In this document: positions 1-64,000 of the stretch, in pieces
Numbering within the stretch: position 1 is the stretch's first letter
Layout of the letters: each line of letters opens with the position of its first letter
Source: a virus
DNA: 64,000 bases
Strand: one strand, 5' to 3'
IMG/VR virus record: IMGVR_UViG_3300021142_002226
Span: 62,001-126,000 of that record
Translations under genes and position numbers: made by a program
The notes under the pieces: generated by a model
What the model saw: the letters and a program-made list of their open reading frames with translations, nothing else
Told to the model about the DNA's origin: nothing
The model's database searches: none

Positions 1-282
1 AAGATCATAAATTTGTTCTTCAGTATATTGTGAGTTTCGATTTTGTTTGTAATATGGATAATATCCTTGACGATATTTTTTTGAGTTTTCACCTTCCCAA
101 AACACCACAACCTTTGTTATCCCATATTCGGAATAAAATCTTTTTATGGTGTTTATAAAATGAAAAATGGCACCAACACTACCATTTTCTGTTTGGGTAT
201 TTTTGGTGCCATGAAATCCAATCTTTAGCAAATTCTCACCATCAATCAACAAACTGTTAACCTTAGGTTTCTTAATCTTCAT
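1..282 (-). CDS. 5'-3' exonuclease / RNase H (FEN-like), N-terminal part only
   Basis: The frame is open from an ATG at 282-280 to the window edge, giving 94 visible residues; the rest lies outside. The visible part has the start of a PIN/FEN nuclease: a hydrophobic strand ending in the metal-binding Asp14 (LLIDGEN), then a strand VVVFWEGE and the arch/helix signature R71..YYPYYKQNR82 typical of phage 5'-3' exonucleases and T4 RNase H. Such enzymes remove RNA primers and 5' flaps during lagging-strand synthesis. The start overlaps the uvsX stop by 11 bases, so it is probably co-transcribed downstream of uvsX. Confidence 0.75.
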   Translation of the reverse strand, partial: MKIKKPKVNSLLIDGENLLKIGFHGTKNTQTENGSVGAIFHFINTIKRFYSEYGITKVVVFWEGENSKKYRQGYYPYYKQNRNSQYTEEQIYDL

Positions 283-1333
283 AATCAATTGTTCCTCTAT
301 CTTCTGTTTCAATAATTTCTAAATCATCAACATTATCAATTACCTCACCCATTTTTGCAAATTGAGATGCGATATAATTCATATGTTCTAATTTATATTT
401 TGCGATTGCTTCTTTACCCTCATTATTTTCTTTACTACCACGTCTGTCACTTTTTAGGAAACCTTGTGGTGTAATTATAATGTTTGAATCTTTATATCCA
501 AGACCAGTGATGTGATTTTTATCTACAGTGATTTTACTTCTAACAGCTATGTTAATAGTTCTACCGTTTTTAGTTGCATCAATCTTTGAAATACCAGATT
601 CAGCTTCATTACCAAAGCGGAAAACAAGTGTAGATGATTGGTATAATGCTTCACCACCTTTTGGTTTCATCTTAGGTTGTGCACCATAAACCAATGGAAT
701 TTGTACCCAAGGTAAATTACATACAACTAACCCAGCAAGATAAGGTGAATTTTCTTTTCTTGTTTTATTGATTCTTTGGTTTATACCCATATTGATTTTC
801 TCAGCAAGAACACCAGCGGTATGTTGTTTACCACCTTTACCTTCATAAGTCATTTTACATGGTACTGAACCGACAGAATCCCAAAAGAAACAAACATCTC
901 TTTTTAATTTACCTGATTCTTGTGCATCAAGAACTTTATTAATTTTTTCAGTAACTAATTCTATCCAATCAAGTTCATCGAAATAAAGAAAGTCACCAAT
1001 CCAATCTTGTTTTTCTTCATCCCAATCAACCTGGAAACCCATCAATTTAGCATGTTCCCATGACCATTTCTTTTCAGTTATAAGAAACACAGGCATGATA
1101 CCTTTCTTTTGCGCATCCACCGCTGAAGCAATAAGTGCACTTGTCTTACCAGCATTTGAATGCCCTATAAACATGTTAATGTGTCCCATTGCAGGGCCTG
1201 GGAGACCTGTTGCTTCTAAGAATGCTTCACCACATTCAAGAAATAAATCTGGTTTATATTTAGTTGTACTCACACCAAGTTCTTTCTTTAAATCATCAAG
1301 TGAGTATTCAGTTTTTTTAATGCCTTTAGCCAT
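272..1333 (-). CDS. uvsX: UvsX-like RecA-family recombinase
   Basis: A 353-residue RecA-fold ATPase. The Walker A loop is GHSNAGKT (57-64) and the Walker B strand VCFFWD (147-152) is followed by SVGS. The region GGEALYQSSTLVFRF is typical of phage UvsX proteins, and the acidic C-terminus ends DYED. UvsX catalyses strand exchange in phage recombination-dependent replication and repair, working with gp32. Length is close to T4 UvsX (about 390). It lies directly downstream of gene 32 behind an intrinsic terminator and overlaps the exonuclease gene. No clear promoter of its own is visible in the 30 bases between terminator and start, so readthrough is possible. Confidence 0.9.
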   Translation of the reverse strand: MAKGIKKTEYSLDDLKKELGVSTTKYKPDLFLECGEAFLEATGLPGPAMGHINMFIGHSNAGKTSALIASAVDAQKKGIMPVFLITEKKWSWEHAKLMGFQVDWDEEKQDWIGDFLYFDELDWIELVTEKINKVLDAQESGKLKRDVCFFWDSVGSVPCKMTYEGKGGKQHTAGVLAEKINMGINQRINKTRKENSPYLAGLVVCNLPWVQIPLVYGAQPKMKPKGGEALYQSSTLVFRFGNEAESGISKIDATKNGRTINIAVRSKITVDKNHITGLGYKDSNIIITPQGFLKSDRRGSKENNEGKEAIAKYKLEHMNYIASQFAKMGEVIDNVDDLEIIETEDRGTIDYED

Positions 1334-1363
1334 AACAATTTTTTATAATTTGTATTAGTTTAA

Positions 1364-1390
1364 AAAACCCCCAAATTGCTTGGGGGTTTT
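1364..1390 (-). terminator. Intrinsic terminator after gene 32
   Basis: An 11-bp stem (AAAACCCCCAA paired with TTGGGGGTTTT) with a 5-base loop. Read on the minus strand it is followed by a run of six T (1367 to 1362). It lies 18 bases past the gene 32 stop and before the uvsX start, so it should limit readthrough from abundant gene 32 transcripts into uvsX. Confidence 0.85.
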
Positions 1391-1407
1391 GGTATGTTAT
1401 TATTTAC

Positions 1408-2319
1408 TTAGAAAGGTAAATCGTCAATATTCATTACCTCGTCTTCAACATCAACGTTGTTATTCGCAGTAGGTGCGGATGTTGGGTAGTTAGTAGTTTG
1501 TGTTGGTGTTGGAAGGCTTTCATCATCTGATTGCGCAACAAACTTTTTAAGTTCTGAACTCCATACAGGTACTGAACCTTGTGCAACAATTCTCAAATAT
1601 TCAACAGATTTCTTAGAATAAACATCTTTCCATGTTTTAGAATCATTCAACCAAGTATTCATTTGGTTTTCATCTGTAGAAAGTGGTGATGTTTCTTCAA
1701 CCATGATTGAAGCGATTTTGGTAAATTCTTTTCCTTTACCTTTAGATGTGTCTTTTACAAGACTGATATAGATATCACGACCAGCAATAGGGTTCCATAT
1801 AGCGCCAGCGCCACGACCTTTTGCTTCTTGTCTTTTGATGATTGCTTGTAATTTGTCCATTACACCTGTACCGTTACTAACGTGTGCAAATCTCCAGAAT
1901 TTAACACCCTCAGCTTCTTTTCCTCTTAAGATACATCTAACGATGTAATAATCAGAAGCTCTATATTTTTTTGCATTTTCTTGGTCGATTTTGTCACCGC
2001 CTCTCAAGAACTGATAGGCATCGTTAAGTGGTGATTCTTCTCCATCCTGAGCAGGATCATAGAGTTTTACATAATTTTTCCCAACTTTAATGTTGTTGAA
2101 TCTTTTCTTTTCGTAGAATTTGTACGGATCATCTTGGTTAGGTAGAATCCTAACAATCACTTCTCCTTCGTTTACACCTTCTGGTAAACTTAATGAAAGG
2201 TACTGTGTTAAATCAACTTTTTTACTTTGTGAAAAGTTTGAATTGTCCTTTGCTTTTGCATAATCTGTTGTTACGTCTTCGGTGGCTTTGCCCCAGTCTA
2301 AATTTTTGTAGTCTAACAT
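1408..2319 (-). CDS. 32: gp32-like single-stranded DNA-binding protein
   Basis: A 303-residue protein, the size of T4 gp32 (301). It has a basic N-terminal region, a central aromatic-rich OB-type core (for example FYEKKRFNNIKV, DYYIVRCILRGK, VKFWRFAHVSNGTGVMDKL), a Ser/Thr/Pro/Asn-rich linker from about residue 260, and an acidic C-terminal tail ending NIDDLPF. It coats ssDNA and recruits UvsX and replication proteins. T4 gp32 holds a zinc ion with one His and three Cys. Here only one Cys is visible in the core, so that zinc site appears absent. The tail tip resembles the DDDIPF tip of bacterial SSB. It has its own candidate promoter and terminator, as expected for a highly expressed gene. 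Confidence 0.85.
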   Translation of the reverse strand: MLDYKNLDWGKATEDVTTDYAKAKDNSNFSQSKKVDLTQYLSLSLPEGVNEGEVIVRILPNQDDPYKFYEKKRFNNIKVGKNYVKLYDPAQDGEESPLNDAYQFLRGGDKIDQENAKKYRASDYYIVRCILRGKEAEGVKFWRFAHVSNGTGVMDKLQAIIKRQEAKGRGAGAIWNPIAGRDIYISLVKDTSKGKGKEFTKIASIMVEETSPLSTDENQMNTWLNDSKTWKDVYSKKSVEYLRIVAQGSVPVWSSELKKFVAQSDDESLPTPTQTTNYPTSAPTANNNVDVEDEVMNIDDLPF

Positions 2320-2339
2320 AATGTTTTAATTTTATACTA

Positions 2340-2370
2340 CAATAGTAAGCATTATCAAAACAAAAGTCAA
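2340..2370 (-). promoter_or_regulatory. Candidate host-type promoter of gene 32
   Basis: On the minus strand TTG (2370-2368) is followed after exactly 20 bases by TACTATTG (2347-2340), 20 bases before the gene 32 ATG. This resembles the Bacteroidota pattern TTTG-N19..21-TAnnTTTG with one mismatch in the -7 box. The same TTG-N20 spacing recurs upstream of the DNA polymerase and of the glycosyltransferase at 44997. Confidence 0.5.
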
Positions 2371-2387
2371 GTTTTTTAAAAAATTTA

Positions 2388-2777
2388 TTAGAACATTTGT
2401 GTCTGGTAAGCCTTTCCGAATACTAAAACACCTGGATTTTGTGATACAGAACCGCTCGTACTATCTTGAGTAACATATGAACCACCAGCACCTAATAATG
2501 TATAGTGATTTAATGTTATTGAACTAAATGGCATTGAAATCATATTACCGCAAGCAAGATCAAAAGTAACACCGTCAACTGTAACATTGATAATGTCACT
2601 ACCAGTACCGCAACCGATAAAACCAATTAAACCAATATTCCATTTTGGTGTTGTTGAGGAACCTTGATATGGTGTATTTTGGGGTGTATTTCCTTGTAGG
2701 AAACTATTTGTTGAATCTGTATTACTGTCTGTTAAAGTTTGACCCAAAGTCAAACGTTGCATAAAATTTTGTATCAT
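2388..2777 (-). CDS. Hypothetical protein, possible small virion protein
   Basis: 129 residues, not recognised. The N-terminal 45 residues are rich in Ser, Thr, Asn, Gln and Pro. The rest is Gly-rich and beta-strand-like (IGLIGFIGCGTGSDIINV, VDGVTFDLACGN) with two Cys, without membrane segments or known motifs. It ends a block of three short minus-strand genes (3759 to 2388) with 2- and 8-base gaps, so all three are probably co-transcribed. The beta-rich, low-charge composition would fit a small decoration or head protein, but this is a guess. Confidence 0.6.
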   Translation of the reverse strand: MIQNFMQRLTLGQTLTDSNTDSTNSFLQGNTPQNTPYQGSSTTPKWNIGLIGFIGCGTGSDIINVTVDGVTFDLACGNMISMPFSSITLNHYTLLGAGGSYVTQDSTSGSVSQNPGVLVFGKAYQTQMF

Positions 2778-2779
2778 TA

Positions 2780-3523
2780 TTAAAAAGTTTTTGCTTCTCT
2801 TGCATCTTCATCATCATTATCAATATAGAAACTCTTTTTAACATCGTTTCTATCATAATTTGACATTAATGCGTCCATCATGGACATTTTATCTGGCTTA
2901 CCTTCAAGTTCGGTTTGGTTCTTATAACCATTACCTTCCAAATAATCATCATCTGTTAAATTATAAGGATATGACTTTGCAGCCATTGCTTTTCTTCTTT
3001 CATCTTCTGTTGGTGGGCGCATTAATTCAACTTGCTTTTCAAGATCATTCATTTTCTGAATAATTCCATCCATTTTGTTTAATTTACCATCAATGTCGTT
3101 AATCTTGTCAAATACCATTTGTAATCTATTCAAACTTCTGTGAGTTTGTTTTACAAGTTCTTTTGTATCATTTACAATATCAGTAACATCGATTTCAACG
3201 TCAGGTTCGCCACCCATCTCTGGTTGAGCAGTCATATCTGGAGCTACTGGAGCTGCGGCATTAGGATCAGCTGTACCAGCATCTGGCATAGGTGTTGCAT
3301 TTGGATCTGTCATACCAGCATTAGGGTCTGCTGAAGCATCTGGTGCCATTGCAGTTGTGTCACCAGCTGCATTAGGATCAGTAGCTGGTTCAGCTGGTTG
3401 TTCCTCATCAGCTTCATAAAACTTATAAACAGTTTCCTTCAAAAGATTATCATTATAACCAAGAATTTGCTTATATCTCTTAACCTCATTTTCAAGTAAC
3501 TTTTCCGAAATATTCTTTCTCAT
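2780..3523 (-). CDS. Acidic protein with DPNA repeats and a coiled coil
   Basis: 247 residues, function unknown. Residues 1-40 are helical (MRKNISEKLLENEVKRYKQ). Residues 42-108 are a low-complexity Pro/Ala/Asp linker with DPNA at about positions 49, 66, 73 and 86. Residues 113-170 form a heptad-like coiled coil (VKQTHRSLNRLQMVFDKINDI). The C-terminus is charged. Such layout, helical head, flexible linker, coiled coil, suits a virion assembly or scaffold-type protein, but no family is recognised. It sits two bases from the next gene in a tight minus-strand group. Confidence 0.65.
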   Translation of the reverse strand: MRKNISEKLLENEVKRYKQILGYNDNLLKETVYKFYEADEEQPAEPATDPNAAGDTTAMAPDASADPNAGMTDPNATPMPDAGTADPNAAAPVAPDMTAQPEMGGEPDVEIDVTDIVNDTKELVKQTHRSLNRLQMVFDKINDIDGKLNKMDGIIQKMNDLEKQVELMRPPTEDERRKAMAAKSYPYNLTDDDYLEGNGYKNQTELEGKPDKMSMMDALMSNYDRNDVKKSFYIDNDDEDAREAKTF

Positions 3524-3531
3524 ATTATAAA

Positions 3532-3759
3532 TTATCTAATATATGTTCTTCTTGTGTGGCTTATAGGCATATCTTCTCTAAGAAGTTCTCTACCATCTTC
3601 TACCACTAATTTTTTTTCAATAACGGTTCTTTCTATAAGTCCGTCCTGTGTTCTGATATAACATTTACCAGTAACTGCATCACAAACCTCTTCACCAACT
3701 TGATTATTTGCTGGAGTTTGATTTATGAAATTATTTAATTTGTTATCAAAATTGTTCAT
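3532..3759 (-). CDS. Small hypothetical protein
   Basis: 75 residues with one Cys pair (EVCDAVTGKCYIRTQDGLIERTVIEKK) that could form a short beta hairpin; otherwise charged and Asn-rich. Not recognised. It is the first gene of the three-gene group and has a TATTTATA box 15 bases before its ATG, so it is probably expressed with the late genes. Confidence 0.6.
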   Translation of the reverse strand: MNNFDNKLNNFINQTPANNQVGEEVCDAVTGKCYIRTQDGLIERTVIEKKLVVEDGRELLREDMPISHTRRTYIR

Positions 3760-3774
3760 AACAGTATTATTTAC

Positions 3775-3782
3775 TATAAATA
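3775..3782 (-). promoter_or_regulatory. TATTTATA box (candidate late promoter)
   Basis: On the minus strand the context is AACTATTTATAGT, 15 bases before the ATG at 3759. One of the recurring boxes described in the findings. Confidence 0.45.
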
Positions 3783-3800
3783 GTTATAATTTAACTAAAG

Positions 3801-6800
3801 TTAGGCTATATTAGTATTAGTATTTAATATGTTTGCCGCATATTTTGCTTTATCTGCCCAACCTGATTGCGGTGACCCTTCATATATTCTGAAAACCCAA
3901 TCATTTGTATAATTAATATCAGTACTTGTTTTAAAAGTATTAAAATTTTTATATGATGGTAATTCGAGAAGGGTATATTCTAATTGTACCTGCAATGTCA
4001 TATTAGAAAATGCGGCTGTAATAAGGTTTTGAGTATTTTCTGTTTTAGGTATTTCTACTAATTTACTAACACCACATCTACTTAATAAATCAAGCCAAAA
4101 TTTATCTTTATTTGGATTCCAATTAGAATATGTACCAGCGGCTTGTTCAAAGTTAGGTATTTCAATACCTTTACTTTTTGCATAGATAAGTACTTTAGAT
4201 CTTCTACCGTCAGCACCTACCCATTGAACTATACCAGCAGCATAAGTTTGTTTTGGGTCATTATAACTTAACTTTTTATTATATTTTGTTACAATTTTCG
4301 GATTGAAATTAGATTCCACTTTAAAGTTTCCAACTAATGATGCCGCCGCTTCTTTACTAAATCCATTTTGGATATAAAAATTATATGCCAATATAGCTGA
4401 GTTTTTATCATCAGAAACATTGGTATCTTGTGGTACACCTGCAAATGGTGGAAGTTCTTTCATGTTCGGTGCAATAGTTTTTCCATAACTAATATTATTT
4501 TCGTTATTATTTATACCATAAAACACAATTCCATTTTTTTGGTCATAACAACCTAAATATCTATAATTTGCCCCAGCAAGTGTATCAAATTTTAAATCAT
4601 TGTTTGAGCTAACATTTAGAAAAACATATTCTTCAGAATTTTCATTATTAACCGTTATCGTATAAATATTATTCGTATCACTTGCAGTTTGTGATACGTT
4701 TTTATAGTACAACATATAATATGCTTGCCATATATTACTCTTACTATAATCTATAGCATCGGTGTAATCATTTATAAAATTGATTTTAGGGGTTGTTTTT
4801 TTGTTTGGGTCAAATAAATCTGAACCATATGTTGATGCGGCATCTGAAACCAATAATTTTTGCTGTTTTAATTTATTACTTGGCGTTAACAATTTCAAAA
4901 CATCGTCATTAGTCTTAGCTAAACCCAAGGCTGTAATTGTTTTACCTATTTCATTTGTTGATAAATCATCTTTATGAGCATTTAAAAGGTCTTGTAATGA
5001 GTCAGTTGCTGGGTTGAAAAAATATGTTGTTTCTTGTCCTTCCCAATTAGCTTTCAACTGTAATACTATATCAACCATATATATCCTTATCACAGAAGGA
5101 TCTGGATTAGCAGTTGCACCATTAGCAAAATATTTTGCTCTATTATAAACCATAATTAAAACAATCTTATAAATCTCATTTGTTAATGAAAAATGAGATA
5201 CAAGCCAAGAATAAAGTATTTGCATACCATCAAAAGACACATACGTTCTGTTAGCATTCGATTTTTGATAGAATGTACCAAATCCAGAACCAACATTGTT
5301 TCTATCATTATATATTTGCCCAGTAGTAGTATTGTTTGATGTGTTTTGTGCCGAAGTTTTAGTTAAACCTGTCAAAGTTAATTGTAAACTATTCAGAATA
5401 TCACTTTTATTTGTTGTTTTCTTATTAAATGGTTGTCTTACACCCTTAAATGTGGTTGTCATATTATTCGCCGTAATATTGTGCTCAACGTTAGTTATCC
5501 AATAACTACCATAAAATAAAGGTACATTTTTAAGATAAAAATATGTGAGAGGTTGTATCATAACATTACCCATTGATTCTACTTGACAAGTATATGAACG
5601 TGTCTCCATCAAGGAAAATAAATTACCAGAAGCAACTTTTTGTGATGTTTCAGAACCATTATTGGTCAAATTAATTGCAGCTTTTATTGATTCTTCGGTA
5701 TTACTAAATTCACTCGTATCTAATCTAACTTTACTGAACATATTCTGGTTTTTGTTACCAAAATCAACAATAAATGATGTTATTTTACCTGTTTTAACAT
5801 CATCAGGTACTAAATTTTTATTATCATTGAAATAAGGTTTGATTGGTTGTAAATCCAATGGAAATGAACCTGAATATGATGGTTTAGAGTTGCTCGTTAA
5901 TTTTTTACTATCAACGCTTGATGTATGATTGATCCATTGTAAAATAAATGAAGGGTTTGAATCTATTCTATCTATATCTAAATGTGTTCCAAAAATATTA
6001 TTTGCATATTTATCAAGTTCATTGTTAACGTTTGTAATTGGTGATAAATAATCAACATATGTATTCACTGGATGTAAAATAAAATCATTGTGTTGTGCAA
6101 TATCACTGAATAAACCGAATACAGCTTTATTTGTTATCTCTGAATTTATTACATCGTTATCTGAATTGTTTGTTGTCGAAAATTTAAGTTGTAAACTATC
6201 AGACAAAGCTATCAAATCAATTAATATTTCACTACCAATATCGTTATTAGATCGGTCAACTATATTAATATATTCTATTAAATGTTTAGATTGATCTTTA
6301 TCAAAAACACTATTTTCACCTGTATAAGAATTAATTGTTGTATCACAAACGGATATATCTTTGAACAAGTAATTATAAAATAAACCATTATTAATTTTAC
6401 CCAATTCATCTAAAACATTAATAGAATCATATGGGACTTCTAATATTTTATTTGATTTATTATTGAATGCTATATATTTGTCAAAAAGATTTTTTACATT
6501 ATAATATGTTTTAGATTTTAATTCATCAATAGTATTTTCTTTCTGAATTTGTTTTAGTAAAGATGATGCGGCATTAGAATTAAGGAAGTTAGAATTTATA
6601 GAATTTTTTATTGTATCAAGATATAAGTTTATATATTTTACATTTTTATAGTAAAACGTACTTACAAATCCTGTCAAATAATTAGTAATTTCTTTTGTAA
6701 GCAAATTTTTATTTTTTTCAAAGTATTGACCAGCACCAACTATTTGCCATAAGTATGAATCATTACTACTATTATAATTCAAAGTTGTATGAAGATTACT

Positions 6801-9776
6801 TACGGAATCACCAAAAGGATCATTCACAATGGAAGAATCTGAAGAATCTGAAAATATCCAAACATTTACAATACTTTTTAAATAATCTGTAATTAAATTG
6901 AACATCAATACTAAATTATCCTCGTCAAATTTAACGTTCAAGTAGTTGAAAAACTCATTAATCAAAAAATTATAGTAATATACACCAAAATTATAATTGT
7001 TGTTTTCACCATAATATAATTTTTTTGCTTTAGCTGCAACTGAATCACTATAGTATTTGAAAGCATCGTCATAGAAATATTTTTTGACTAAATTTGTTGT
7101 TTCGATTGACGTATCAGCATTATTTGCTGGGTCAATAATGTAATCCCCAAATACAAGTTTTCTGGTATAATATTTTACCTGACCAGCATCAGGATTAGAA
7201 TTATCATCAGTTAATATACTCAATGGTTTAATCCCATATATTTCACCAGCATAAGAATCTGAAACCGTTAACTCGCTTGGACTAACTTTGAAAATAACAT
7301 CAGGTCTAAATATAAAATTTTGATAGTTTGTATATAAAGAATCCTCTTGACCAGGTACTGCAACAGAACCAACGGTGCTGTAATTATTGATTGGTAATTT
7401 TTGCGCAGAAAATTCTTCTAATACTTTTTTATTGCGTATATATTGAGCATTTGTTAATACCGCATTGATTTTTGCGCTGATATAAAAATAGTCACAAAAA
7501 TAATAATTATAACTCGAATAACCTACCAATAACATTTGTGCATCTTCTTGAGTTAGTTCGAATTGATCTGTTTTGTAACCTTGTATGTCATTTTCATCTA
7601 ATGTCATTATACCCTTCATCAAAGTCTCAAAGTTATAATTACCATCATATTTTTTGAAATAATCTTGTGTCGAGTTTGGTTGATAGACTTTATATGAAGA
7701 TGCAAAATCTAAAAATATTGACTCAAATGTTTTAAATTTTTGAATATCTATTGCGTCATACAAATCATATAATCTTAATCTTAATGGGTCATTCGATGTA
7801 TTTAAATTTGAATAACCATCGACTGATTTATATATGTTGGTTGTCAAATTTTGTCCAATTTCACTTATTGATAATTCAGATGTCAAATTATCACGATTTT
7901 CACCATTTCCTATATATGTATCTTTTGTACCAAGTTGTAAACCTCCCATACCAGTATCGTACCACAAAAACCTTGACGTGTTCATCATTACTGATCTATT
8001 ATCAAAAATAATACTATCTATATTACCGCTTTTGTTAAATAAATAAAGATTATCTGCATCATAAATATCTGAATTATTAACATCTAAATTTATATATTTT
8101 TTTGCCAAATTTCCTGATTCAAAAGCATACTTTTGAATAACATATGTTTTAGGTTTATAATTTATAGGTAAATATTCATTAATATTTTTTTGTCTATCAC
8201 TACTATTATATGCTGCTTCTTCACCATTATAACCTTTGATTAATTCGTATTTATTATTTGTTATAATCTTAGTGTTATTCTCTTTTTTGTTTTGAGTTAA
8301 TAACTTATTTGGGTAAAAAAAACCTCCAGCAGATGGATATAATAATACCACCAATTGTCCACTAACATTATTACTATCGAACTCATTAGTATCTTTATAA
8401 GTTTTTTCAGAATCCCAAAATTTTAATAAAAAATCTGTTACAACAGATATACTATCTAATAATGCATTATTAAATAAACCATTTCCAATAATTGCACCAA
8501 AATCATTCGTAAGATCATCATAAACAACGGATTCTAATGTATTTGTTATACTTGTACCAAATTTTGAAACCGATTCTTCTCCAAAAAATCTACCAAATAA
8601 AATTTTATAAATAAAATAAGATATTGGACTTATATCTTGAGTTTTTGATAGAGCATTATTTTTCGCAGTAAATTTCAATAGCTTTATAAGCGGTATATTT
8701 CCAACAAATGATATACTCATATCTAACATAAGTGTATTCATTTGTGTTAAAATTGATAGAATATCAGCTTTTTCTAAACCACCTCTCAAATATGAATATT
8801 TCATTCTACATATACACATGTAGAATTTATACATAAATTGATCGTTCTTATCAAACGTTATATTTTTAACTTGTTTGAAGTAATTAATTATATTATTACT
8901 TGTTGTTAATGTTGATGAACCTAATGAATCTTTTATAATACTATAGTGACCCATGAAATTAATACCGTCATTGTATGATTTAAATGATTTTACAAACCCA
9001 TTTTCAGCACCATAATGGTGGAATAATGTGTTAGTATCATATTTTGTGTCTGAAAAATATCCTTCAGTTGCACCTATTTGATTATTTACACCATTTTTAT
9101 CAATCATGAAATTATAATAATCTTTCATGAAGTTAGAAAATGTACCGTAACCAAATTTAGGAATAAATGTATTGTTTATACCAGTTACAAATTTATCATT
9201 GATAATTGGTATACTTGCAAACTCAACAATATTGTTTTTTTGATCATAACCCCCATAGATTGGTGATGTATTAGAATTTAAATTTAGATTAACTTTTAAT
9301 ACTTTATCTAAATCAATATTTAATGTATATGTGTTTTTACCAAATAATCTATTATTATAATTGTCCGAATGAAAATGATATAATGCCCCAAGATATAAAA
9401 TCAATGGCATTGGTAATTCTGTAATACCAACATTAGATTTAAATAGTGCAACTATATTATCTTTTGAAAATAAAAATTTATTGGATTCTGTTTGTAAAGA
9501 TGAAATTATATAGTGAGCAGCTTCTTTAAAATTACCTGTGATATCACTATTTGTTCCAATAGAAAATGATTCAGCAAAACAAATATTGTTAAGTGGAGTA
9601 GCATAATATGAGATTCTATCTGTATTTTTTGTAATTCTACTTGTTATACCGTATTCTAAATACGTTGAAAATAAACCTTTTTGATAATCTGTATAATCAC
9701 TAAATTGATTTTTAGTATAATTATCTATTACACTCGGATTTGTCAAATATTCATTTGTAATGTTCTTAATATCCAT
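3801..9776 (-). CDS. Giant tail/baseplate protein with C-terminal tail lysozyme domain
   Basis: 1991 residues. Most of the protein is Asn/Tyr/Ser-rich and beta-structured, as in phage tail proteins. Around residues 1400-1475 is a hub-like stretch (YTCQVESMGNVMIQPLTYFY ... VPLFYGSYWITNVEHNI). Residues 1804-1985 form a phage tail lysozyme-type domain: AYNFYIQNGFSKEAAASLVG, NFKVESNF with the likely catalytic Glu at about 1831, then AAGIVQWV and GRRSKVLIYAK. It should locally cut peptidoglycan during injection, as the gp5 lysozyme does in T4, although that enzyme is unrelated in fold. It ends the large tail cluster; the next gene upstream stops one base before its start. Confidence 0.8.
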   Translation of the reverse strand: MDIKNITNEYLTNPSVIDNYTKNQFSDYTDYQKGLFSTYLEYGITSRITKNTDRISYYATPLNNICFAESFSIGTNSDITGNFKEAAHYIISSLQTESNKFLFSKDNIVALFKSNVGITELPMPLILYLGALYHFHSDNYNNRLFGKNTYTLNIDLDKVLKVNLNLNSNTSPIYGGYDQKNNIVEFASIPIINDKFVTGINNTFIPKFGYGTFSNFMKDYYNFMIDKNGVNNQIGATEGYFSDTKYDTNTLFHHYGAENGFVKSFKSYNDGINFMGHYSIIKDSLGSSTLTTSNNIINYFKQVKNITFDKNDQFMYKFYMCICRMKYSYLRGGLEKADILSILTQMNTLMLDMSISFVGNIPLIKLLKFTAKNNALSKTQDISPISYFIYKILFGRFFGEESVSKFGTSITNTLESVVYDDLTNDFGAIIGNGLFNNALLDSISVVTDFLLKFWDSEKTYKDTNEFDSNNVSGQLVVLLYPSAGGFFYPNKLLTQNKKENNTKIITNNKYELIKGYNGEEAAYNSSDRQKNINEYLPINYKPKTYVIQKYAFESGNLAKKYINLDVNNSDIYDADNLYLFNKSGNIDSIIFDNRSVMMNTSRFLWYDTGMGGLQLGTKDTYIGNGENRDNLTSELSISEIGQNLTTNIYKSVDGYSNLNTSNDPLRLRLYDLYDAIDIQKFKTFESIFLDFASSYKVYQPNSTQDYFKKYDGNYNFETLMKGIMTLDENDIQGYKTDQFELTQEDAQMLLVGYSSYNYYFCDYFYISAKINAVLTNAQYIRNKKVLEEFSAQKLPINNYSTVGSVAVPGQEDSLYTNYQNFIFRPDVIFKVSPSELTVSDSYAGEIYGIKPLSILTDDNSNPDAGQVKYYTRKLVFGDYIIDPANNADTSIETTNLVKKYFYDDAFKYYSDSVAAKAKKLYYGENNNYNFGVYYYNFLINEFFNYLNVKFDEDNLVLMFNLITDYLKSIVNVWIFSDSSDSSIVNDPFGDSVSNLHTTLNYNSSNDSYLWQIVGAGQYFEKNKNLLTKEITNYLTGFVSTFYYKNVKYINLYLDTIKNSINSNFLNSNAASSLLKQIQKENTIDELKSKTYYNVKNLFDKYIAFNNKSNKILEVPYDSINVLDELGKINNGLFYNYLFKDISVCDTTINSYTGENSVFDKDQSKHLIEYINIVDRSNNDIGSEILIDLIALSDSLQLKFSTTNNSDNDVINSEITNKAVFGLFSDIAQHNDFILHPVNTYVDYLSPITNVNNELDKYANNIFGTHLDIDRIDSNPSFILQWINHTSSVDSKKLTSNSKPSYSGSFPLDLQPIKPYFNDNKNLVPDDVKTGKITSFIVDFGNKNQNMFSKVRLDTSEFSNTEESIKAAINLTNNGSETSQKVASGNLFSLMETRSYTCQVESMGNVMIQPLTYFYLKNVPLFYGSYWITNVEHNITANNMTTTFKGVRQPFNKKTTNKSDILNSLQLTLTGLTKTSAQNTSNNTTTGQIYNDRNNVGSGFGTFYQKSNANRTYVSFDGMQILYSWLVSHFSLTNEIYKIVLIMVYNRAKYFANGATANPDPSVIRIYMVDIVLQLKANWEGQETTYFFNPATDSLQDLLNAHKDDLSTNEIGKTITALGLAKTNDDVLKLLTPSNKLKQQKLLVSDAASTYGSDLFDPNKKTTPKINFINDYTDAIDYSKSNIWQAYYMLYYKNVSQTASDTNNIYTITVNNENSEEYVFLNVSSNNDLKFDTLAGANYRYLGCYDQKNGIVFYGINNNENNISYGKTIAPNMKELPPFAGVPQDTNVSDDKNSAILAYNFYIQNGFSKEAAASLVGNFKVESNFNPKIVTKYNKKLSYNDPKQTYAAGIVQWVGADGRRSKVLIYAKSKGIEIPNFEQAAGTYSNWNPNKDKFWLDLLSRCGVSKLVEIPKTENTQNLITAAFSNMTLQVQLEYTLLELPSYKNFNTFKTSTDINYTNDWVFRIYEGSPQSGWADKAKYAANILNTNTNIA

Positions 9777-9777
9777 T

Positions 9778-12453
9778 TTAAAAATTATATAGATTTACGT
9801 TTCTTGTTTGTCCATTATTTGCATCATTTTTAAAACCAATCAATGCTAATAATGTGTCTTTATTATTTATTGTATATGTTAAAGTTGGTGTAATATCTGT
9901 ATAACTTTTTAAATTAGAATCAACGTTTATGTTGCTCACCACGGTAGTGTTACTTACAACTTTTATTTCTTCGTCAAATCTTTGGCCATATATGAAACAA
10001 TTTGTTTCGCCAGATATAACTATATTTTTAGTTAATGTACTATAATCTATTTTAGAAATATTAGCTTTTACGTTTGGTGGTACAAAAAAACTTGACTGAT
10101 TACCATATGCACTTATATCATAATAGGGTGTTTGGGTTATATTGTTATAAATCAAAGGTGAATTATTATTATAAAATTGTTGTAAAAATTTTATATTTAA
10201 ACCTGGCGCAAAATTTTTATTATTTGTAATAAATGAATTAATTTTATTTATGTTTTTAGTTAATTGTTTTGTCGTATAAGAACCATTAATTAAGGATATT
10301 TCATTAGTTATTACTTTATCCAAGTCAGTTGTAGTTACAGTACCATTATTAATAATTTTACTTTTTATAATACCGTAGTAACCATTACTATCAGATGTGT
10401 CCAACAATTGTTTGATATTACTAAATATCGATAATTGTAACTTAGGATCTGTTGTTTTTAAACCTATATTTGTAAAAATATCTAATTCAAAATTAGCAAA
10501 ATTTTTGATAATTGATACGTAATCATTTGTAGTATAGTTTTTGAATAACAAACCAGAATATATCATATTAAGATTAAAACTATTAATCATATTATATATA
10601 ATATCATATTGTGTTTGTTTATCTGAATTATAATATATATTATTAACACCACTATAAAAAGTATTAGATGTTACAGCTGGGATTGTACCTATTTGTGTGT
10701 TTTCGGTTGAAGGTTCAACTATTTTTTTGATAGCATCAATTGACTTATATATTTCATCAACAAATTGTACTTCAGACCAATTTTTATTAGATTGTACCAA
10801 GCCTGGATATTTTCTTTCAAAAACTTTTTTTTGTGTGTCATTTTGATCATATGAAACAAAGAAATAGTTTGGAAATGGATAAAATTTTTGTGTTACCCCT
10901 TGCGGTGTTGTTACATTTTCATACTCACCACTTTCTTTTTGTACACTATTTCTATCTTTGTTTGTATCAAATTCATGTAAAGCTTTTTTACCAGCAATAT
11001 TCAATAATATAAGAAATGTTTGAATATTGTTGAATAATATTCTATATATGTTATATGTGTTAGGTTGGAAACCAATCTTGTTTTGTATAACAGTTAGTTC
11101 TTCATCTATCAATGCATTATTTTTATCTGATTTAATTTTTGCTATATTATCAATCAACTTATTATATAATTCGGTAAACTGTGTATACCCATTATTATTT
11201 ATTTTTGTATCATAAAATGTAGCCGATGGATCCGAAACATTCGTAGGATAAAGTGATATAAATGTTTGATTAGATAACGCAGATTTTAATTTGTTTTGTG
11301 TATCCGTATCAGTTATTTCATTTATTGAATTATCAATATGTTGTAAACCATTATTAAGTATCTCTTGACTTTTACCTATCTCATTAGTAACAATATTGGC
11401 ATATTCAGCATCAGAAATAGTTTTCAGAATATCTAACGAATTTATTATATCTTTGATACCTAATAAACTGGTTGAATCAAACATATTCTTATCTAAATTA
11501 TCTTTAATTTTATATAGATAAGGTAATGTTGGTGCTTGTTTGCTTAAATCTATTATATATTTATTTAGTTTTTTTTGGTCGTTACTGTATTGTTTAGTAA
11601 AGTAATCATTCTGTGTTTTATATAATTGTTCTAAAATTTCATATCCAAGGTATTTACCATTTTTCTTTTTAAACATAAATGGTGCCACATAAGCATATAT
11701 CAATAAGAATGAATTAAATATAGAAAAGGTTCTGGAAACAAATTCTGCATCAACAGTATAGTTACCTGTTTCTGGTTCAAATTTTGTATTAGATTTTACT
11801 AAATTCAAAGGATAATCAATAGCTTTACCGTAAAAACCTTTAACTGTTAATACAAATGTTGGGTATGGAAATGTATAAAATAAATTATAAGGATTATCAA
11901 TATCATTACCTCTTTCAAATAATGTTCTACCTTGTACATCAGTAAATTGTATTTTTACAATAGATGATGTACTTGGATTTTGACTGATAGAAATACTATC
12001 TATACCAAATGTTTCTGGATCTTGTATATTACTTGTACTCTTAAATTCTCCAGTGGCAGCATCAAGTGTTTTGTTACTTGAAAAAAAATCAGTATAATCA
12101 GTTGTTAATTTATTTTTATATATAACAACTGAATTACCATCTGAATTTGACCCAAATGATTTGATGGGGTTGAGCATATTTATATTGATAGATCCAACTG
12201 TTATTGGTTTACCATTATTTTGTGTCTCACCAAAAAAAACAGATGTTGCTGGTCTTTTAAACGCTTTTAAATTAGCATACATCACCAAGTTTTCTTGTGC
12301 GACATATCTATCAGCTACTTGACCATTTTTTATGATTTTATTTGGATCAATAATAATTACACCATCATTATTTTTAGTGTTTGTGGTAGTGTCAGTAACA
12401 ATATACTTATCAATAAATATGTTTTCACTGGTATCTAATAAATTATTCGCCAT
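9778..12453 (-). CDS. Large tail/baseplate structural protein
   Basis: 891 residues, no enzyme motif. A hydrophobic conserved-looking stretch near residues 185-265 (NLFYTFPYPTFVLTVKGFYG, then a segment ending SIFNSFLLIYAYVAPFMF) is the best-ordered part. The remainder alternates helical, Lys/Asn-rich segments with beta strands. It lies between the lysozyme-bearing giant protein and the LysM-like wedge gene, overlapping the latter by 11 bases, so a baseplate or tail role is likely from context. The exact T4 counterpart cannot be named. Confidence 0.65.
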   Translation of the reverse strand: MANNLLDTSENIFIDKYIVTDTTTNTKNNDGVIIIDPNKIIKNGQVADRYVAQENLVMYANLKAFKRPATSVFFGETQNNGKPITVGSININMLNPIKSFGSNSDGNSVVIYKNKLTTDYTDFFSSNKTLDAATGEFKSTSNIQDPETFGIDSISISQNPSTSSIVKIQFTDVQGRTLFERGNDIDNPYNLFYTFPYPTFVLTVKGFYGKAIDYPLNLVKSNTKFEPETGNYTVDAEFVSRTFSIFNSFLLIYAYVAPFMFKKKNGKYLGYEILEQLYKTQNDYFTKQYSNDQKKLNKYIIDLSKQAPTLPYLYKIKDNLDKNMFDSTSLLGIKDIINSLDILKTISDAEYANIVTNEIGKSQEILNNGLQHIDNSINEITDTDTQNKLKSALSNQTFISLYPTNVSDPSATFYDTKINNNGYTQFTELYNKLIDNIAKIKSDKNNALIDEELTVIQNKIGFQPNTYNIYRILFNNIQTFLILLNIAGKKALHEFDTNKDRNSVQKESGEYENVTTPQGVTQKFYPFPNYFFVSYDQNDTQKKVFERKYPGLVQSNKNWSEVQFVDEIYKSIDAIKKIVEPSTENTQIGTIPAVTSNTFYSGVNNIYYNSDKQTQYDIIYNMINSFNLNMIYSGLLFKNYTTNDYVSIIKNFANFELDIFTNIGLKTTDPKLQLSIFSNIKQLLDTSDSNGYYGIIKSKIINNGTVTTTDLDKVITNEISLINGSYTTKQLTKNINKINSFITNNKNFAPGLNIKFLQQFYNNNSPLIYNNITQTPYYDISAYGNQSSFFVPPNVKANISKIDYSTLTKNIVISGETNCFIYGQRFDEEIKVVSNTTVVSNINVDSNLKSYTDITPTLTYTINNKDTLLALIGFKNDANNGQTRNVNLYNF

Positions 12454-12763
12454 AATATGCTAATTTCAATTTCATAACTGCCTTATAATCGGACATACTC
12501 TGGTCTAAAGGGTATGGTACTCTTATAGAAGCATTATCTGGTATATTCCATTCCAAACCACCATATTCTGGGTTAGCTAACAAGATTAACCAACCAAAAT
12601 ATGGTGTACCATATTTATCTTGGCTTACTTTATCCATTCTTGATCTACCTACCTTATAAACAACAAATAAATCTGTTTCTTTTTCAGGTAAATGTACATA
12701 TGGAACGGTAATACCATTACCGTTATTTGTGAATTGATTATATCTGTTATAATATGAGCTCAT
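12443..12763 (-). CDS. 53: LysM-like baseplate wedge protein (gp53-type)
   Basis: 106 residues. The segment from about residue 36 (VYKVGRSRMDKVSQDKYG) through GWLILLANPE to WNIPDNASIRVPYP matches the pattern of LysM-like domains in baseplate proteins: an early turn, a central 'W..L...NP' helix and a final 'IP....I.VP' strand. T4 gp53, a wedge subunit, carries such a domain but is longer (196 aa), so only the LysM-like core is present here. The assignment rests on this motif and on its place among baseplate genes. A TATTTATA box lies 13 bases upstream. Confidence 0.6.
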   Translation of the reverse strand: MSSYYNRYNQFTNNGNGITVPYVHLPEKETDLFVVYKVGRSRMDKVSQDKYGTPYFGWLILLANPEYGGLEWNIPDNASIRVPYPLDQSMSDYKAVMKLKLAYYGE

Positions 12764-12776
12764 ATAAGTTATTTAA

Positions 12777-12784
12777 TATAAATA
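12777..12784 (-). promoter_or_regulatory. TATTTATA box (candidate late promoter)
   Basis: Minus-strand context ATATATTTATATTA, 13 bases before the ATG at 12763. It would drive the wedge protein and the two large tail genes downstream. Confidence 0.4.
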
Positions 12785-12807
12785 TATTTTGATAGAAAAT
12801 CAACAGT

Positions 12808-15800
12808 TTATTTTACAGGAGGAACAATACTTGAATATTGATATGTTAAAATATTATTCGTAGCATTATTTATTGCATTAATTGTAGTACCTGATGGACT
12901 ATTATTAATAGAACTATTAATTTTGGTATTTATTTGACTATAATTTTTCAATCTAACCTTAACACTATAATCAGAATCACCACCTTTTAACATTGTTCCA
13001 GATGATAATTTTAATTTTTGTGGTGTTGATGGATTTGAGTTAGCCAATGAATTAAAAGCTGTATTTGCATATGTTGTGTATGGTGCTGTTAATTTATTCA
13101 AATAAACAGCATTTAAATTATTAAATTCAGTCAGTATACTTTGATTATATTTATCAACATTATTGAAAAAATCGTTTAATATTTTTTTAATATTATCCAG
13201 TTTTTTAGATTTTTGTTTGTCAGTTAAATCAAGTTTATTAATATTTGTTGTATACGATGTCATCATAGCATTTACATGTGTATCTTTGTTTACAAATAAT
13301 GTATTAAAAAAATCCATCATGCTTGCTTCGGATAATGAACTCATAAGATAACCATTTACTTGACCTTTCAATGAATTTAAATTCATTTTAGTTGTTATAT
13401 CTGGGGTTGTGCCTGACAAAATATAATCAATATATGAATCAGTCAAACTGATTGTATAATTTAACACACTGGATAAATTATTCACATTTGTATTGAATTC
13501 CGAATCATTTGAATTAACTGATATTACATTATAATAATCATAGGATGATACACCATTTGCTGTACTGTTTGCTGGAAAAAGCAAATTATAAAGATCTTCA
13601 GTAACACTTGGTGTGTTTTTTTCCATTCTTACTTTTAAAGAATCTTGAGTACTTTTGATTGTAATTTGGTAATTTTGTGAATAATCATTCAAAATTAAAC
13701 CCAGAGTTTTGTTTGAAAATTCCAAAAATTCATGTGATAATTTTTCAAAAACATAAGTCAACTGGTATTTGTTTTGTAAATATGTTCCTTGACTATTAAC
13801 ATTTTTTAATGAAGGTATCAACCCTTGAAATTGGTAATCTACCACATTAGTTTGTTGGTCAAATTGGATTTGAGGTGTGGTAATTGAAAGATCAAAACTT
13901 TTTAATTCATAATTCGTTATATCACCTGTAGTAGTAATATTATTATCAATATCATCATTTTTTGGTAAAACCATATTTGCATCTATAGTTTTGAAATTTG
14001 TGTTATTCAATAACAATGGTGAATCAATAAACGTATTATCATTTGAAATTTGTCTAAAATAGTAGTAACCATTACCTAACATAAATTTAGTATTATCGTC
14101 CGATTTATAATTATAAACACGGCTCAAATCTATAATACTGTTAGATGATGTTCCAGTGTAATTATATATTGTTAAATATTGAGAAAAAGGATCATAACCA
14201 AACAATTGTGATACAGGTGTTTTTATTTTATTTTCGTTTCTAATAATCTCATATAATTGATTAACTTTACTATTTGTTGTTGTACCATCATACCCTGACA
14301 ACACAGCATTAATTCCTGAAAGATAGGTGTTAAATGAATATATATTGTTTGTTTGATCAATATTTTTTTGTTGTTTGGTTAATAATAAATTATTTGTATA
14401 ATTACTAAGTTGTGTTGAAATGTAATTTTGAAAGATTATTTTTAAATCTTTAGAATTCAATTCCTTATTATATCTATCAAATAAACCAGTGTCTATAAAC
14501 CAATATACAAGTAAATCATTATACAATTTATTTGTTATATCTATATTAAAATGTGTGATCAAAGCTTTTGTGTAATCATAATTTGTTGGTTTTTTCAAAT
14601 ACAAACCTGCTACATCTGAAGAATCGTATTCACCATCCGTCATATATCCTGGATTATATGATTGTCCAGTAAATACTGAAGATATTTTTGCTGTTGGGTT
14701 AAATCTTGGTGTTGTATAATACAGCATCTGAGGGTATAAATGTAATTGAGTTCCATAAAGATTATTAAAACTTGAACCACCAAACTGGCTATAATCACAA
14801 TAATCTTTTACATTAACATAGTTACTATATTTTGCTTTAGAACCAAAAAAACTATTAACAGTTGTTGTATCCGTTGTTCCACCAGTAACAATATTTTTAA
14901 TTATATTGTCCATGAATGTTTTATCATCATTATCTGTCGCTCCAGTATAATTTATATTCAATATTTTTGATAATAAAAATGATGATTGATTTGATGAATC
15001 AAATACTAATGAATCAGAATAATTCAAAACATTAGTTATAAACGAATCATAAAAGTTAGTGAATAGTTTTTTATAATTAACATTAAATATTTCAATTGAT
15101 GCGTTCTGACCATATTCTGATATATAACTCGCTTCACCAAAATTTGTGTTAGTCAATAAAGTCCATGCTGTGGTATAAATTAATGGTTTACCAGCAACGT
15201 TTAATTGTGCATTATTATTAACTTTATCATCGAATAGTCTTTGATAATAATTTTGTCCATAAATACCTGGATTTTCCGTTGGGTCGTAAGAAAATGCATA
15301 TGGTTGAAATACAATAGAAATATCATAAATAATACCAACACTCTTAGCCAATGAATAATTATTACCAGACAAATCTATCAAATCTTTTGTTGTTGTATCT
15401 GGAACACCAATGGTGCCTTTTGGAACATCGTATGTAGAATCTGGTATTTGGTATTCTTTAGCTTTTTGTACAATCGGTATTAAATCGAGAGTATTATTAT
15501 CAAAAAATGATGTTTCTTGATTTACTAATTGTCTTTCTACTGGATCAATATTAGCGGAAGTTCTTGAATCATATACATCAGCATTTGCATAATAATTGAA
15601 TGATAATGCATTTTGTAATTCATTTATAGGTGTTCTTAAACCTGATCCACCAATATATTTAAAACTTAAACTGACGTTAGCGATCATTGGTTGTACACCT
15701 ATACCTTCTGGATTTAAATCAAAAACCAAAGGTTCATATGATATATTACAAGAATTTATCAAAATTTTTGTGTTATAGAAATCGCCAATTCTTAATACGC

Positions 15801-18800
15801 AAACAGGTGGTTTACCAAAAACTGTATTTGTTGCGTCACATGATTCATTCTGTGAATTTAATATTGTATCACCAGGTCTAAGACACTGTTGTAAAAAAGT
15901 TAAACGTGAGTTCAACCCTTCTGGAGTCATAGAGTGAAATGCTGGTGTAAAATATTTCAATTTTTCTTTCACCGAATTATATACAGTTGGGGTATTCGCT
16001 TGTAAATATTCAAAATAATCCGCCTCAGTGATTAACCTATTAAGAATTCTTTGCGCTATTTCTCTTTTAGTTATATTTGTGGCGTTTGTCGGTTGTTGGC
16101 TTGATACCTGCGTTGGATTTGCATTAGTTTTTGTTTCAGTTTTTGGTGGATCTGGATTAACTTCCAATGATACTTTTAGGTTAACCTTTCTTGAATACGA
16201 AGCTTGTATTGACAAAACAGAACAAACTATATCAGCTTGACTGTATGATTGTATTTTAGGTTGCAAACAACCAACAAGATCACTTGTAACATTACTATAT
16301 GTTTTACCCTCAGCAGTAGTTATATTACCACCGAAAAAATTTATAGCTGTTAATAAAAGTTTTCTATTATCTTCTGTGTCAGTACAATAATATGTAACTG
16401 TATTTGGAGCTTTACCATATGGTATCCTTACCATAGGTATTGTAGTAAATGAAGCAGTCAATACATTTTCAGGTGTACTAACAGCTTTCATGGAATCTAT
16501 CGCACTTATTTGTGTTGGCGAATTTAAAACAAATATCACCTTATCTTTCTTATTCTCACCATTAGAAGGTCTAACAAAACTTACTTTTGTACCAGTCAAG
16601 TATTTTTCAATATTATCTGGTGTTAAAACATCGTTGGTAGTTTCAACAGTCAAATCTTTAAAAATGTTAAATGCTAACCATTTTATAACACTTTTAAATT
16701 TTCTGATACCAAGTTTTGTATTGAAATCAACATCTTGACTATCCAGAGCACTTGTGAATGAATCAACAGTAATTGTTATATTATTACCTCTGTTGTTTGC
16801 ATAACTTGTTATTTGATCTCTAAAATTTGTAAAACTTTGATATAGTTGATAATATGGTGCAGAACCTTTCGGTAATTGGCTAAAATATCCGTCTTCACTA
16901 TTAGAACCTATAACCTGATCATATTTTACGAAATAAGCATATGATTTACCTTTTTTAGATTCAGCAGATTGAACAGATGGGTCAGCAATAGATAGTTTAT
17001 AATAAGTATCAAAATATGTATCGTATGTATTAACATTAGCATCCTCAGTATCCAATGGTGTTTGATTTTCGAAAAATAAATCAGCTTGGATAGTTGGAAT
17101 AATTGGTGGCGTAGTTGTATCCTGAGTTACTTGTGCTGTGGGTTCTTTAGCATCACTTTGATCAAGTTTTGATTTGATATCAGCATTAGCTTTTGTTGTT
17201 TGAATTTCACCAATTACTCTTTCAAAATATGCAATATCTTTATTACTAAAAACACCCCAGATTCTTGCTAATTCAAATATATCAAAATTCGTGCAACCAG
17301 CCCAGAATGAATCAAGTATCTCATCCACTACAGTGTCTGGATAATTCTTTAATTCTTTTTGAGTTAATATATTTAGTATTGATGGATGGTCAACAACAAT
17401 TTTGAATGAAAGGGTACCTTGTCTTTCAGTATTATTATATGTATATATTGGTTCTGGTCTTCCTAAAAATTGATGTGAAGTCCAATTCACAGATGTATCA
17501 TCTGTGAATTTAATATCGTATGGTGGAAACCACATTATTCTACCACCGTTAGGCCCAACTTCAAATGGTTTGAGGTCATAATCCCCTTTCCATTTATTTT
17601 GTCCCCTCCAAGCAAGATTCTCAATTGAGAACATATATTTTTTAGCATTTCCAGCTGATTTATCTGATTTTGTATAATTTATGTTCGTTTCTGATGGGAA
17701 AATACTATAATTGTTATATCTATCCAAAACAGAATTTCTTTCAAGTCTTAATAATTCCGTAAATCTCATCAAATTTAACGTACCAGAATAAGGTCTTACT
17801 TTAGTCCAAGTTCTACAAAATTCTGCATTGTCTCGCATATTATTAACATCATCTCTGGTACCATTATATAATCCAGGTACAGAATAATTATTACCTATTA
17901 CATTACCAGCATCATCCTTTCTTTGTGTTTTTGCAGTAGCTAAAACACCACTACCTTTAGAGTATAGACTATAACCATCAAACAATTTAGTTTTTGTTTG
18001 GTCTATCACCAAATTTATTGGATTACTATTATCATCTGCCTTTTCAAGAAGTCTTTGTGTTTTAAATAATATCGAGCATTCTCTGAAACGGTCATAATAA
18101 TTATCACTACCAGCTTTCGAAAGAATTCTTTCAGCATCGTTATTGTTACTGTCAATTTTACTTACCGTATCGTAATTTATATTACCCTTAGAATCAGATG
18201 ATACTGTTTGAGGATCATAAAATGTTTCTTGATAATCTGTTTTGTGCCATATAAAATCAGTATTTAATGAACCATATTTTGCCGTTTCATTCAACCCTGG
18301 TTCATAATATGTGGTTCCATCAAGATAGTTTGTTGATATAATTTTTGTAATTTCTTCAGGACTCTTAACTTGATCACCCTCAGAATCTTGTAAAGCAAAA
18401 AATGGTGCTGATTTAATATCTCCAAAATAATATCTTGATTGCGGTTTTTTACCGCCAGTCATACCAAGGAAACCTGTAACACCACCGATAGCTTGCAATG
18501 TTTTATCTATCGCTTGGAAAATACCACTTTGGTATTGTGGGTCATAATTGGGTGCATATTTATTGAAATAAATGTTTGAAAATAATTGGAATTTTTGCCC
18601 ACTACCAGTATTACTCAAAAATGCTACATCTTCAGAATTATCATATCCTTGTTTGGACATACCAAAAGCATCATTAAGCAATTTACCTAAAGCTGATTTA
18701 TCTGTTGTTGTAACACTTTGATCTGAAGTATTAAAACATCCTGGTGTAAGTGTAGGTTTACTTTTTAAATTCAAATACGTTATAATATCTGTGGCTCCAA

Positions 18801-19713
18801 CTAACGAACTTGTAAATAATGCTGCATATCCGATTGGATTATTTGGAACTGTTATATTATAGTTTTTAGCAATAAGATTATTTGATGGGTCTTTTAATAT
18901 ATTAATTGCTTGTGCTGGGTCAGCTAACGCATCATTAATATTTGTTAATGGAGAATCTGAAAGTATATTTTGTTGTATTCTTGTTTCGAAAGCAGATTTT
19001 AATTCTAATGCAGCAATATTCATCAATAACGTTTCGTTTTGAAGAACCTTACCAGAATAATTTATATAACTTACAGGGTCAATTGTGAAATCAATAGCAG
19101 AGTTTTTATTTACATTTATTCCAAGGATATCTTGTGGTGTATATTGCGTAACATAATAATCTCTACTTAATTGACCATTATCGTCAACATACGGTGTTTG
19201 TGGTGCATTAGGTTTTAATGTATTTGTATTAAATACATCAAATGTTTGTGGAATATATTTATTTAAATTAGCATTTAGTTTTAATGAATAATCTGAAGAT
19301 AAATCATATAAACTTGAAACAGATTGTAATGTTGGTATTGAATAGTCACTAATCACAGCAAGTTTACCAATACCATCGGCCAAAGCTTGGTACGTATAAC
19401 CTAAACTATCGTTTCCTTCAGTTATAGCTGAAAAATCACTTTTATTTAGAGGTCTATTTCTATTCAAAATTTTATTTCTAACTTTATCAGCTTCACTGGT
19501 TATATCCCCTGGATTTTTTACGCTGAAATTATCAATAACAGTATCCCTACCTAAAGAATATTCATAAGCTTGTAAAGCTCCGATTCCTTCAGTACTAACC
19601 AAACCGAGAACAATATCTGGTGGTGTTTTTAAATTCAATTTTAGAATATTATCTCTAAATTGTTGCGATGTGTTCTTTAAACCAAGTGAACTTTCTGGTG
19701 TTTGACTGCTCAT
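12808..19713 (-). CDS. Very large (2301 aa) baseplate/tail structural protein
   Basis: At 2301 residues this is the largest gene in the window. No catalytic motif is seen. Two well-ordered regions stand out. Near residues 715-785: GGRIMWFPPYDIKF, then RPEPIYTYNNTERQGTLSF and VDHPS. Near 1300-1370: CVLRIGDFYNTKILINSC, FDLNPEGIGVQPMIANVSL, YIGGSGL and NALSFNYYANADVYD. These look like tube- or hub-type beta domains. The C-terminal third is Asn/Ser/Tyr-rich. It starts two bases after the tape measure stop, so the two are co-transcribed. A central baseplate or hub-proximal role is inferred from position only. Confidence 0.65.
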   Translation of the reverse strand: MSSQTPESSLGLKNTSQQFRDNILKLNLKTPPDIVLGLVSTEGIGALQAYEYSLGRDTVIDNFSVKNPGDITSEADKVRNKILNRNRPLNKSDFSAITEGNDSLGYTYQALADGIGKLAVISDYSIPTLQSVSSLYDLSSDYSLKLNANLNKYIPQTFDVFNTNTLKPNAPQTPYVDDNGQLSRDYYVTQYTPQDILGINVNKNSAIDFTIDPVSYINYSGKVLQNETLLMNIAALELKSAFETRIQQNILSDSPLTNINDALADPAQAINILKDPSNNLIAKNYNITVPNNPIGYAALFTSSLVGATDIITYLNLKSKPTLTPGCFNTSDQSVTTTDKSALGKLLNDAFGMSKQGYDNSEDVAFLSNTGSGQKFQLFSNIYFNKYAPNYDPQYQSGIFQAIDKTLQAIGGVTGFLGMTGGKKPQSRYYFGDIKSAPFFALQDSEGDQVKSPEEITKIISTNYLDGTTYYEPGLNETAKYGSLNTDFIWHKTDYQETFYDPQTVSSDSKGNINYDTVSKIDSNNNDAERILSKAGSDNYYDRFRECSILFKTQRLLEKADDNSNPINLVIDQTKTKLFDGYSLYSKGSGVLATAKTQRKDDAGNVIGNNYSVPGLYNGTRDDVNNMRDNAEFCRTWTKVRPYSGTLNLMRFTELLRLERNSVLDRYNNYSIFPSETNINYTKSDKSAGNAKKYMFSIENLAWRGQNKWKGDYDLKPFEVGPNGGRIMWFPPYDIKFTDDTSVNWTSHQFLGRPEPIYTYNNTERQGTLSFKIVVDHPSILNILTQKELKNYPDTVVDEILDSFWAGCTNFDIFELARIWGVFSNKDIAYFERVIGEIQTTKANADIKSKLDQSDAKEPTAQVTQDTTTPPIIPTIQADLFFENQTPLDTEDANVNTYDTYFDTYYKLSIADPSVQSAESKKGKSYAYFVKYDQVIGSNSEDGYFSQLPKGSAPYYQLYQSFTNFRDQITSYANNRGNNITITVDSFTSALDSQDVDFNTKLGIRKFKSVIKWLAFNIFKDLTVETTNDVLTPDNIEKYLTGTKVSFVRPSNGENKKDKVIFVLNSPTQISAIDSMKAVSTPENVLTASFTTIPMVRIPYGKAPNTVTYYCTDTEDNRKLLLTAINFFGGNITTAEGKTYSNVTSDLVGCLQPKIQSYSQADIVCSVLSIQASYSRKVNLKVSLEVNPDPPKTETKTNANPTQVSSQQPTNATNITKREIAQRILNRLITEADYFEYLQANTPTVYNSVKEKLKYFTPAFHSMTPEGLNSRLTFLQQCLRPGDTILNSQNESCDATNTVFGKPPVCVLRIGDFYNTKILINSCNISYEPLVFDLNPEGIGVQPMIANVSLSFKYIGGSGLRTPINELQNALSFNYYANADVYDSRTSANIDPVERQLVNQETSFFDNNTLDLIPIVQKAKEYQIPDSTYDVPKGTIGVPDTTTKDLIDLSGNNYSLAKSVGIIYDISIVFQPYAFSYDPTENPGIYGQNYYQRLFDDKVNNNAQLNVAGKPLIYTTAWTLLTNTNFGEASYISEYGQNASIEIFNVNYKKLFTNFYDSFITNVLNYSDSLVFDSSNQSSFLLSKILNINYTGATDNDDKTFMDNIIKNIVTGGTTDTTTVNSFFGSKAKYSNYVNVKDYCDYSQFGGSSFNNLYGTQLHLYPQMLYYTTPRFNPTAKISSVFTGQSYNPGYMTDGEYDSSDVAGLYLKKPTNYDYTKALITHFNIDITNKLYNDLLVYWFIDTGLFDRYNKELNSKDLKIIFQNYISTQLSNYTNNLLLTKQQKNIDQTNNIYSFNTYLSGINAVLSGYDGTTTNSKVNQLYEIIRNENKIKTPVSQLFGYDPFSQYLTIYNYTGTSSNSIIDLSRVYNYKSDDNTKFMLGNGYYYFRQISNDNTFIDSPLLLNNTNFKTIDANMVLPKNDDIDNNITTTGDITNYELKSFDLSITTPQIQFDQQTNVVDYQFQGLIPSLKNVNSQGTYLQNKYQLTYVFEKLSHEFLEFSNKTLGLILNDYSQNYQITIKSTQDSLKVRMEKNTPSVTEDLYNLLFPANSTANGVSSYDYYNVISVNSNDSEFNTNVNNLSSVLNYTISLTDSYIDYILSGTTPDITTKMNLNSLKGQVNGYLMSSLSEASMMDFFNTLFVNKDTHVNAMMTSYTTNINKLDLTDKQKSKKLDNIKKILNDFFNNVDKYNQSILTEFNNLNAVYLNKLTAPYTTYANTAFNSLANSNPSTPQKLKLSSGTMLKGGDSDYSVKVRLKNYSQINTKINSSINNSPSGTTINAINNATNNILTYQYSSIVPPVK

Positions 19714-19714
19714 A

Positions 19715-22279
19715 TTATCTTGCTATTGGTGCGATTGGCATTTTTTGGTTATTATATCCTGAGTTACCTTTACTTACCCCATCGGTTATACTGTTTATGT
19801 ATGTTCCCAAAGTGTATCTACCAATCTTTTCTAAATCGTTTATTGTTATTTCTTTACCGTCCTCAGATCTAACGGTTATTGTTCCGCTATGTTTTATTTC
19901 TCCAGAACTATTACCACTATTATTTGTTAATCCAGCTTGGTCAAATAAGACTCCAATATCACCTTTTCCACCTTTAAATACTCTTCCTCCTGGTGTCATT
20001 AATGCATCATTAGTTGGTTCTGGTAATGCATCATTAGTTGGTTCTGGTTTTGATGTTGCGAGACCGACAGCTCCGCCTATTCCAGCGCCTACGGCAGCTC
20101 CACCTTGCATAAGAGGTAATATTGTTCCTATTGTAGCTCCGCCTGAAAGAATTGCTCCACCAATACCAACAGCTAAACCAGCAGCTCCACCAATTATTGC
20201 ACCAGTTTTTGCACCTTTTATTGTATCCCAAATACTTTTTATTGATAAATCATCTTCATGTTCTTTTATATCACCAAGATATTTATTTTTTTCATCTGGG
20301 TTTACAACATTTTCAAAACCTTTTCTATTTTTATAATTTTTATCAACATCCAATAATAATTTTTCACCCATTCTACTTATACTATCAAAACCTGTAGCTT
20401 TACCAATTGACATTAATAAATTACCCATAGCTTGCTCAAGATATGGTGCAATTAAATCCCATACACCCTTAAGTAATGCTACAATACCTTCTTTTATTTT
20501 ATCCATAAAAGAAGCTTTACCAGAAAATATATCAATTAATGTACTCGAAATACTTTTTACTTTTTCTATCACATCATTTAACATTTTACCCATTCTTCCA
20601 CTATCCCCAAATAAATCCTTTATTTTCGGTATAATAAAATTGATAAAATCATCCGTAAATTTACTTACTGTGTCTATGAAACCGCTATCTTCAAGTTTAT
20701 TGAAAATTTCAGCAAACACCTGACTGAATGAATTATAAATCCTTTCTAAAGGTATTTTTAATCTTTCCATGAAATTCAAACGATCTTGTGCTGCTTTTTC
20801 ATCCTTTTTTCTTGATTCAATAATGCTTTCGAATTCGTCTTTGCTTGTTAATGATGTAAGTAATTTGTTTGCACCATCAGATGTTTTGATATAATATTGT
20901 TTATCCTTATCATTAAATGTTACTAAATTAGCTAATGCTTGTTTGTCTTCATCAGAAAACATACCACTCATACCAGCTTTAGTTAACGCACCCATCTTAT
21001 CAGCTAATTTAGCTTGTTCAAGCGCACCATTTTTAAGTTGTTCAAAATCCACTCCGAGATTTCCAGCAGCTTCTTTTAATAGTTTCATTTGTGCTGGTGG
21101 AATATAGAAAATACCTTGTGCGTTTTTAGTTGCAAGACCCTTAGTCATATCCATCAAGTCTTTCAATAATTCATCTGGAGAATTTTGTGCCTTAAACATT
21201 AACGTGAATGCATCACCAAATTTATCAGCAAATGAACCACCTAATACTTGCATTTTTGCTGCCGCTTCTACAGCACCCTCTGGATCAAAAAATGCATCCG
21301 ACATTTTTTCTGCAATACCAGTTAAATCCATTCTTAATTGTACAGCTTGTGTTGCTAATTTAGTCATATTTTCAAGGCCACTTTTCATAGCGAATCCTGT
21401 CAATCCGTTTACTAACGATGAATAACTATCGAGAACTTTTTTACTATTTAACCCAAGTTTTGCCGCTTCATTTGTTGCTTTATTTGTTATATCATTAACT
21501 TTTTTGATACTGACACCAATATTACTGAATTGTGCAGCCAATTCTGTAGCACCATCTATACCTAACGCTGTTGACCTACCTATTTTTTCAATCAAGTCAA
21601 CATCTTCTTTATCAAAAATTTTATTTTTACCTGTAGTATCACTAAAATTTTGCATCATGTTGGTGACATCTTCCATTGAACCACCATATTTTATAGCAAC
21701 ATCAGTAAGTTCAGTCATATTTAACAGAAGACCTTTGGATTCTGCCCTTGTTAAACCAATATCAGCTGCCATATTACCAACAGCTTTTTGCATGGCCATG
21801 TATCTATCAAAAGCTTGAGATAATATACTTTTAGCTAAAGACCATAAATTACCAAGAATACTATTAACCATTCCAGCTATAGAGCCAACAATATTTTTTG
21901 CCGCATCAAGAATACCTCCGAATATGTCTTTCAAACCTCCCAAAATATCACCTGAAAATAATTTTGCAACACCTGTAAATGTACTTTTAAATAAACCACC
22001 AGTTGCCATTGCAACGCTTCTCATACCTCCTAATAGAATTGGACCAATACCAAGTGTAACTTTATTTAATGACTCGCCAAAAGAAGCTGCACTACCTTTT
22101 AACTGACTTGTTAATGTATTAGTACCTGTACTTAAATCTGGTAACTTAATTTTACCCCTCTCACCATAGCTACCACCACCACCTTTTGATTTAGGCATTT
22201 TAGCTTCACCCTGTGTAACAAGTTTTTGTAATAAATTTACAATATCATTACTTTTATCATTATTTGTATTGTCAGCCAT
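19715..22279 (-). CDS. Tape measure protein
   Basis: 854 residues. Ala/Gly-rich and helical with long amphipathic segments. The N-terminus is disordered (KMPKSKGGGGSYGERGKIKL). A hydrophobic stretch follows (about 60-150: GLFKSTFTGVAKLFSGDILG and similar repeats), and a second Gly/Ala-rich hydrophobic run lies near 690-750 (GAIIGGAAGLAVGIGGAILS and onwards). This is the usual make-up of tape measure proteins, which set tail length and are ejected ahead of the DNA. If the usual 1.5 angstrom per residue holds, the tail would be roughly 120-130 nm. It lies directly downstream of the chaperone pair, the standard position, and has its own TATTTATA box. Confidence 0.8.
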   Translation of the reverse strand: MADNTNNDKSNDIVNLLQKLVTQGEAKMPKSKGGGGSYGERGKIKLPDLSTGTNTLTSQLKGSAASFGESLNKVTLGIGPILLGGMRSVAMATGGLFKSTFTGVAKLFSGDILGGLKDIFGGILDAAKNIVGSIAGMVNSILGNLWSLAKSILSQAFDRYMAMQKAVGNMAADIGLTRAESKGLLLNMTELTDVAIKYGGSMEDVTNMMQNFSDTTGKNKIFDKEDVDLIEKIGRSTALGIDGATELAAQFSNIGVSIKKVNDITNKATNEAAKLGLNSKKVLDSYSSLVNGLTGFAMKSGLENMTKLATQAVQLRMDLTGIAEKMSDAFFDPEGAVEAAAKMQVLGGSFADKFGDAFTLMFKAQNSPDELLKDLMDMTKGLATKNAQGIFYIPPAQMKLLKEAAGNLGVDFEQLKNGALEQAKLADKMGALTKAGMSGMFSDEDKQALANLVTFNDKDKQYYIKTSDGANKLLTSLTSKDEFESIIESRKKDEKAAQDRLNFMERLKIPLERIYNSFSQVFAEIFNKLEDSGFIDTVSKFTDDFINFIIPKIKDLFGDSGRMGKMLNDVIEKVKSISSTLIDIFSGKASFMDKIKEGIVALLKGVWDLIAPYLEQAMGNLLMSIGKATGFDSISRMGEKLLLDVDKNYKNRKGFENVVNPDEKNKYLGDIKEHEDDLSIKSIWDTIKGAKTGAIIGGAAGLAVGIGGAILSGGATIGTILPLMQGGAAVGAGIGGAVGLATSKPEPTNDALPEPTNDALMTPGGRVFKGGKGDIGVLFDQAGLTNNSGNSSGEIKHSGTITVRSEDGKEITINDLEKIGRYTLGTYINSITDGVSKGNSGYNNQKMPIAPIAR
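20000..20047. repeat. 24-bp perfect tandem duplication inside the tape measure gene
   Basis: Two adjacent identical 24-base units (20000-20023 and 20024-20047) encode the repeated peptide EPTNDAL in the linker following the Gly/Ala-rich segment. Probably a slippage duplication in a flexible part of the protein. Confidence 0.85.
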
Positions 22280-22295
22280 ACAATCGTTTCTTTTC

Positions 22296-22303
22296 TATAA
22301 ATA
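22296..22303 (-). promoter_or_regulatory. TATTTATA box before the tape measure gene
   Basis: Minus-strand context AAACTATTTATAGA, ending 16 bases before the ATG at 22279. It sits immediately after a terminator, so a fresh promoter is needed here, which supports the promoter reading. Confidence 0.5.
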
Positions 22304-22312
22304 GTTTATAAT

Positions 22313-22344
22313 AAAAAAAACCAATTACATATTATAATTGGTTT
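22313..22344 (-). terminator. Intrinsic terminator between chaperone and tape measure genes
   Basis: A 10-bp stem (AAACCAATTA with TAATTGGTTT, 22318-22327 and 22335-22344) with a 7-base loop. On the minus strand it is followed by a run of eight T. It overlaps the stop codon of the chaperone extension frame. Confidence 0.7.
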
Positions 22345-22630
22345 AATTTGTATTTTTACTTGCTTGTTCAGCTCTTTCTTGTCTTTTTTCCGCTTCTGTA
22401 ATAAGATGATCTAACATTATTTTTCTTTCATAAACTGGCATTATCAATAAATCTGAATATGAAAATCTACCATGTTTTATCAAAAGATAAAACTCATAAA
22501 TCATATCATACTTATACGTTGAGGTAGGGCCAAAGAAACTTGGTTGTGATGGGAAGTTCACCAAAAAAAAACTCACCACTCGGTGCTTCAACATTGATAC
22601 GTGTATCAAGTCCTGGTTCATTGTCAACAA
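22343..22630 (-). CDS. Second frame of tail-assembly chaperone (probable frameshift extension)
   Basis: This 95-codon frame overlaps the end of the upstream 253-aa gene by 119 bases and lies just before the tape measure, as the T/GT extension does in many tailed phages. From the nine-T run (22571-22563) onward it encodes 73 residues, mostly helical and charged (FYLLIKHGRFSYSDLLIM, YERKIMLDHLITEAEKRQER). It lies in the +1 frame relative to the upstream gene, so a +1 or -2 slip on the T run would fuse it. If translated alone, the better start is the ATG at 22510-22508 (53 aa), since the part before the T run looks like out-of-frame coding. Frameshifting is inferred, not shown. Confidence 0.6.
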   Translation of the reverse strand: MLTMNQDLIHVSMLKHRVVSFFLVNFPSQPSFFGPTSTYKYDMIYEFYLLIKHGRFSYSDLLIMPVYERKIMLDHLITEAEKRQERAEQASKNTN

Positions 22631-23273
22631 TGAATTTTCTTAGTTGGGAAGCTTCAATTGGCATCATATTGTTAACAAACTCAATTATTTGTTGTTTATC
22701 TCTAATACCATCAATCTCCATAACCTGAGCTTGCAATCTCTTTGTTAAAAGTTCCGATACAGCATTCACACCCATTTTTTTTCTCTTAGCTTCATCTTCT
22801 TTAGCAATAATATCTTCTTCATCAGATGTTAAATATCTATATTTTATAACTTTCTTAGTTTTTGGTAATTGGAAAGTTATTTCACCATTTTGGTCTGGCT
22901 CAACACTAATTTCTTTAGCTTGAAAAGTACTGATGTCAACTTCTGTTTCAAAATTTTCTTTGGTTTTTGGGTCTACCAATTCAACTGAATACATTTCACC
23001 ATACCCAGTAGCTCTTAACCAAAATAAGATAGCATTTCTGTCACAAGCAAGCATATCTTTAGGTCTCAAATCTTTATCCAATACTTTCTTATCCAATAAC
23101 ATATCCAATACTTTTCCAGATTGAATAAGATTTGGTGAAGTTAAAAGGTTTTCATCCGATGCTGTTAAATATGCAACTTTTACAGCAGCTTTTTTATTTT
23201 TGTAAAATAAACCACCTGAAGGTAAAGCAATTACATCATGTGCTGGTTCGATAATTTGTTGAAAATCATTCAT
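22512..23273 (-). CDS. Tail-assembly chaperone / baseplate hub assembly protein (gp26/gp51-type)
   Basis: 253 residues. The opening motif (VIALPSGGLFYKNKKAAVKV, then YLTASDENLLTSPNLI) and the middle (LDKDLRPKDMLACDRNAILF, WLRATGYG) match the family of T4-like base-plate hub assembly proteins (gp26/gp51). These act as chaperones for the tape measure. Residues 235-237 are FFF encoded by a nine-T run, after which the frame ends within 16 codons. A second frame takes over there. Its ATG overlaps the stop of the upstream GIY-YIG-like gene as ATGA. Confidence 0.7.
   Translation of the reverse strand: MNDFQQIIEPAHDVIALPSGGLFYKNKKAAVKVAYLTASDENLLTSPNLIQSGKVLDMLLDKKVLDKDLRPKDMLACDRNAILFWLRATGYGEMYSVELVDPKTKENFETEVDISTFQAKEISVEPDQNGEITFQLPKTKKVIKYRYLTSDEEDIIAKEDEAKRKKMGVNAVSELLTKRLQAQVMEIDGIRDKQQIIEFVNNMMPIEASQLRKFIVDNEPGLDTRINVEAPSGEFFFGELPITTKFLWPYLNV
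22563..22571 (-). promoter_or_regulatory. Slippery run of nine T in the chaperone overlap
   Basis: Nine consecutive A on the plus strand, read as UUU UUU UUU in the chaperone gene. Tandem UUU codons allow tRNA-Phe re-pairing, and nine U can also cause RNA polymerase slippage. Either could join the 253-aa gene to the second frame, giving a product of about 309-310 residues. Confidence 0.5.
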
Positions 23274-23602
23274 ATTTTTAGTCTTTTTAATATATAGTAG
23301 TTATTTTCTTTTTTTAATAATTCTATGTTATTAGTAATAGTAACACATCTTTGTTCGAAAGTCAATACTTCATCAATAGAAAGTTCAAACCATTCCCCAA
23401 TTAATTTTTTTGTTATAAATTCTCTATGAAGTGTTTTTTCAATCAAATTAGCATATTCAGATTCAAATACTTTCAATATTTCAACTTTTTCACTATTACC
23501 AGTCTGTAAATTTTTTACTCTGTTGTTAATATTTTTTGTCGTTGATACACCGATTTTGTATTTATCACCTGATCTAATCAAATAAATGATTTTTTTTGAC
23601 AT
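23270..23602 (-). CDS. GIY-YIG-like nuclease (T5orf172/MUG113 type)
   Basis: 110 residues. The pattern IIYLIRSGDKYKIGVS, then NRVKNLQTGNSEKVEILKVF, EKTLHREF and GEWFEL is that of the small T5orf172/MUG113 branch of GIY-YIG nucleases, in which YKIG replaces YIG. These are often free-standing mobile genes in phages. It is inserted between a VSR-like gene and the tail chaperone, with a 4-base ATGA overlap to the latter. It may cut DNA for homing, but a domesticated role cannot be excluded. Confidence 0.7.
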   Translation of the reverse strand: MSKKIIYLIRSGDKYKIGVSTTKNINNRVKNLQTGNSEKVEILKVFESEYANLIEKTLHREFITKKLIGEWFELSIDEVLTFEQRCVTITNNIELLKKENNYYILKRLKI

Positions 23603-23643
23603 ATATATAATATATACATAATATACATTAAAGTAAAGTTTAT

Positions 23644-24060
23644 ATGAAGAAAAAGAAAAAAATCAGTAGTTTTGGAAAAAAAATGAAAGAAATGAATGGT
23701 ACCTCAAAACTTGAGGTTAAATTTAGTCAATTATTAGACGAATTGAATATCAAATATATTACACATTATATCTTTAAGGATAGGGAATATGATTTTTTTC
23801 TGTTAGAGCACAATATATTGGTTGAAACCCATGGTTGTTTCTTTCATTGTTGTAAAGAAGACGGATTTAAACCAGAATATGCTTTTCAAAGAAAAAATAT
23901 AAAAAACGATCAATATAAAAGTAAAATAGTTAAATTTGATAAAGATTATAATCTATTAATTGTATGGGAACATGAAATGAAAGACAAGAAAGTGTTAACT
24001 GAGAAGATCAATAACTTTGTTGGAAAATATAGTAAAAATTTATTGATTGAAAAAAAGTAG
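23644..24060 (+). CDS. VSR/DUF559-like endonuclease, probable homing nuclease
   Basis: 138 residues. The features follow the very-short-patch-repair (PD-(D/E)XK-like) fold: N-terminal helix SKLEVKFSQLLDELNIKY, metal-binding Asp and strand DREYDFFL, then ILVETHGCFFHCC, and the later helix/strand NIKNDQYKSKIVKFDKDYNL, LIVWEHE. Vsr has a similar 'vDGCFWHgC' strand. Phage versions act as intron-linked or free-standing homing endonucleases. It lies alone on the plus strand inside a minus-strand tail operon, next to another nuclease gene, which points to insertion by transfer. Confidence 0.65.
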   Translation: MKKKKKISSFGKKMKEMNGTSKLEVKFSQLLDELNIKYITHYIFKDREYDFFLLEHNILVETHGCFFHCCKEDGFKPEYAFQRKNIKNDQYKSKIVKFDKDYNLLIVWEHEMKDKKVLTEKINNFVGKYSKNLLIEKK

Positions 24061-24068
24061 TAAGTACC

Positions 24069-24096
24069 AAGACTAATTTCAATTATTTTTAGTCTT
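24069..24096. terminator. Hairpin between convergent genes
   Basis: An 8-bp stem (AAGACTAA with TTAGTCTT) and 12-base loop, followed on the plus strand by TATTTTTG. It lies 8 bases past the VSR-like gene stop and overlaps the stop of the converging minus-strand gene, so it may end transcription from both sides. The U-tract is modest. Confidence 0.45.
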
Positions 24097-24502
24097 TATT
24101 TTTGTTCATTTTACGATAAACAGTATCAAAACGTCTATCTAATTGTTTTTCAAGTTCCTTCTTTTCATCTTCAATTAAACGATATATTTCATTTAATTTT
24201 GTTTCTAAAGAATTATCTCGATTTTCGAAGTCTCTATCAGTATTATTGAATCTATCTTCAATAGTCCTGAATACATCTTCGATTTGTCTTGCAAGCTCTG
24301 TATTGAGCTCTTTTATTTTATCACCATGATTTCGATCCTGATCATCAAAATGACGATAAATTCCGTCAATTATACTTTCAGTTTCGTTACGCAAAACTTC
24401 TAATTTTGAAACCTTACGTGTTAACTTTACAATTGCCCAAGTCATTAAACCTAAGAATATCACACCAAGTGTGATTGATATTGTAGCTATTATTATTTCC
24501 AT
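24089..24502 (-). CDS. Membrane-anchored coiled-coil protein
   Basis: 137 residues. Residues 3-26 are one hydrophobic membrane segment (IIIATISITLGVIFLGLMTW, then AIVKL), with a short N-terminus. The rest is a long, charged, heptad-like coiled coil (KELNTELARQIEDVFRTIED and following). Topology is probably N-out/C-in by the positive KLTRKVSK flank. No family is recognised. It stands between the tube terminator and the nuclease genes, so it may be accessory; a role at the host envelope is possible. Confidence 0.6.
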   Translation of the reverse strand: MEIIIATISITLGVIFLGLMTWAIVKLTRKVSKLEVLRNETESIIDGIYRHFDDQDRNHGDKIKELNTELARQIEDVFRTIEDRFNNTDRDFENRDNSLETKLNEIYRLIEDEKKELEKQLDRRFDTVYRKMNKNKD

Positions 24503-24584
24503 ATATATTTTTTTTTAATTTATACGAAATTAATCATGATACTTACTAATACAATTATAATATTGAAATTCTTAAAATAAATAA

Positions 24585-24629
24585 AAAACCTTCAAATATC
24601 CAAAAATAATTGAATAAATTGAAGGTTTT
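24585..24629 (-). terminator. Terminator after the tail tube gene
   Basis: An 11-bp stem (AAAACCTTCAA with TTGAAGGTTTT) with a 23-base loop. On the minus strand it is followed by two more T. It starts 21 bases past the tube gene stop. Confidence 0.6.
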
Positions 24630-24650
24630 AAGTATTTCAAATTTAAAATA

Positions 24651-25139
24651 TTAGTAAACTAATATAGCTCTATCAAAACGTAAGGTTATGTCAATCTCTG
24701 CAAGATCGTTAGAATCATAACCTAAATCTTTGAAATCACCTGAAGTTATAAATGCTCCTTGTAAAATCCATTTTTCAACAACAACTCCTGTAGGATCCAG
24801 CATTTCTAATTCAACGTCTTTTTTGTAACCTGCCGCATAACCCATTCTACCAGTTACAGATTCTGCACAAAGACGAATCCATTCCATGATAGCTTGTGAT
24901 GCTGAAGGACCAATTGGATCTCTCAAAGTAACTGTAATAGTTTCCCATACAAATCTACCAGCAACCCAAGTTGAAGTATTCAAAAAAGGAATTTCAGTTT
25001 CTGCTACTGTAATTTTAGGTCTTGAAGCCGTTTTGATAAACCACTCATTAATTCCTAATGAACTTGGAAATCTTAATATAAACCTATTCTTTTTCTTTGG
25101 TTCATACGGAACAGGCATTTTCATCAACAAATTAGCCAT
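24651..25139 (-). CDS. 19: Tail tube protein (gp19-like)
   Basis: 162 residues, the length of T4 gp19 (163). The layout is that of T4-type tube proteins: N-terminal MPVPYEPKKKNRFILRFPSS, a central strand pair WVAGRFVWETITVTLRDPIG, the helix SQAIMEWIRLCAES, and C-terminal strands ELEMLDPTGVVVEKWILQG, DLAEIDITLRFDRAIL. It polymerises into the inner tube through which DNA passes. It follows the sheath gene, as in T4, but an unusual palindrome-rich spacer of about 260 bases and its own TATTTATA box separate the two. Confidence 0.9.
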   Translation of the reverse strand: MANLLMKMPVPYEPKKKNRFILRFPSSLGINEWFIKTASRPKITVAETEIPFLNTSTWVAGRFVWETITVTLRDPIGPSASQAIMEWIRLCAESVTGRMGYAAGYKKDVELEMLDPTGVVVEKWILQGAFITSGDFKDLGYDSNDLAEIDITLRFDRAILVY

Positions 25140-25176
25140 AATATATTTTTTTAAAATTTAATTTTATTTTCTTACT

Positions 25177-25184
25177 TATAAATA
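25177..25184 (-). promoter_or_regulatory. TATTTATA box before the tail tube gene
   Basis: Minus-strand context AAACTATTTATAAG, 37 bases before the ATG at 25139; the core AAACTATTTATA is identical to the box before the tape measure gene. Confidence 0.45.
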
Positions 25185-25277
25185 GTTTAAAAGATGATTT
25201 CTACGCATTCAATTTAAAAATATTTGAAAATAATTTTAAAAAAACTTGTTTTTATCATTTTCTTTTCCTAATTTTAT

Positions 25278-25395
25278 ATAGGTCCTATATAATAATAGGA
25301 CCAATATATAATATATATAATATAATAAATAAGGACCTGGTCCTAATATAATATATAATATAATAATAAGGACCTAATATATATTAGGTCCTTAT
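25278..25395. repeat. GGTCC/GGACC palindrome cluster between sheath and tube genes
   Basis: Six GGTCC/GGACC half-sites pair as three inverted repeats in otherwise pure A/T. These are a perfect 30-bp palindrome at 25366-25395, a tight pair AGGACC-T-GGTCCT at 25332-25344, and GGTCCTAT..ATAGGACC at 25281-25302 (6-base loop). The first starts 7 bases after the sheath stop and could act as a terminator or 3' stabiliser, although no U-run follows it on the minus strand. Alternative pairings between the half-sites are possible. Confidence 0.7.
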
Positions 25396-25401
25396 ATTTT
25401 T

Positions 25402-28400
25402 TTACAAATTTTCAAATGAAACACTTGTTGGAGTTACATCAAACTCAAGTTCAATAAACTCTAATGCATCAATTGGTTTCAAGAATATTTTACCTGTTAA
25501 GGTATTTCTATCTGTATCAGAAGCTGGATCCAATTTGATTCTAAAATCACTTAGACCTCTTTCTTTTCTAATATTATCCAATATTGGATTAACTAATGAT
25601 AAGAATTGTGTTCTTACAATATCGTCATTTGGATCGAATAATAATCTATTAGAAACAGATATAATAAGTTTTCTTGCTTGAAGTAATAATCTTCTGATAT
25701 TCAATCTGTTAAGAGCTGAATCTCTTTCTTGTAAGTTTCTATTACCCCAAATTACTGTACCAACATCAGAGAAGGTTGCTATTGGGTTAACTCTTGAAGG
25801 ATAAAGAATATCTCTTGCGTCTTGGTCAAGAACAATTCTTGTTCTTTTACAGTTAACTAAACCTCTATTATAACCTGCGGTAGCAAACCAAGGGAATGCA
25901 ACGTTATCGGTATAAGCTAAGTTTCTTACTACTTCAAGAGTAGGTGGTAACCATAGGTAAGCATTGTTTTCAACGTCAGCTATTTGTAACCAAGGATAGA
26001 AAAGAGCTGTATAGTTTGAATCTAAGTTCAAATTATCCATCATATCAGAGATATCATTAGGGAACATCCATTGAGTTGTATCTGCTGGATTTGTATTGTT
26101 ATATACAGATATATCTGGTATTGTTGCGATATAGATTGAATCTAATCTTTTCTCTTCAACTATTGTTATTACCTCTTGTGCTAATTCATTGTTATTTACA
26201 ACATCAATACCTGGAGTTACTAATACATTTATATTAGTTTTTTCTGGGTTTTGGAATGTTTTATAACCATATAGGTAAGCATAGTAATCCGAAGAACCCC
26301 AAGTTTCGTCATATTCAGCATTAGTGAATGAAGCAAAATGTCCATTAACAAAGCTTGATTGTCCAATTCTGTATAAATCACCATTAGTTCTTGTATCTCT
26401 ATAGAAATCCCAACCATCAAATCCTCCAGACATAAGCGCTGTGAATTTTCTTGTTTTGATATCGTAATATGTTTGAGTTGTATCTGTAGCTAAAAGTACT
26501 GGGTCAGTGAATTGTCCATCTCCAACAGCATATAAAGAAGTATCAGCATTTACGTCAAGGTGGAAACCTTTTGTCATACCACCCCAAGGGTTACCTGTAT
26601 TATATGTAATTGTACCAATATTTTCAGCACCAATGAATGATGTTATATCAGCGTCAAAACCATAATCATAGTCACTGAAACCTAAGTAAGTTTTTCTAAC
26701 TTTATCTCCAGAAGATATCAAAGTAGTTCCCAAAGGATTAGTTTGCCATACATCACCAGGTTGATAATACTTAGTTTTGTATGCAATTTCTGGTATAGCC
26801 ACATCAGAATATGTTCTGAAAGAATAACCTTCGAAACCAGCTGGAACAGCATCAGAAGGTGCGTTTGGATCAACATCAATTATGATATATGAACTATTTA
26901 ATGTATATTTGTTATCAAGTGTACCAACTAATCTTCCGATAAAGTTAGAACTTGCTTCATCCATTGTACAATTCAAGTATCTTTCGAATATAACAGGCAC
27001 AGCATCAGTATCAGAGAACGATCTAACCAAAAGGTCAAATGTACCCTTAGCAAGATCTACGTTTGCAATAGAAACCTTAATTTCAGTATTTGCATGATTA
27101 CCATCAGATATAGAAACCACTCTGAATAGATTTTGTGCTTTTCCACCTCTTAACTCGGAAACAAAGAACGGAGTAGAAGGGGCTTGGTATTGGAACATAA
27201 AGTTATTCCAACCACCTGCACCAGCTGGGATATATTTCAATTCAGGATGAAGTCCTTTTATTTTACCATTTAACCAACCTTTTGCAAGTGTTGAATCATA
27301 TGTTTCTTCAACATACATTTCAGTAGTTTTATCGGTATTTGTAACACCAAGTACGTTTTTGATATAATTTCTTTTTGTTTCATCCAAAGAAAGATTATAT
27401 GTGAATGTAGTACTTGTTGTAGTTTTACCTGTTATTGTAATGTCAGCATAAGGATTTGATTCAGCGCTAACAATACTACCATATCCTACAGTTGAACCAC
27501 TAACTAAAAAGTCTAATGTATCATTCACATAAAGACCTTTTCCTCTAATTGTAGAAACCAACATATTATGATATTCTGCATATGGATCAGCAGCATATGA
27601 TGTAACGTATATTTTAACTTTACCAAAGATTGATGTACCGTTTTCATATACATGGTCTGTTGTCATTATGAATGAAACACCACTATATGTTTCAGTCATA
27701 GTATCGTATACAAACGTATCATTTATAAAGTAAGCATCTTCATCGCTTGAAGGTACAGTTGATGGATAAACATAAGAATCAACAGTAGATGGTGCATTAT
27801 TCACATACGTAGAAGTATTACCACCAGTCGTTTTAGCTGCATTTGTTACAGTTGTAACTGTTGCTGAAGGGTTAACACCCCATTTCATTATATCGTGCTT
27901 CCAATAGTTACCTGTAGTACCTGTAGCAGTAGTGTATTTTGCAAAGTAATTGTTATAAGCATTCACAATCAGTGATGAGTCAATACCTACCAAACTTGCT
28001 ATATTTGCAAGAACTGATGTTGATGTTCCTGTTACATTATAAACAGTATCAGTTGTTGTACCTGAGAAACCAAAAGTATAAGATGTTGTTGTAGGTACCA
28101 TTGTGGTTTGATCAACCGCACCGAGCGTTCTAATTGCCCAAGCATCTCCTTTATCGTAACCAGATAAACCAAGAATACGAGTTACGTACAATTGGTTTGA
28201 TTGACTCAAATAATTTTTTGCTATATATGAAAGTTCATATTTAACAATTTGGGTATTTCTAAATTTTTCAGGATTAATTCCACCAAAAACCTTAGAAAAT
28301 TGGTCATAATTTGCAATAGGAATTGGCTGAAATGCTGGGCCTTTTACGGTTTCGCCAGCCGCACCTAAAGTCGTTATACCAATCGTCTCAATGCTGTATG

Positions 28401-28455
28401 TTAAATCTTTCTCTGAAGTGTAAACACCAGGTGACGCATAAACTATATTTGCCAT
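25402..28455 (-). CDS. 18: Contractile tail sheath protein (gp18-like)
   Basis: 1017 residues. The N-terminus (VYASPGVYTSEKDLTYSIET, then GAAGETVKGPAFQPIPI) and C-terminal third (AFPWFATAGYNRGLVNCK, DARDILYPSRVNPIATF, GNRNLQ, NIRRLLLQARKLI, and the final beta region) match the conserved sheath core. T4 gp18 is 659 residues. The extra 350 or so lie in the Thr/Ser/Tyr-rich middle (about 120-600), which should form additional outward-facing domains. It defines the phage as a myovirus. It is followed by a palindrome cluster and then the tube gene. Confidence 0.9.
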   Translation of the reverse strand: MANIVYASPGVYTSEKDLTYSIETIGITTLGAAGETVKGPAFQPIPIANYDQFSKVFGGINPEKFRNTQIVKYELSYIAKNYLSQSNQLYVTRILGLSGYDKGDAWAIRTLGAVDQTTMVPTTTSYTFGFSGTTTDTVYNVTGTSTSVLANIASLVGIDSSLIVNAYNNYFAKYTTATGTTGNYWKHDIMKWGVNPSATVTTVTNAAKTTGGNTSTYVNNAPSTVDSYVYPSTVPSSDEDAYFINDTFVYDTMTETYSGVSFIMTTDHVYENGTSIFGKVKIYVTSYAADPYAEYHNMLVSTIRGKGLYVNDTLDFLVSGSTVGYGSIVSAESNPYADITITGKTTTSTTFTYNLSLDETKRNYIKNVLGVTNTDKTTEMYVEETYDSTLAKGWLNGKIKGLHPELKYIPAGAGGWNNFMFQYQAPSTPFFVSELRGGKAQNLFRVVSISDGNHANTEIKVSIANVDLAKGTFDLLVRSFSDTDAVPVIFERYLNCTMDEASSNFIGRLVGTLDNKYTLNSSYIIIDVDPNAPSDAVPAGFEGYSFRTYSDVAIPEIAYKTKYYQPGDVWQTNPLGTTLISSGDKVRKTYLGFSDYDYGFDADITSFIGAENIGTITYNTGNPWGGMTKGFHLDVNADTSLYAVGDGQFTDPVLLATDTTQTYYDIKTRKFTALMSGGFDGWDFYRDTRTNGDLYRIGQSSFVNGHFASFTNAEYDETWGSSDYYAYLYGYKTFQNPEKTNINVLVTPGIDVVNNNELAQEVITIVEEKRLDSIYIATIPDISVYNNTNPADTTQWMFPNDISDMMDNLNLDSNYTALFYPWLQIADVENNAYLWLPPTLEVVRNLAYTDNVAFPWFATAGYNRGLVNCKRTRIVLDQDARDILYPSRVNPIATFSDVGTVIWGNRNLQERDSALNRLNIRRLLLQARKLIISVSNRLLFDPNDDIVRTQFLSLVNPILDNIRKERGLSDFRIKLDPASDTDRNTLTGKIFLKPIDALEFIELEFDVTPTSVSFENL

Positions 28456-28491
28456 ATTTGTCTTTTTTTCGTTTTATATTATTATCTTAAT

Positions 28492-28499
28492 GATAAATA
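28492..28499 (-). promoter_or_regulatory. TATTTATC box before the sheath gene
   Basis: One-base variant of the TATTTATA box, 36 bases before the ATG at 28455, the same spacing as for the tube gene (37). Confidence 0.35.
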
Positions 28500-28546
28500 T
28501 TATAAAATAATCCAAAATACTTTACTTTTTGAGAATTATTTATATT

Positions 28547-29326
28547 TTAGCCGTTTTTTCCTTCCTTAAGAATTATCACTCTATTTATGGCTGGAACCAC
28601 TTGGAAATCTGCTGGGTCGAGAATGAACCCTTGTAGTGTAAAATTGTATAAATGGACATAAAATCTTCTCTGGTCTAAGTCTTGAACTTGACTTTCATCT
28701 GAATCATCTTCCAGTAGAATTGGGATATAATGCCCATTAACCATTGTATATGCTTGTAAGCTTCTGAATTCTTTCATTACTATTTTGTTAAATTCATTTA
28801 AATCAGCTTGTCTTGTAGAAAATAATCTAACTTCATAAATTATATCAATTGGTGTTGGCATAGGGATTTTATAAAGATCAACACCTTTTCTGTTACCATC
28901 CCAAGTAGGAACTTCAGAGTATGTGTATGTTCTGTTACCTGGAATATTGTGTAAAAGATTTGCATTTGTTCCTGGACGTGTATTTGGTTTACGAACAATT
29001 GTTATAAACGGCATCTCAATATTTTTATATTCATCTAACAAAGACCATGTTTGTGTAAACTCATTCCATTTTTGCAAACTAAGCATGATTACAGGCACTT
29101 TTTTGTTATCAATGACCGTTTGCATACTTTCAGTAACAAAGTTCTTAAAACCCTTGTCTAAATCGAAATGAAGAACACCTTTAGGTAGATAAACATCTTT
29201 ATCCACAATTAAATTTTTCATATCATCAGCAGCAGAACTTGCCATAGACTCAGACTGCGGATATTCCACATTTGGTCTTGGATGATACAAATTAACATTT
29301 TTTTTATATGTGCTTGGTAAACTCAT
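28547..29326 (-). CDS. 15: Tail sheath stabiliser / completion protein (gp15-like)
   Basis: 259 residues (T4 gp15 is 272). The stretch MPTPIDIIYEVRLFSTRQAD followed by RRFYVHLYNFTLQGFILDP corresponds well to T4 gp15, which has 'NPSPIKMIYELSIFTRYEDD' and 'RRRIEWSLTFEVNGWMYP' (recalled from knowledge of T4). Earlier strands VPVIMLSLQKWNEF and PFITIVRKP also fit. gp15 caps the finished tail and contacts the neck. It is next to the sheath gene upstream, close to T4 order, where only gp16/gp17 intervene. Confidence 0.7.
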   Translation of the reverse strand: MSLPSTYKKNVNLYHPRPNVEYPQSESMASSAADDMKNLIVDKDVYLPKGVLHFDLDKGFKNFVTESMQTVIDNKKVPVIMLSLQKWNEFTQTWSLLDEYKNIEMPFITIVRKPNTRPGTNANLLHNIPGNRTYTYSEVPTWDGNRKGVDLYKIPMPTPIDIIYEVRLFSTRQADLNEFNKIVMKEFRSLQAYTMVNGHYIPILLEDDSDESQVQDLDQRRFYVHLYNFTLQGFILDPADFQVVPAINRVIILKEGKNG

Positions 29327-29330
29327 AAAC

Positions 29331-29345
29331 TATTTATAATAAATA
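29331..29345. promoter_or_regulatory. Overlapping divergent TATTTATA/TATTTATT boxes
   Basis: The plus strand has TATTTATA at 29331-29338, 11 bases before the GIY-YIG gene at 29350. The minus strand has TATTTATT at 29345-29338, also 11 bases before the gp15-like gene at 29326. The two boxes share one base, so a single short region could fire both ways. Confidence 0.4.
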
Positions 29346-29349
29346 TATC

Positions 29350-29964
29350 ATGAGTTGCGTTTATATACATACAAGAAAAGATAATAATGAAGTTTTTTAT
29401 GTTGGTATAGGTAAAACCGAAAAAAGGGCTTATTCTAAGTTTAATAGAAATAAACATTGGTTAAATATTATAAATAAAGTAGATTATAATGTATTAATTT
29501 TGAAAAGTAATATTAGTTGGGTTGATGCTTGTTTGGAAGAAGAAAGGCTAATTACTTTATATGGTCGAATTGATTTAAATAGTGGTACCTTAGTTAATTT
29601 AACAAATGGTGGTGAGGGTAAAATTAATTTTATTGTTACTGATGATATAAAAAAGAAAATGTCTAAAGCTCAGAAAGGTAGAATTATAACTGTTGAACAT
29701 AGAGATAAAATATCCAAATCTATGAAAGGACGTATACCAGTAAATAAAGGTAAAAAACTAACTGATATTGAATTAGAAAAATTTAATAAACTATATTACA
29801 AACCAATATTACAATATAAATTAAATGGTGAGTTTATTAAGGAATACCCATCTGCTAAAATAGCATCTAAAGATGTTAATATATTAAGGACAAGTATTAA
29901 TAATTGTTGTTACGGTAGATCTAAATCCGCTGGTGGTTTTAAATGGGTATTTAAAACCAATTGA
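29350..29964 (+). CDS. GIY-YIG homing endonuclease (Seg-like) with NUMOD motifs
   Basis: 204 residues. Residues 3-95 hold the GIY-YIG domain: CVYIHTRKD, then FYVGIGKTEKRAYSK and EEERLITLYGR (catalytic Glu region), and LVNLTNGGEG. Residues about 100-135 are NUMOD3-type DNA-binding repeats (KKKMSKAQKG, RDKISKSMKG). The C-terminus is a NUMOD1-like helix-turn-helix (ILQYKLNGEFIKEYPSAKIA and following). This is a typical free-standing phage homing endonuclease. It lies alone on the plus strand between the gp15-like and gp14-like genes. Confidence 0.9.
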   Translation: MSCVYIHTRKDNNEVFYVGIGKTEKRAYSKFNRNKHWLNIINKVDYNVLILKSNISWVDACLEEERLITLYGRIDLNSGTLVNLTNGGEGKINFIVTDDIKKKMSKAQKGRIITVEHRDKISKSMKGRIPVNKGKKLTDIELEKFNKLYYKPILQYKLNGEFIKEYPSAKIASKDVNILRTSINNCCYGRSKSAGGFKWVFKTN

Positions 29965-29986
29965 AATTATGTACTTGGTGTTGCCA

Positions 29987-30505
29987 TTATATTCCTTTAA
30001 AATCTGCTTTGTCTATAACAATGCATCTAACTTTTTTATAATACGTTTTGTAATTATATAACATTTGGTTGGTATCTGGTATATAATTAGGATCTGTTAC
30101 AGAAAAATATACAATACTATCATTATCAAGTACATAACCAATTATATCACCATATGTTATATCCACATTTTTTCTTTTCAATTCATTCAAATAAACGATA
30201 AAGTCAAGGTTACCAAAATTTGATGTTCTTAAGGTACCGTTTTGGTTGTATGCTTTGTTAACAGCTTGTTCAAGAGTTAATAAAACATTTAATTCGACTG
30301 GTGGAAGATAGATTATTTGGTCTTTTTTTGTTTCACCATACACATCATCGTAATTCGTATTAACCCTATCTATTCTATAAAGAATTAATCTGAAATTACT
30401 ATCTTCATTAACAATATCGTCACCAATTCCAACATCTAAGTCAAAATCAGCCTGATCATACCATTTGGATAATCTTGTATTTGGAATCCTATTTCTTCTT
30501 TCCAT
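29987..30505 (-). CDS. 14: Neck protein (gp14-like)
   Basis: 172 residues. The features 'DVYGETKKDQIIYLPPVEL', 'FGNLDFIVYLNEL' and 'DITYGDIIGYVLDNDSIVYF' with the following 'VTDPN' resemble T4 gp14 (with its FGED, [20 protein letters not shown]). T4 gp14 is longer (256). Together with gp13 it joins head to tail. A gp15-like gene lies just downstream and a gp13-like gene about 4.6 kb upstream, so neck genes are grouped but split by a homing nuclease and a helicase block. Confidence 0.55.
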   Translation of the reverse strand: MERRNRIPNTRLSKWYDQADFDLDVGIGDDIVNEDSNFRLILYRIDRVNTNYDDVYGETKKDQIIYLPPVELNVLLTLEQAVNKAYNQNGTLRTSNFGNLDFIVYLNELKRKNVDITYGDIIGYVLDNDSIVYFSVTDPNYIPDTNQMLYNYKTYYKKVRCIVIDKADFKGI

Positions 30506-30530
30506 ACTAATAAATAGTATAATATATTTG
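30499..30530 (+). promoter_or_regulatory. Candidate host-type promoter before the 167-aa gene
   Basis: TTTC (30499-30502), 20 bases, then a perfect TATATTTG (30523-30530), 33 bases before the ATG at 30564. The -7 box is identical to that before the DNA polymerase; the -33 box has one mismatch to TTTG. It overlaps the start of the divergent gp14-like gene. Confidence 0.4.
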
Positions 30531-30563
30531 CTTTTATCAACATTTATTATTAATATTGTAATT

Positions 30564-31064
30564 ATGTTAGATTTAAAAAAATTATCCGATATTATTGAAT
30601 ATCTGGAATTAATACCAGGTTATAACGATTGTATTTTGAATAAAACATGTTATAGAATTGGTGAATTTTGGTCATTAACCTATGATTTTGAAAAGTTTAG
30701 AAAAAAACTGAACGCAAATTGGGATGAAAACGAAGTTTTAAACTACATATATAAAAATTATAATTATAAAGATAATTTTTTTGTTAAAATTATAGAAAAC
30801 CCAACCAGAAAGAAAATTGCTAAATATGATAATAAAATGCTTTTTTGCGATGGTTTAGATGAAGCACTTATTGGTGTTAGATTTGGTTTTGATGAAAATA
30901 AAAATATAGCGGTTTATGATTACGATAGATGTATAGATTCTATCTTAGCTGAATCGGACGGAGAAATGGAAGAATGTGATGCTATAGAACATATGGAATA
31001 TAATGTTACTGGTGCATATGTTGGTGAATACACTCCATGTTTTTTAACAAATATTGATGAATAA
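30564..31064 (+). CDS. Conserved-looking phage protein of unknown function
   Basis: 167 residues from ATG 30564. A longer open frame starts at 30465 but its first 33 codons overlap the divergent gp14-like gene and look non-coding. The C-terminal half (GLDEALIGVRFGFDENKNIA, VYDYDRCIDSIL, EECDAIEHMEYNVTGAYVGE) is acidic and well ordered, without a known catalytic motif. It overlaps the following helicase gene by 8 bases, so the two are probably translated together. Confidence 0.7.
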   Translation: MLDLKKLSDIIEYLELIPGYNDCILNKTCYRIGEFWSLTYDFEKFRKKLNANWDENEVLNYIYKNYNYKDNFFVKIIENPTRKKIAKYDNKMLFCDGLDEALIGVRFGFDENKNIAVYDYDRCIDSILAESDGEMEECDAIEHMEYNVTGAYVGEYTPCFLTNIDE

Positions 31065-33948
31065 TATACCAATTGAAATACAAGCTAAAGAAATTCTAAT
31101 AAATTACCAAGGATCCAATGATTATTTACTGGAAATAAAAGGTTATTTATTAAGCAAAAAAGCGTTTCCGTTAACTTCAAATATATGTAAATACATAATA
31201 TCTAATCAGAAAGTAAAACCTATTGTTTTGAATAAAAAATATGTTTTACATAAAAGTATTAGAGGTTTTTTAAAAAGCCAATATAAATTAGATTTTATAC
31301 CTGAAGAAATTTTTATTAATAAATTATTAACACGAAAAGTCGATAACCTTCACCTTTGGGCTTGTTTTAATCAAGATTGTAAATACTATTTTTCAGTTTA
31401 TTTGGATAAAAATTGTATCAAAAATAGTAAAACTATTGAATTACCTTCTTTTGATCAGTATGATAGGCCGCCAAAAAAACACCAATTAACAGCAATCAAA
31501 ACTTTATTGGAAAATGATAAATTTATCTTGGCTGATGATATGGGTTTGGGTAAAATGGAATTTGTTGATAACCAATTGTTTACACCATTTGGTAGGAAAA
31601 GAATTGGTGATATAATTGTCGGTGATAAAGTTATTGGTTCAGATGGTAAACCATATAATGTTGTTGGTGTTTTTCCACAAGGTAATAAAGAATTATTTAA
31701 GGTAACCTTTAATGATGGTTATTCTATTTTAGTCGGTGGTGAACACCTTTGGTCTGTTTCAACTAATTGTAATGGTGAAAATAATAAAAATAGAAAAAAT
31801 AGATATATTACATTAAGTACAAATCAAATGCTTGATAAAAATTTGATTTTACAACAAAATGGTTCGGATTGGAATGAAAAAAGACCCTACAAATACTCAA
31901 CATACTATAAAAAAAATAATGGCGCATCTAAATGGCAGATACCTATCGTTAAACCTATAGAATTTTACAATAATTATGAATTACCTATTGAACCATATTT
32001 ATTAGGTGTTTGTTTGGGTGATGGTAACATAAAAAATTCATCAGTAAAATTTGAGATACATAAAGATGATTTTGAAGAATTATTTACAGGTGTTGAATTT
32101 AATGAATTATCACCTGTTGGCAATAGACGATCATGTAATTTAAACTTCGGTAATAAATTACAATTATTAAATATTAATAATAAAACTTCAGATACTAAAT
32201 TTATACCAGATAAATATAAATATAGTTCAATAGTTAATAGAATTGCGATTTTGCAAGGTTTGATGGATACTGATGGTCATTGCATGAAATCAAAAAAAGG
32301 TTTGTTTGCTGGTACGGAATACGCTACGGTATCTGAAAAATTAGCTGACGATATTGCTGAGATAGTTCATAGTTTGGGTGGTATTGTGCGTAAAAAAAGT
32401 AAAATTGGTTCCTATAGAAAGCCAGATGGAACTAAGGTTATTTGTAAAAAATGTTATCGTTTAAATATAAAGATGCCTACAGGTATTAATCCTTTTAGAT
32501 TAAAACGTAAAGCTATATTATATAAAGAACCTGAAAAATATAAAGTTGGTAGATATATTAAGGATATCCAACCTTGTGGTACTGGTGAAGCTGTTTGTAT
32601 ATCAGTAGATAGTCCAGATAAATTATATGTTACAGAACACGCAATTGTAACACATAATACAACATCTACCATTCTTGCTGCGATAACTGGTGGATATAAA
32701 AGGATTTTGGTTGTCTGCCCAGCATCTCTTAAATTGAACTGGAAAAAAGAAATAAGTTTGTATGATAACCCAAACGATATTAGTATTGTAGAAGGTTCTG
32801 ATTTTACATTCAAAAAATGGACTATTGTAAACTATGATATCCTTAAAAACTTCCATAATTTGAAAGAAAAAGGTCAAGATCCAGAAGATGTAAAAGAATC
32901 AATAATCGATTTTTATAAATTTGATTTAGTTATAGCTGATGAAGCACATTACCTTAAAAATGCTACCGCAAATAGAACAAAATTATTTAATGATTTTGCG
33001 ATGAAAATTGGTACCAGATGGTTACTAACTGGTACACCAATAACTAATAAACCAATTGATTTATATAATTTATTATATCTTTGTGAATCCCCACTTAGTA
33101 CAAATTGGGTTGGGTATGTTAGGCGTTATTGTGCTGGTAGACAATTCAAAAGAAAAGGGTCAACACAAAAATATTGGGTAACTGATGGTGCAACAAATCT
33201 TGAAGAATTAAAAGAATTTACAGACGATTTGATCCTTAGAAGGCTTAAAAAAGATGCTGTTGATTTACCACAAAAGACAATAAAACCAATATATTTACCA
33301 TTATCCTCTTCAAGAAGATATCAGGATTATATGGAAGAATATCAAAATTGGTATGATGAACAAGTAGAAAATGGGATTGAACCTAAACCAACAGAACATC
33401 TTACACAATTGATAAAGGTTAGACAATTACTATCTGAAGACAAATTAAGTACAACAATCAATCTTGTAGAAGATATAATTGAAAGTGGTAGAAAAGTTAT
33501 TATTTTTTCATGTTTTTCTAATAGTATTAGAACAATTCATGACCATTTTGGTAAAAAGTCTGTTTTAATTGATGGTGCTGTAAGCGCTAAAAATAGAGAT
33601 ATTGCCGTTGAAAAGTTTCAAAACGATGATAAAATCAAAGTTTTTTGTGGTAACATTGTTGCGGCAGGTGTTGGTTTAACTTTAACTGAAGGTTCTGTGG
33701 TGATATTCAACGATGTTGATTGGACACCAGCAAATCACTTACAAGCTGGTGATCGTGCACATAGAATGGGACAAACGAATGAAGTACACATAATTTATCC
33801 TTTAATAGATGGTACTTTAGATACGGTTATGTACAACAAACTACAGGAGAAAATTAAAAATATTAGTACTGTAATGGGAGATGAAAATAATGATATTTTC
33901 AATGATACATCTATGATTTCTGATGTTATAAAGTCTTTAAAAGATTAG
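31057..33948 (+). CDS. SNF2-family DNA helicase/translocase interrupted by an intein
   Basis: 963 residues from ATG 31057. The host protein has a Q-like motif (RPPKKHQLTAI), Walker A LADDMGLGK...TTST split by the intein after Lys166, motif Ia VVCPASLKLNW, motif II VIADEAHYLKN, motif III WLLTGTPITN, and C-terminal motifs V/VI (GVGLTLTEGSVVIFNDVDW, HRMGQTNEVHIIYPL). These identify an SNF2/SMARCAL1-type translocase of about 595 residues once spliced. The N-terminal 140 residues are unassigned. It would remodel forks or branched DNA, perhaps doing the work of T4 UvsW. The helicase cannot be active without splicing, because the intein breaks the ATP-binding loop. The stop overlaps the converging gene by 4 bases. 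Confidence 0.88.
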   Translation: MNNIPIEIQAKEILINYQGSNDYLLEIKGYLLSKKAFPLTSNICKYIISNQKVKPIVLNKKYVLHKSIRGFLKSQYKLDFIPEEIFINKLLTRKVDNLHLWACFNQDCKYYFSVYLDKNCIKNSKTIELPSFDQYDRPPKKHQLTAIKTLLENDKFILADDMGLGKMEFVDNQLFTPFGRKRIGDIIVGDKVIGSDGKPYNVVGVFPQGNKELFKVTFNDGYSILVGGEHLWSVSTNCNGENNKNRKNRYITLSTNQMLDKNLILQQNGSDWNEKRPYKYSTYYKKNNGASKWQIPIVKPIEFYNNYELPIEPYLLGVCLGDGNIKNSSVKFEIHKDDFEELFTGVEFNELSPVGNRRSCNLNFGNKLQLLNINNKTSDTKFIPDKYKYSSIVNRIAILQGLMDTDGHCMKSKKGLFAGTEYATVSEKLADDIAEIVHSLGGIVRKKSKIGSYRKPDGTKVICKKCYRLNIKMPTGINPFRLKRKAILYKEPEKYKVGRYIKDIQPCGTGEAVCISVDSPDKLYVTEHAIVTHNTTSTILAAITGGYKRILVVCPASLKLNWKKEISLYDNPNDISIVEGSDFTFKKWTIVNYDILKNFHNLKEKGQDPEDVKESIIDFYKFDLVIADEAHYLKNATANRTKLFNDFAMKIGTRWLLTGTPITNKPIDLYNLLYLCESPLSTNWVGYVRRYCAGRQFKRKGSTQKYWVTDGATNLEELKEFTDDLILRRLKKDAVDLPQKTIKPIYLPLSSSRRYQDYMEEYQNWYDEQVENGIEPKPTEHLTQLIKVRQLLSEDKLSTTINLVEDIIESGRKVIIFSCFSNSIRTIHDHFGKKSVLIDGAVSAKNRDIAVEKFQNDDKIKVFCGNIVAAGVGLTLTEGSVVIFNDVDWTPANHLQAGDRAHRMGQTNEVHIIYPLIDGTLDTVMYNKLQEKIKNISTVMGDENNDIFNDTSMISDVIKSLKD
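31555..32658 (+). mobile_element. Class 3 intein with LAGLIDADG homing endonuclease
   Basis: 368 residues (Met167-Asn534 of the precursor) placed exactly between the Walker A Lys and Thr. Block A reads MEFVDNQLFTPFG with Met instead of Cys/Ser at position 1. Block B has GGEHLWSV with Trp232 two residues after His230. Block F is VCISVDSPDKLYVT with Cys514 at F:4. Block G is IVTHN with Thr532, His533, Asn534 and +1 Thr535. No position-1 nucleophile plus Trp/Cys/Thr at B:12, F:4 and G:5 is the WCT signature of class 3 inteins. Two LAGLIDADG motifs, LLGVCLGDG (315-323) and LQGLMDTDG (399-407), keep their acidic residues, so the homing nuclease may be active. Confidence 0.9.
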
Positions 33949-35048
33949 TGTTCAGTATGTATTATTTTCTTAACATCTGATCTATAAACAGCATCGTCAC
34001 CATCATCTGGTGTTATAATAACATAATATTTTGGAACACCTTTATCTTTTGTACTCATCATTTCGTCATAAGAAAGTATATTATCTATGTTAGTTATACC
34101 ATAGTATTCGGCAACTCTTTCCTTTAAGATTTCAAAATCATCTAATCTCGATAAATCTAAATCTCTGAATTGACTATAAGGTAATCTATCAGAAATTTTT
34201 TGTTTTTCAGGATTGATTTTACTTAATTCCTTTTTGTTAGCGTCAGCAGAAAAACTGGTTGAATCGAAATCTGGGTTTTTAGTAACAGCAGCAATTTTAG
34301 TATGAGCGGCGCTAATAATATTGTAACCCTCAGATTTCAATCGATTCATTACGTTATTTGCTATTTTTACATATTTTTCAGTAAAAAAATCACCAGAATC
34401 ATTCCATCTGAACATAACTCTATGTTTATATCCTTTGACAGCCTTATGTTCAACACATTTTTCCTTTAATTCGATATATAACCTTTCTTCATATTCTTTT
34501 GGAAAGTTCAATAAATAATTTAATCTTCTTGTCATACTATCATATGACGCTGGATATTGAATATAATTTCCAGATAATGCATAACAACCTTGCCTGCATT
34601 TACCAGCGCCTGGACAAGTGTTAATTATATAGAACTTTTTACTTTGAATATCATAAGCTAATCCTCTAAATGCTGGTAAACCAGTTTTATAAACAAAATC
34701 ATTTCTACCACCACTTTTTAACATTTTATCGTTGGTATTCACCAAATTATTAGGTGGTGTAGTCATTCTTTCAATAAATGTTGGGATATCCACTTCCTCA
34801 AATTCTGTACCAATCAATCTTGATTTTGCGTGTACAAATGGCATACCTGTACTAAATTTTTCTCTATCTGCGGTACTTAATTCTCTGTTAGCTATTACAC
34901 GATTTAAATAATTAACAACTTCTGGTAAAGGCATACATGTAGCCTTTACATCCTTGAAATCCTTTTTCCAATCAATTTCATCTATCTGAATTCCAGATAT
35001 TTTTTTGATTTTATCAATTGACTCTTGAAGAGATAAAGCTTTTTTCAT
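33945..35048 (-). CDS. Gp88-like protein with CPGA-x-x-C-x3-CYA motif
   Basis: 367 residues. The signature NTCPGAGKCRQGCYALSG (Cys145, Cys151, Cys155) followed by VMFRWNDSGDFF (Asp220) and an AAHTKIAA-like strand is that of the phage 'gene product 88' family, whose role is not well known. The clustered Cys could bind metal. N- and C-terminal extensions (1-110, 270-367) are charged and unassigned. It is a lone minus-strand gene between plus-strand blocks, has a TATTTATA box 10 bases upstream, and converges on the helicase with a 4-base overlap. Confidence 0.6.
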   Translation of the reverse strand: MKKALSLQESIDKIKKISGIQIDEIDWKKDFKDVKATCMPLPEVVNYLNRVIANRELSTADREKFSTGMPFVHAKSRLIGTEFEEVDIPTFIERMTTPPNNLVNTNDKMLKSGGRNDFVYKTGLPAFRGLAYDIQSKKFYIINTCPGAGKCRQGCYALSGNYIQYPASYDSMTRRLNYLLNFPKEYEERLYIELKEKCVEHKAVKGYKHRVMFRWNDSGDFFTEKYVKIANNVMNRLKSEGYNIISAAHTKIAAVTKNPDFDSTSFSADANKKELSKINPEKQKISDRLPYSQFRDLDLSRLDDFEILKERVAEYYGITNIDNILSYDEMMSTKDKGVPKYYVIITPDDGDDAVYRSDVKKIIHTEH

Positions 35049-35058
35049 ATAATATTGT

Positions 35059-35078
35059 TATAAATAGAAGTATTTATA
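35059..35078. promoter_or_regulatory. Divergent TATTTATA boxes for the Gp88-like and neck genes
   Basis: A minus-strand TATTTATA (35066-35059) lies 10 bases before the ATG at 35048, and a plus-strand TATTTATA (35071-35078) lies 18 bases before the ATG at 35097. The 48-base spacer therefore has one correctly oriented box for each gene. Confidence 0.5.
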
Positions 35079-35096
35079 GATATAAATATAATAAAC

Positions 35097-36188
35097 ATGA
35101 GAATAAGTCCAACCGAAAGGCAAAAAATATACACGCAAGCCAAGCATAGATTAGGAGCACCAACCAGAAAAATACAGTTGGAGACCGAAACTATGGATAG
35201 TTTATTGGAAATTGCAACTGAAGACTATGTCGAATATATACAAAATTATTTAATAGAACAACAGTGGCCTTCACTTGTTGGTGTAAATGTTACAGAAGCA
35301 GATCTTACCAGAGCTTTTGTGAGCAGAAATTATGATCTTTTGACACAATACACTTACTCCTACTCAAAAATAGTTGGTTTGGGGGCTGGAGAAGGTGGAT
35401 ATATATTAAAAAAAGATTATGTGACTTTACAGTCTGGTGTACAAATGTATGAAATTCCAGCTAATCGTGAAATTAACGAAGTTCTTTGGTATAACCCAGC
35501 AACTTTGGATCAATCGGTTATTGATCCTTTTTTAGGTGTTTGGAACAATCAATTTGGCGCAGAATATATTGGATTAGGTTCATATTATATATTACCTGCA
35601 TTTGATATTTTAATGAGGGCTTCAGACAGAAATTTAAAAAACCGTTTGGTTAAGGGTGAATTATTATATAAAATCACAAACGCACCAAATGGAAAAAAAT
35701 ATTTACACCTTTTAAATACACCTGGTGGTCAATATGACCAAAACCAGGAAATATTACAATATGGTAGGGTTTGGTATTGGTATTACGATATTAATGGAAA
35801 TAAAGAAGATTGCCTGGAAAAAAATAAAGATATTATTAAGACACCGTCTGACGTTCCTCTTGATAATTTATCTTTTGATGATTTAAATGATCCATCTAAA
35901 GTTTGGATAAGACGTTATTTTGTTGCATTATGTAAAGAAACCTTGGGTAGAATTCGTGGTTATGCAAACGGAAAAATTCCTTCAGGAGAACAGCAAGCTT
36001 TAGAACTTGAATACCAATCTTTATACACTGAAGCTAAAGATGAAATGAGTATACTTAAAAAAGAGTTGGAAGATAGATTAATTAAATTCCACCCAACAGC
36101 AACATTAGAAAGAATGTCGAAAGAGGCTGAATTTATTAACACTGGTCTTAAATACAGACCAATGCCAAGACCAATTAGATTGATATAA
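35097..36188 (+). CDS. 13: Neck protein (gp13-like)
   Basis: 363 residues (T4 gp13 is 309). The C-terminal half has the recognisable stretch VWIRRYFVALCKETLGRIRG, YANGKIPSGEQQALELEYQSL, then the helical EAKDEMSILKKELEDRL, typical of gp13-type neck proteins. The N-terminal part has RLGAPTRKIQLETETMDSLL and YIQNYLIEQQWP. gp13 and gp14 form the head-tail connector after packaging. It starts a plus-strand operon with two virion-like genes, under a TATTTATA box. Confidence 0.7.
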   Translation: MRISPTERQKIYTQAKHRLGAPTRKIQLETETMDSLLEIATEDYVEYIQNYLIEQQWPSLVGVNVTEADLTRAFVSRNYDLLTQYTYSYSKIVGLGAGEGGYILKKDYVTLQSGVQMYEIPANREINEVLWYNPATLDQSVIDPFLGVWNNQFGAEYIGLGSYYILPAFDILMRASDRNLKNRLVKGELLYKITNAPNGKKYLHLLNTPGGQYDQNQEILQYGRVWYWYYDINGNKEDCLEKNKDIIKTPSDVPLDNLSFDDLNDPSKVWIRRYFVALCKETLGRIRGYANGKIPSGEQQALELEYQSLYTEAKDEMSILKKELEDRLIKFHPTATLERMSKEAEFINTGLKYRPMPRPIRLI

Positions 36189-36189
36189 C

Positions 36190-38346
36190 ATGTATAAAGT
36201 ATTTTTAGTTGAAAATGATTTCGATTTTGAACTTGCGGACGATGTTACAGAATACAGTCGTGATTATAGTTCATATGAAGCATTTTATATTGATGTGACA
36301 AAATCTTTATATTCAACAGGCGGAACTACTCAACAAACAAGTGTTTTACTAAATAATATTAGTTTAACTGGTTTTGATAATGGATTTTTGGGTGATGATA
36401 TACCCAAACAATATCAAGGAATTGTAGTTGCAAATAGTTATACATCTTATACACTTTCTGGTGACATGAATTGGGCATATATATTTAATGATTATACATA
36501 TGATTATACAGGATATACAGGACAAAAAGATTTATTAATAGAATTTAAACCACCTATTATCAGAAATACTTACGATTCATTAGTTTTTGTTGTTTATGAT
36601 AATAATAGTTCCTTTTATGAATATATACCATTTGCATACGAAGATGGTATATCAAATTTTTATACTTGCTATGATAATAATGGTTCTTTAAATGGTATAA
36701 TAAATTCAGGTGATACTATATCTTTTTATATCAGCAACAACACACTATATGTGCAAGTTAATGGTACAACAATTAGGGTAAATAATAACCCAAATACCAA
36801 TAATGACTATAGATTTGAATTTGGCGCATTAGCTACTGTCAGCGGTGAAACGTATACAGTTAATGATTTTTCCATATATTCACAAAGAATAATTTATACT
36901 GGAACATCAAACAATATTACAGACTTAAATCCTCAATTAACAGGAACAACTTATACTTGGGGTAAAACCAAATTTAAATTACTACCTGTTTCAACTTTAA
37001 ATATTGGGCAAAATAACAATATAAAATATGATATAATTCCTCAATATGATTACAAAGAATTGAATGGTGGATTCTATCAAGGTGCTTTTAAACTATACAA
37101 CTACCCTGTCCAATACTTCAAAACGAGAGCAAATAAAGGTTGGACAATTAATACTTTGATAACAAATCCTTCTGTTGTAACTGGTTCAACTAATTACTTG
37201 AATTTTTTACATCCTGATAATAGCGGAATTATATTTTATATCGGAACAAGAGCTGAAAATAAATATTGGTCAGTTACAGGTTCCGCAATAAATGTAATGA
37301 AAACCCAATATAAATTACCTACAAGTGGTGATACTGCAAGTGTCTTTAATTATAATAATAATTACAATAATACAGATTATCAGAACACTTACTACTATGA
37401 AGTACCAAATGATATTTCAAATAATGTTATAACTGGAATCACGGAACCAATTAGTAAAATCAATGACGAAATTGACCATGGTTTGATTGATGAAAATAAT
37501 ATGTACACCGTTGACGCTATTTTCACCTTAAATAATCAACCTTATTCTGGATATTATAATAGTAAAAATGGTTTATATTATTCTGGTAGAACATATGACG
37601 GAACAGGCAATGGTTTATTAAAGAAGATTAATTTTTATAAAGATGTTATTGATAATTCATTTGGAATCTTTTTAGATAAACATGGTAATATAGGATATAA
37701 GTTGATTTATGCTACAGATCCTTGTTATACTGGAACATGTCAAGACCCATTAACAATCACTAATAATAGTTTCATAGATTACACAACTGATTCAGATACG
37801 AATAAAATTCAAGAAATTAGAACAAAGTATTTTTCGATAAAAAAGGTTACTTCTAAAACACCAATTATAAATACTGGTGATACAATGAATAGATTTATAT
37901 ATTTGACAACAATTTTTGAAAGAGATTTTACTTATGACACTGATTGTATGTTAAAATATGGAAAGTATAAAAATGGTACTTTGAGTATATTCATTAACGG
38001 TAAAAAAGTTTTCGAAGATAAAAATTGTAATGAAATTATCCCACATGAGTTAGATACCGATTCGTTTTACCAAGAAGGTGTCCCATTCAACATATCATTT
38101 GGGGGTGGTACTCAAGGATTAATAAACTCCGTAGATATTTTAGGTAATTATACAAGTCCATATAATAAACTTATAATTGATGAATTTTTTAGTGGTACAT
38201 ATTTTGGTGGTGTCAAATCTATACAAATGTTAATGGTGCCGCTTGATGTGACAGAAATAAAATCAAATGTGGATAAAATAAAAAATATATATAATTTACC
38301 AACAATAACTGGTGGTAGATATGTTAAATTAAAACAATTATACTAA
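36190..38346 (+). CDS. Virion protein with lectin-like region, function unknown
   Basis: 718 residues, Asn/Tyr/Gly/Thr-rich with regular beta strands and no enzyme motif. A stretch near 110-240 (LIEFKPPIIRNTYDSLVF ... GDTISFYISNNTLYVQVNG ... YRFEFGALATVSGETYTVND) looks like a concanavalin/LamG-type jelly roll, and a similar pattern recurs near 590-700. This would suit a whisker, fibre or decoration protein bound to the neck. It starts one base after the gp13-like stop and overlaps the next gene by one base. Confidence 0.6.
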   Translation: MYKVFLVENDFDFELADDVTEYSRDYSSYEAFYIDVTKSLYSTGGTTQQTSVLLNNISLTGFDNGFLGDDIPKQYQGIVVANSYTSYTLSGDMNWAYIFNDYTYDYTGYTGQKDLLIEFKPPIIRNTYDSLVFVVYDNNSSFYEYIPFAYEDGISNFYTCYDNNGSLNGIINSGDTISFYISNNTLYVQVNGTTIRVNNNPNTNNDYRFEFGALATVSGETYTVNDFSIYSQRIIYTGTSNNITDLNPQLTGTTYTWGKTKFKLLPVSTLNIGQNNNIKYDIIPQYDYKELNGGFYQGAFKLYNYPVQYFKTRANKGWTINTLITNPSVVTGSTNYLNFLHPDNSGIIFYIGTRAENKYWSVTGSAINVMKTQYKLPTSGDTASVFNYNNNYNNTDYQNTYYYEVPNDISNNVITGITEPISKINDEIDHGLIDENNMYTVDAIFTLNNQPYSGYYNSKNGLYYSGRTYDGTGNGLLKKINFYKDVIDNSFGIFLDKHGNIGYKLIYATDPCYTGTCQDPLTITNNSFIDYTTDSDTNKIQEIRTKYFSIKKVTSKTPIINTGDTMNRFIYLTTIFERDFTYDTDCMLKYGKYKNGTLSIFINGKKVFEDKNCNEIIPHELDTDSFYQEGVPFNISFGGGTQGLINSVDILGNYTSPYNKLIIDEFFSGTYFGGVKSIQMLMVPLDVTEIKSNVDKIKNIYNLPTITGGRYVKLKQLY

Positions 38347-38747
38347 TGGTTTTTACAATCAGAAAAAATGCGACTCTACCTATATTGAAATTGAAAGTAT
38401 ATAAAGATGGTAGAAATGATTTTTATAAATTGATGGACTTATTGCCAACAGCATCTATAACTTTTGCTATGAAGGATAATATTACTGGTATCTATAAGGT
38501 TGCAAATAGAGCCGCTCAGATATATCTCAAAGACCCTTCAGTTACAGATGGTGTAAAGGAATATTATATAGGTTATCAATTTACATCTGAAGATACAGAT
38601 ACACCAGGAGTTTATACTGGAAGTTTTAAGATAAATTGTTTTAATTCAGATAATTCATTATACGGTGAATTGGTAGTCCCAATTAGAGAAGAATTATATA
38701 TTCATGTTATAGATAACTTTGTCAAATCTGACGTAGTCTATATTTAA
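38346..38747 (+). CDS. Small beta-rich virion-like protein (BppU-N-like)
   Basis: 133 residues. The pattern FTIRKNATLPILKLKVYKDG, NDFYKLM, ASITFAMKDNITG, YYIGYQFTSEDTDTPGVYTG and GELVVPIREELYIHVID resembles the N-terminal Ig-like domain of phage baseplate upper proteins. It is probably a structural partner of the 718-aa protein, whose last base it shares (ATGG at the TAATGG junction). The specific role is inferred. Confidence 0.5.
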   Translation: MVFTIRKNATLPILKLKVYKDGRNDFYKLMDLLPTASITFAMKDNITGIYKVANRAAQIYLKDPSVTDGVKEYYIGYQFTSEDTDTPGVYTGSFKINCFNSDNSLYGELVVPIREELYIHVIDNFVKSDVVYI

Positions 38748-38779
38748 TTTGTTTTTTGACTTTATTTTTATTATATTTG
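38748..38779 (+). promoter_or_regulatory. Host-type promoter of the DNA polymerase gene
   Basis: TTTG (38748-38751), exactly 20 bases, then TATATTTG (38772-38779), 16 bases before the ATG. Both boxes match the Bacteroidota consensus TTTG-N19..21-TAnnTTTG without mismatch. Confidence 0.65.
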
Positions 38780-38795
38780 TGCTCAAAATAGTGTT

Positions 38796-41700
38796 ATGAG
38801 TGAATATAGTATCCCAATGGAGTCTGTGGAAAAGTTTCTTTCTGGTCATGGTGAAGAGAAATATATTGTAAATATTGAATATGAATCTGACACAAATACA
38901 ATATATAAAATCAAAGATATACCAGAACAAGGGATTGTTATTGAGAAAGAATTCTTAAAATCTTTCATGTGGATTAAAAACCTTAATGAAGTTAAAAAGA
39001 TTTGCAACTTTTATCATAACAACGATCTTACCATTAAACTCAAAATGAAGGAGTATGGCATCCAAATTAAAAAGCTAAGACACGATGACCACCCAAGATT
39101 AGTGAATGGTTACACATATTTAGTTACATGTGAACAAGGACACAAAAGAATGCTATCATTTTTTGCTGATGGTGGTATAAATTTCTACAACAAGTTTGAA
39201 AAGAGAATTAATTTAAAGGAATATTTTACAATATTATCCCCAATTGAACAGTATTTTATCAGTACTGGTAATCGTTTATATAAAGGTATTGAAGATTATA
39301 ATGAGTTGACAAAACTTATTTTTGACTTGGAAACAACAGGCTTGGATCCAAATATAGAAAAAATATTTTTGATTGGTTGTAAAACTAATAAAGGATATGA
39401 AAAATTGATTGAAATCGACATAAACGACCCTGAATCTGAAAAAAATGGGATTATACAATTCTTCAATGAAATCGATGCAATAAAACCAACTATCATTGGT
39501 GGTTACAATAGTGCAAACTTTGACTGGTATTTCATATTCAAAAGATGTCAAATTCTTGGTATTGATATTGAAAATATCGCAAAGACTCTGAAAAAAGATA
39601 AACAAATATACGTTACTGAACAAATACTAAAACTTGGTAACGAGGTTGAAAGATATATCCAAACAAATATGTTCGGATATAGTATTATCGATATTAACCA
39701 CTCAACCAGAAGAGCACAAGCTATTGATTCTGATATGAAATTTACCAGATTGAAATATGTTTGTAAATATAATGATGTTGCTAAATCAAATCGTGTATAC
39801 ATCGTTGGTGAAAATATTGGAAAATATTGGAAAAGCGACAAGAAATATTATTTTGATGATAAAAGTGGTTCATATTCTGAAATTAAACCAAAAGTTGAGT
39901 ATATGGATTTTATCACGAGACAGATTGTTAAAGATAATCCAGACAAAATATTTATTTTCGGTGATAATGATCTAAGAGAAGGTTTTGGTGGTCAGGCCAA
40001 AGAAATGAGAAACGAAAAAAACTCTATTGGTATTGTCACAAAAAAAGCGCCAGGTACAACTGATGATTGTTATTATAATGATGATGAGTTTGAATTAAAT
40101 AAAAAGAAAATAAATCTCGACCTAAAAATTATAATTAACGAAATAAAGAAAGGTAAATGTATTGTTATACCTTCTTCTGGTATTGGTACAGGTTTAGCTA
40201 AATTACAGGAAAAAGCTCCAAAAACCTTCAAATTTTTACAAAATTCTTTAAACTTATTAAAGGTTTATTGTGATAGTTTTGTAGAATGTGATGGTAAATA
40301 TATTGTTAACAGATACTTGATGGATGACCTTTGGGAAACACTCGAAGTTGATAATATTTACAATCAATCATCATTTATGTTGGCTAAATTAATACCAACA
40401 AGTTATCAAAGAGTATCTACAATGGGTACTGCTGGACTATGGAAAATGTTGATGTTAACATGGTCTTATGAAAATGATTTAGCAATTCCAATAAATGATG
40501 AAAAACGAGATTTCGTTGGTGGATTATCAAGACTGTTTAAAGTTGGTTTTTCTAAGAAATTAAGAAAGATGGACTATTCATCTCTTTATCCTTCTATACA
40601 GCTTGCACATGAGGTGTTCCCATCTTGTGATATAACACATGTAATGAAATCTTTACTTAAATATTTTCACTCTGAACGTTTTAAAGCAAAGAATCTCGCT
40701 AAGAAATACGGTAAAGCTGGTGATAAACAAATGAAAAGTTTTTATGACCGTAAACAATTACCTCTGAAAATATTCATCAACTCAATGTTCGGTGCCCTTG
40801 GAGCACCAACAGCATTTAACTGGGCTGAAATGGATGTTGCTGAAGGTATTACTGCGAGAGCAAGACAATACTTAAGGATAATGGTTAAATTTTTTATGGC
40901 TAAAGGTTATGAACCATTAGTACTTGATACGGATGGTGTTAACTTTATGGCACCAGAATCTGGAGAGGAAAATTTTAGATACATTGGTCTGGGTAATAAT
41001 GAAGCTGTAATTAAAGATAAAGAATACACAGGAGTTGATGCAGTGATTGCTGAATTTAATGATTTATTCATGAAAGGTGAAATGGCATTAAGTTTGGATG
41101 GTACATGGCCGTCAACCATAAATCTTGCTCGTAAAAACTATGCCTTACTTGAAGATAGTGGTAAAGTAAAATTGACTGGTAATAGTATCAAATCTAAAAA
41201 AATGCCAGCCTATATTGAAGAATTTTTGGATAAAGCCTTGGTTTTACTATTAAATGAAAAAGGTTCTGAATTTGTTAACTACTACAATACCTACGTTCAA
41301 AAAATATATAATAAAGAAATTCCACTTTCAAAAATTGCAACAAAAGCAAGAGTTAAAAAAACTTTAGAAGATTATAAAAATCGTGGGCTTAACAAGAACG
41401 GTAAACCATTACCAAAGCAAGCTCATATGGAATTAGCCATAATCAATAAATTAAATATTAATCTTGGAGATACTTTATATTACGTTAATAATGGTACAAA
41501 ATTAACTCAAGGCGATATTCAAACAGTAAAAGTTACAAAAAAAGGTTGGTCAGAAAAAGATATAGAAGATCATATAACTCATTATGGTAAATCACCAGTG
41601 GGTCTAACATCGATAAATAAATTAAATTGTTATATGTTAGATAGCAAAGAATTGGAAGATAAACCAGATATGTTAGGTGAGTACAATGTAGCAAAATATT

Positions 41701-42002
41701 TGGATGCTTTCAACAAGAGAATCAAACCGCTTTTAGTTGTCTTTAGTGAAGATATTAGAGCTGGTTTACTATTAAAAAACCCTTCAGATAAAAAGGATTA
41801 TTTAAAAAATGAGTTGAAGCTAATCAATGGTATACCATATAAAGAGGCTGACCAAGATACTATACAAGATTTATTTACACCATCGGAACTTGAAAATGTT
41901 TACTGGAAAAAAATGAATTATAATCCAAATTTCTGGTTTAATGATAAAATAAACTTTACTGTTCCAGGGTTAGATAGGGTGGTTGAGATAGAAAATATAT
42001 AA
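38796..42002 (+). CDS. 43: Family B DNA polymerase (gp43-like) with an inserted domain
   Basis: 1068 residues (T4 gp43 is 898). The 3'-5' exonuclease has Exo I FDLETTG (Asp177, Glu179), Exo II GYNSANFDW (about 236-244) and Exo III YLMDD (507-511). The polymerase has motif A MDYSSLYPS (592-600), motif B KIFINSMFGALG and motif C VLDTDGVNF, where Gly replaces the usual Ser after DTD. Between Exo II and Exo III, at about 377-488, sits an extra domain: KIFIFGDNDLREGFGGQAK, then GIVTKKAPG and IVIPSSGIGTGLAKL. It matches a widespread standalone phage/bacterial family (FGDN...GGQA...TKK.P...GIGTGLA) and looks macro-domain-like. It replicates phage DNA; the insert's function is unknown. Confidence 0.92.
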   Translation: MSEYSIPMESVEKFLSGHGEEKYIVNIEYESDTNTIYKIKDIPEQGIVIEKEFLKSFMWIKNLNEVKKICNFYHNNDLTIKLKMKEYGIQIKKLRHDDHPRLVNGYTYLVTCEQGHKRMLSFFADGGINFYNKFEKRINLKEYFTILSPIEQYFISTGNRLYKGIEDYNELTKLIFDLETTGLDPNIEKIFLIGCKTNKGYEKLIEIDINDPESEKNGIIQFFNEIDAIKPTIIGGYNSANFDWYFIFKRCQILGIDIENIAKTLKKDKQIYVTEQILKLGNEVERYIQTNMFGYSIIDINHSTRRAQAIDSDMKFTRLKYVCKYNDVAKSNRVYIVGENIGKYWKSDKKYYFDDKSGSYSEIKPKVEYMDFITRQIVKDNPDKIFIFGDNDLREGFGGQAKEMRNEKNSIGIVTKKAPGTTDDCYYNDDEFELNKKKINLDLKIIINEIKKGKCIVIPSSGIGTGLAKLQEKAPKTFKFLQNSLNLLKVYCDSFVECDGKYIVNRYLMDDLWETLEVDNIYNQSSFMLAKLIPTSYQRVSTMGTAGLWKMLMLTWSYENDLAIPINDEKRDFVGGLSRLFKVGFSKKLRKMDYSSLYPSIQLAHEVFPSCDITHVMKSLLKYFHSERFKAKNLAKKYGKAGDKQMKSFYDRKQLPLKIFINSMFGALGAPTAFNWAEMDVAEGITARARQYLRIMVKFFMAKGYEPLVLDTDGVNFMAPESGEENFRYIGLGNNEAVIKDKEYTGVDAVIAEFNDLFMKGEMALSLDGTWPSTINLARKNYALLEDSGKVKLTGNSIKSKKMPAYIEEFLDKALVLLLNEKGSEFVNYYNTYVQKIYNKEIPLSKIATKARVKKTLEDYKNRGLNKNGKPLPKQAHMELAIINKLNINLGDTLYYVNNGTKLTQGDIQTVKVTKKGWSEKDIEDHITHYGKSPVGLTSINKLNCYMLDSKELEDKPDMLGEYNVAKYLDAFNKRIKPLLVVFSEDIRAGLLLKNPSDKKDYLKNELKLINGIPYKEADQDTIQDLFTPSELENVYWKKMNYNPNFWFNDKINFTVPGLDRVVEIENI

Positions 42003-42020
42003 TTTTTACCTTTTCTTTGA

Positions 42021-42028
42021 TATTTATA
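42021..42028 (+). promoter_or_regulatory. TATTTATA box
   Basis: Ends 16 bases before the ATG at 42045; a second copy at 42036-42043 almost touches the start codon. Separates the polymerase gene from the following small-gene group. Confidence 0.4.
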
Positions 42029-42044
42029 ATAAATATATTTATAA

Positions 42045-42593
42045 ATGCAAAAAAAGGTTTTAAAAGAGTTTATAGATGGCGATGGTAATATTCCAGACTC
42101 TAAAATACCGCCAGGACTTAATGCTAAATCAACCTCGCATATAACATCTGACAAGATGATGAGGATGGTTGCACAGCCATTTGTGTTCGTTAACTACAGA
42201 CGTTATTATGGTGAATCTGAACTCCCATATAATGAGGAGGCTGATAAACACGCTAAAGATCCTAAAAAATTCTACGAGTTTTTGAAAACTAAAGGTGCTG
42301 AAGCTACCTTTGAAGAATATTTTACTAAAGACGAAAAATCCCTTCAAGAAACTTTAAAAGACATTAGAAAACAAAAAGCTATTGATCTTATCGAAGACAT
42401 ATTAACAAAAAGACAAATATATAATGATGTTTTTGCTAAACAAGCTGAAAACACAAAAAGTATCGATGAAATCAAAAATGATAATAAACTAATTTTTGGT
42501 CAACTTGACAAAATATTAGAATTTATTAAATATAATATGGATACAGGTGAAAAACATTTGATTTTATCTCATATTATGGAAAATCTAAAATAA
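42045..42593 (+). CDS. Conserved-looking phage protein, unknown function
   Basis: 182 residues. The N-terminal part (DGDGNIPDSKIPPGLNAKST, then RMVAQPFVFVNYRRYYGESE) is compact; the C-terminal 100 residues are helical and charged (LQETLKDIRKQKAIDLIEDI). No motif is recognised. First of six closely spaced plus-strand genes (42045-44913), under a TATTTATA box, so probably a late, possibly virion-associated, protein. Confidence 0.6.
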   Translation: MQKKVLKEFIDGDGNIPDSKIPPGLNAKSTSHITSDKMMRMVAQPFVFVNYRRYYGESELPYNEEADKHAKDPKKFYEFLKTKGAEATFEEYFTKDEKSLQETLKDIRKQKAIDLIEDILTKRQIYNDVFAKQAENTKSIDEIKNDNKLIFGQLDKILEFIKYNMDTGEKHLILSHIMENLK

Positions 42594-43069
42594 TGGCAAA
42601 TTCTCAGTTAAGAGGTATGGTTTTCAACATACCTGAAAAAATATACTTAGAATTGACTGGAATATACAACAAATATCCAGACAGAAAAGATACGTCTGGT
42701 TACAAAAGATTACAATTTTTGTTGAAAAATCGTTCCTGTACTTATGAACAAATGAAAAGGATTAAAAACTTTTTTGACCATTTCATTCCTGACCAAAATA
42801 ACAGTGTTGAATACGAATTAAATGGTGGCCAGAATTTTAGGAATTGGGTTGAAAGAACCTTAGCAGATGCAAGAGGTGAAATTAAGGATAGGAAAACTCA
42901 CCATACCAATGCTGGATTAACAAATCAATTCAGACAACATTCAGACAACAATAAATTAATAAATGCTATAAAACCTCCACAAGTTAGAGCTTATCCAGAT
43001 ATAATGACTAATAGCGCATTGATGGAGCAAATTAATAAAATAAAAAAAATAATATATTTAATTGATTAA
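42593..43069 (+). CDS. Hypothetical protein, helical and basic
   Basis: 158 residues. Helical N-terminal domain (IPEKIYLELTGIYNKYPDRK, YKRLQFLLKNRSCTYEQMKR, IKNFFDHF) and a polar C-terminus (WVERTLADARGEIKDRKTHH). Not recognised. It overlaps the preceding gene by one base (TAATGG), which suggests translational coupling. Confidence 0.6.
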   Translation: MANSQLRGMVFNIPEKIYLELTGIYNKYPDRKDTSGYKRLQFLLKNRSCTYEQMKRIKNFFDHFIPDQNNSVEYELNGGQNFRNWVERTLADARGEIKDRKTHHTNAGLTNQFRQHSDNNKLINAIKPPQVRAYPDIMTNSALMEQINKIKKIIYLID

Positions 43070-43071
43070 TT

Positions 43072-43299
43072 ATGGATAATAGAACACCAGCGTCAACTCA
43101 ACTTAGAGATACCGCTAAAATTCAAGAAAACACACTTGAAGCTGTAAATAAATTCAAGCCAAACTCAAATGAGTATGGTGCAACAAATAATGAGGTAATT
43201 AGTGAAGGTAACGGTACACCAATTGATATTCAACAAAGAAACACCCTCGAAGCTATCAATTATTACGGTGCAAACAACGAATATAAAACCCCAGAATAA
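43072..43299 (+). CDS. Small protein with internal duplication
   Basis: 75 residues built from two related halves: NTLEAVNKF...YGATNNE (residues about 22-42) and NTLEAINYYGANNE (about 58-71), each preceded by a TP...Q(L/Q)R segment. Polar, no Cys, no membrane segment. Not recognised; the duplication suggests a repeated binding element. Confidence 0.5.
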   Translation: MDNRTPASTQLRDTAKIQENTLEAVNKFKPNSNEYGATNNEVISEGNGTPIDIQQRNTLEAINYYGANNEYKTPE

Positions 43300-43336
43300 C
43301 TTTACAAATTAATAAAAACTATTAATATTATAGATA

Positions 43337-44056
43337 ATGAATAATACAATACCAACTGATAAAGAGGCTTTATTACAATTTGCCATAGAACGTGGTATTG
43401 AAATTGTGTTTTTTTATAAAGGTGTTGATTTTGCTCAAAGGCAGAAAAGAAACGCTGACCGAAAAGAACAAGGTTTACGATATGTGCAACCCACACAATT
43501 GTTTATTCATAAAAATAGTAAAAATATGTTATTATCTGCTTTTCAGTGGGGTGGTATTACAAATACAGATACAAAAGCTGTTGGTAGTACAACCAAAGGT
43601 GGTAAACCACACTGGAAAAGTTTCAGACTTGACGAAATGAGTAATGTTCAGTTGAGATATAAAGGTAATAATGAATTTGATTATTTTGATGTTCCAAGTA
43701 AAAAGGGTGCTACTGGAAATAATGTGTCAAGTGGTTTTCCTGTTGGAAATTATACTGGACAAAGTAATATAAATGCGCTTGGCGGTAAAGCTTTAGTTTA
43801 TTTTGATTTAAATAAAGCTAAGGTATTAAGACAACAAGACAAATCATTAGAGGAACCAAAAGAACCACAAGAACCTAATTTACAGAAGGAACCTGAAAAA
43901 CCTAATCAACCAAAGAAACAAGGTTTATATACACCAGATGAAATTAAAAAGGTTCAAAAAATAAAACAAAACCTTGATAGCTATGAGCCTATAGAGGAAA
44001 GCTATAGCTCAGGGTTCTTTAAATGGGTACAAAATTTGTATGGAAAGACAAGATAA
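43337..44056 (+). CDS. WYL-like-fold protein of unknown function
   Basis: 239 residues. Residues 15-110 have a WYL/SH3-like strand order: ERGIEIVFFYKGV, GLRYVQPTQLFIHKN, MLLSAFQWGGITNT, WKSFRLDEMSNVQL. In bacteria such domains bind nucleic acid or ligands, but the defining W-Y-L residues are not clear here. Residues 175-205 are a Pro/Glu/Lys-rich linker (EEPKEPQEPNLQKEPEKPNQ), followed by a helical tail. It overlaps the next gene by 17 bases. Confidence 0.45.
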   Translation: MNNTIPTDKEALLQFAIERGIEIVFFYKGVDFAQRQKRNADRKEQGLRYVQPTQLFIHKNSKNMLLSAFQWGGITNTDTKAVGSTTKGGKPHWKSFRLDEMSNVQLRYKGNNEFDYFDVPSKKGATGNNVSSGFPVGNYTGQSNINALGGKALVYFDLNKAKVLRQQDKSLEEPKEPQEPNLQKEPEKPNQPKKQGLYTPDEIKKVQKIKQNLDSYEPIEESYSSGFFKWVQNLYGKTR

Positions 44057-44723
44057 AATAGATTTTATTGCTCAAAGTATAGCAAAAGCAAAAAAAGTTA
44101 TGGAAAAAACTGAAACCATCTCACCAACAGGTAATAAATCTATTGGTGGTGGTAGACAAGTATATACTGAAGAACAGTATGATAATATGGATGTTGATAA
44201 TACACAATATCTTACTGAAGATCAAGTTAGACGTATGGGTGCACCAGCTCCTAAACAACAAAGATATGATTTGTATGAAGATAACGAAAGAGAAATACCA
44301 ATGATACCTCAACAATCATCTCAACAAAACGCACAATATAGACCTTATAAAAATTTAAATAGCACAAGCATGCCAAAAGAAATAGTAGAGTCTTTTCTCA
44401 AGAAACCAATGATTGATCCGACTCAACCACTTGGTATGGAAACAATTTTTGAAAAGGTTCATCAAAAAGAACAATCTGCTCGACCAGCACCATCATATGA
44501 ACAAAAACCAAAAGCTAAACCACAACCAGTATATGAAGAAAGAACAACACAATCTGGGGGCGGTATGGATATGCAATTACTTGAGTTTGTAATTAAAAAA
44601 ACTGTTGAAGAAACATTGAAACAAGTGAGTGAGCAAACCAATATCAATGAAAATATTCAAATTAAAATCGGAGAAAAAACCTTTGGTGGTACAATAAAAA
44701 GTTTAAAAACAATAAAAAAATAA
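44040..44723 (+). CDS. Hypothetical proline/glutamine-rich phage protein
   Basis: 227 residues. A helical N-terminus (IDFIAQSIAKAKKVMEKTE), a disordered Gln/Pro-rich middle, a short conserved-looking block (TSMPKEIVESFLKKPMIDPT) and a helical/beta C-terminus (LLEFVIKKTVEETLKQVSEQ, IKIGEKTFGGTI). The flexible middle and terminal helices would suit a scaffold or prohead core protein, but no family is assigned. Confidence 0.6.
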   Translation: MERQDKIDFIAQSIAKAKKVMEKTETISPTGNKSIGGGRQVYTEEQYDNMDVDNTQYLTEDQVRRMGAPAPKQQRYDLYEDNEREIPMIPQQSSQQNAQYRPYKNLNSTSMPKEIVESFLKKPMIDPTQPLGMETIFEKVHQKEQSARPAPSYEQKPKAKPQPVYEERTTQSGGGMDMQLLEFVIKKTVEETLKQVSEQTNINENIQIKIGEKTFGGTIKSLKTIKK

Positions 44724-44724
44724 T

Positions 44725-44913
44725 ATGAGTAAGACTATCACTTTTTGCAAAGCAAAATGTTGCCCAGTTGTTGAAATTTATGAAAATGAAATTAAACTTG
44801 GTGACGAAAAAGGCCCTGAAGGCGTAACAACCTGGTCAAAAAAACAATTTAAAGATTTTATCGATGCCGCCAAAGAAGGAAAATTCGATGAAGCTGTAAA
44901 AGATGTAAATTAA
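44725..44913 (+). CDS. Small protein with Cys cluster and DUF397-like tail
   Basis: 62 residues. FCKAKCCP near the N-terminus (Cys8, Cys12, Cys13) could bind metal; the tail (VTTWSKKQFKDFIDAAKEGK, then FD) resembles the 'W...F...vK.GeFD' end of DUF397-type small proteins. It is the last gene of its group, one base after the preceding stop, and is followed by a terminator. Confidence 0.55.
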   Translation: MSKTITFCKAKCCPVVEIYENEIKLGDEKGPEGVTTWSKKQFKDFIDAAKEGKFDEAVKDVN

Positions 44914-44915
44914 TA

Positions 44916-44944
44916 AAAAGGAGCCTTTAAAGCTCCTTTTTTTT
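44916..44944 (+). terminator. Intrinsic terminator closing the 42-44.9 kb gene group
   Basis: A 9-bp stem (AAAAGGAGC with GCTCCTTTT) and 7-base loop, followed by four more T. It begins 2 bases past the stop codon. Confidence 0.85.
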
Positions 44945-44953
44945 ATACAAAAC

Positions 44954-44984
44954 TTGTTTTTTACGTATTTTTTTATTACTATTA
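44954..44984 (+). promoter_or_regulatory. Host-type promoter of the carbohydrate gene cluster
   Basis: TTG (44954-44956), exactly 20 bases, then TACTATTA (44977-44984), 12 bases before the ATG at 44997. The -7 box differs by one base from that of gene 32. It follows directly on a terminator. Confidence 0.5.
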
Positions 44985-44996
44985 TTAAAAGTAATT

Positions 44997-46223
44997 ATGA
45001 GTACGTATAAAATATTAGTTGCCCCTGGCGATAATGCTGGATCTGGTAAATATAGATGTGTAGACCCACATATTAAATTACAAGAATTATTTCCGAATGA
45101 TTTTTTCGTAGAAATAAATAACGCTGTTGATTTCAGTGATTTCACATATTTGAAACAATTTAGCGCTGTGTTTATACACAGGGTTCCCCAACACAATTAT
45201 AAAGATGCTATCAACATCATTACCAATTTAAAAAAACTTGGCATAAAAGTTATTATTGATATTGATGACTATTGGCATCTTGACCCTTCTCACGGTTTGT
45301 ATGAACAAGTGAAAAGAGAGGGTATTCCACAAATATCTATAAACTGTTTAAAATTAGCTGATTTGGTTGTTGTACCAACAAGTATATTAGCTAACGAAGT
45401 TAAACAATTCAACCAGAATGTTGTTGTCTTAGCCAATGCTTTAGATCCAACAGAGGAACAATTCAAAAGTAAACCATCAGAAAGTGAGAAATTAAGAATT
45501 GGTTGGTTAGGTGGTAGCTCACATATCAAGGATTTAGAATTAATAAAAGGTATATCATCAATTGGTGAATACAATAATAAATCACAAATTGTTTTATGTG
45601 GTTTTGATACAAGAGGTAGCGTAAGGCAAATCGACCCTCAAACAGGTCAAGTACAAGAAAGACAAATGAATCCAACAGAAACTGTTTGGTTCATGTACGA
45701 GTTATTCATGACAGATAATTATCGTATGTTAGAGTCATATCCTGATTATGTAAAATTCCTTGTACAATTTAAAGAGGATAAATCTTTTGATGATTCCAAT
45801 ATGCCTTATAGAAGAGTTTGGACTAAATCCATCAACCAATATGCTAAGAACTATAATCTTTTTGATGTATCATTAGCTCCACTTGTAGATAATAAATTCA
45901 ACTTATATAAATCTCAACTTAAAGTTATTGAAGCTGGATTCCATAAGAAAGCAATTATTGCTCAAAATTACGGCCCTTATACTATCGATTTAGTAAGTGC
46001 AATAAAATCAGGTGGTGAAATAGACCCTAATGGTAATTGTTTACTTGTTGACCCATCTAAAAATCATAAACAGTGGCAAAAATATGTTAAGAAGTTAATC
46101 GATAACCCACAAATGGTTAAAGATCTTGGTGAAAAATTATATGAAACCGTAAAAGATAAATACAACCTTAATAATGTTACTAAAACAAGAGGTGAAATAT
46201 ATTTAAATTTATTAAATAAATAA
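44997..46223 (+). CDS. Glycosyltransferase, GT-B fold (GT4-like)
   Basis: 408 residues. The N-terminal Rossmann half has KILVAPGDNAGSGKYRCVDP, KVIIDIDDYWHLDPSH and LADLVVVPTSILANEV. The C-terminal half has LRIGWLGGSSHIKDLE, IVLCGFDTRG, and the nucleotide-sugar site region LFDVSLAPLVDNKFNLYKSQ, LKVIEAGFHKKAIIAQNYG. These are hallmarks of GT4-type transferases. Acceptor and sugar are unknown. It opens a plus-strand run of genes, many for glycan synthesis. Confidence 0.85.
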   Translation: MSTYKILVAPGDNAGSGKYRCVDPHIKLQELFPNDFFVEINNAVDFSDFTYLKQFSAVFIHRVPQHNYKDAINIITNLKKLGIKVIIDIDDYWHLDPSHGLYEQVKREGIPQISINCLKLADLVVVPTSILANEVKQFNQNVVVLANALDPTEEQFKSKPSESEKLRIGWLGGSSHIKDLELIKGISSIGEYNNKSQIVLCGFDTRGSVRQIDPQTGQVQERQMNPTETVWFMYELFMTDNYRMLESYPDYVKFLVQFKEDKSFDDSNMPYRRVWTKSINQYAKNYNLFDVSLAPLVDNKFNLYKSQLKVIEAGFHKKAIIAQNYGPYTIDLVSAIKSGGEIDPNGNCLLVDPSKNHKQWQKYVKKLIDNPQMVKDLGEKLYETVKDKYNLNNVTKTRGEIYLNLLNK

Positions 46224-46224
46224 T

Positions 46225-46818
46225 ATGAAAAGGAAGAACGATAAAAAAACATTTTTAGCAATAGCTAACAAATATAATGTATGCTCAAAAGATTTATTGG
46301 ATTTTTTGGAATTAAATGGTTTATTTGAATGCCCAGCATCAACAACCACATCTATGCATTATGCATATGAAGGTGGTCTTGTTGATCATATAATAGAAAC
46401 AACAAAAATTGCTTTAAACCTTTTAAATGGTATACCAGAACCTTTAAGACCATCTAAAGAAAGCGTTGTAAAAGTTTGTTTTTTACATGATTTAGGTAAA
46501 TTAAATTTATACACACCAAACAAGAGTGAATGGCACAAAAAGAATCTTGGTAAAATGTATGAATTTAACGAAGATCTTGTATCTATGACAAATGGTGAAA
46601 GATCTTTATGGTATATCTATAATTGTGGAAATAACGATAAACTAACACAGGAAGAACATCAAGCAATACTTAGTTTTGATAAAAATGATAATTCAGATTT
46701 GATGGTTAAATGGCACTCTGAATCACTTTCAAGATTATTGAGACACTCTCTTGAATGGGCTATTATGCTTGAAAAAAAAGAATATAAAGATTCAACCAAA
46801 CCTAATACAAATGAGTAA
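46225..46818 (+). CDS. HD-domain phosphohydrolase
   Basis: 197 residues. Metal-binding residues of the HD fold are visible: HYAYEGGLVDHIIET (His45, His55) and CFLHDLGK (His88-Asp89), with later SESLSRLLRHSLEW. Such enzymes hydrolyse nucleotides or cyclic nucleotides; the fold would suit nucleotide metabolism, and a dUTPase lies one gene downstream, or removal of a host signal nucleotide. The substrate cannot be read from sequence. Confidence 0.75.
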   Translation: MKRKNDKKTFLAIANKYNVCSKDLLDFLELNGLFECPASTTTSMHYAYEGGLVDHIIETTKIALNLLNGIPEPLRPSKESVVKVCFLHDLGKLNLYTPNKSEWHKKNLGKMYEFNEDLVSMTNGERSLWYIYNCGNNDKLTQEEHQAILSFDKNDNSDLMVKWHSESLSRLLRHSLEWAIMLEKKEYKDSTKPNTNE

Positions 46819-47038
46819 TTTTTTAAACGCTTTAATTGAAAAAAGACCAGAATTAGAATTGAAAGTCAAAGAGTTCGAGCACCCATTGGATAAACAAAAT
46901 AAATACTTTTCTTTGTATATTAATGGTATCGATTCAAGATTTATATTACCTGAAACTGAACTTAATATTGAAGATCCTCAAGAAATTAATGAATTAGTTA
47001 ACATAACTTTAATGTATATAAATAAAAATGGAAAATAA
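46811..47038 (+). CDS. Small hypothetical protein
   Basis: 75 residues from ATG 46811 (MSNFLNALIEKRPELELKVK). A longer open frame begins at 46751 but those codons lie inside the HD gene. Mixed alpha/beta, acidic, not recognised. It overlaps both neighbours (8 and 11 bases), so it is part of a coupled string. Confidence 0.6.
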   Translation: MSNFLNALIEKRPELELKVKEFEHPLDKQNKYFSLYINGIDSRFILPETELNIEDPQEINELVNITLMYINKNGK

Positions 47039-47582
47039 TTTAGATGAATTTAATATCTTAGATCAAGATATCAAAAAAATACTTGAAAACGCAAATAATT
47101 TAGTCAAAGACTGGGTTTATGTTGACAATGTAATGAAACTTAAGATTAGATTTGTAAATCAGTCAACAAATCAGGATCCAGCTTACGCTAAACAAGGTGA
47201 TAGTGGTTTTGATTTGAGAGCATTCTTAAAAGAGGATGCTGTTTTGAAGCCATTTCAAAGAGCTTTAGTGCCAACTGGTTTGTATTTTCAAATCCCAGAA
47301 AACTTTGAGTTACAAGTTAGACCAAGAAGTGGTTTAGCTTTGAAAAATGGTATTACTGTATTAAATACTCCAGGTACAGTTGACTCTGGATATCGTGGTG
47401 AAATTTGTGTAATACTAATTAATCTTGGTTCTGAAGATTTCATAATCAAAAACGGTGATAGAATTGCTCAAGCTGTTATTGCCCCAGTTCAAACAAATAA
47501 TAACCTCGTATTTATGAAGTCTTCTTCGTTAGAATCAAGCGAAAGAGGTGATACAGGATTCGGAAGTAGCGGTGTCAAATAA
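47028..47582 (+). CDS. dut: dUTPase
   Basis: 184 residues. All five trimeric dUTPase motifs are present: DSGFDLRA (58-65), PTGLYFQIP (82-90), RPRSGLALKNGITVLNTPG (98-116) running on to DSGYRGE, GDRIAQAVI (143-151) and the C-terminal RGDTGFGSSG (173-182). The enzyme splits dUTP to dUMP and PPi, keeping uracil out of phage DNA and supplying dTMP precursors. An N-terminal extension of about 35 residues precedes the core. Confidence 0.95.
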   Translation: MENNLDEFNILDQDIKKILENANNLVKDWVYVDNVMKLKIRFVNQSTNQDPAYAKQGDSGFDLRAFLKEDAVLKPFQRALVPTGLYFQIPENFELQVRPRSGLALKNGITVLNTPGTVDSGYRGEICVILINLGSEDFIIKNGDRIAQAVIAPVQTNNNLVFMKSSSLESSERGDTGFGSSGVK

Positions 47583-47878
47583 TGGAATGTTTTAACCAAC
47601 AAATAAGAGCGTATAAAGCCGTAACTGCTGATATATACGACCAAATAATGTATAAAAGAGTATGGTCTGGAGATATGATTCAAGTTGGGGATAAAGTACT
47701 TTATGCATTTGTATTTGACCCAACAGACGATGCTCTGAAATTAATATCTGTGTTAGATAGAGAGTTGGGTTTGATTCAAAACACCTTTGATTTTGTTGCT
47801 TTCAAAAATAAAATAATACCAGTTTTAAAATTTAAAACGGATGCAAAGAATAGGCAATATACAGAGCAAGAAGATTAG
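47582..47878 (+). CDS. Small hypothetical protein
   Basis: 98 residues. Contains aromatic-rich strands (MYKRVWSGDMIQVGDKVLYA, FVFDPTDDALKLISVLDREL) and a basic C-terminus. Not recognised. Its ATG overlaps the dUTPase stop by one base, and its last 38 bases overlap the next gene. Confidence 0.6.
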   Translation: MECFNQQIRAYKAVTADIYDQIMYKRVWSGDMIQVGDKVLYAFVFDPTDDALKLISVLDRELGLIQNTFDFVAFKNKIIPVLKFKTDAKNRQYTEQED

Positions 47879-48533
47879 TGTTGTTTTTTCTACCAGAGCT
47901 TTGGATGAAGAATATATTGATCATATAAAAATGACATCTGGCCTTGGGAATAAAATTGAGATTTTACCCTTTGTGAATAATGGTGAAAAATCGTTAACAC
48001 AAATATATAACGAAGGTTTAGAAAAAGCAAAAAATGATATTGTTGTTTTTTGTCATGATGATTTAATATTTCATACAGAAAATTGGGGAATGGCAATAGG
48101 TGACCATTTTACAAGGAATCCTGGATTCGGTATAATCGGTATAGCTGGAACTAATAAGTTAGTCAATGGAAGATGGTGGGAAATAAAAGAGAACATGCAT
48201 GGTATTGTTAATCACTCAGATGGTAAAAAAATTTGGGTTAGCGAATATTCTAAACCACAAGGAATTACCCTCAAAAAAATGATCACAATTGATGGTTTAT
48301 TTTTTGCTGTACATAAAAATAGAATTAGATGTACTTTTGATGAAAATGTTAAGGGTTTCCATTTCTACGAATTAACATTTTGTATGGACAATCATATTAA
48401 TGGTGTTAAGATAGGATTATGTACAAATATACGTGTTACACACCTTTCAATTGGCGAAACTAACGACCTTTGGGAAGAAAATAAATTAGTATTTGAAGAA
48501 AAATATGGGCATTTATTACCCTTAGAAGTATGA
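47841..48533 (+). CDS. Glycosyltransferase, GT-A fold
   Basis: 230 residues. N-terminal SVVFSTRALDEEYIDHIKMT and SLTQIYNEGLEKAKNDIVVF lead to CHDDLIF, where HDD takes the place of the DXD metal site. Later come GIIGIAGTNKLVNGRWWE, MITIDGLFFAVHKNRI, FHFYELTFCMDNHINGVK and IRVTHLSIGE, as in small GT2-like transferases. The start overlaps the previous gene by 38 bases; no other ATG fits. Confidence 0.75.
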   Translation: MQRIGNIQSKKISVVFSTRALDEEYIDHIKMTSGLGNKIEILPFVNNGEKSLTQIYNEGLEKAKNDIVVFCHDDLIFHTENWGMAIGDHFTRNPGFGIIGIAGTNKLVNGRWWEIKENMHGIVNHSDGKKIWVSEYSKPQGITLKKMITIDGLFFAVHKNRIRCTFDENVKGFHFYELTFCMDNHINGVKIGLCTNIRVTHLSIGETNDLWEENKLVFEEKYGHLLPLEV

Positions 48534-49195
48534 TCAAGTCAATTAAAGAATTAAAAGATATCCATAGAGATGAAGATATTTATGTAATCGGTGCTGGAGC
48601 AAGTGTTGATTATATTAATGAATCTTTTTTTGATGGTAAGATAACAATAGGTACAAATCAAGTTTATAAGAAAATTAAATGTGATTATCTTGTTAGAAAA
48701 GAAACTAAATTTTTGAAACAAGCTTTGAATACTGGTTCAAAAGTTATTGTATCTGAATACGATAGCGGTAATCTTGATACTGGGCAATTTAAATTAAACA
48801 CCAATAAAATTGATCACGAAAACCTTTATTATTTTGAACATCTTGATAATCTACATGATAAGGTTGATACATCTGTTATTGGAACAGATAAATTAGTTGT
48901 TAGTTATTCAACGATTACATCTGCGTTACATCTTGCTGCATATATGGGTGCATTCAATATTTACCTTGTTGGTCATGATTGTGGTTCATTGAATGGTAAA
49001 ATGACATTTGATAAATATTATGATTCAATCAACGATACACCATGGCAAAATTGGAACCAATATAAATCCTGGTTAAAAATCATTGAGTCACAAACTGTTT
49101 CTGTTAGAAATAAACTTGTTGAAGTTTATGAATGTAATGTGGTGTCAATAAATCCTTTTGTTTCATTAAATTTAGAAAACAACCTTTTCATGTAA
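48530..49195 (+). CDS. DUF115/GT42-like protein, possible sialyltransferase
   Basis: 221 residues. The opening DIYVIGAGASVDYINESFFD (residues 16-35), then ITIGTNQVYKKIKCDYLV, matches the Rossmann nucleotide-binding start shared by DUF115 (MptE-like) proteins and Cst-type GT42 sialyltransferases. NIYLVGHDCGSLNG follows near 140-155. With NeuA and NeuB encoded beside it, transfer of a CMP-activated nonulosonic acid is an attractive role, but the function is inferred from neighbours. It overlaps both adjacent coding regions closely. Confidence 0.6.
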   Translation: MIKSIKELKDIHRDEDIYVIGAGASVDYINESFFDGKITIGTNQVYKKIKCDYLVRKETKFLKQALNTGSKVIVSEYDSGNLDTGQFKLNTNKIDHENLYYFEHLDNLHDKVDTSVIGTDKLVVSYSTITSALHLAAYMGAFNIYLVGHDCGSLNGKMTFDKYYDSINDTPWQNWNQYKSWLKIIESQTVSVRNKLVEVYECNVVSINPFVSLNLENNLFM

Positions 49196-49196
49196 T

Positions 49197-49856
49197 ATGA
49201 GTTTTAAATTTATTATACCAGCCAGAAGAAATTCAAAAGGTTTACCATTTAAGAATCGTAAATTATTTGATATATTTTTAGATAAAACACCTGAAAATCT
49301 ATTAACAGGATTAATTCATTCTCATTCTTTGATTGTATCTACAGATGATGAATCAATCATTGAAAAATGTGTATCAAAGAGTATAAATTATCTTAATAGA
49401 GATAGTAATTTAGCTTTAGACACAACCTCAACTAAAGAAGTTATGATTGATTTATATAACAAGAATTACATTTTTAATGATGATATTGTTGTTATGTTAT
49501 ATTTGACATATCCTGAAAGAAATTGGGATGATATAGGAAATGCTATTGATACTTTTGTCAAAAATGGCTCAAGATCTCTTTTATGTAAAAAAGAAATCAC
49601 AAGTACCCACCCATACCTTTACATGCTTGAAATCGATAAAAATAAAGGTAAACAACTTGTTGCACACGACCTTTATCGTAGACAAGATTATCCAAAGGTA
49701 TTCGAAATTTCACACTATATTTGTATTTTTAAAGGTGGTGAATTAAAAAATTTGAATAACAATCTTTACAACGAGGATACATTTTTTTTACCAATTAACT
49801 CTGTTATAGATGTTGATACTGAAAATGATTTATTAAAATATAATGGGAATTTATGA
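49197..49856 (+). CDS. neuA: CMP-sialic acid (nonulosonate) synthetase-like cytidylyltransferase
   Basis: 219 residues, the usual length. The nucleotide-binding loop IPARRNSKGLPFKN (7-20) is diagnostic of the CMP-NeuAc/KDO synthetase family. Supporting features are LIVSTDDESII, MLYLTYPERN (in place of LLQPTSP), LYRRQDYPKVFEISHYICIF (159-178) and the metal-binding DVDTENDL (205-212). It would activate a nonulosonic acid with CTP. The NeuB-type synthase lies 1.4 kb downstream. Confidence 0.85.
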   Translation: MSFKFIIPARRNSKGLPFKNRKLFDIFLDKTPENLLTGLIHSHSLIVSTDDESIIEKCVSKSINYLNRDSNLALDTTSTKEVMIDLYNKNYIFNDDIVVMLYLTYPERNWDDIGNAIDTFVKNGSRSLLCKKEITSTHPYLYMLEIDKNKGKQLVAHDLYRRQDYPKVFEISHYICIFKGGELKNLNNNLYNEDTFFLPINSVIDVDTENDLLKYNGNL

Positions 49857-50608
49857 AATGTATATTAGGTATAACAACATATAATAGGAGAAAATATTTA
49901 GAACATCTTTTAGATAGTTTTACACCAACTCATAACACAAATTATGAATGGGTAATCATTATCAATGATGACTGTTCAACAGATGACACAGTTAAATTCA
50001 TTGAAAACTATAATTTTCCATGTGAATATCATTTAATCAAAAATGAGAACAGAAAGGGTGTTTCATGGGGAACAAATAATATTTTTTACTTATCTCAAAA
50101 GATTGGATTTGATGTTTTATTCAGAAGTGATGATGATAATTTTTTCTTGAATAATGGTTGGGATGATCTTTATATTAATGCTATGAATAATTCTGGATTT
50201 AAACACCTAAGTTATTATAATAGTAGATGGAAAGGGGAAAATAAAAAAATAATAGAGAATGATGGTTTAATTGCCGCTTCTAATGTTATGGAATCTATGG
50301 GTAATTTCTACACAATAACACCTGAAATCTTAGAAAAAGTTGGTTACATGGATTATCAAAACATGGGTATGTGGGGTGTTGAACATATTGATTATTCATT
50401 AAGATGTTGTAGGCTCAATTATAACAATCCACAAACATTTTGGTGCCCAAAGGATTGTAAAAAATTTATTGGTATGAAAGCTGGAAATACCTATACAAGC
50501 TCAATGAGTACAATTGAGTTAGCTAATGAAAGGAGCAGAGATTATCAAAAAAGAATGATAGCAAATAATAATAATAGAATTTATATACCGAATCAGAATG
50601 CTCAATAA
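49853..50608 (+). CDS. Glycosyltransferase family 2
   Basis: 251 residues. ILGITTYNRRKYLEHLLDSF, IINDDCSTDDTVKFIENYN and FRSDDDNFF (the DXD metal site) are classic GT2 features, and GMWGVEHIDYSLRCCRLNYN is the acceptor-side region. It overlaps neuA by four bases (ATGA) and the next gene by 11 bases. The sugar and acceptor are unknown. Confidence 0.88.
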   Translation: MKCILGITTYNRRKYLEHLLDSFTPTHNTNYEWVIIINDDCSTDDTVKFIENYNFPCEYHLIKNENRKGVSWGTNNIFYLSQKIGFDVLFRSDDDNFFLNNGWDDLYINAMNNSGFKHLSYYNSRWKGENKKIIENDGLIAASNVMESMGNFYTITPEILEKVGYMDYQNMGMWGVEHIDYSLRCCRLNYNNPQTFWCPKDCKKFIGMKAGNTYTSSMSTIELANERSRDYQKRMIANNNNRIYIPNQNAQ

Positions 50609-51212
50609 TTATTTTGAAAAAATATATTGTATAAACCTTGAAAAAAGAAAAGATAGGTGGAATGAGGTTAGTAAAGAATTTCAAAAAATTAATTGCAATG
50701 TTGAAAAATTTGTAGCAATTGATGGTGAAAAATTGGAACCCAGTCCATACATTTATAGAGGTGAACTTGGTTGTTACATGTCACACATGGTAATCTTAAA
50801 AGACATGATTAATAATAACTATAGTAAAATTTTAGTTTTTGAGGATGATGTTGTTTTCAACGATGATTTTAACGAAAAATTTGATTACTATTATAATCAA
50901 TTACCTAATGATTGGGATATTGTTTATATGAGTGGAAATCATACAACAAGTTTAGAAAAAATTACTGATAACATATATAAAACTAATGGTACTTTAGCTA
51001 TGCATAGTTATTTCATTAGCTTGGAAGGTGCAAAAAAATTATACAACTTATTAGTCGCTAAAAATATGACAGACCCAATAGATGTTATAGGTATAGAGTA
51101 TCAAAAAAATAATAATTGTTATACGTTTAGGCCACACCTTACGTATCAAAAAGAAGGATTTAGTGATATACAGAAAAAAATTGTTAATTACGACCACCTA
51201 TTAAAACGTTAA
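50598..51212 (+). CDS. Glycosyltransferase family 25 (LPS type)
   Basis: 204 residues. IYCINLEKRKDRWNEVSKEF, FVAIDGEKL, GELGCYMSHMVILKDM and ILVFEDDVVF (metal site EDD) give the full GT25 pattern seen in LPS beta-galactosyltransferases. Such enzymes add sugars to lipooligosaccharide or glycoprotein chains. It lies between the GT2 and NeuB-type genes. Confidence 0.88.
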   Translation: MLNNYFEKIYCINLEKRKDRWNEVSKEFQKINCNVEKFVAIDGEKLEPSPYIYRGELGCYMSHMVILKDMINNNYSKILVFEDDVVFNDDFNEKFDYYYNQLPNDWDIVYMSGNHTTSLEKITDNIYKTNGTLAMHSYFISLEGAKKLYNLLVAKNMTDPIDVIGIEYQKNNNCYTFRPHLTYQKEGFSDIQKKIVNYDHLLKR

Positions 51213-51215
51213 TAA

Positions 51216-52058
51216 ATGAATAAAGTAAAAATTATAGCCGAAATAGGACTTAATCACAATGGGGATATAGATATCGCCAAACAACTTATAATGGTTGCTA
51301 AAGCTGCTGGTTGTGATTATGTTAAATTTCAAAAAAGAAATCCTGATGTTTGTGTACCTGAAGATCAAAAATCTAAAATAAGGCAAACACCTTGGGGTGA
51401 GATGACCTATATTGATTATAGATGGAGAGTTGAGTTTAATCAAGAACAATATCAACAAATACATAATTTTTGTCAAAGTATTGGAATTAAATGGTTCGCT
51501 TCAGTTTGGGACAAAGATTCGGTTGATTTTATACAAAAGATCAACTTGGATAATAACTATCATAGTATAATGAAAATACCATCAGCTCTTATAACCGATA
51601 CCGAATTATGCAAATACGCATCAACAAGATGTAATCAATTACTGATTTCTACAGGAATGAGCACCGAAGAAGAAATTGAAAATTGTGTACGTACTTGTAA
51701 TCCAGATGTTATAATGCATACAAATTCAACATATCCCTGTCCTGTTGAGGAATTAAACTTAAACTATATTTTATGGTTGAAGAATAAATATAGAGATAAA
51801 GAAATAGGGTATAGTGGCCATGAATATGGTTTAGTTACAACATTTGCAACAATACCTATGGGAGCTACTTGGATCGAAAGACACATAACGCTTGACCGTA
51901 ATATGTGGGGTTCAGACCAATCATCATCAATCGAGCCATCTGGGGTTTTTAAATTGGTTAAGGGGATAAGAGATATTGAAAAATCTTTGTCCTTTGCACC
52001 AAGTGAAAGATATGTATTAGGAGGAGAGTTGCAAAAAAAACAAACGCTTAGAAAATAA
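51216..52058 (+). CDS. neuB: Sialic-acid (N-acetylneuraminate-type) synthase lacking the SAF domain
   Basis: 280 residues. The TIM-barrel signature is clear: IIAEIGLNHNGDIDIAKQLI, VKFQKR, WFASVWD, MKIPSALITD, LISTGMST, SGHEYG and ERHITLDRNMWGSDQSSSIE. The enzyme condenses an N-acyl-amino-sugar with phosphoenolpyruvate. Usual NeuB proteins are about 340-360 residues and end in an antifreeze-like SAF domain, which completes the partner subunit's active site. This one stops right after the barrel (ELQKKQTLRK), so the SAF domain is missing. Sugar specificity (sialic, legionaminic or pseudaminic) cannot be read. Confidence 0.88.
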   Translation: MNKVKIIAEIGLNHNGDIDIAKQLIMVAKAAGCDYVKFQKRNPDVCVPEDQKSKIRQTPWGEMTYIDYRWRVEFNQEQYQQIHNFCQSIGIKWFASVWDKDSVDFIQKINLDNNYHSIMKIPSALITDTELCKYASTRCNQLLISTGMSTEEEIENCVRTCNPDVIMHTNSTYPCPVEELNLNYILWLKNKYRDKEIGYSGHEYGLVTTFATIPMGATWIERHITLDRNMWGSDQSSSIEPSGVFKLVKGIRDIEKSLSFAPSERYVLGGELQKKQTLRK

Positions 52059-52064
52059 ATATAT

Positions 52065-52388
52065 ATGAAAATATTTGTAGATATTGATAATACAATTTGT
52101 CATACCGAAGGTACTGATTATAAAAATGCTAAGCCGTATTATGAAAAAATAAATATTATTAATGATCTTTTTGATCAGGGGCATGAAATAACCTATTGGA
52201 CTGCAAGAGGATCTGGGTCTGGTATTGACCATAGTTTTTTAACTATGTTTCAGCTGAAAGAATGGGGTGCAAAATATCATGAACTTAGGTTTAAGAAACC
52301 AGTTTTTGATATATTTATTGATGATAAAACAATCAATTCTATTGACAAATTAGGACTATGGGTTCAAGAACAAGAAAAAAGAAGCTAA
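52065..52388 (+). CDS. Small HAD-superfamily phosphatase-like protein
   Basis: 107 residues. DxDxT nucleophile motif DIDNT (6-10), then YWTARGSGSGID and DIFIDDK (final acidic motif). Short HAD proteins of this kind, with N-terminal VDIDNTI and a WTARG loop, are common beside surface-polysaccharide genes. A sugar-phosphate substrate linked to the NeuB-type pathway is plausible. It lacks any cap domain. It overlaps the PhoH gene by 31 bases. Confidence 0.75.
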   Translation: MKIFVDIDNTICHTEGTDYKNAKPYYEKINIINDLFDQGHEITYWTARGSGSGIDHSFLTMFQLKEWGAKYHELRFKKPVFDIFIDDKTINSIDKLGLWVQEQEKRS

Positions 52389-53104
52389 CGCACGAGGAAA
52401 TAAACGATGCGTATGTGGATATCGAAACATCACATAATGAAAATATCCTCAAATCAATTCACTTTAATCTAAAGGCAAAAACACAAAATCAAAAGGAATT
52501 AATCAAATTAATTCGTGAGAAAGACATTATCATTTGTTCTGGATTTCCAGGTACAGGTAAAACATATGTCGCATGTGCTATGGCTTTAGAACTATTGAAA
52601 AAAGATCCTAAATACAAGAAAATTGTAATAGTTAAGTCTGTTACACCTTTAAAAGATGAAGAGGTTGGATATCTTAAAGGAACTCTCAGGGAAAAATTGG
52701 AACCATTTATGTATTCTTTTATCCATAATTTCGAAAAAATTATTGGTAAAGATATGGTTGAAAAATTAAAAATTAATGGTTTTTTAGAAGAAATGCCATT
52801 AACTTATATGAGAGGTATCAATATTGATAACGCTATTGTTATTATAGATGAAGCCCAAAATATCAAGAAAACAAACATGAAGACTATCATGACTCGTTTG
52901 GGTGAAGATTCTAAAATGATATTCTTAGGTGATGAAGGTCAAATTGACTTGAAAAACCCACAAGAAAGTTCATTATCATTTATCATTAAAAGATTTAAAG
53001 AAAAAGATTTTTTTGGTACAATTGCTTTTGGAGAAGAAGATATTGTTAGACATCACCTCATCAAAATCATAGAGCAAGGTTTTGATGAAATAAATTATCC
53101 ATAA
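52358..53104 (+). CDS. phoH: PhoH-like ATPase
   Basis: 248 residues. Walker A GFPGTGKT (62-69), Walker B VIIDEAQN (161-168), and the PhoH-specific VKSVTPLKDEEVGYLKGTLR with MIFLGDEGQIDL. PhoH genes are common in phages; an RNA helicase/ATPase role has been suggested, but phage function is not settled. The next gene is preceded by a hairpin. The PhoH start lies inside the HAD gene; its N-terminal 35 residues are charged and unassigned. Confidence 0.9.
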   Translation: MGSRTRKKKLTHEEINDAYVDIETSHNENILKSIHFNLKAKTQNQKELIKLIREKDIIICSGFPGTGKTYVACAMALELLKKDPKYKKIVIVKSVTPLKDEEVGYLKGTLREKLEPFMYSFIHNFEKIIGKDMVEKLKINGFLEEMPLTYMRGINIDNAIVIIDEAQNIKKTNMKTIMTRLGEDSKMIFLGDEGQIDLKNPQESSLSFIIKRFKEKDFFGTIAFGEEDIVRHHLIKIIEQGFDEINYP

Positions 53105-53129
53105 ATAGTTTATTTTCGTACAAAGGTTT

Positions 53130-53159
53130 CATAAATTTATTTAAAATAATAAATTTATG
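53130..53159 (+). promoter_or_regulatory. Perfect hairpin covering the start codon of the next gene
   Basis: A 12-bp inverted repeat (CATAAATTTATT with AATAAATTTATG) and 6-base loop. The last three bases of the right arm are the ATG at 53157, so the start codon would be paired in the mRNA. The stem is almost all A/U pairs and thus fairly weak. Confidence 0.5.
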
Positions 53160-53810
53160 GTTATTGGTATTACAATAAATAATATAATTAGGGATCATAT
53201 TTCTAAGTTATGTGAAGCTTACGAAATCATTACGGAACAACAACCGATAATGCCTATAAACCCTTATGATCTTGAAAAATCATTTCCTGACAAAGCTCCA
53301 CAGGAATTCGAAACTGTTGAGTTATCGGCATCTAATATAGATAATGAGTATGAACTGACACCAATGGATGTTGAAGAAACAAATTTCAACGTAATCGAGT
53401 TTATGTATATGGACGCATCCTTTGAAGTATTTGGTAGGGCTGGTCAATTAGAAAACAATTTAATCACAAAACTTGCTGAACTACAATCTGATGATGTAGA
53501 TATTATTCTTTTAAACAAAGAATCAACAAGGTCAAAAAACGCAACTTTATTCTTTTTGTCCAAGAATAATTTCGACTTGAAACAAATAGTATTTCCTGAC
53601 AAATACGAAGATTTTTACATGTATTGTGATGTCCTTATCACAGATAATCCTAAATTGATGGATATCAAACCAAAAGACAAGATATTAATTAAGGTTGAAA
53701 ACGAATTTAATATTGATTATATATCAGATTTTACTATTATTAAAGTATCTGATATATTTGAATTAATTGAAGAAATAAAAAATAAACATAATTCATTAAA
53801 AAATAGTTAA
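53157..53810 (+). CDS. HAD/5'-nucleotidase-like protein with degenerate active site
   Basis: 217 residues. The layout recalls phage 5'-deoxynucleotidase-type HAD proteins: IGITINNIIRDHISKLCEAY at the start, VDIILLNKESTRSKNATLFFL in the middle, and YCDVLITDNPKLMDIKPKDK, ILIKVENEFN near the end. The catalytic DxD of HAD enzymes is replaced by ITIN, so catalysis is doubtful. A regulatory or structural reuse is possible. Identification is tentative. Confidence 0.5.
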   Translation: MVIGITINNIIRDHISKLCEAYEIITEQQPIMPINPYDLEKSFPDKAPQEFETVELSASNIDNEYELTPMDVEETNFNVIEFMYMDASFEVFGRAGQLENNLITKLAELQSDDVDIILLNKESTRSKNATLFFLSKNNFDLKQIVFPDKYEDFYMYCDVLITDNPKLMDIKPKDKILIKVENEFNIDYISDFTIIKVSDIFELIEEIKNKHNSLKNS

Positions 53811-53811
53811 A

Positions 53812-54873
53812 ATGGCTAAAAAACAAGAAGTTCTACAAAATATTGATTCGTCAATAGAAAAAATTAAGAACAAAGAACAAAAAATAATTTTCTTAATACC
53901 AGATACAAAAGGTAATGCGAGAGCAAGTGTTAGTGTTTTGTATAGACAAGCTATGTCTCTTAAAAATTTAGGTTATAGTGTTGCAATGCTAAACGAAAAG
54001 AAAGACTCTATAAATGCATCAACATGGTTGGGTTCTGAGTATGATACTTTGGATCATTTTTCAATTGAAGAAAATAATCTAACAATGGGGCCTCAAGACT
54101 TCTTAATAGTACCAGAAATTTTTGGTAATGTTTTTGAACAACTTGAAAAATTACCGATGGAAAAGATTTTATTTGTACAATCATTTGAATATATGTTAGA
54201 CGCATATGCACCAGGTAAAAGTTTTATTGATTTTGGTGTAACTGAATGTATGACAACAAGTGATACACTTTCTAAATTGATTACAGATGTTTTACCTTTA
54301 AATACGGTACAAGTTATACCAATTGGTATTCCTGACCTTTTTAAACCAACAGAAAATCTTACAAAACCTATTGTAGCAATACATTGTAGAGATGCGAGAA
54401 AAGCTGCTAAAATTATTAAAACTTTTTATTTGAAATACCCAATCTACAGATTCGTATCATTCAAAGATATGCATACTATGACCGAGGTTGATTTCGCTAA
54501 TAACCTTAAAGATTGTTGTTTGTCTATATGGGTTGATGATGATTCATCATTTGGAACTTTCCCAGTTGAATCAATCAAATGTAATGTTCCAGTTATAGGT
54601 AAAGTACCAAACATTATAGGTGAGTGGATGGATGATAATAATGGTATGTGGGTTTACGATGAGAATCAGATTGTTGATTTAACCTCTGCATATGTTAAAA
54701 ATTGGTTGGAAGATAATATTCCTGAAAATTTACAAAACGTATCAACAACTCTTGATGGAAAATATGGTATGGTTGAATTTGAAGAAAAAACTAAGCTGGT
54801 TTATGAATATTATTTCCAAAACAGAATTGACAAGTTGGAAAAAATAAAAGAGGATTATATGAAAACAGCTTAA
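53812..54873 (+). CDS. Glycosyltransferase-like protein, GT-B fold
   Basis: 353 residues. IIFLIPDTKGNARASVSVLY, RQAMSLKNLGYSVAML and FVQSFEYMLDAY form the N-terminal Rossmann part. The C-terminal part has VAIHCRDARKAAKIIKTF, CLSIWVDDDSSFGTFPVESI and KCNVPVIGKVPNIIGEW, which is the donor-binding region of GT4-like enzymes. It is less canonical than the GT4-like gene at 44997. Acceptor unknown. It starts after a one-base gap. Confidence 0.7.
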   Translation: MAKKQEVLQNIDSSIEKIKNKEQKIIFLIPDTKGNARASVSVLYRQAMSLKNLGYSVAMLNEKKDSINASTWLGSEYDTLDHFSIEENNLTMGPQDFLIVPEIFGNVFEQLEKLPMEKILFVQSFEYMLDAYAPGKSFIDFGVTECMTTSDTLSKLITDVLPLNTVQVIPIGIPDLFKPTENLTKPIVAIHCRDARKAAKIIKTFYLKYPIYRFVSFKDMHTMTEVDFANNLKDCCLSIWVDDDSSFGTFPVESIKCNVPVIGKVPNIIGEWMDDNNGMWVYDENQIVDLTSAYVKNWLEDNIPENLQNVSTTLDGKYGMVEFEEKTKLVYEYYFQNRIDKLEKIKEDYMKTA

Positions 54874-54874
54874 T

Positions 54875-55576
54875 ATGGATAAATTAATAGAAATATTAAA
54901 AATTATTGGGGGTGACGATTACACAAAACCTCTACCTAATTTATTAAGTTTACCTGAAGAAACACGTTCTCAAATTTTAATAGAATTAAAAAAACTACCA
55001 CAATTTGAAGATACAAAAAATTTTATTTTTTTGGATAGTCCAATTATTATCAAAGATGGTGAAGCGTCAAGCGTACCGACTATGGTTTTAATGAGTCAAG
55101 AACAATTTGATAAAGAAAGTAGTACTCTCAAAATGGAAATGAAATGGAAAGTTATTGATGGTGACAAAGTTGAATTATATCCTTCAACAATGAAATCTGA
55201 AATTTTAATGATGAATGAAACAGTTAAAATTTATTCCATAGGTCTTACCCCAACAACATATACTCCAATTGATGCTCATGAATATGAAGATGTATTGGTT
55301 ACACCATCATTATATGACCCAACTAATTTTGAACCTTTCAGGGAAATCAGGTTGAAATTTTCACCAGAAAAACGTCAAGATATAGCCGCAAAAACAAGTA
55401 CAGAAGATGAGATCGAAAGTTTCAAAAAAGAAATGTATGAAAAATTGGACAAGGCTATAGAAATTTTACTAACTAAGGGTACAAATTATAAACAAAATAA
55501 AAACATTATTGTAAGAATATCTGATGATTCATACGCAAAAAAAACTATAAAACAAAGAGAATTTAAAACTATATAA
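54875..55576 (+). CDS. Hypothetical protein
   Basis: 233 residues. Helical N-terminus (MDKLIEILKIIGGDDYTKPL), a beta-rich middle (TMVLMSQEQFDKES, MKWKVIDGDKVELYPST) and a helical C-terminus (FKKEMYEKLDKAIEILLT). No motif is recognised. It lies between two glycosyltransferase-like genes with one-base gaps, so it is probably co-expressed. Confidence 0.65.
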   Translation: MDKLIEILKIIGGDDYTKPLPNLLSLPEETRSQILIELKKLPQFEDTKNFIFLDSPIIIKDGEASSVPTMVLMSQEQFDKESSTLKMEMKWKVIDGDKVELYPSTMKSEILMMNETVKIYSIGLTPTTYTPIDAHEYEDVLVTPSLYDPTNFEPFREIRLKFSPEKRQDIAAKTSTEDEIESFKKEMYEKLDKAIEILLTKGTNYKQNKNIIVRISDDSYAKKTIKQREFKTI

Positions 55577-55577
55577 T

Positions 55578-56423
55578 ATGGCAGAAAATACTAAAACACT
55601 TGACATTACCGTAATTATACCAATACATTCGGTAGCAAATGAAAAAACTGGTGAATACCTTGATATTGCTTTGAATAGCATATCTGTTAATGAAGTAAAA
55701 CCTAAAGAAGTTTTGATTGTTAGATGCGGCTGCGGAGATGTGAGAGAATTTTTGAATGAGTTTGACCTCACCAAATATAACTTGAACGCTCGTGTAATCG
55801 AAAACATAACTGGTAAATCATTCCAGAATCAAATGAATTACGCTGTATCTCAGGTTACAACCGAATATTTCAGCTTACTTGAATTTGATGATGAGTATGC
55901 TTCGAATTGGTTCAAAAATGTTGGTAAATACATGGAGAAAAACCCTGATATCGATATGTTCCTACCTATCGTATCTGATGTTGATCAAAATAATAAATTT
56001 TTGATGATGACAAATGAAGCTGCGTGGGCATATAATTTCTCAGAAGAAATGGGTGTTATTGATAACGAAACTTTAATGAACTTCCCTAATATCAATATTG
56101 ATGGTATGGTTACAAAGAAAGAATCATATTTAGCAGCTGGTGGTATAAAACCTTCAATAAAATTAAGTTTCAATTACGAATTTCTTTTAAGATTTACAAA
56201 GAATGGTTATAAAATCATGGTTGTGCCAAAAATTGGTTACAAACATGTGAACATGAGGACAGATTCTCTGTTTTGGAATTATAAAAATGATCCAGTTGAA
56301 AAAATTTCACCAGATGAAGCGAAATTTTGGATGGAATTAGCGCAAAAAGAATATTACTACAAACAAGATAGAAATGTTATCTATGCGCCAACAACACAAG
56401 ACACAGAAGTAAGTAATGGTTAA
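55578..56423 (+). CDS. Glycosyltransferase, GT-A fold (GT2-like)
   Basis: 281 residues. DITVIIPIHSVANEKTGEYL, PKEVLIVRCGCGDVREF, GKSFQNQMNYAVSQVTTEYF and LLEFDDEYASNWF (metal-site region FDDEY) follow the GT2 pattern, and the later MVTKKESYLAAGGIKPSIKL and YEFLLRFTKNGYKI are acceptor-side features. It overlaps the following sigma factor gene by 8 bases, tying the glycan cluster to the regulatory gene. Confidence 0.8.
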   Translation: MAENTKTLDITVIIPIHSVANEKTGEYLDIALNSISVNEVKPKEVLIVRCGCGDVREFLNEFDLTKYNLNARVIENITGKSFQNQMNYAVSQVTTEYFSLLEFDDEYASNWFKNVGKYMEKNPDIDMFLPIVSDVDQNNKFLMMTNEAAWAYNFSEEMGVIDNETLMNFPNINIDGMVTKKESYLAAGGIKPSIKLSFNYEFLLRFTKNGYKIMVVPKIGYKHVNMRTDSLFWNYKNDPVEKISPDEAKFWMELAQKEYYYKQDRNVIYAPTTQDTEVSNG

Positions 56424-57123
56424 TAAAAAAAACAAGAACTATTATGATATCGACCAAGAACAGGCCGTTTTATTATTCTTAAAATCAAAATCTAATGAAG
56501 AAAGAACTAAAATCTATAGAGAACATCTCCAGGATCCAATCAATAAAATGATTGAAATTATCATCAGAAGATATAAACTGGAAAGAAAATCTGAAAATTT
56601 TCCTGATATTCATGCTGACGCTTTATCATTTTTGATGACCAAATTTGATAAATTCAAACCAGAGAGAAACAAAAAATCGTACTCATATTTTGGAACGATT
56701 TGCAGAAATTACCTAAAAGGTGAATTGATTAAAGAATATAAAAAAAATAGGTTACATAAAGATATCGAAACAGCTGAGAGTGAATTACTTGAGAGAGCTG
56801 ACCAAAAATACAGAATTGATGATGACGGATTTAACACCAGCGTTTTTCTCGAAAAATTGATGGATAAGTTAAAAGAAGAGATAAATTCTGAAAATTTGAA
56901 CGATAATGAGTTCAAAGTAGGCCATTCATTAATTAAAATTTTAGAGGATTGGGAAGAACTTTTTGCTGATGCCAGTAACAAAAGTCACACTAAATTCAAT
57001 AAAAATCTAATATTGCTATATATTAGAAATATGACTGGACTATCAACAAAAGAGATAAGAAACAGCATGAAAAGGTTCAAAACTCTTTATTTTATTTTCA
57101 AAAACGATTTTATAGAAGAGTAA
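56416..57123 (+). CDS. 55: Late sigma factor (gp55-like)
   Basis: 235 residues (T4 gp55 is 185). The central block IHADALSFLMTKFDKFKPER, then KSYSYFGTICRNYLKGELIK and EYKKNRLHKDIE, follows sigma region 2 as in gp55 (which has [26 protein letters not shown]). A helical C-terminal half includes LLYIRNMTGLSTKEIRNSMK, with a helix-turn-helix look. gp55 redirects host RNA polymerase to late promoters. A recurrent TATTTATA box upstream of structural genes in this window is a natural candidate target. Confidence 0.7.
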   Translation: MVNKKNKNYYDIDQEQAVLLFLKSKSNEERTKIYREHLQDPINKMIEIIIRRYKLERKSENFPDIHADALSFLMTKFDKFKPERNKKSYSYFGTICRNYLKGELIKEYKKNRLHKDIETAESELLERADQKYRIDDDGFNTSVFLEKLMDKLKEEINSENLNDNEFKVGHSLIKILEDWEELFADASNKSHTKFNKNLILLYIRNMTGLSTKEIRNSMKRFKTLYFIFKNDFIEE

Positions 57124-57131
57124 TATTTATA
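57124..57131 (+). promoter_or_regulatory. TATTTATA box after the sigma factor gene
   Basis: 11 bases before the ATG at 57143, at the head of the virion-like operon 57143-64000. Confidence 0.4.
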
Positions 57132-57142
57132 TTAAAAGAGCT

Positions 57143-57523
57143 ATGAACATGATTAACAGAAAGAAAAAGGTAGATATCAGTGAGGATTCATTGAAAGATC
57201 TTATGCAAGAAACTTATAATGAGATTGTTGATGAAAGAAATAGAGCTTTAAGCGCTTATAAGAAGTTCACAAAGGATATTAATGAGAATACTGACATAGC
57301 CTTGGTTGGTAAGATAACTAACGAACTTCTTAAAATAATGGATGCTGCCACTGAGAAAAAACTTAGATTAATCAAACTACAAGGCGATTATCTATATAAA
57401 AATGGTAAACCTTCTGATTCTACTTCTTCTGATTTTGGCCTTAGTGATGATGACAAAAAATGGATTCAATCACAGGTTAAAAACGGTAGTGTTGAAGAAA
57501 ATACAAAAGAATATGATGAATAA
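57143..57523 (+). CDS. Hypothetical helical protein (possible small terminase or gp33-like)
   Basis: 126 residues, helical and charged: SLKDLMQETYNEIVDERNRA, LSAYKKFTKDINENTDIALV, LKIMDAATEKKLRLIKLQGD, with an acidic C-terminus. T4 has two small helical proteins that could be compared, gp16 (small terminase) and gp33 (late co-activator, partner of gp55), but no motif decides. Its position just after the gp55-like gene slightly favours a link to late transcription. Confidence 0.55.
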   Translation: MNMINRKKKVDISEDSLKDLMQETYNEIVDERNRALSAYKKFTKDINENTDIALVGKITNELLKIMDAATEKKLRLIKLQGDYLYKNGKPSDSTSSDFGLSDDDKKWIQSQVKNGSVEENTKEYDE

Positions 57524-59484
57524 TGGGTGCACAAAGTGAAATATTTGCAAGATATCGTTCATTATACGATGATTCGGTAATACAACCAACAGAAAGTCCA
57601 ACAAGTAAGAAAATTGACAACCTTAGCTTTGTCGATTTTTTGTTTGAGATAATCAAATCAACCAAAGGTCAAACTCAATTCAAAGATTTGATATTGAAGG
57701 GTTGTATGAGCGAATTAAAAAAAGGTGATGAGATTAATAAAGAAATAATTAATATTTTAATCCAAGATTTTGGTTGTAATAGCAATTTGTTAATTCCCAC
57801 AAATCTTACTGAATTATCTGTTAATGGTATTGAGTTGTCAAAAACGGAAATAGATTTGTTTGGTCTACTTAGTTTAGACCCTAATCAATCTCCAGGTAAA
57901 TATCTTTATGAAGGAAATGACATAACTAAACATGTAAATTTCTTTTTATATAAAGGACAAACTACAAACGAGAATTCACCAATATCTTTTAAATATAATA
58001 ATAACACTTTGTTCACAATATATGCAGAAGATAGTTCAACATTTGTTTTTAAATTTGGTAGTTTTTACAAGAATAAATTGTTTGGTGTATGGTTGGAAGA
58101 CTATTTAACAGCAATTTCACCAATATTTAATTTTGCTTTATTTTTATCAACAATCACAGATTTAGTAACTGGTGCCTTATCATTTGGTAGTTCCAAAACC
58201 GAAATACAATTAAGTCAACAAAATAGCATACTTGCGGCATTACAAAAGATTTTTGGGTTTTGTAGTGAATCAAATACTGGAAATAATAATACGAACGGAT
58301 CTCCTACAGGTTATCTTAATAATCAAAACGGTAATTTAAGTAATTCAAATAATGACGGTGCCATAACAACAAATTTTGGTGATACACAAACAAATGATTT
58401 GAATAATGGTGATACAACAGATTATTTTGCATTTGATGCACCAACACTTGATGAAATTAATACGCAAGCACAATTACAATCTGATAATTTAGTAAGATTT
58501 TCAACTTGTGATAACTTAGATGTTCCAGTTGATTCAGCGGCTGTTATCAATGCATTAGATAGCTTGTTCAACATTTCAAAAAATGATACACAAATTGTTG
58601 ATTACACTAAAGGTAATTCAGCATTATCTGATCCATCTTTAAAATTACCAGTTAATGCTGATCCAACAGCATACGATAACACAAATGTTAAACCAAATGT
58701 TGACCAGGCTACAGAATTGTTATCATCATCTATAAGTCAAGGATTAACAGATTTATTAAATGGTGGTGAAATTACTTTACAGGTAGATTTACCAAATATA
58801 AATGCTGAGTTTCAATTAAACATTTTAAAATCAATACCATATGCAGCAATGCAAATGATGCTTTCACCTAAACTATTACTTATACCTAAATTGTATGGTT
58901 ATTTATCTGGTGATACGTCAACAAAAGCTTCAACTGAAGTTGTTAATCAATTGTCTGTTATTATTGCAAAAATTGGGGAAGTAATTGTAAAACTTATTAT
59001 TGACAACATATTCAATTCGATCAAAAATGATTTGATCAATCTCGCTAAAAATCTTGCGTTGAATTATTTAAAACAAAGAGGTATAGATTATTTAGCTTGT
59101 CTTTCATCATTACTCGGTTTACTTGGTATATTTAACGGTTTTAGTAGTAACTGTACAAGTATCCTTGACCAGTTATTAAAGATTTTAAAATTGGCAAATC
59201 TGGCAACACCAATGCCACCAATTCCTCCACCGTTGATTCTTGTTGCAGGAGCTTTGAAACCTGGTATGAACCATGTTGCACTTATGGGTGATATAAAATC
59301 TGCTTTAGAACAAAAAGGAATTGTGACCGCACCAACTTTACCAGACGGCTCACCAAATAATATGATGATTGCTATTGAAGAAACCATGAAAGCAACCATA
59401 ACACACATAAAAACAAATGCTAATATTTCAGTTGCCGTTTCTGGTAGCCCAGTATTACAATTTGGTTACGGTCAAATTCAATAA
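57523..59484 (+). CDS. Virion-like structural protein
   Basis: 653 residues. The N-terminal half is mixed alpha/beta; the middle (about 240-330) is Asn/Gly/Thr-rich and disordered. The C-terminal third is hydrophobic and helical (IGEVIVKLIIDNIFNSIKND, YLKQRGIDYLACLSSLLGLL) and ends with PPIPPPLILVAGALKPGMNH and SVAVSGSPVLQFGYG. No family is named; a tail or baseplate role is inferred from the operon. Its ATG overlaps the previous stop (TAATGG). Confidence 0.6.
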   Translation: MGAQSEIFARYRSLYDDSVIQPTESPTSKKIDNLSFVDFLFEIIKSTKGQTQFKDLILKGCMSELKKGDEINKEIINILIQDFGCNSNLLIPTNLTELSVNGIELSKTEIDLFGLLSLDPNQSPGKYLYEGNDITKHVNFFLYKGQTTNENSPISFKYNNNTLFTIYAEDSSTFVFKFGSFYKNKLFGVWLEDYLTAISPIFNFALFLSTITDLVTGALSFGSSKTEIQLSQQNSILAALQKIFGFCSESNTGNNNTNGSPTGYLNNQNGNLSNSNNDGAITTNFGDTQTNDLNNGDTTDYFAFDAPTLDEINTQAQLQSDNLVRFSTCDNLDVPVDSAAVINALDSLFNISKNDTQIVDYTKGNSALSDPSLKLPVNADPTAYDNTNVKPNVDQATELLSSSISQGLTDLLNGGEITLQVDLPNINAEFQLNILKSIPYAAMQMMLSPKLLLIPKLYGYLSGDTSTKASTEVVNQLSVIIAKIGEVIVKLIIDNIFNSIKNDLINLAKNLALNYLKQRGIDYLACLSSLLGLLGIFNGFSSNCTSILDQLLKILKLANLATPMPPIPPPLILVAGALKPGMNHVALMGDIKSALEQKGIVTAPTLPDGSPNNMMIAIEETMKATITHIKTNANISVAVSGSPVLQFGYGQIQ

Positions 59485-59486
59485 AT

Positions 59487-59699
59487 ATGAAAAATAAAAT
59501 ATTGGAAGAAATTTGTAAAACATATAAAGATAAATCTAACAAAGACTTATCTAAAATTGCTGTTAATTTGAATAATGACTTTAATGTTATGAAAGAAACA
59601 TTATTAGAATTAACGATTGCTTTAGGTGAGATTGAGGAAACTTATGATAAGGTTTATAATGAGTTACAAAAACGTTTAAAATTTAAGGATAATGGCTAA
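59487..59699 (+). CDS. Small coiled-coil protein
   Basis: 70 residues, almost entirely helical with a heptad pattern (DFNVMKETLLELTIALGEIE, ETYDKVYNELQKRL). Not recognised. It overlaps the next gene by 8 bases. Possibly an assembly partner of the flanking virion proteins. Confidence 0.6.
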   Translation: MKNKILEEICKTYKDKSNKDLSKIAVNLNNDFNVMKETLLELTIALGEIEETYDKVYNELQKRLKFKDNG

Positions 59700-61317
59700 T
59701 ATTGAAGTATTATATGGTGTATGTGTTTTTAATGATGATCCTGATAATTCAGAAAGGATCCGTTTTTATGATGTTTCTTTATTAGAAAATGCAACAAGAA
59801 CAGTTAAAGATATTGAAGCTATAATAGGTACTAATGATAATACTAATACCTATTTACCGTGGAGATATTCCACAGGAAACAAAAAAACAGATCCATATCT
59901 GTCAGAACCCTTTTTACCAAAATTTTTCAATATTGTACCAAATCCTGGCCAATTAGTTAAACTAATCAAATACAATACACAACCTGAAAAATATGAATAT
60001 GTTGGACCTATCACAACGGATATAATACAATCAAAGCAAGGTTATTACATGGGACTTCAAAAGTCCAGACCAAATAATAATGGCGCATCTGGTATTGTTC
60101 CAGACCCTTCTAAATTTACAATAAACGGTAAAGATAATGAACAAATTATACTTGGTGGTAATAGTATAATACAAAGATTAGATTATTTTACATCACAAAA
60201 ACAAAAAAAAGATAATTATCCTTTTATACAATTTGTTGAATTTCCTTCAAAATCAACTATTGATACTGTAACAAGTACACAAGTAAAAGAAATAGATTTT
60301 AGTATAGATTTTGTCGTTTCGGTAAAATTTGACTATAAACAAGCAACTTCAGCTGATGATAAAAATCTAACTTGTTATATACAAATTTATGACTCAAAAA
60401 AAATTATTAATCCAAACGGTTTGTCTGGACTAAAAAAATCTATGGTTACCTTCACGGATGGTTTTAGATCTACATTAAATAATCCAGTCATAACTTTTAC
60501 AATAACAACTAAATCTGCTAATAAATTAATCGAAACATTTACTGATGTTTTAACATCAATGAAAAATCAGTTAATATACAAGTACCCTTCAAACTATAAC
60601 ATCGAAGATTTTACCTATACTGATAGCACTCAAAATATTAACATTGTTAATCAATTTGGATTTTTACCCAATGATGGTGGTGCGTTACCAGAAACACCTA
60701 ATACCATAGTAAATAATAATTTTGTTGTTATAGGTGATATTACCCAAGTAGCTTTTACAACATTGAGTCAAGCCACATTAAGCTCAACATACGGTGTTAA
60801 GAATATTTCTGACGATCCTGAATTTCTCACTATAGCAAATTTTGTATCTCAAAGAACTTATGAAAATTTTGTAACCAAATTACAAAATACGTCTAAAGTT
60901 GAAACAACAACATCAGATACTAATAGTTTTCAAAACACAACCGATAGTGTACATATACAACATGTAGATAAAATATTACTTTATTCTACAGAGAATGATA
61001 TACCACTTGTGGAAAAAACAGCGTCAGTAGACGGCACAACACAACAAAAAATTGCTGAAATATTCAAAAATTCTGGCTCACAAGAAGAAAGATTCAAATT
61101 AGCATCCCCAGCAGTTCGAGGTGACAAATTATTAAATATTTTAATACGTCTAATTGGTTTATTATTAAATCATGGTCACGTTGCTGGTGTTAATGTATCC
61201 GATTCTTTAGATGAAACATCAAGGCAAGAATTGGCAAGCATAATACAAGACCTACAAAAAGATTTACAGGACGATAAAAATAGTGTAACTCTTAACCATT
61301 ATATACGATTAAATTAA
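59692..61317 (+). CDS. Baseplate hub-like protein with gp5-type OB-like N-terminus
   Basis: 541 residues. The N-terminus (VLYGVCVFNDDPDNSERIRF, YDVSLL, LPWRYS, then FFNIVPNPGQLVKLIKYNTQ, YEYVGPI) resembles the OB-type start of gp5/VgrG-like hub proteins, where a 'v.dp...gRvrv' strand pair leads to a proline-rich turn. No lysozyme or spike repeat follows. The C-terminus has DKLLNILIRLIGLLLNHGHV, typical of baseplate proteins. The assignment is tentative. Confidence 0.5.
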   Translation: MANIEVLYGVCVFNDDPDNSERIRFYDVSLLENATRTVKDIEAIIGTNDNTNTYLPWRYSTGNKKTDPYLSEPFLPKFFNIVPNPGQLVKLIKYNTQPEKYEYVGPITTDIIQSKQGYYMGLQKSRPNNNGASGIVPDPSKFTINGKDNEQIILGGNSIIQRLDYFTSQKQKKDNYPFIQFVEFPSKSTIDTVTSTQVKEIDFSIDFVVSVKFDYKQATSADDKNLTCYIQIYDSKKIINPNGLSGLKKSMVTFTDGFRSTLNNPVITFTITTKSANKLIETFTDVLTSMKNQLIYKYPSNYNIEDFTYTDSTQNINIVNQFGFLPNDGGALPETPNTIVNNNFVVIGDITQVAFTTLSQATLSSTYGVKNISDDPEFLTIANFVSQRTYENFVTKLQNTSKVETTTSDTNSFQNTTDSVHIQHVDKILLYSTENDIPLVEKTASVDGTTQQKIAEIFKNSGSQEERFKLASPAVRGDKLLNILIRLIGLLLNHGHVAGVNVSDSLDETSRQELASIIQDLQKDLQDDKNSVTLNHYIRLN

Positions 61318-61330
61318 ACTATTTATCAAT

Positions 61331-62722
61331 ATGGGTATTTATAGAACATATTTTGATAAAAATAATACGATTGTTAAGAATAGTTATGTAAACACGGCTA
61401 AAAACCCTGTTTCAGAACTATATTGCGGCGCAAATATTAGTCGATTTCTTTTCTTTTGTAATTTTTCTGAGCTATCGAGCATGGCTGCCGATAAGAGTGT
61501 AATTTTAGATAGTAACACAAGACATATATTAAAAATTAAAAATACATCTGATTTTGATGTAAAAGATTATCTCAATATTGATAATAATCTTGCTATTGGT
61601 GATGGTGAAAGAGCAACATCAATAGATCTGGAGCTCAGACCAATGACACAATTTTGGGATGAGGGTACAGGTTATGATTTTAATCCAGTATTACTTCTGG
61701 GTGATCAAAGTTTTAAATCCGAAGCATCTAATTGGTACCAAGCGACAATAAATAATCGCTTTCATGTTAGTGGTGCAACAGACACCAACATGGTTATTGG
61801 TACACAACATATGGATAACGGAGATGAAAATATTGAGATAGATATTACTAATTATATTAATGCTATTTTGACAACTGGTGTTACGGTTACAACATATACA
61901 GGAGTTTCACACAACTACCAAGGTTTTTGTTTGAAATATACAGATCAAACCGAAAATGCTATGACTGGTATTACAAGAACCCTCGGTTTATATACAAAAT
62001 ATACCCAAACATTTTTCGAACCTTTTATAGAAACTTATTACGATGATTTGATAAAAGATGATCGTGTAAATTTTTACCCAAATAAGGATAATAATTTATT
62101 TTTATATGTTAATGTTAGAGGTAATGCGACTAATTTAGATAGTTTACCTACATGTACCATAAGTGGTATCACATATACGGTACAACAAAAGAATAAAGGT
62201 GTATATTTTGTAACGGTACCAGCTGCAACAAGCAATATGTTCGATACTTATACCCAATATAACGATATTTGGTCTGGTTTGGTTGTAAATGGTGTTAGTT
62301 TACCAAACGTTTCACTTAAATTTATACCGCTGGATAATTCAAGTTATTATCAGATAGGTTCAAACACTTCAGAACCAGTTAAATATGCGGTTTCATTGAG
62401 TGGAATTAAATTTGGGGAAGTTCTTGACCAAGGAAATATTAGAAGAGTTAATGTATTATTGAGAAAGCCATATACCTTAAATGATTACGACTTTGTTGAT
62501 AACGTATTCTATAGATTATATGTAAAACAAGGTAATAATTTGGTAGAAGTATTAGATTGGCAAGAAATAGGTAAGTCTTATGATAGCCATTTTTTTAATA
62601 TTAATACAACTTGGATGATACCACAAACTTATTATATTGACATCAAAACTGTTATAGCTGGCGAAGTGAATATTTATAATGAGGAATTAAAATTCACAGT
62701 TAACAGTAAAATTTTTAATTAA
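61331..62722 (+). CDS. Virion structural protein with DNRLRE-like layout
   Basis: 463 residues. The N-terminal 230 residues (GIYRTYFDKNNTIVKNSYVN, FLFFCNFSELSS, IDLELRPMTQFWDEGTGYDF, ASNWYQATI, IDITNYINAIL, GFCLKYT) follow the order of DNRLRE-like beta-sandwich domains in surface proteins. The C-terminal half has further beta domains. Probably an outer tail or baseplate component. The box TATTTATC lies only 3 bases before the ATG. Confidence 0.6.
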   Translation: MGIYRTYFDKNNTIVKNSYVNTAKNPVSELYCGANISRFLFFCNFSELSSMAADKSVILDSNTRHILKIKNTSDFDVKDYLNIDNNLAIGDGERATSIDLELRPMTQFWDEGTGYDFNPVLLLGDQSFKSEASNWYQATINNRFHVSGATDTNMVIGTQHMDNGDENIEIDITNYINAILTTGVTVTTYTGVSHNYQGFCLKYTDQTENAMTGITRTLGLYTKYTQTFFEPFIETYYDDLIKDDRVNFYPNKDNNLFLYVNVRGNATNLDSLPTCTISGITYTVQQKNKGVYFVTVPAATSNMFDTYTQYNDIWSGLVVNGVSLPNVSLKFIPLDNSSYYQIGSNTSEPVKYAVSLSGIKFGEVLDQGNIRRVNVLLRKPYTLNDYDFVDNVFYRLYVKQGNNLVEVLDWQEIGKSYDSHFFNINTTWMIPQTYYIDIKTVIAGEVNIYNEELKFTVNSKIFN

Positions 62723-62724
62723 TT

Positions 62725-63120
62725 ATGTATTTAGTTTATATCAACCCATTAGGTAGAAATTACAAAGGTGAATTTATATATGAATTTATTTTTAGTGACT
62801 CAAAAGAAATAGAACTTGGTGAAGATTGGATGGTTAATCCAGCATCAAGTGGTCAACTTACACCACCACCAATTTCTGAAATAAAAAATGTTGAGGTATT
62901 ACAAAACGAAAATATCGAATTAGAATTAGTTATATATTCAGATAATTTTTCTATGCTTGAGGCTGTTGAAAATATCATAGCTTTGGGTTGGGAAAAAGAA
63001 ACACCTGATAATGACACCAGATTAGTGTTTCATTTTGGAGAGGAACAAAGAAGTGTTATAGATAAACTATACGAAAGAGATATAGCCTTCAACAATAAAA
63101 AAACAGTAAAAACAACATAA
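62725..63120 (+). CDS. Conserved-looking small phage protein
   Basis: 131 residues. The order YEFIFSDSKEIELGEDWMVN, LELVIYSDNFSMLEAVENII, ALGWE, RLVFHFGEE and IDKLYERDIAF is compact and looks well conserved, but its role is unknown to me. It lies two bases after the previous gene and two before the next, between virion-like genes. Confidence 0.7.
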   Translation: MYLVYINPLGRNYKGEFIYEFIFSDSKEIELGEDWMVNPASSGQLTPPPISEIKNVEVLQNENIELELVIYSDNFSMLEAVENIIALGWEKETPDNDTRLVFHFGEEQRSVIDKLYERDIAFNNKKTVKTT

Positions 63121-63122
63121 TC

Positions 63123-63962
63123 ATGACAAAACAAGAAATATTAAAAGAGCTTCAATCAAAACAACCAGTTTTAAATTTGAATGCGGTAAATAAACAAAAT
63201 TTGCCAAAAATAACTCAGAGTCTACAAAAAGTTATTCAAGCTCAAGACAATTTAAATAAACAGAACCAAACATTAGTACAGACAGCATCTGGTATGAAAG
63301 GGCAACAATCACAACAGACTTCTGGCGCACCAATATCAGAGGATGATGAAAATACAGGTTCACCGTACCCTGGTACCGTTGACGGTACAGGTGAAAGTCA
63401 TGCCTATGAACCTAAAGGTGTTCCTGAAGCTGGAGTACCTCCAATCGGTGCTGCATCAACACCTATGGGAATGAAAGATATGGCTGCTGATAGCATACCT
63501 GTAATGGAAAATGAGGATGACAGTGAGGAACCAACAAGAAGATATGAAATTGAAGACCATATCAATGACTTATTAAAATCTATGTTTGGTTTTAAATATT
63601 ATTTCGGCTCTGAGCAAGAAGAACCACCAACAATTATTCAAAAGAAAGATATACAAGGTTCATTATTTCCAATGAAACCTGTGGCTAAAGAAGAATACCC
63701 ATATTTTGACAACTTGAGTAATAATAGAAAAAACGAATTATTAAGTGACCGTGAGTTTGTTCAAGTAATGAAACTATTAGATTTTGATAAATTTCCTGAA
63801 GCATTAAACGCTTTGATTCGTATGAAAGAAAAAATGTTATCTGAAAATTTGGTAAATTCTAAAATGTTTAGTATTATTGCTGAAAATGAAATCCCAACAA
63901 TATCAAAAGGTGATTTTATATCATATTTAAAATCAAAGAAAGATGAAAAATTTAACAGCTAA
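63123..63962 (+). CDS. Hypothetical virion or scaffold-like protein
   Basis: 279 residues. Helical, Gln/Asn-rich N-terminus (LPKITQSLQKVIQAQDNLNK), a disordered acidic Gly/Pro/Ser middle (about 60-145), and a folded C-terminus (YEIEDHINDLLKSMFGFKYY, NRKNELLSDREFVQVMKLLD, FPEALNALIRMKEKM). A flexible linker between helical ends is common in assembly or scaffold proteins. No family is named. Confidence 0.6.
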   Translation: MTKQEILKELQSKQPVLNLNAVNKQNLPKITQSLQKVIQAQDNLNKQNQTLVQTASGMKGQQSQQTSGAPISEDDENTGSPYPGTVDGTGESHAYEPKGVPEAGVPPIGAASTPMGMKDMAADSIPVMENEDDSEEPTRRYEIEDHINDLLKSMFGFKYYFGSEQEEPPTIIQKKDIQGSLFPMKPVAKEEYPYFDNLSNNRKNELLSDREFVQVMKLLDFDKFPEALNALIRMKEKMLSENLVNSKMFSIIAENEIPTISKGDFISYLKSKKDEKFNS

Positions 63963-64000
63963 CGCTCCGATTACTACACCAACAATTACTCCCACGATCA
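63943..64000 (+). CDS. Possible start of a further gene, truncated by the window edge
   Basis: An ATG at 63943 opens a frame of 19 codons (MKNLTANAPITTPTITPTI) that runs off the window and overlaps the previous gene by 20 bases. Such overlaps are common here, so a real gene is plausible, but too little is visible to assign it. Confidence 0.35.
   Translation, partial: MKNLTANAPITTPTITPTI

What the first reader, a model, noticed from the sequence alone, without database searches (positions are those of the whole stretch)
39924..40260. Extra domain inserted in the DNA polymerase exonuclease, between Exo II and Exo III
Seen: residues about 377-488 form a complete, separate-looking module with IFGDN, GFGGQA, TKKAPG and GIGTGLA motifs, placed just before the Exo III helix. 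It accounts for most of the 170-residue excess over T4 gp43. Known: the same signature occurs as a small standalone protein in many phages and bacteria, and its PSSGIGTG-type loop recalls macro domains that bind ADP-ribose-type ligands. Inference: the polymerase may have gained a nucleotide- or ADP-ribose-sensing element, perhaps linked to host defence or DNA modification. I know of no described polymerase with this arrangement.
Basis: partly seen in the sequence, partly recalled or inferred. Interest (0 to 1): 0.82.

Follow-up and report, generated by a model that had tools for sequence, protein, structure and literature searches.

The report
Macro-like domain inside phage DNA polymerase
A large phage carries, inside the proofreading part of its DNA-copying enzyme, a whole extra domain that resembles enzymes which bind or remove ADP-ribose, a chemical tag that bacteria can use against phage DNA.

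Summary
The PolB gene (38796-42002, 1068 aa) contains a complete DUF7831 domain (PF25176, E 1.8e-42, residues 368-483) in a loop between Exo II and Exo III. 18 of the 20 relatives aligned lack it. It is not private to this genome: 18 further contigs carry it at the same place, grouped on one side of one branch of a PolB tree. The exonuclease and polymerase catalytic residues checked are kept.

The domain models confidently (pLDDT 93.6). Evidence for a minimal macro-type fold is convergent but not conclusive. TARG1 and a macro-scaffold design rank 2 and 7 in VIA-align (Z 5.2, 4.7). Its conserved blocks match macro loops, placing invariant K416 on catalytic K80 of DarG. Foldseek is not significant, and HHalign depends on how the alignment is trimmed.

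Elsewhere DUF7831 sits in virion RNA polymerase, internal virion proteins, NADAR- and SLOG-containing proteins, and beside NAD+ salvage genes.

Best reading: an ADP-ribose-type counter-defence domain built into the replicase; catalysis undemonstrated. Six of the 18 contigs have altered ligand-loop motifs.

The parts
38796..42002 (+). Family B DNA polymerase gene, 1068 aa, with the inserted domain
   Evidence: DNA_pol_B, DNA_pol_B_exo1; phrog_262
39324..39332 (+). Exo I (D177, E179)
   Evidence: D and E in 102 of 102 rows, 20 with and 82 without insert
39507..39524 (+). Exo II (N238, D243)
   Evidence: N and D in 102 of 102 rows
39879..40274 (+). Inserted module with linkers (about residues 362-493), absent from relatives lacking the insert
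   Evidence: alignment; loop lengths
39897..40244 (+). DUF7831 domain proper (residues 368-483)
   Evidence: PF25176 E 1.8e-42; AlphaFold2 pLDDT 93.6, pTM 0.87 for residues 359-493
39957..39968 (+). FGDN motif (residues 388-391), candidate first ligand loop
   Evidence: G389, D390, N391 in 71 of 71 domain sequences of A3
39981..39998 (+). GxGGQA motif (residues 396-401)
   Evidence: G396, G399, A401 in 71 of 71
40038..40043 (+). TK (T415, K416); K416 aligns with catalytic K80 of DarG
   Evidence: 71 of 71; block match; K80 position and PMC11543638 passage
40179..40193 (+). GIGTG loop (residues 462-466), candidate second ligand loop
   Evidence: G464 71 of 71, G466 68 of 71; block match to macro loop
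40314..40328 (+). Exo III (Y507, D511), directly after the insert
   Evidence: Y and D in 102 of 102 rows
40572..40934 (+). Polymerase motifs A (D593, Y598), B (K658, N662, G666) and C (D711, D713)
   Evidence: conserved in 102 of 102 rows except one row with a gap at D713

Best explanation
The segment is a minimal macro-type (DarG/TARG1-like) alpha/beta domain of the DUF7831 family. It was inserted, probably once, into the exonuclease loop just before Exo III of a T4-like phage PolB and then inherited vertically. It most likely binds ADP-ribose or an ADP-ribosyl group and, where the motifs are intact as in this window, hydrolyses it, so that ADP-ribose marks (DarT-type DNA marks) or ADP-ribose-derived defence molecules are removed where the replicase works. 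Shown: family, insertion site, grouping of the carriers in one PolB clade, retained polymerase and exonuclease residues, purifying selection. Supported but not shown: macro fold and ADP-ribose ligand. Inferred: catalysis, DNA as substrate, counter-defence role.
For: Fold: model; TARG1 4j5s Z 5.2, rmsd 3.9, 110 residues over model 8-134, and 4jgk Z 4.7, 109 residues, ranks 2 and 7 of the rows; 4jgk is on a macro scaffold, since a DarG-like query finds it along with the macrodomains 5m31 and 4j5r/4j5s. Loops: of 9 block-versus-macro-set scans, 5 put the equivalent macro loop first and 2 third; K416 falls on DarG K80. Constraint: lineages with intact motifs keep the domain nearly as well as the polymerase (56-66% against 59-70% identity to the L003 protein, identical to the window's); dN/dS of the domain is 0.035-0.245 in the 4 pairs of intact lineages with more than three differences that could be computed. 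Context: DUF7831 lies in an N4-type virion RNAP protein (L047) and next to NADAR-like and AlkB-like domains (L109), with cpYpsA SLOG (L089, L056), in internal virion proteins (L102, L104) and in one ORF with a Dda-like helicase (L100), and beside NAMPT plus NMN adenylyltransferase-Nudix genes in 4 loci (L046, L049, L079, L112). L046 is the non-PolB locus of highest identity (53%), and L049 is the one standalone row inside the PolB domain group of the domain tree. Other phages escape DarTG by polymerase mutation, as stated in PMC11481870 and PMC11348598 (passages).
Against: Foldseek against PDB: nothing at E <= 0.001, best 0.31, no macro domain among the 50 rows shown. TARG1 is tied with CbiL, and Z under 8 is common. 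The model has four strands of three or more residues, whereas PMC9503650 describes a six-stranded macro core (passage). HHalign probability is 11-14%; with gappy columns removed the score falls to 17.3, and 12 of 150 column shuffles, 63 of 150 block shuffles and the reversed control reach it. Pfam Macro does not find the domain in this record. A second catalytic residue that I recall for TARG1 (Asp) is A or S here. 6 of 18 contigs have altered ligand-loop motifs yet keep the domain. The domain's dN/dS is higher than that of the rest of the gene in all 8 pairs where both could be computed. The window's record has no NADAR or NAPRTase hit. The host, and any DarT-type system in it, is unknown.
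Confidence: 0.45

Rival explanations
1. The domain is a non-catalytic ADP-ribose or nucleotide sensor that adjusts polymerase or proofreading activity to the NAD+ state of the infected cell.
For: Same fold and context evidence; the position right before Exo III could couple ligand binding to the exonuclease; altered-motif lineages keep length and constraint (dN/dS 0.10 for L230-L235 and 0.07 for L229-L235).
Against: The lysine equivalent to DarG K80 is invariant (71 of 71), which a pure binder would not need. No allosteric data; the full-length model is too poor to show an interface (pLDDT 61, pTM 0.39).
Confidence: 0.21
2. The domain is now mainly structural: a protein- or DNA-contact surface of the replicase, for instance for SSB or clamp, whatever its ancestral enzyme activity.
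For: 6 of 18 contigs changed FGDN, GGQA and GTGLA while keeping the domain at constant length, five of them with the lysine; in the Acidobacteria locus L128 DUF7831 lies next to an SSB gene; relatives without the insert have the same polymerase and exonuclease residues.
Against: 12 of 18 contigs keep the ligand motifs unchanged, as does the window. Domains with altered motifs diverge much faster than their polymerase (48% and 50% against 77-84% identity to L232, two pairs), as expected when a main function was lost.
Confidence: 0.2
3. The domain is another nucleotide or sugar-phosphate enzyme with a Rossmann-like fold, and the macro resemblance is coincidental.
For: Many Rossmann-type folds score Z 4-5; the GIGTGLA loop resembles the triosephosphate isomerase loop (E 0.037); Foldseek is not significant; only four strands are modelled.
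Against: Three separate conserved blocks fall on macro loops, in order in the DarG-like set; the triosephosphate isomerase match covers one loop and its helices only.
Confidence: 0.11

Closest known systems
DUF7831 / PF25176 (phrog_2072), standalone phage and bacterial proteins
   Same: Full-length family match; the window has the 14 residues invariant in 71 sequences
   Different: Here nested inside the exonuclease domain of a replicative PolB
DarG2-type and TARG1 macrodomains (DNA or protein ADP-ribosyl hydrolases)
   Same: Loop blocks in macro order and a lysine at the DarG K80 position; TARG1 aligned over 110 residues
   Different: Shorter (about 120 aa), four modelled strands against a six-stranded core, lacks the stretch between the first loop helix and the TK strand, no robust profile match
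T4 gp43-like phage family B DNA polymerase
   Same: Exo I-III and motifs A-C conserved; jumbo-phage T4-like replicases are described in PMC7824862 (passage)
   Different: Carries the extra domain between Exo II and Exo III; 18 of 20 aligned relatives do not
Phage polyvalent or virion-injected proteins with NAD/ADP-ribose domains (PMC9503650, passages)
   Same: DUF7831 occurs in giant ORFs with NADAR-like, SLOG, AlkB-like, virion RNAP and internal virion protein regions
   Different: In this window the carrier is the replicase, not a protein known to be ejected
DarTG escape by polymerase mutation and phage anti-DarT factors (PMC11481870, passages)
   Same: Polymerase as the site where ADP-ribosylated DNA matters; active and inactive alleles of anti-DarT factors are reported there
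   Different: Here a domain is added rather than point mutations or a separate antitoxin mimic; function untested

Membership tests
DUF7831 (PF25176) | Whole-domain profile match over the curated cut-off | tested here: met
   144.3 bits against 27, profile 2-117 of 118
Family B DNA polymerase, T4-like phage type | Exo I-III and motifs A-C with catalytic residues | tested here: met
   The 13 positions checked are kept; Pfam DNA_pol_B and exo1 over cut-off
Macro domain superfamily | Macro alpha/beta fold (six-stranded core in PMC9503650) | tested here: inconclusive
   TARG1 Z 5.2 and macro scaffold 4jgk Z 4.7 among the first 7 rows; Foldseek not significant; four strands in the model
Macro domain superfamily | Match over the Pfam Macro cut-off | tested here: not met
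   PF01661 has no hit in G000
Macro domain superfamily | Profile-profile match to DarG-like macrodomains | tested here: inconclusive
   HHalign probability 11-14%; full alignment: 0 of 150 column and 1 of 150 block shuffles reach the score; trimmed alignment: 12 and 63 of 150
Macro domain superfamily | Conserved ligand loops in macro order | tested here: inconclusive
   5 of 9 block scans rank the equivalent loop first, 2 third, 2 not in the top 4; scores no higher than for a PolB control
DarG/TARG1-type hydrolase | Catalytic lysine (DarG K80) | tested here: inconclusive
   Invariant K416 aligns with it, but the alignment as a whole is weak and the DarG-like set was picked by that motif
DarG/TARG1-type hydrolase | Removal of ADP-ribose from DNA | not testable with these tools
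   needs biochemistry
Intein or homing element in a polymerase gene | Hint/intein or homing nuclease domain | tested here: not met
   only DUF7831, DNA_pol_B, DNA_pol_B_exo1/exo2 and RNase_H_2 are listed by Pfam at E <= 0.1

The most novel reading that the evidence does not exclude
A replicative DNA polymerase with an integral DNA de-ADP-ribosylase: the replicase itself erases DarT-type ADP-ribose marks on single-stranded template or on a blocked primer end beside the proofreading site. It was gained in one phage PolB clade, and its ligand loops were altered in sublineages.
Probability: 0.28. Interest if true: 0.92.

Novelty: new variant of a known kind. Interest (0 to 1): 0.74.

Why it matters
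Bacteria use NAD+ chemistry, including DNA ADP-ribosylation, against phages, and polymerase mutations are one reported way out (passages). A polymerase that carries an ADP-ribose-type domain next to its proofreading site would be a new way to protect replication. It would also give a first functional handle on DUF7831, a family named in no paper of the searched library that occurs in phages, bacteria and giant viruses. Natural relatives without the domain, with an intact domain and with altered motifs make it directly testable.

Tried and rejected
Intein or homing insertion: no such domain in the Pfam scan. Assembly chimera: rejected, 18 other contigs have the same arrangement. Ordinary exonuclease subdomain: rejected by the relatives without the segment and the standalone family. 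Triosephosphate isomerase: only the GTGLA loop and its helices match (E 0.037), taken as coincidence. Profile searches of PDB sequences listed no macro chain. Foldseek against PDB gave nothing significant; the absence of macro rows there is no proof against the fold. Full-length PolB model too poor to place the domain.

HHalign control: my first control was unfair, since it held the score of the full alignment (24.5) against shuffles of a gap-trimmed one (0 of 150 column, 7 of 150 block). Repeated like for like: full alignment 24.5, reversed 19.0, 0 of 150 column and 1 of 150 block shuffles reach it; trimmed alignment 17.3, reversed 19.6, 12 and 63 of 150 reach it. I do not rely on it. HHalign to two other macro sets gave no useful match (E 0.2 and 0.09).

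Block scan: the PolB control profile gave block scores as high as the macro profiles, so only the positions carry the argument. I picked the three blocks after seeing the macro resemblance, the three macro sets are related to each other and two are small (8 and 5 rows), the DarG-like set was picked by its TK motif, and in the third set the place of the lysine holds M.

Own-record NAD/ADP-ribose genes: no Macro, NADAR or NAPRTase family hit. Neighbour survey: most large clusters are reading-frame noise of GC-rich genomes; I used only clusters that I could name. rIIB (8), rIIA (7) and helicase (7 of 69 clusters) neighbours are commoner than NAD+ salvage genes (4 of 69), so the NAD link is suggestive only; its control (no NAMPT or NadM hit in loci without DUF7831) is weak, as these are other kinds of loci. 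My notebook wrongly placed L046 in the PolB domain group; the standalone row there is L049. On re-checking I lowered the main confidence from 0.47 to 0.45 for the strand count and the repeated control.

Full report
What is there. The window is part of a 190,177-base virus record. Its PolB gene, 38796-42002 on the + strand, encodes 1068 aa. Pfam finds DNA_pol_B, DNA_pol_B_exo1 and RNase_H_2 matches and, as the strongest hit, DUF7831 (PF25176) at residues 368-483, E 1.8e-42. PHROGs gives DNA polymerase (phrog_262) and, for the segment, phrog_2072 of unknown function. The record holds a single copy of the domain.

Insertion. Of 24 loci found with the whole protein, 20 span the region and were aligned: L002 and L003 carry the segment, and the other 18 have a short variable loop between a conserved NGxY-type hairpin and the Exo III helix. 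One full-size relative without the insert, G002 of 192,370 bases, has no DUF7831 match anywhere in its record. A DUF7831 search kept 80 of 136 relatives: 8 have the domain in a PolB ORF, 18 in ORFs of 1,227 aa or more, and 54 in short ORFs. A PolB profile search, again capped at 80 of 572 relatives, raised the total to 20 of 112 PolB ORFs, 18 distinct contigs besides the window's record. Twelve ORFs were not parsed by my loop pattern; none of them has a DUF7831 hit. On a PolB tree with the insert removed, the 14 different insert-bearing rows of 85 lie on one side of one branch (SH-aLRT 96, one change; quick method, midpoint root, long branches flagged). On a domain tree of 135 rows the 13 PolB domains group with one standalone row, L049, at support 98. 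That tree has few columns and does not resolve the inside of the group, so a second move cannot be excluded. I read this as most likely one gain followed by vertical descent.

The polymerase remains a polymerase. Thirteen catalytic positions of Exo I, II and III and motifs A, B and C are the same in 102 of 102 rows of at least 850 aa, 20 with and 82 without the insert, apart from a gap at D713 in one row.

The domain is intact and constrained. Fourteen positions are invariant among the 71 domain sequences of A3 and the window has all of them. A3 used 70 of the 79 sequences plus the window; left out were L039, identical to the window's, and eight from annotated records that the structure tool would not take by its stated rule. 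In a smaller set with such records, D390, N391, T415 and K416 are still invariant but E407 is not. A3 does not include the altered PolB domains found later. Against L003, whose protein equals the window's, four intact lineages have domain identities of 56-66% and flanks of 59-70%. Domain dN/dS is 0.035, 0.066, 0.227 and 0.245 for four intact pairs, 0.48 for L003 against L224 (three differences only), and not computable for L003 against L040. In all 8 pairs where both could be computed it exceeds that of the rest of the gene. In L229, L230, L231, L233, L234 and L235, FGDN became YSDN, YSEN or YDEN, GGQA became GEQS, GEES or GQQS, and the GTGLA loop changed; the lysine stayed in five of six and is R in L230. 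Two such domains are 48% and 50% identical to that of L232 while their polymerases are 77-84% identical. So the motifs were lost or changed in part of the clade, once or more often, while the domain stayed.

Fold. AlphaFold2 with 71 sequences gives a confident model of residues 359-493: pLDDT 93.6, pTM 0.87, with four strands and order strand, helix, strand, short helix, strand, long helix, strand, helices. PMC9503650 describes the macro core as six-stranded (passage), so this would be a reduced form. Foldseek against PDB finds nothing significant, best E 0.31. VIA-align of its candidates puts TARG1 with ADP-ribose (4j5s) second, Z 5.2, rmsd 3.9, 110 residues, tied with CbiL, and the designed hydrolase 4jgk seventh, Z 4.7, 109 residues. 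A DarG-like query finds 4jgk, TARG1 chains and the macrodomain 5m31, so 4jgk is on a macro scaffold. Values of this size are not decisive by themselves, as the tool notes.

Sequence link to macro domains. Thirty DarG-like sequences came from the 31 loci. HHalign gives a pairwise E of 0.002-0.003 with probability 11-14%, in the expected register, TK on TK and GxG on GxG. A like-for-like control supports it for the full alignment (0 of 150 column and 1 of 150 block shuffles) but not for the gap-trimmed one (12 and 63 of 150, and the reversed alignment scores higher). In an ungapped scan of the three conserved blocks, the best place of the TK block is RWIINFPTKRHW in the DarG-like set and PYLIAAPTMRVP in a second macro set. 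The GTG block goes to IAIPPLGCGLGGLDWE and VAIPGLGTGVGRVAPE, and the FGDN block goes to IVNAANSSLLGGGGVD in the MacroD set. Two further equivalents rank third and two are not in the top four. The lysine of PTK is residue 80 from the Met in my DarG-like query and in the gap-free alignment to 5m31, which I recall to be Thermus aquaticus DarG. PMC11543638 names K80 as critical for DarG catalysis (passage). K416 of the window therefore occupies the catalytic position if the domain is a macro domain. From memory, TARG1 also uses an aspartate, for which DUF7831 has A or S.

Context. Pfam was run on 13 of the 18 giant ORFs, several of them cut by the locus end. In L047 the domain is in a 3454-residue ORF with three N4 virion RNA polymerase families. 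In L109 it is next to a NADAR domain (33 bits, below Pfam's cut-off; 38 bits, above it) and an AlkB-like oxygenase domain. In L089 and L056 it is with a cpYpsA SLOG domain, in L063 with an oxygenase match below cut-off, and in L100 with a helicase. L050, L113, L086, L053 and L116 gave only DUF7831. PHROGs, run on 4 of the 18, adds internal virion protein for L102 and L104, a DprA-like match in L102 and a Dda-like helicase in L100, and nothing else for L060. Predicted structures of Tupanvirus, Hyperionvirus, Yasminevirus and the uncultured phages cr272_1, cr130_1 and cr131_1 also match; that the last three are crAss-like is my recollection of the naming. Among 115 standalone loci in 69 clusters, 4 have NMN adenylyltransferase-Nudix plus NAMPT within 3.5 kb. 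Pfam confirms both genes in L046, L049 and L112; in L079 it was run on the first gene only. L046 is the non-PolB locus of highest identity (53%), and L049 is the standalone row in the PolB domain group. rIIA, rIIB and helicase neighbours are commoner. In the Acidobacteria locus L128 the gene follows an SSB gene and is followed, after a 545-aa ORF and a second SSB-like ORF, by an RNase H gene. The window's own record shows no Macro, NADAR or NAPRTase hit.

Mechanism. Most likely the domain acts on ADP-ribose or ADP-ribosyl groups at the replicase. DarT puts ADP-ribose on single-stranded DNA and halts phage genome replication (PMC11481870, passages), and E. coli phages escape through polymerase mutations (same passages; also PMC11348598). 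LeRoux et al. 2022, the primary source, was not held. A domain that removes the adduct in cis would do the same job. A small-molecule ADP-ribose target or a sensor role is also compatible. The full-length model (pLDDT 61, pTM 0.39) cannot show where the cleft points.

Novelty. No paper in the library mentions DUF7831. A search for macro domain with family B DNA polymerase and bacteriophage, and one for at least four of phage, DNA polymerase, inserted domain, ADP-ribose and counter-defence, returned one paper each. Of PMC7824862 I saw passages and of PMC12487901 only the search listing; neither describes this arrangement in what I saw. Within the limits of an open-access library this polymerase architecture appears undescribed.

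Noticed in passing
L229-L231, L233-L235 (PolB ORFs): PolB domains with altered FGDN, GGQA and GTGLA motifs and faster divergence, but constant length: a natural series of intact and altered domains.
   Followed up: partly
L025:5947-8541 and 12671-13951: PolB split into two ORFs about 4 kb apart; the first matches up to residue 712 (motif C), the second from 768. Possibly a split gene or an intron or intein-like insertion.
   Followed up: no
L046:4989-8190; L049:4995-8792: Standalone DUF7831 genes followed within about 1 kb by an NMN adenylyltransferase-Nudix gene and then an NAMPT gene, candidate NAD+ restoration operons.
   Followed up: partly
L109:510-10286: Giant phage ORF with AlkB-like oxygenase, DUF7831 and NADAR-like domains in a row, a candidate DNA-adduct reversal protein.
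   Followed up: partly
L128:4494-8517: Acidobacteria element: SSB, DUF7831, 545-aa ORF without Pfam match, SSB-like ORF, RNase H. Some assemblies hold two or three DUF7831 loci.
   Followed up: no
BFVD entries A0A6N1NMG5, A0A3G5ADK8, A0A5K0U977: DUF7831 proteins are named in giant viruses (Tupanvirus, Hyperionvirus, Yasminevirus).
   Followed up: no
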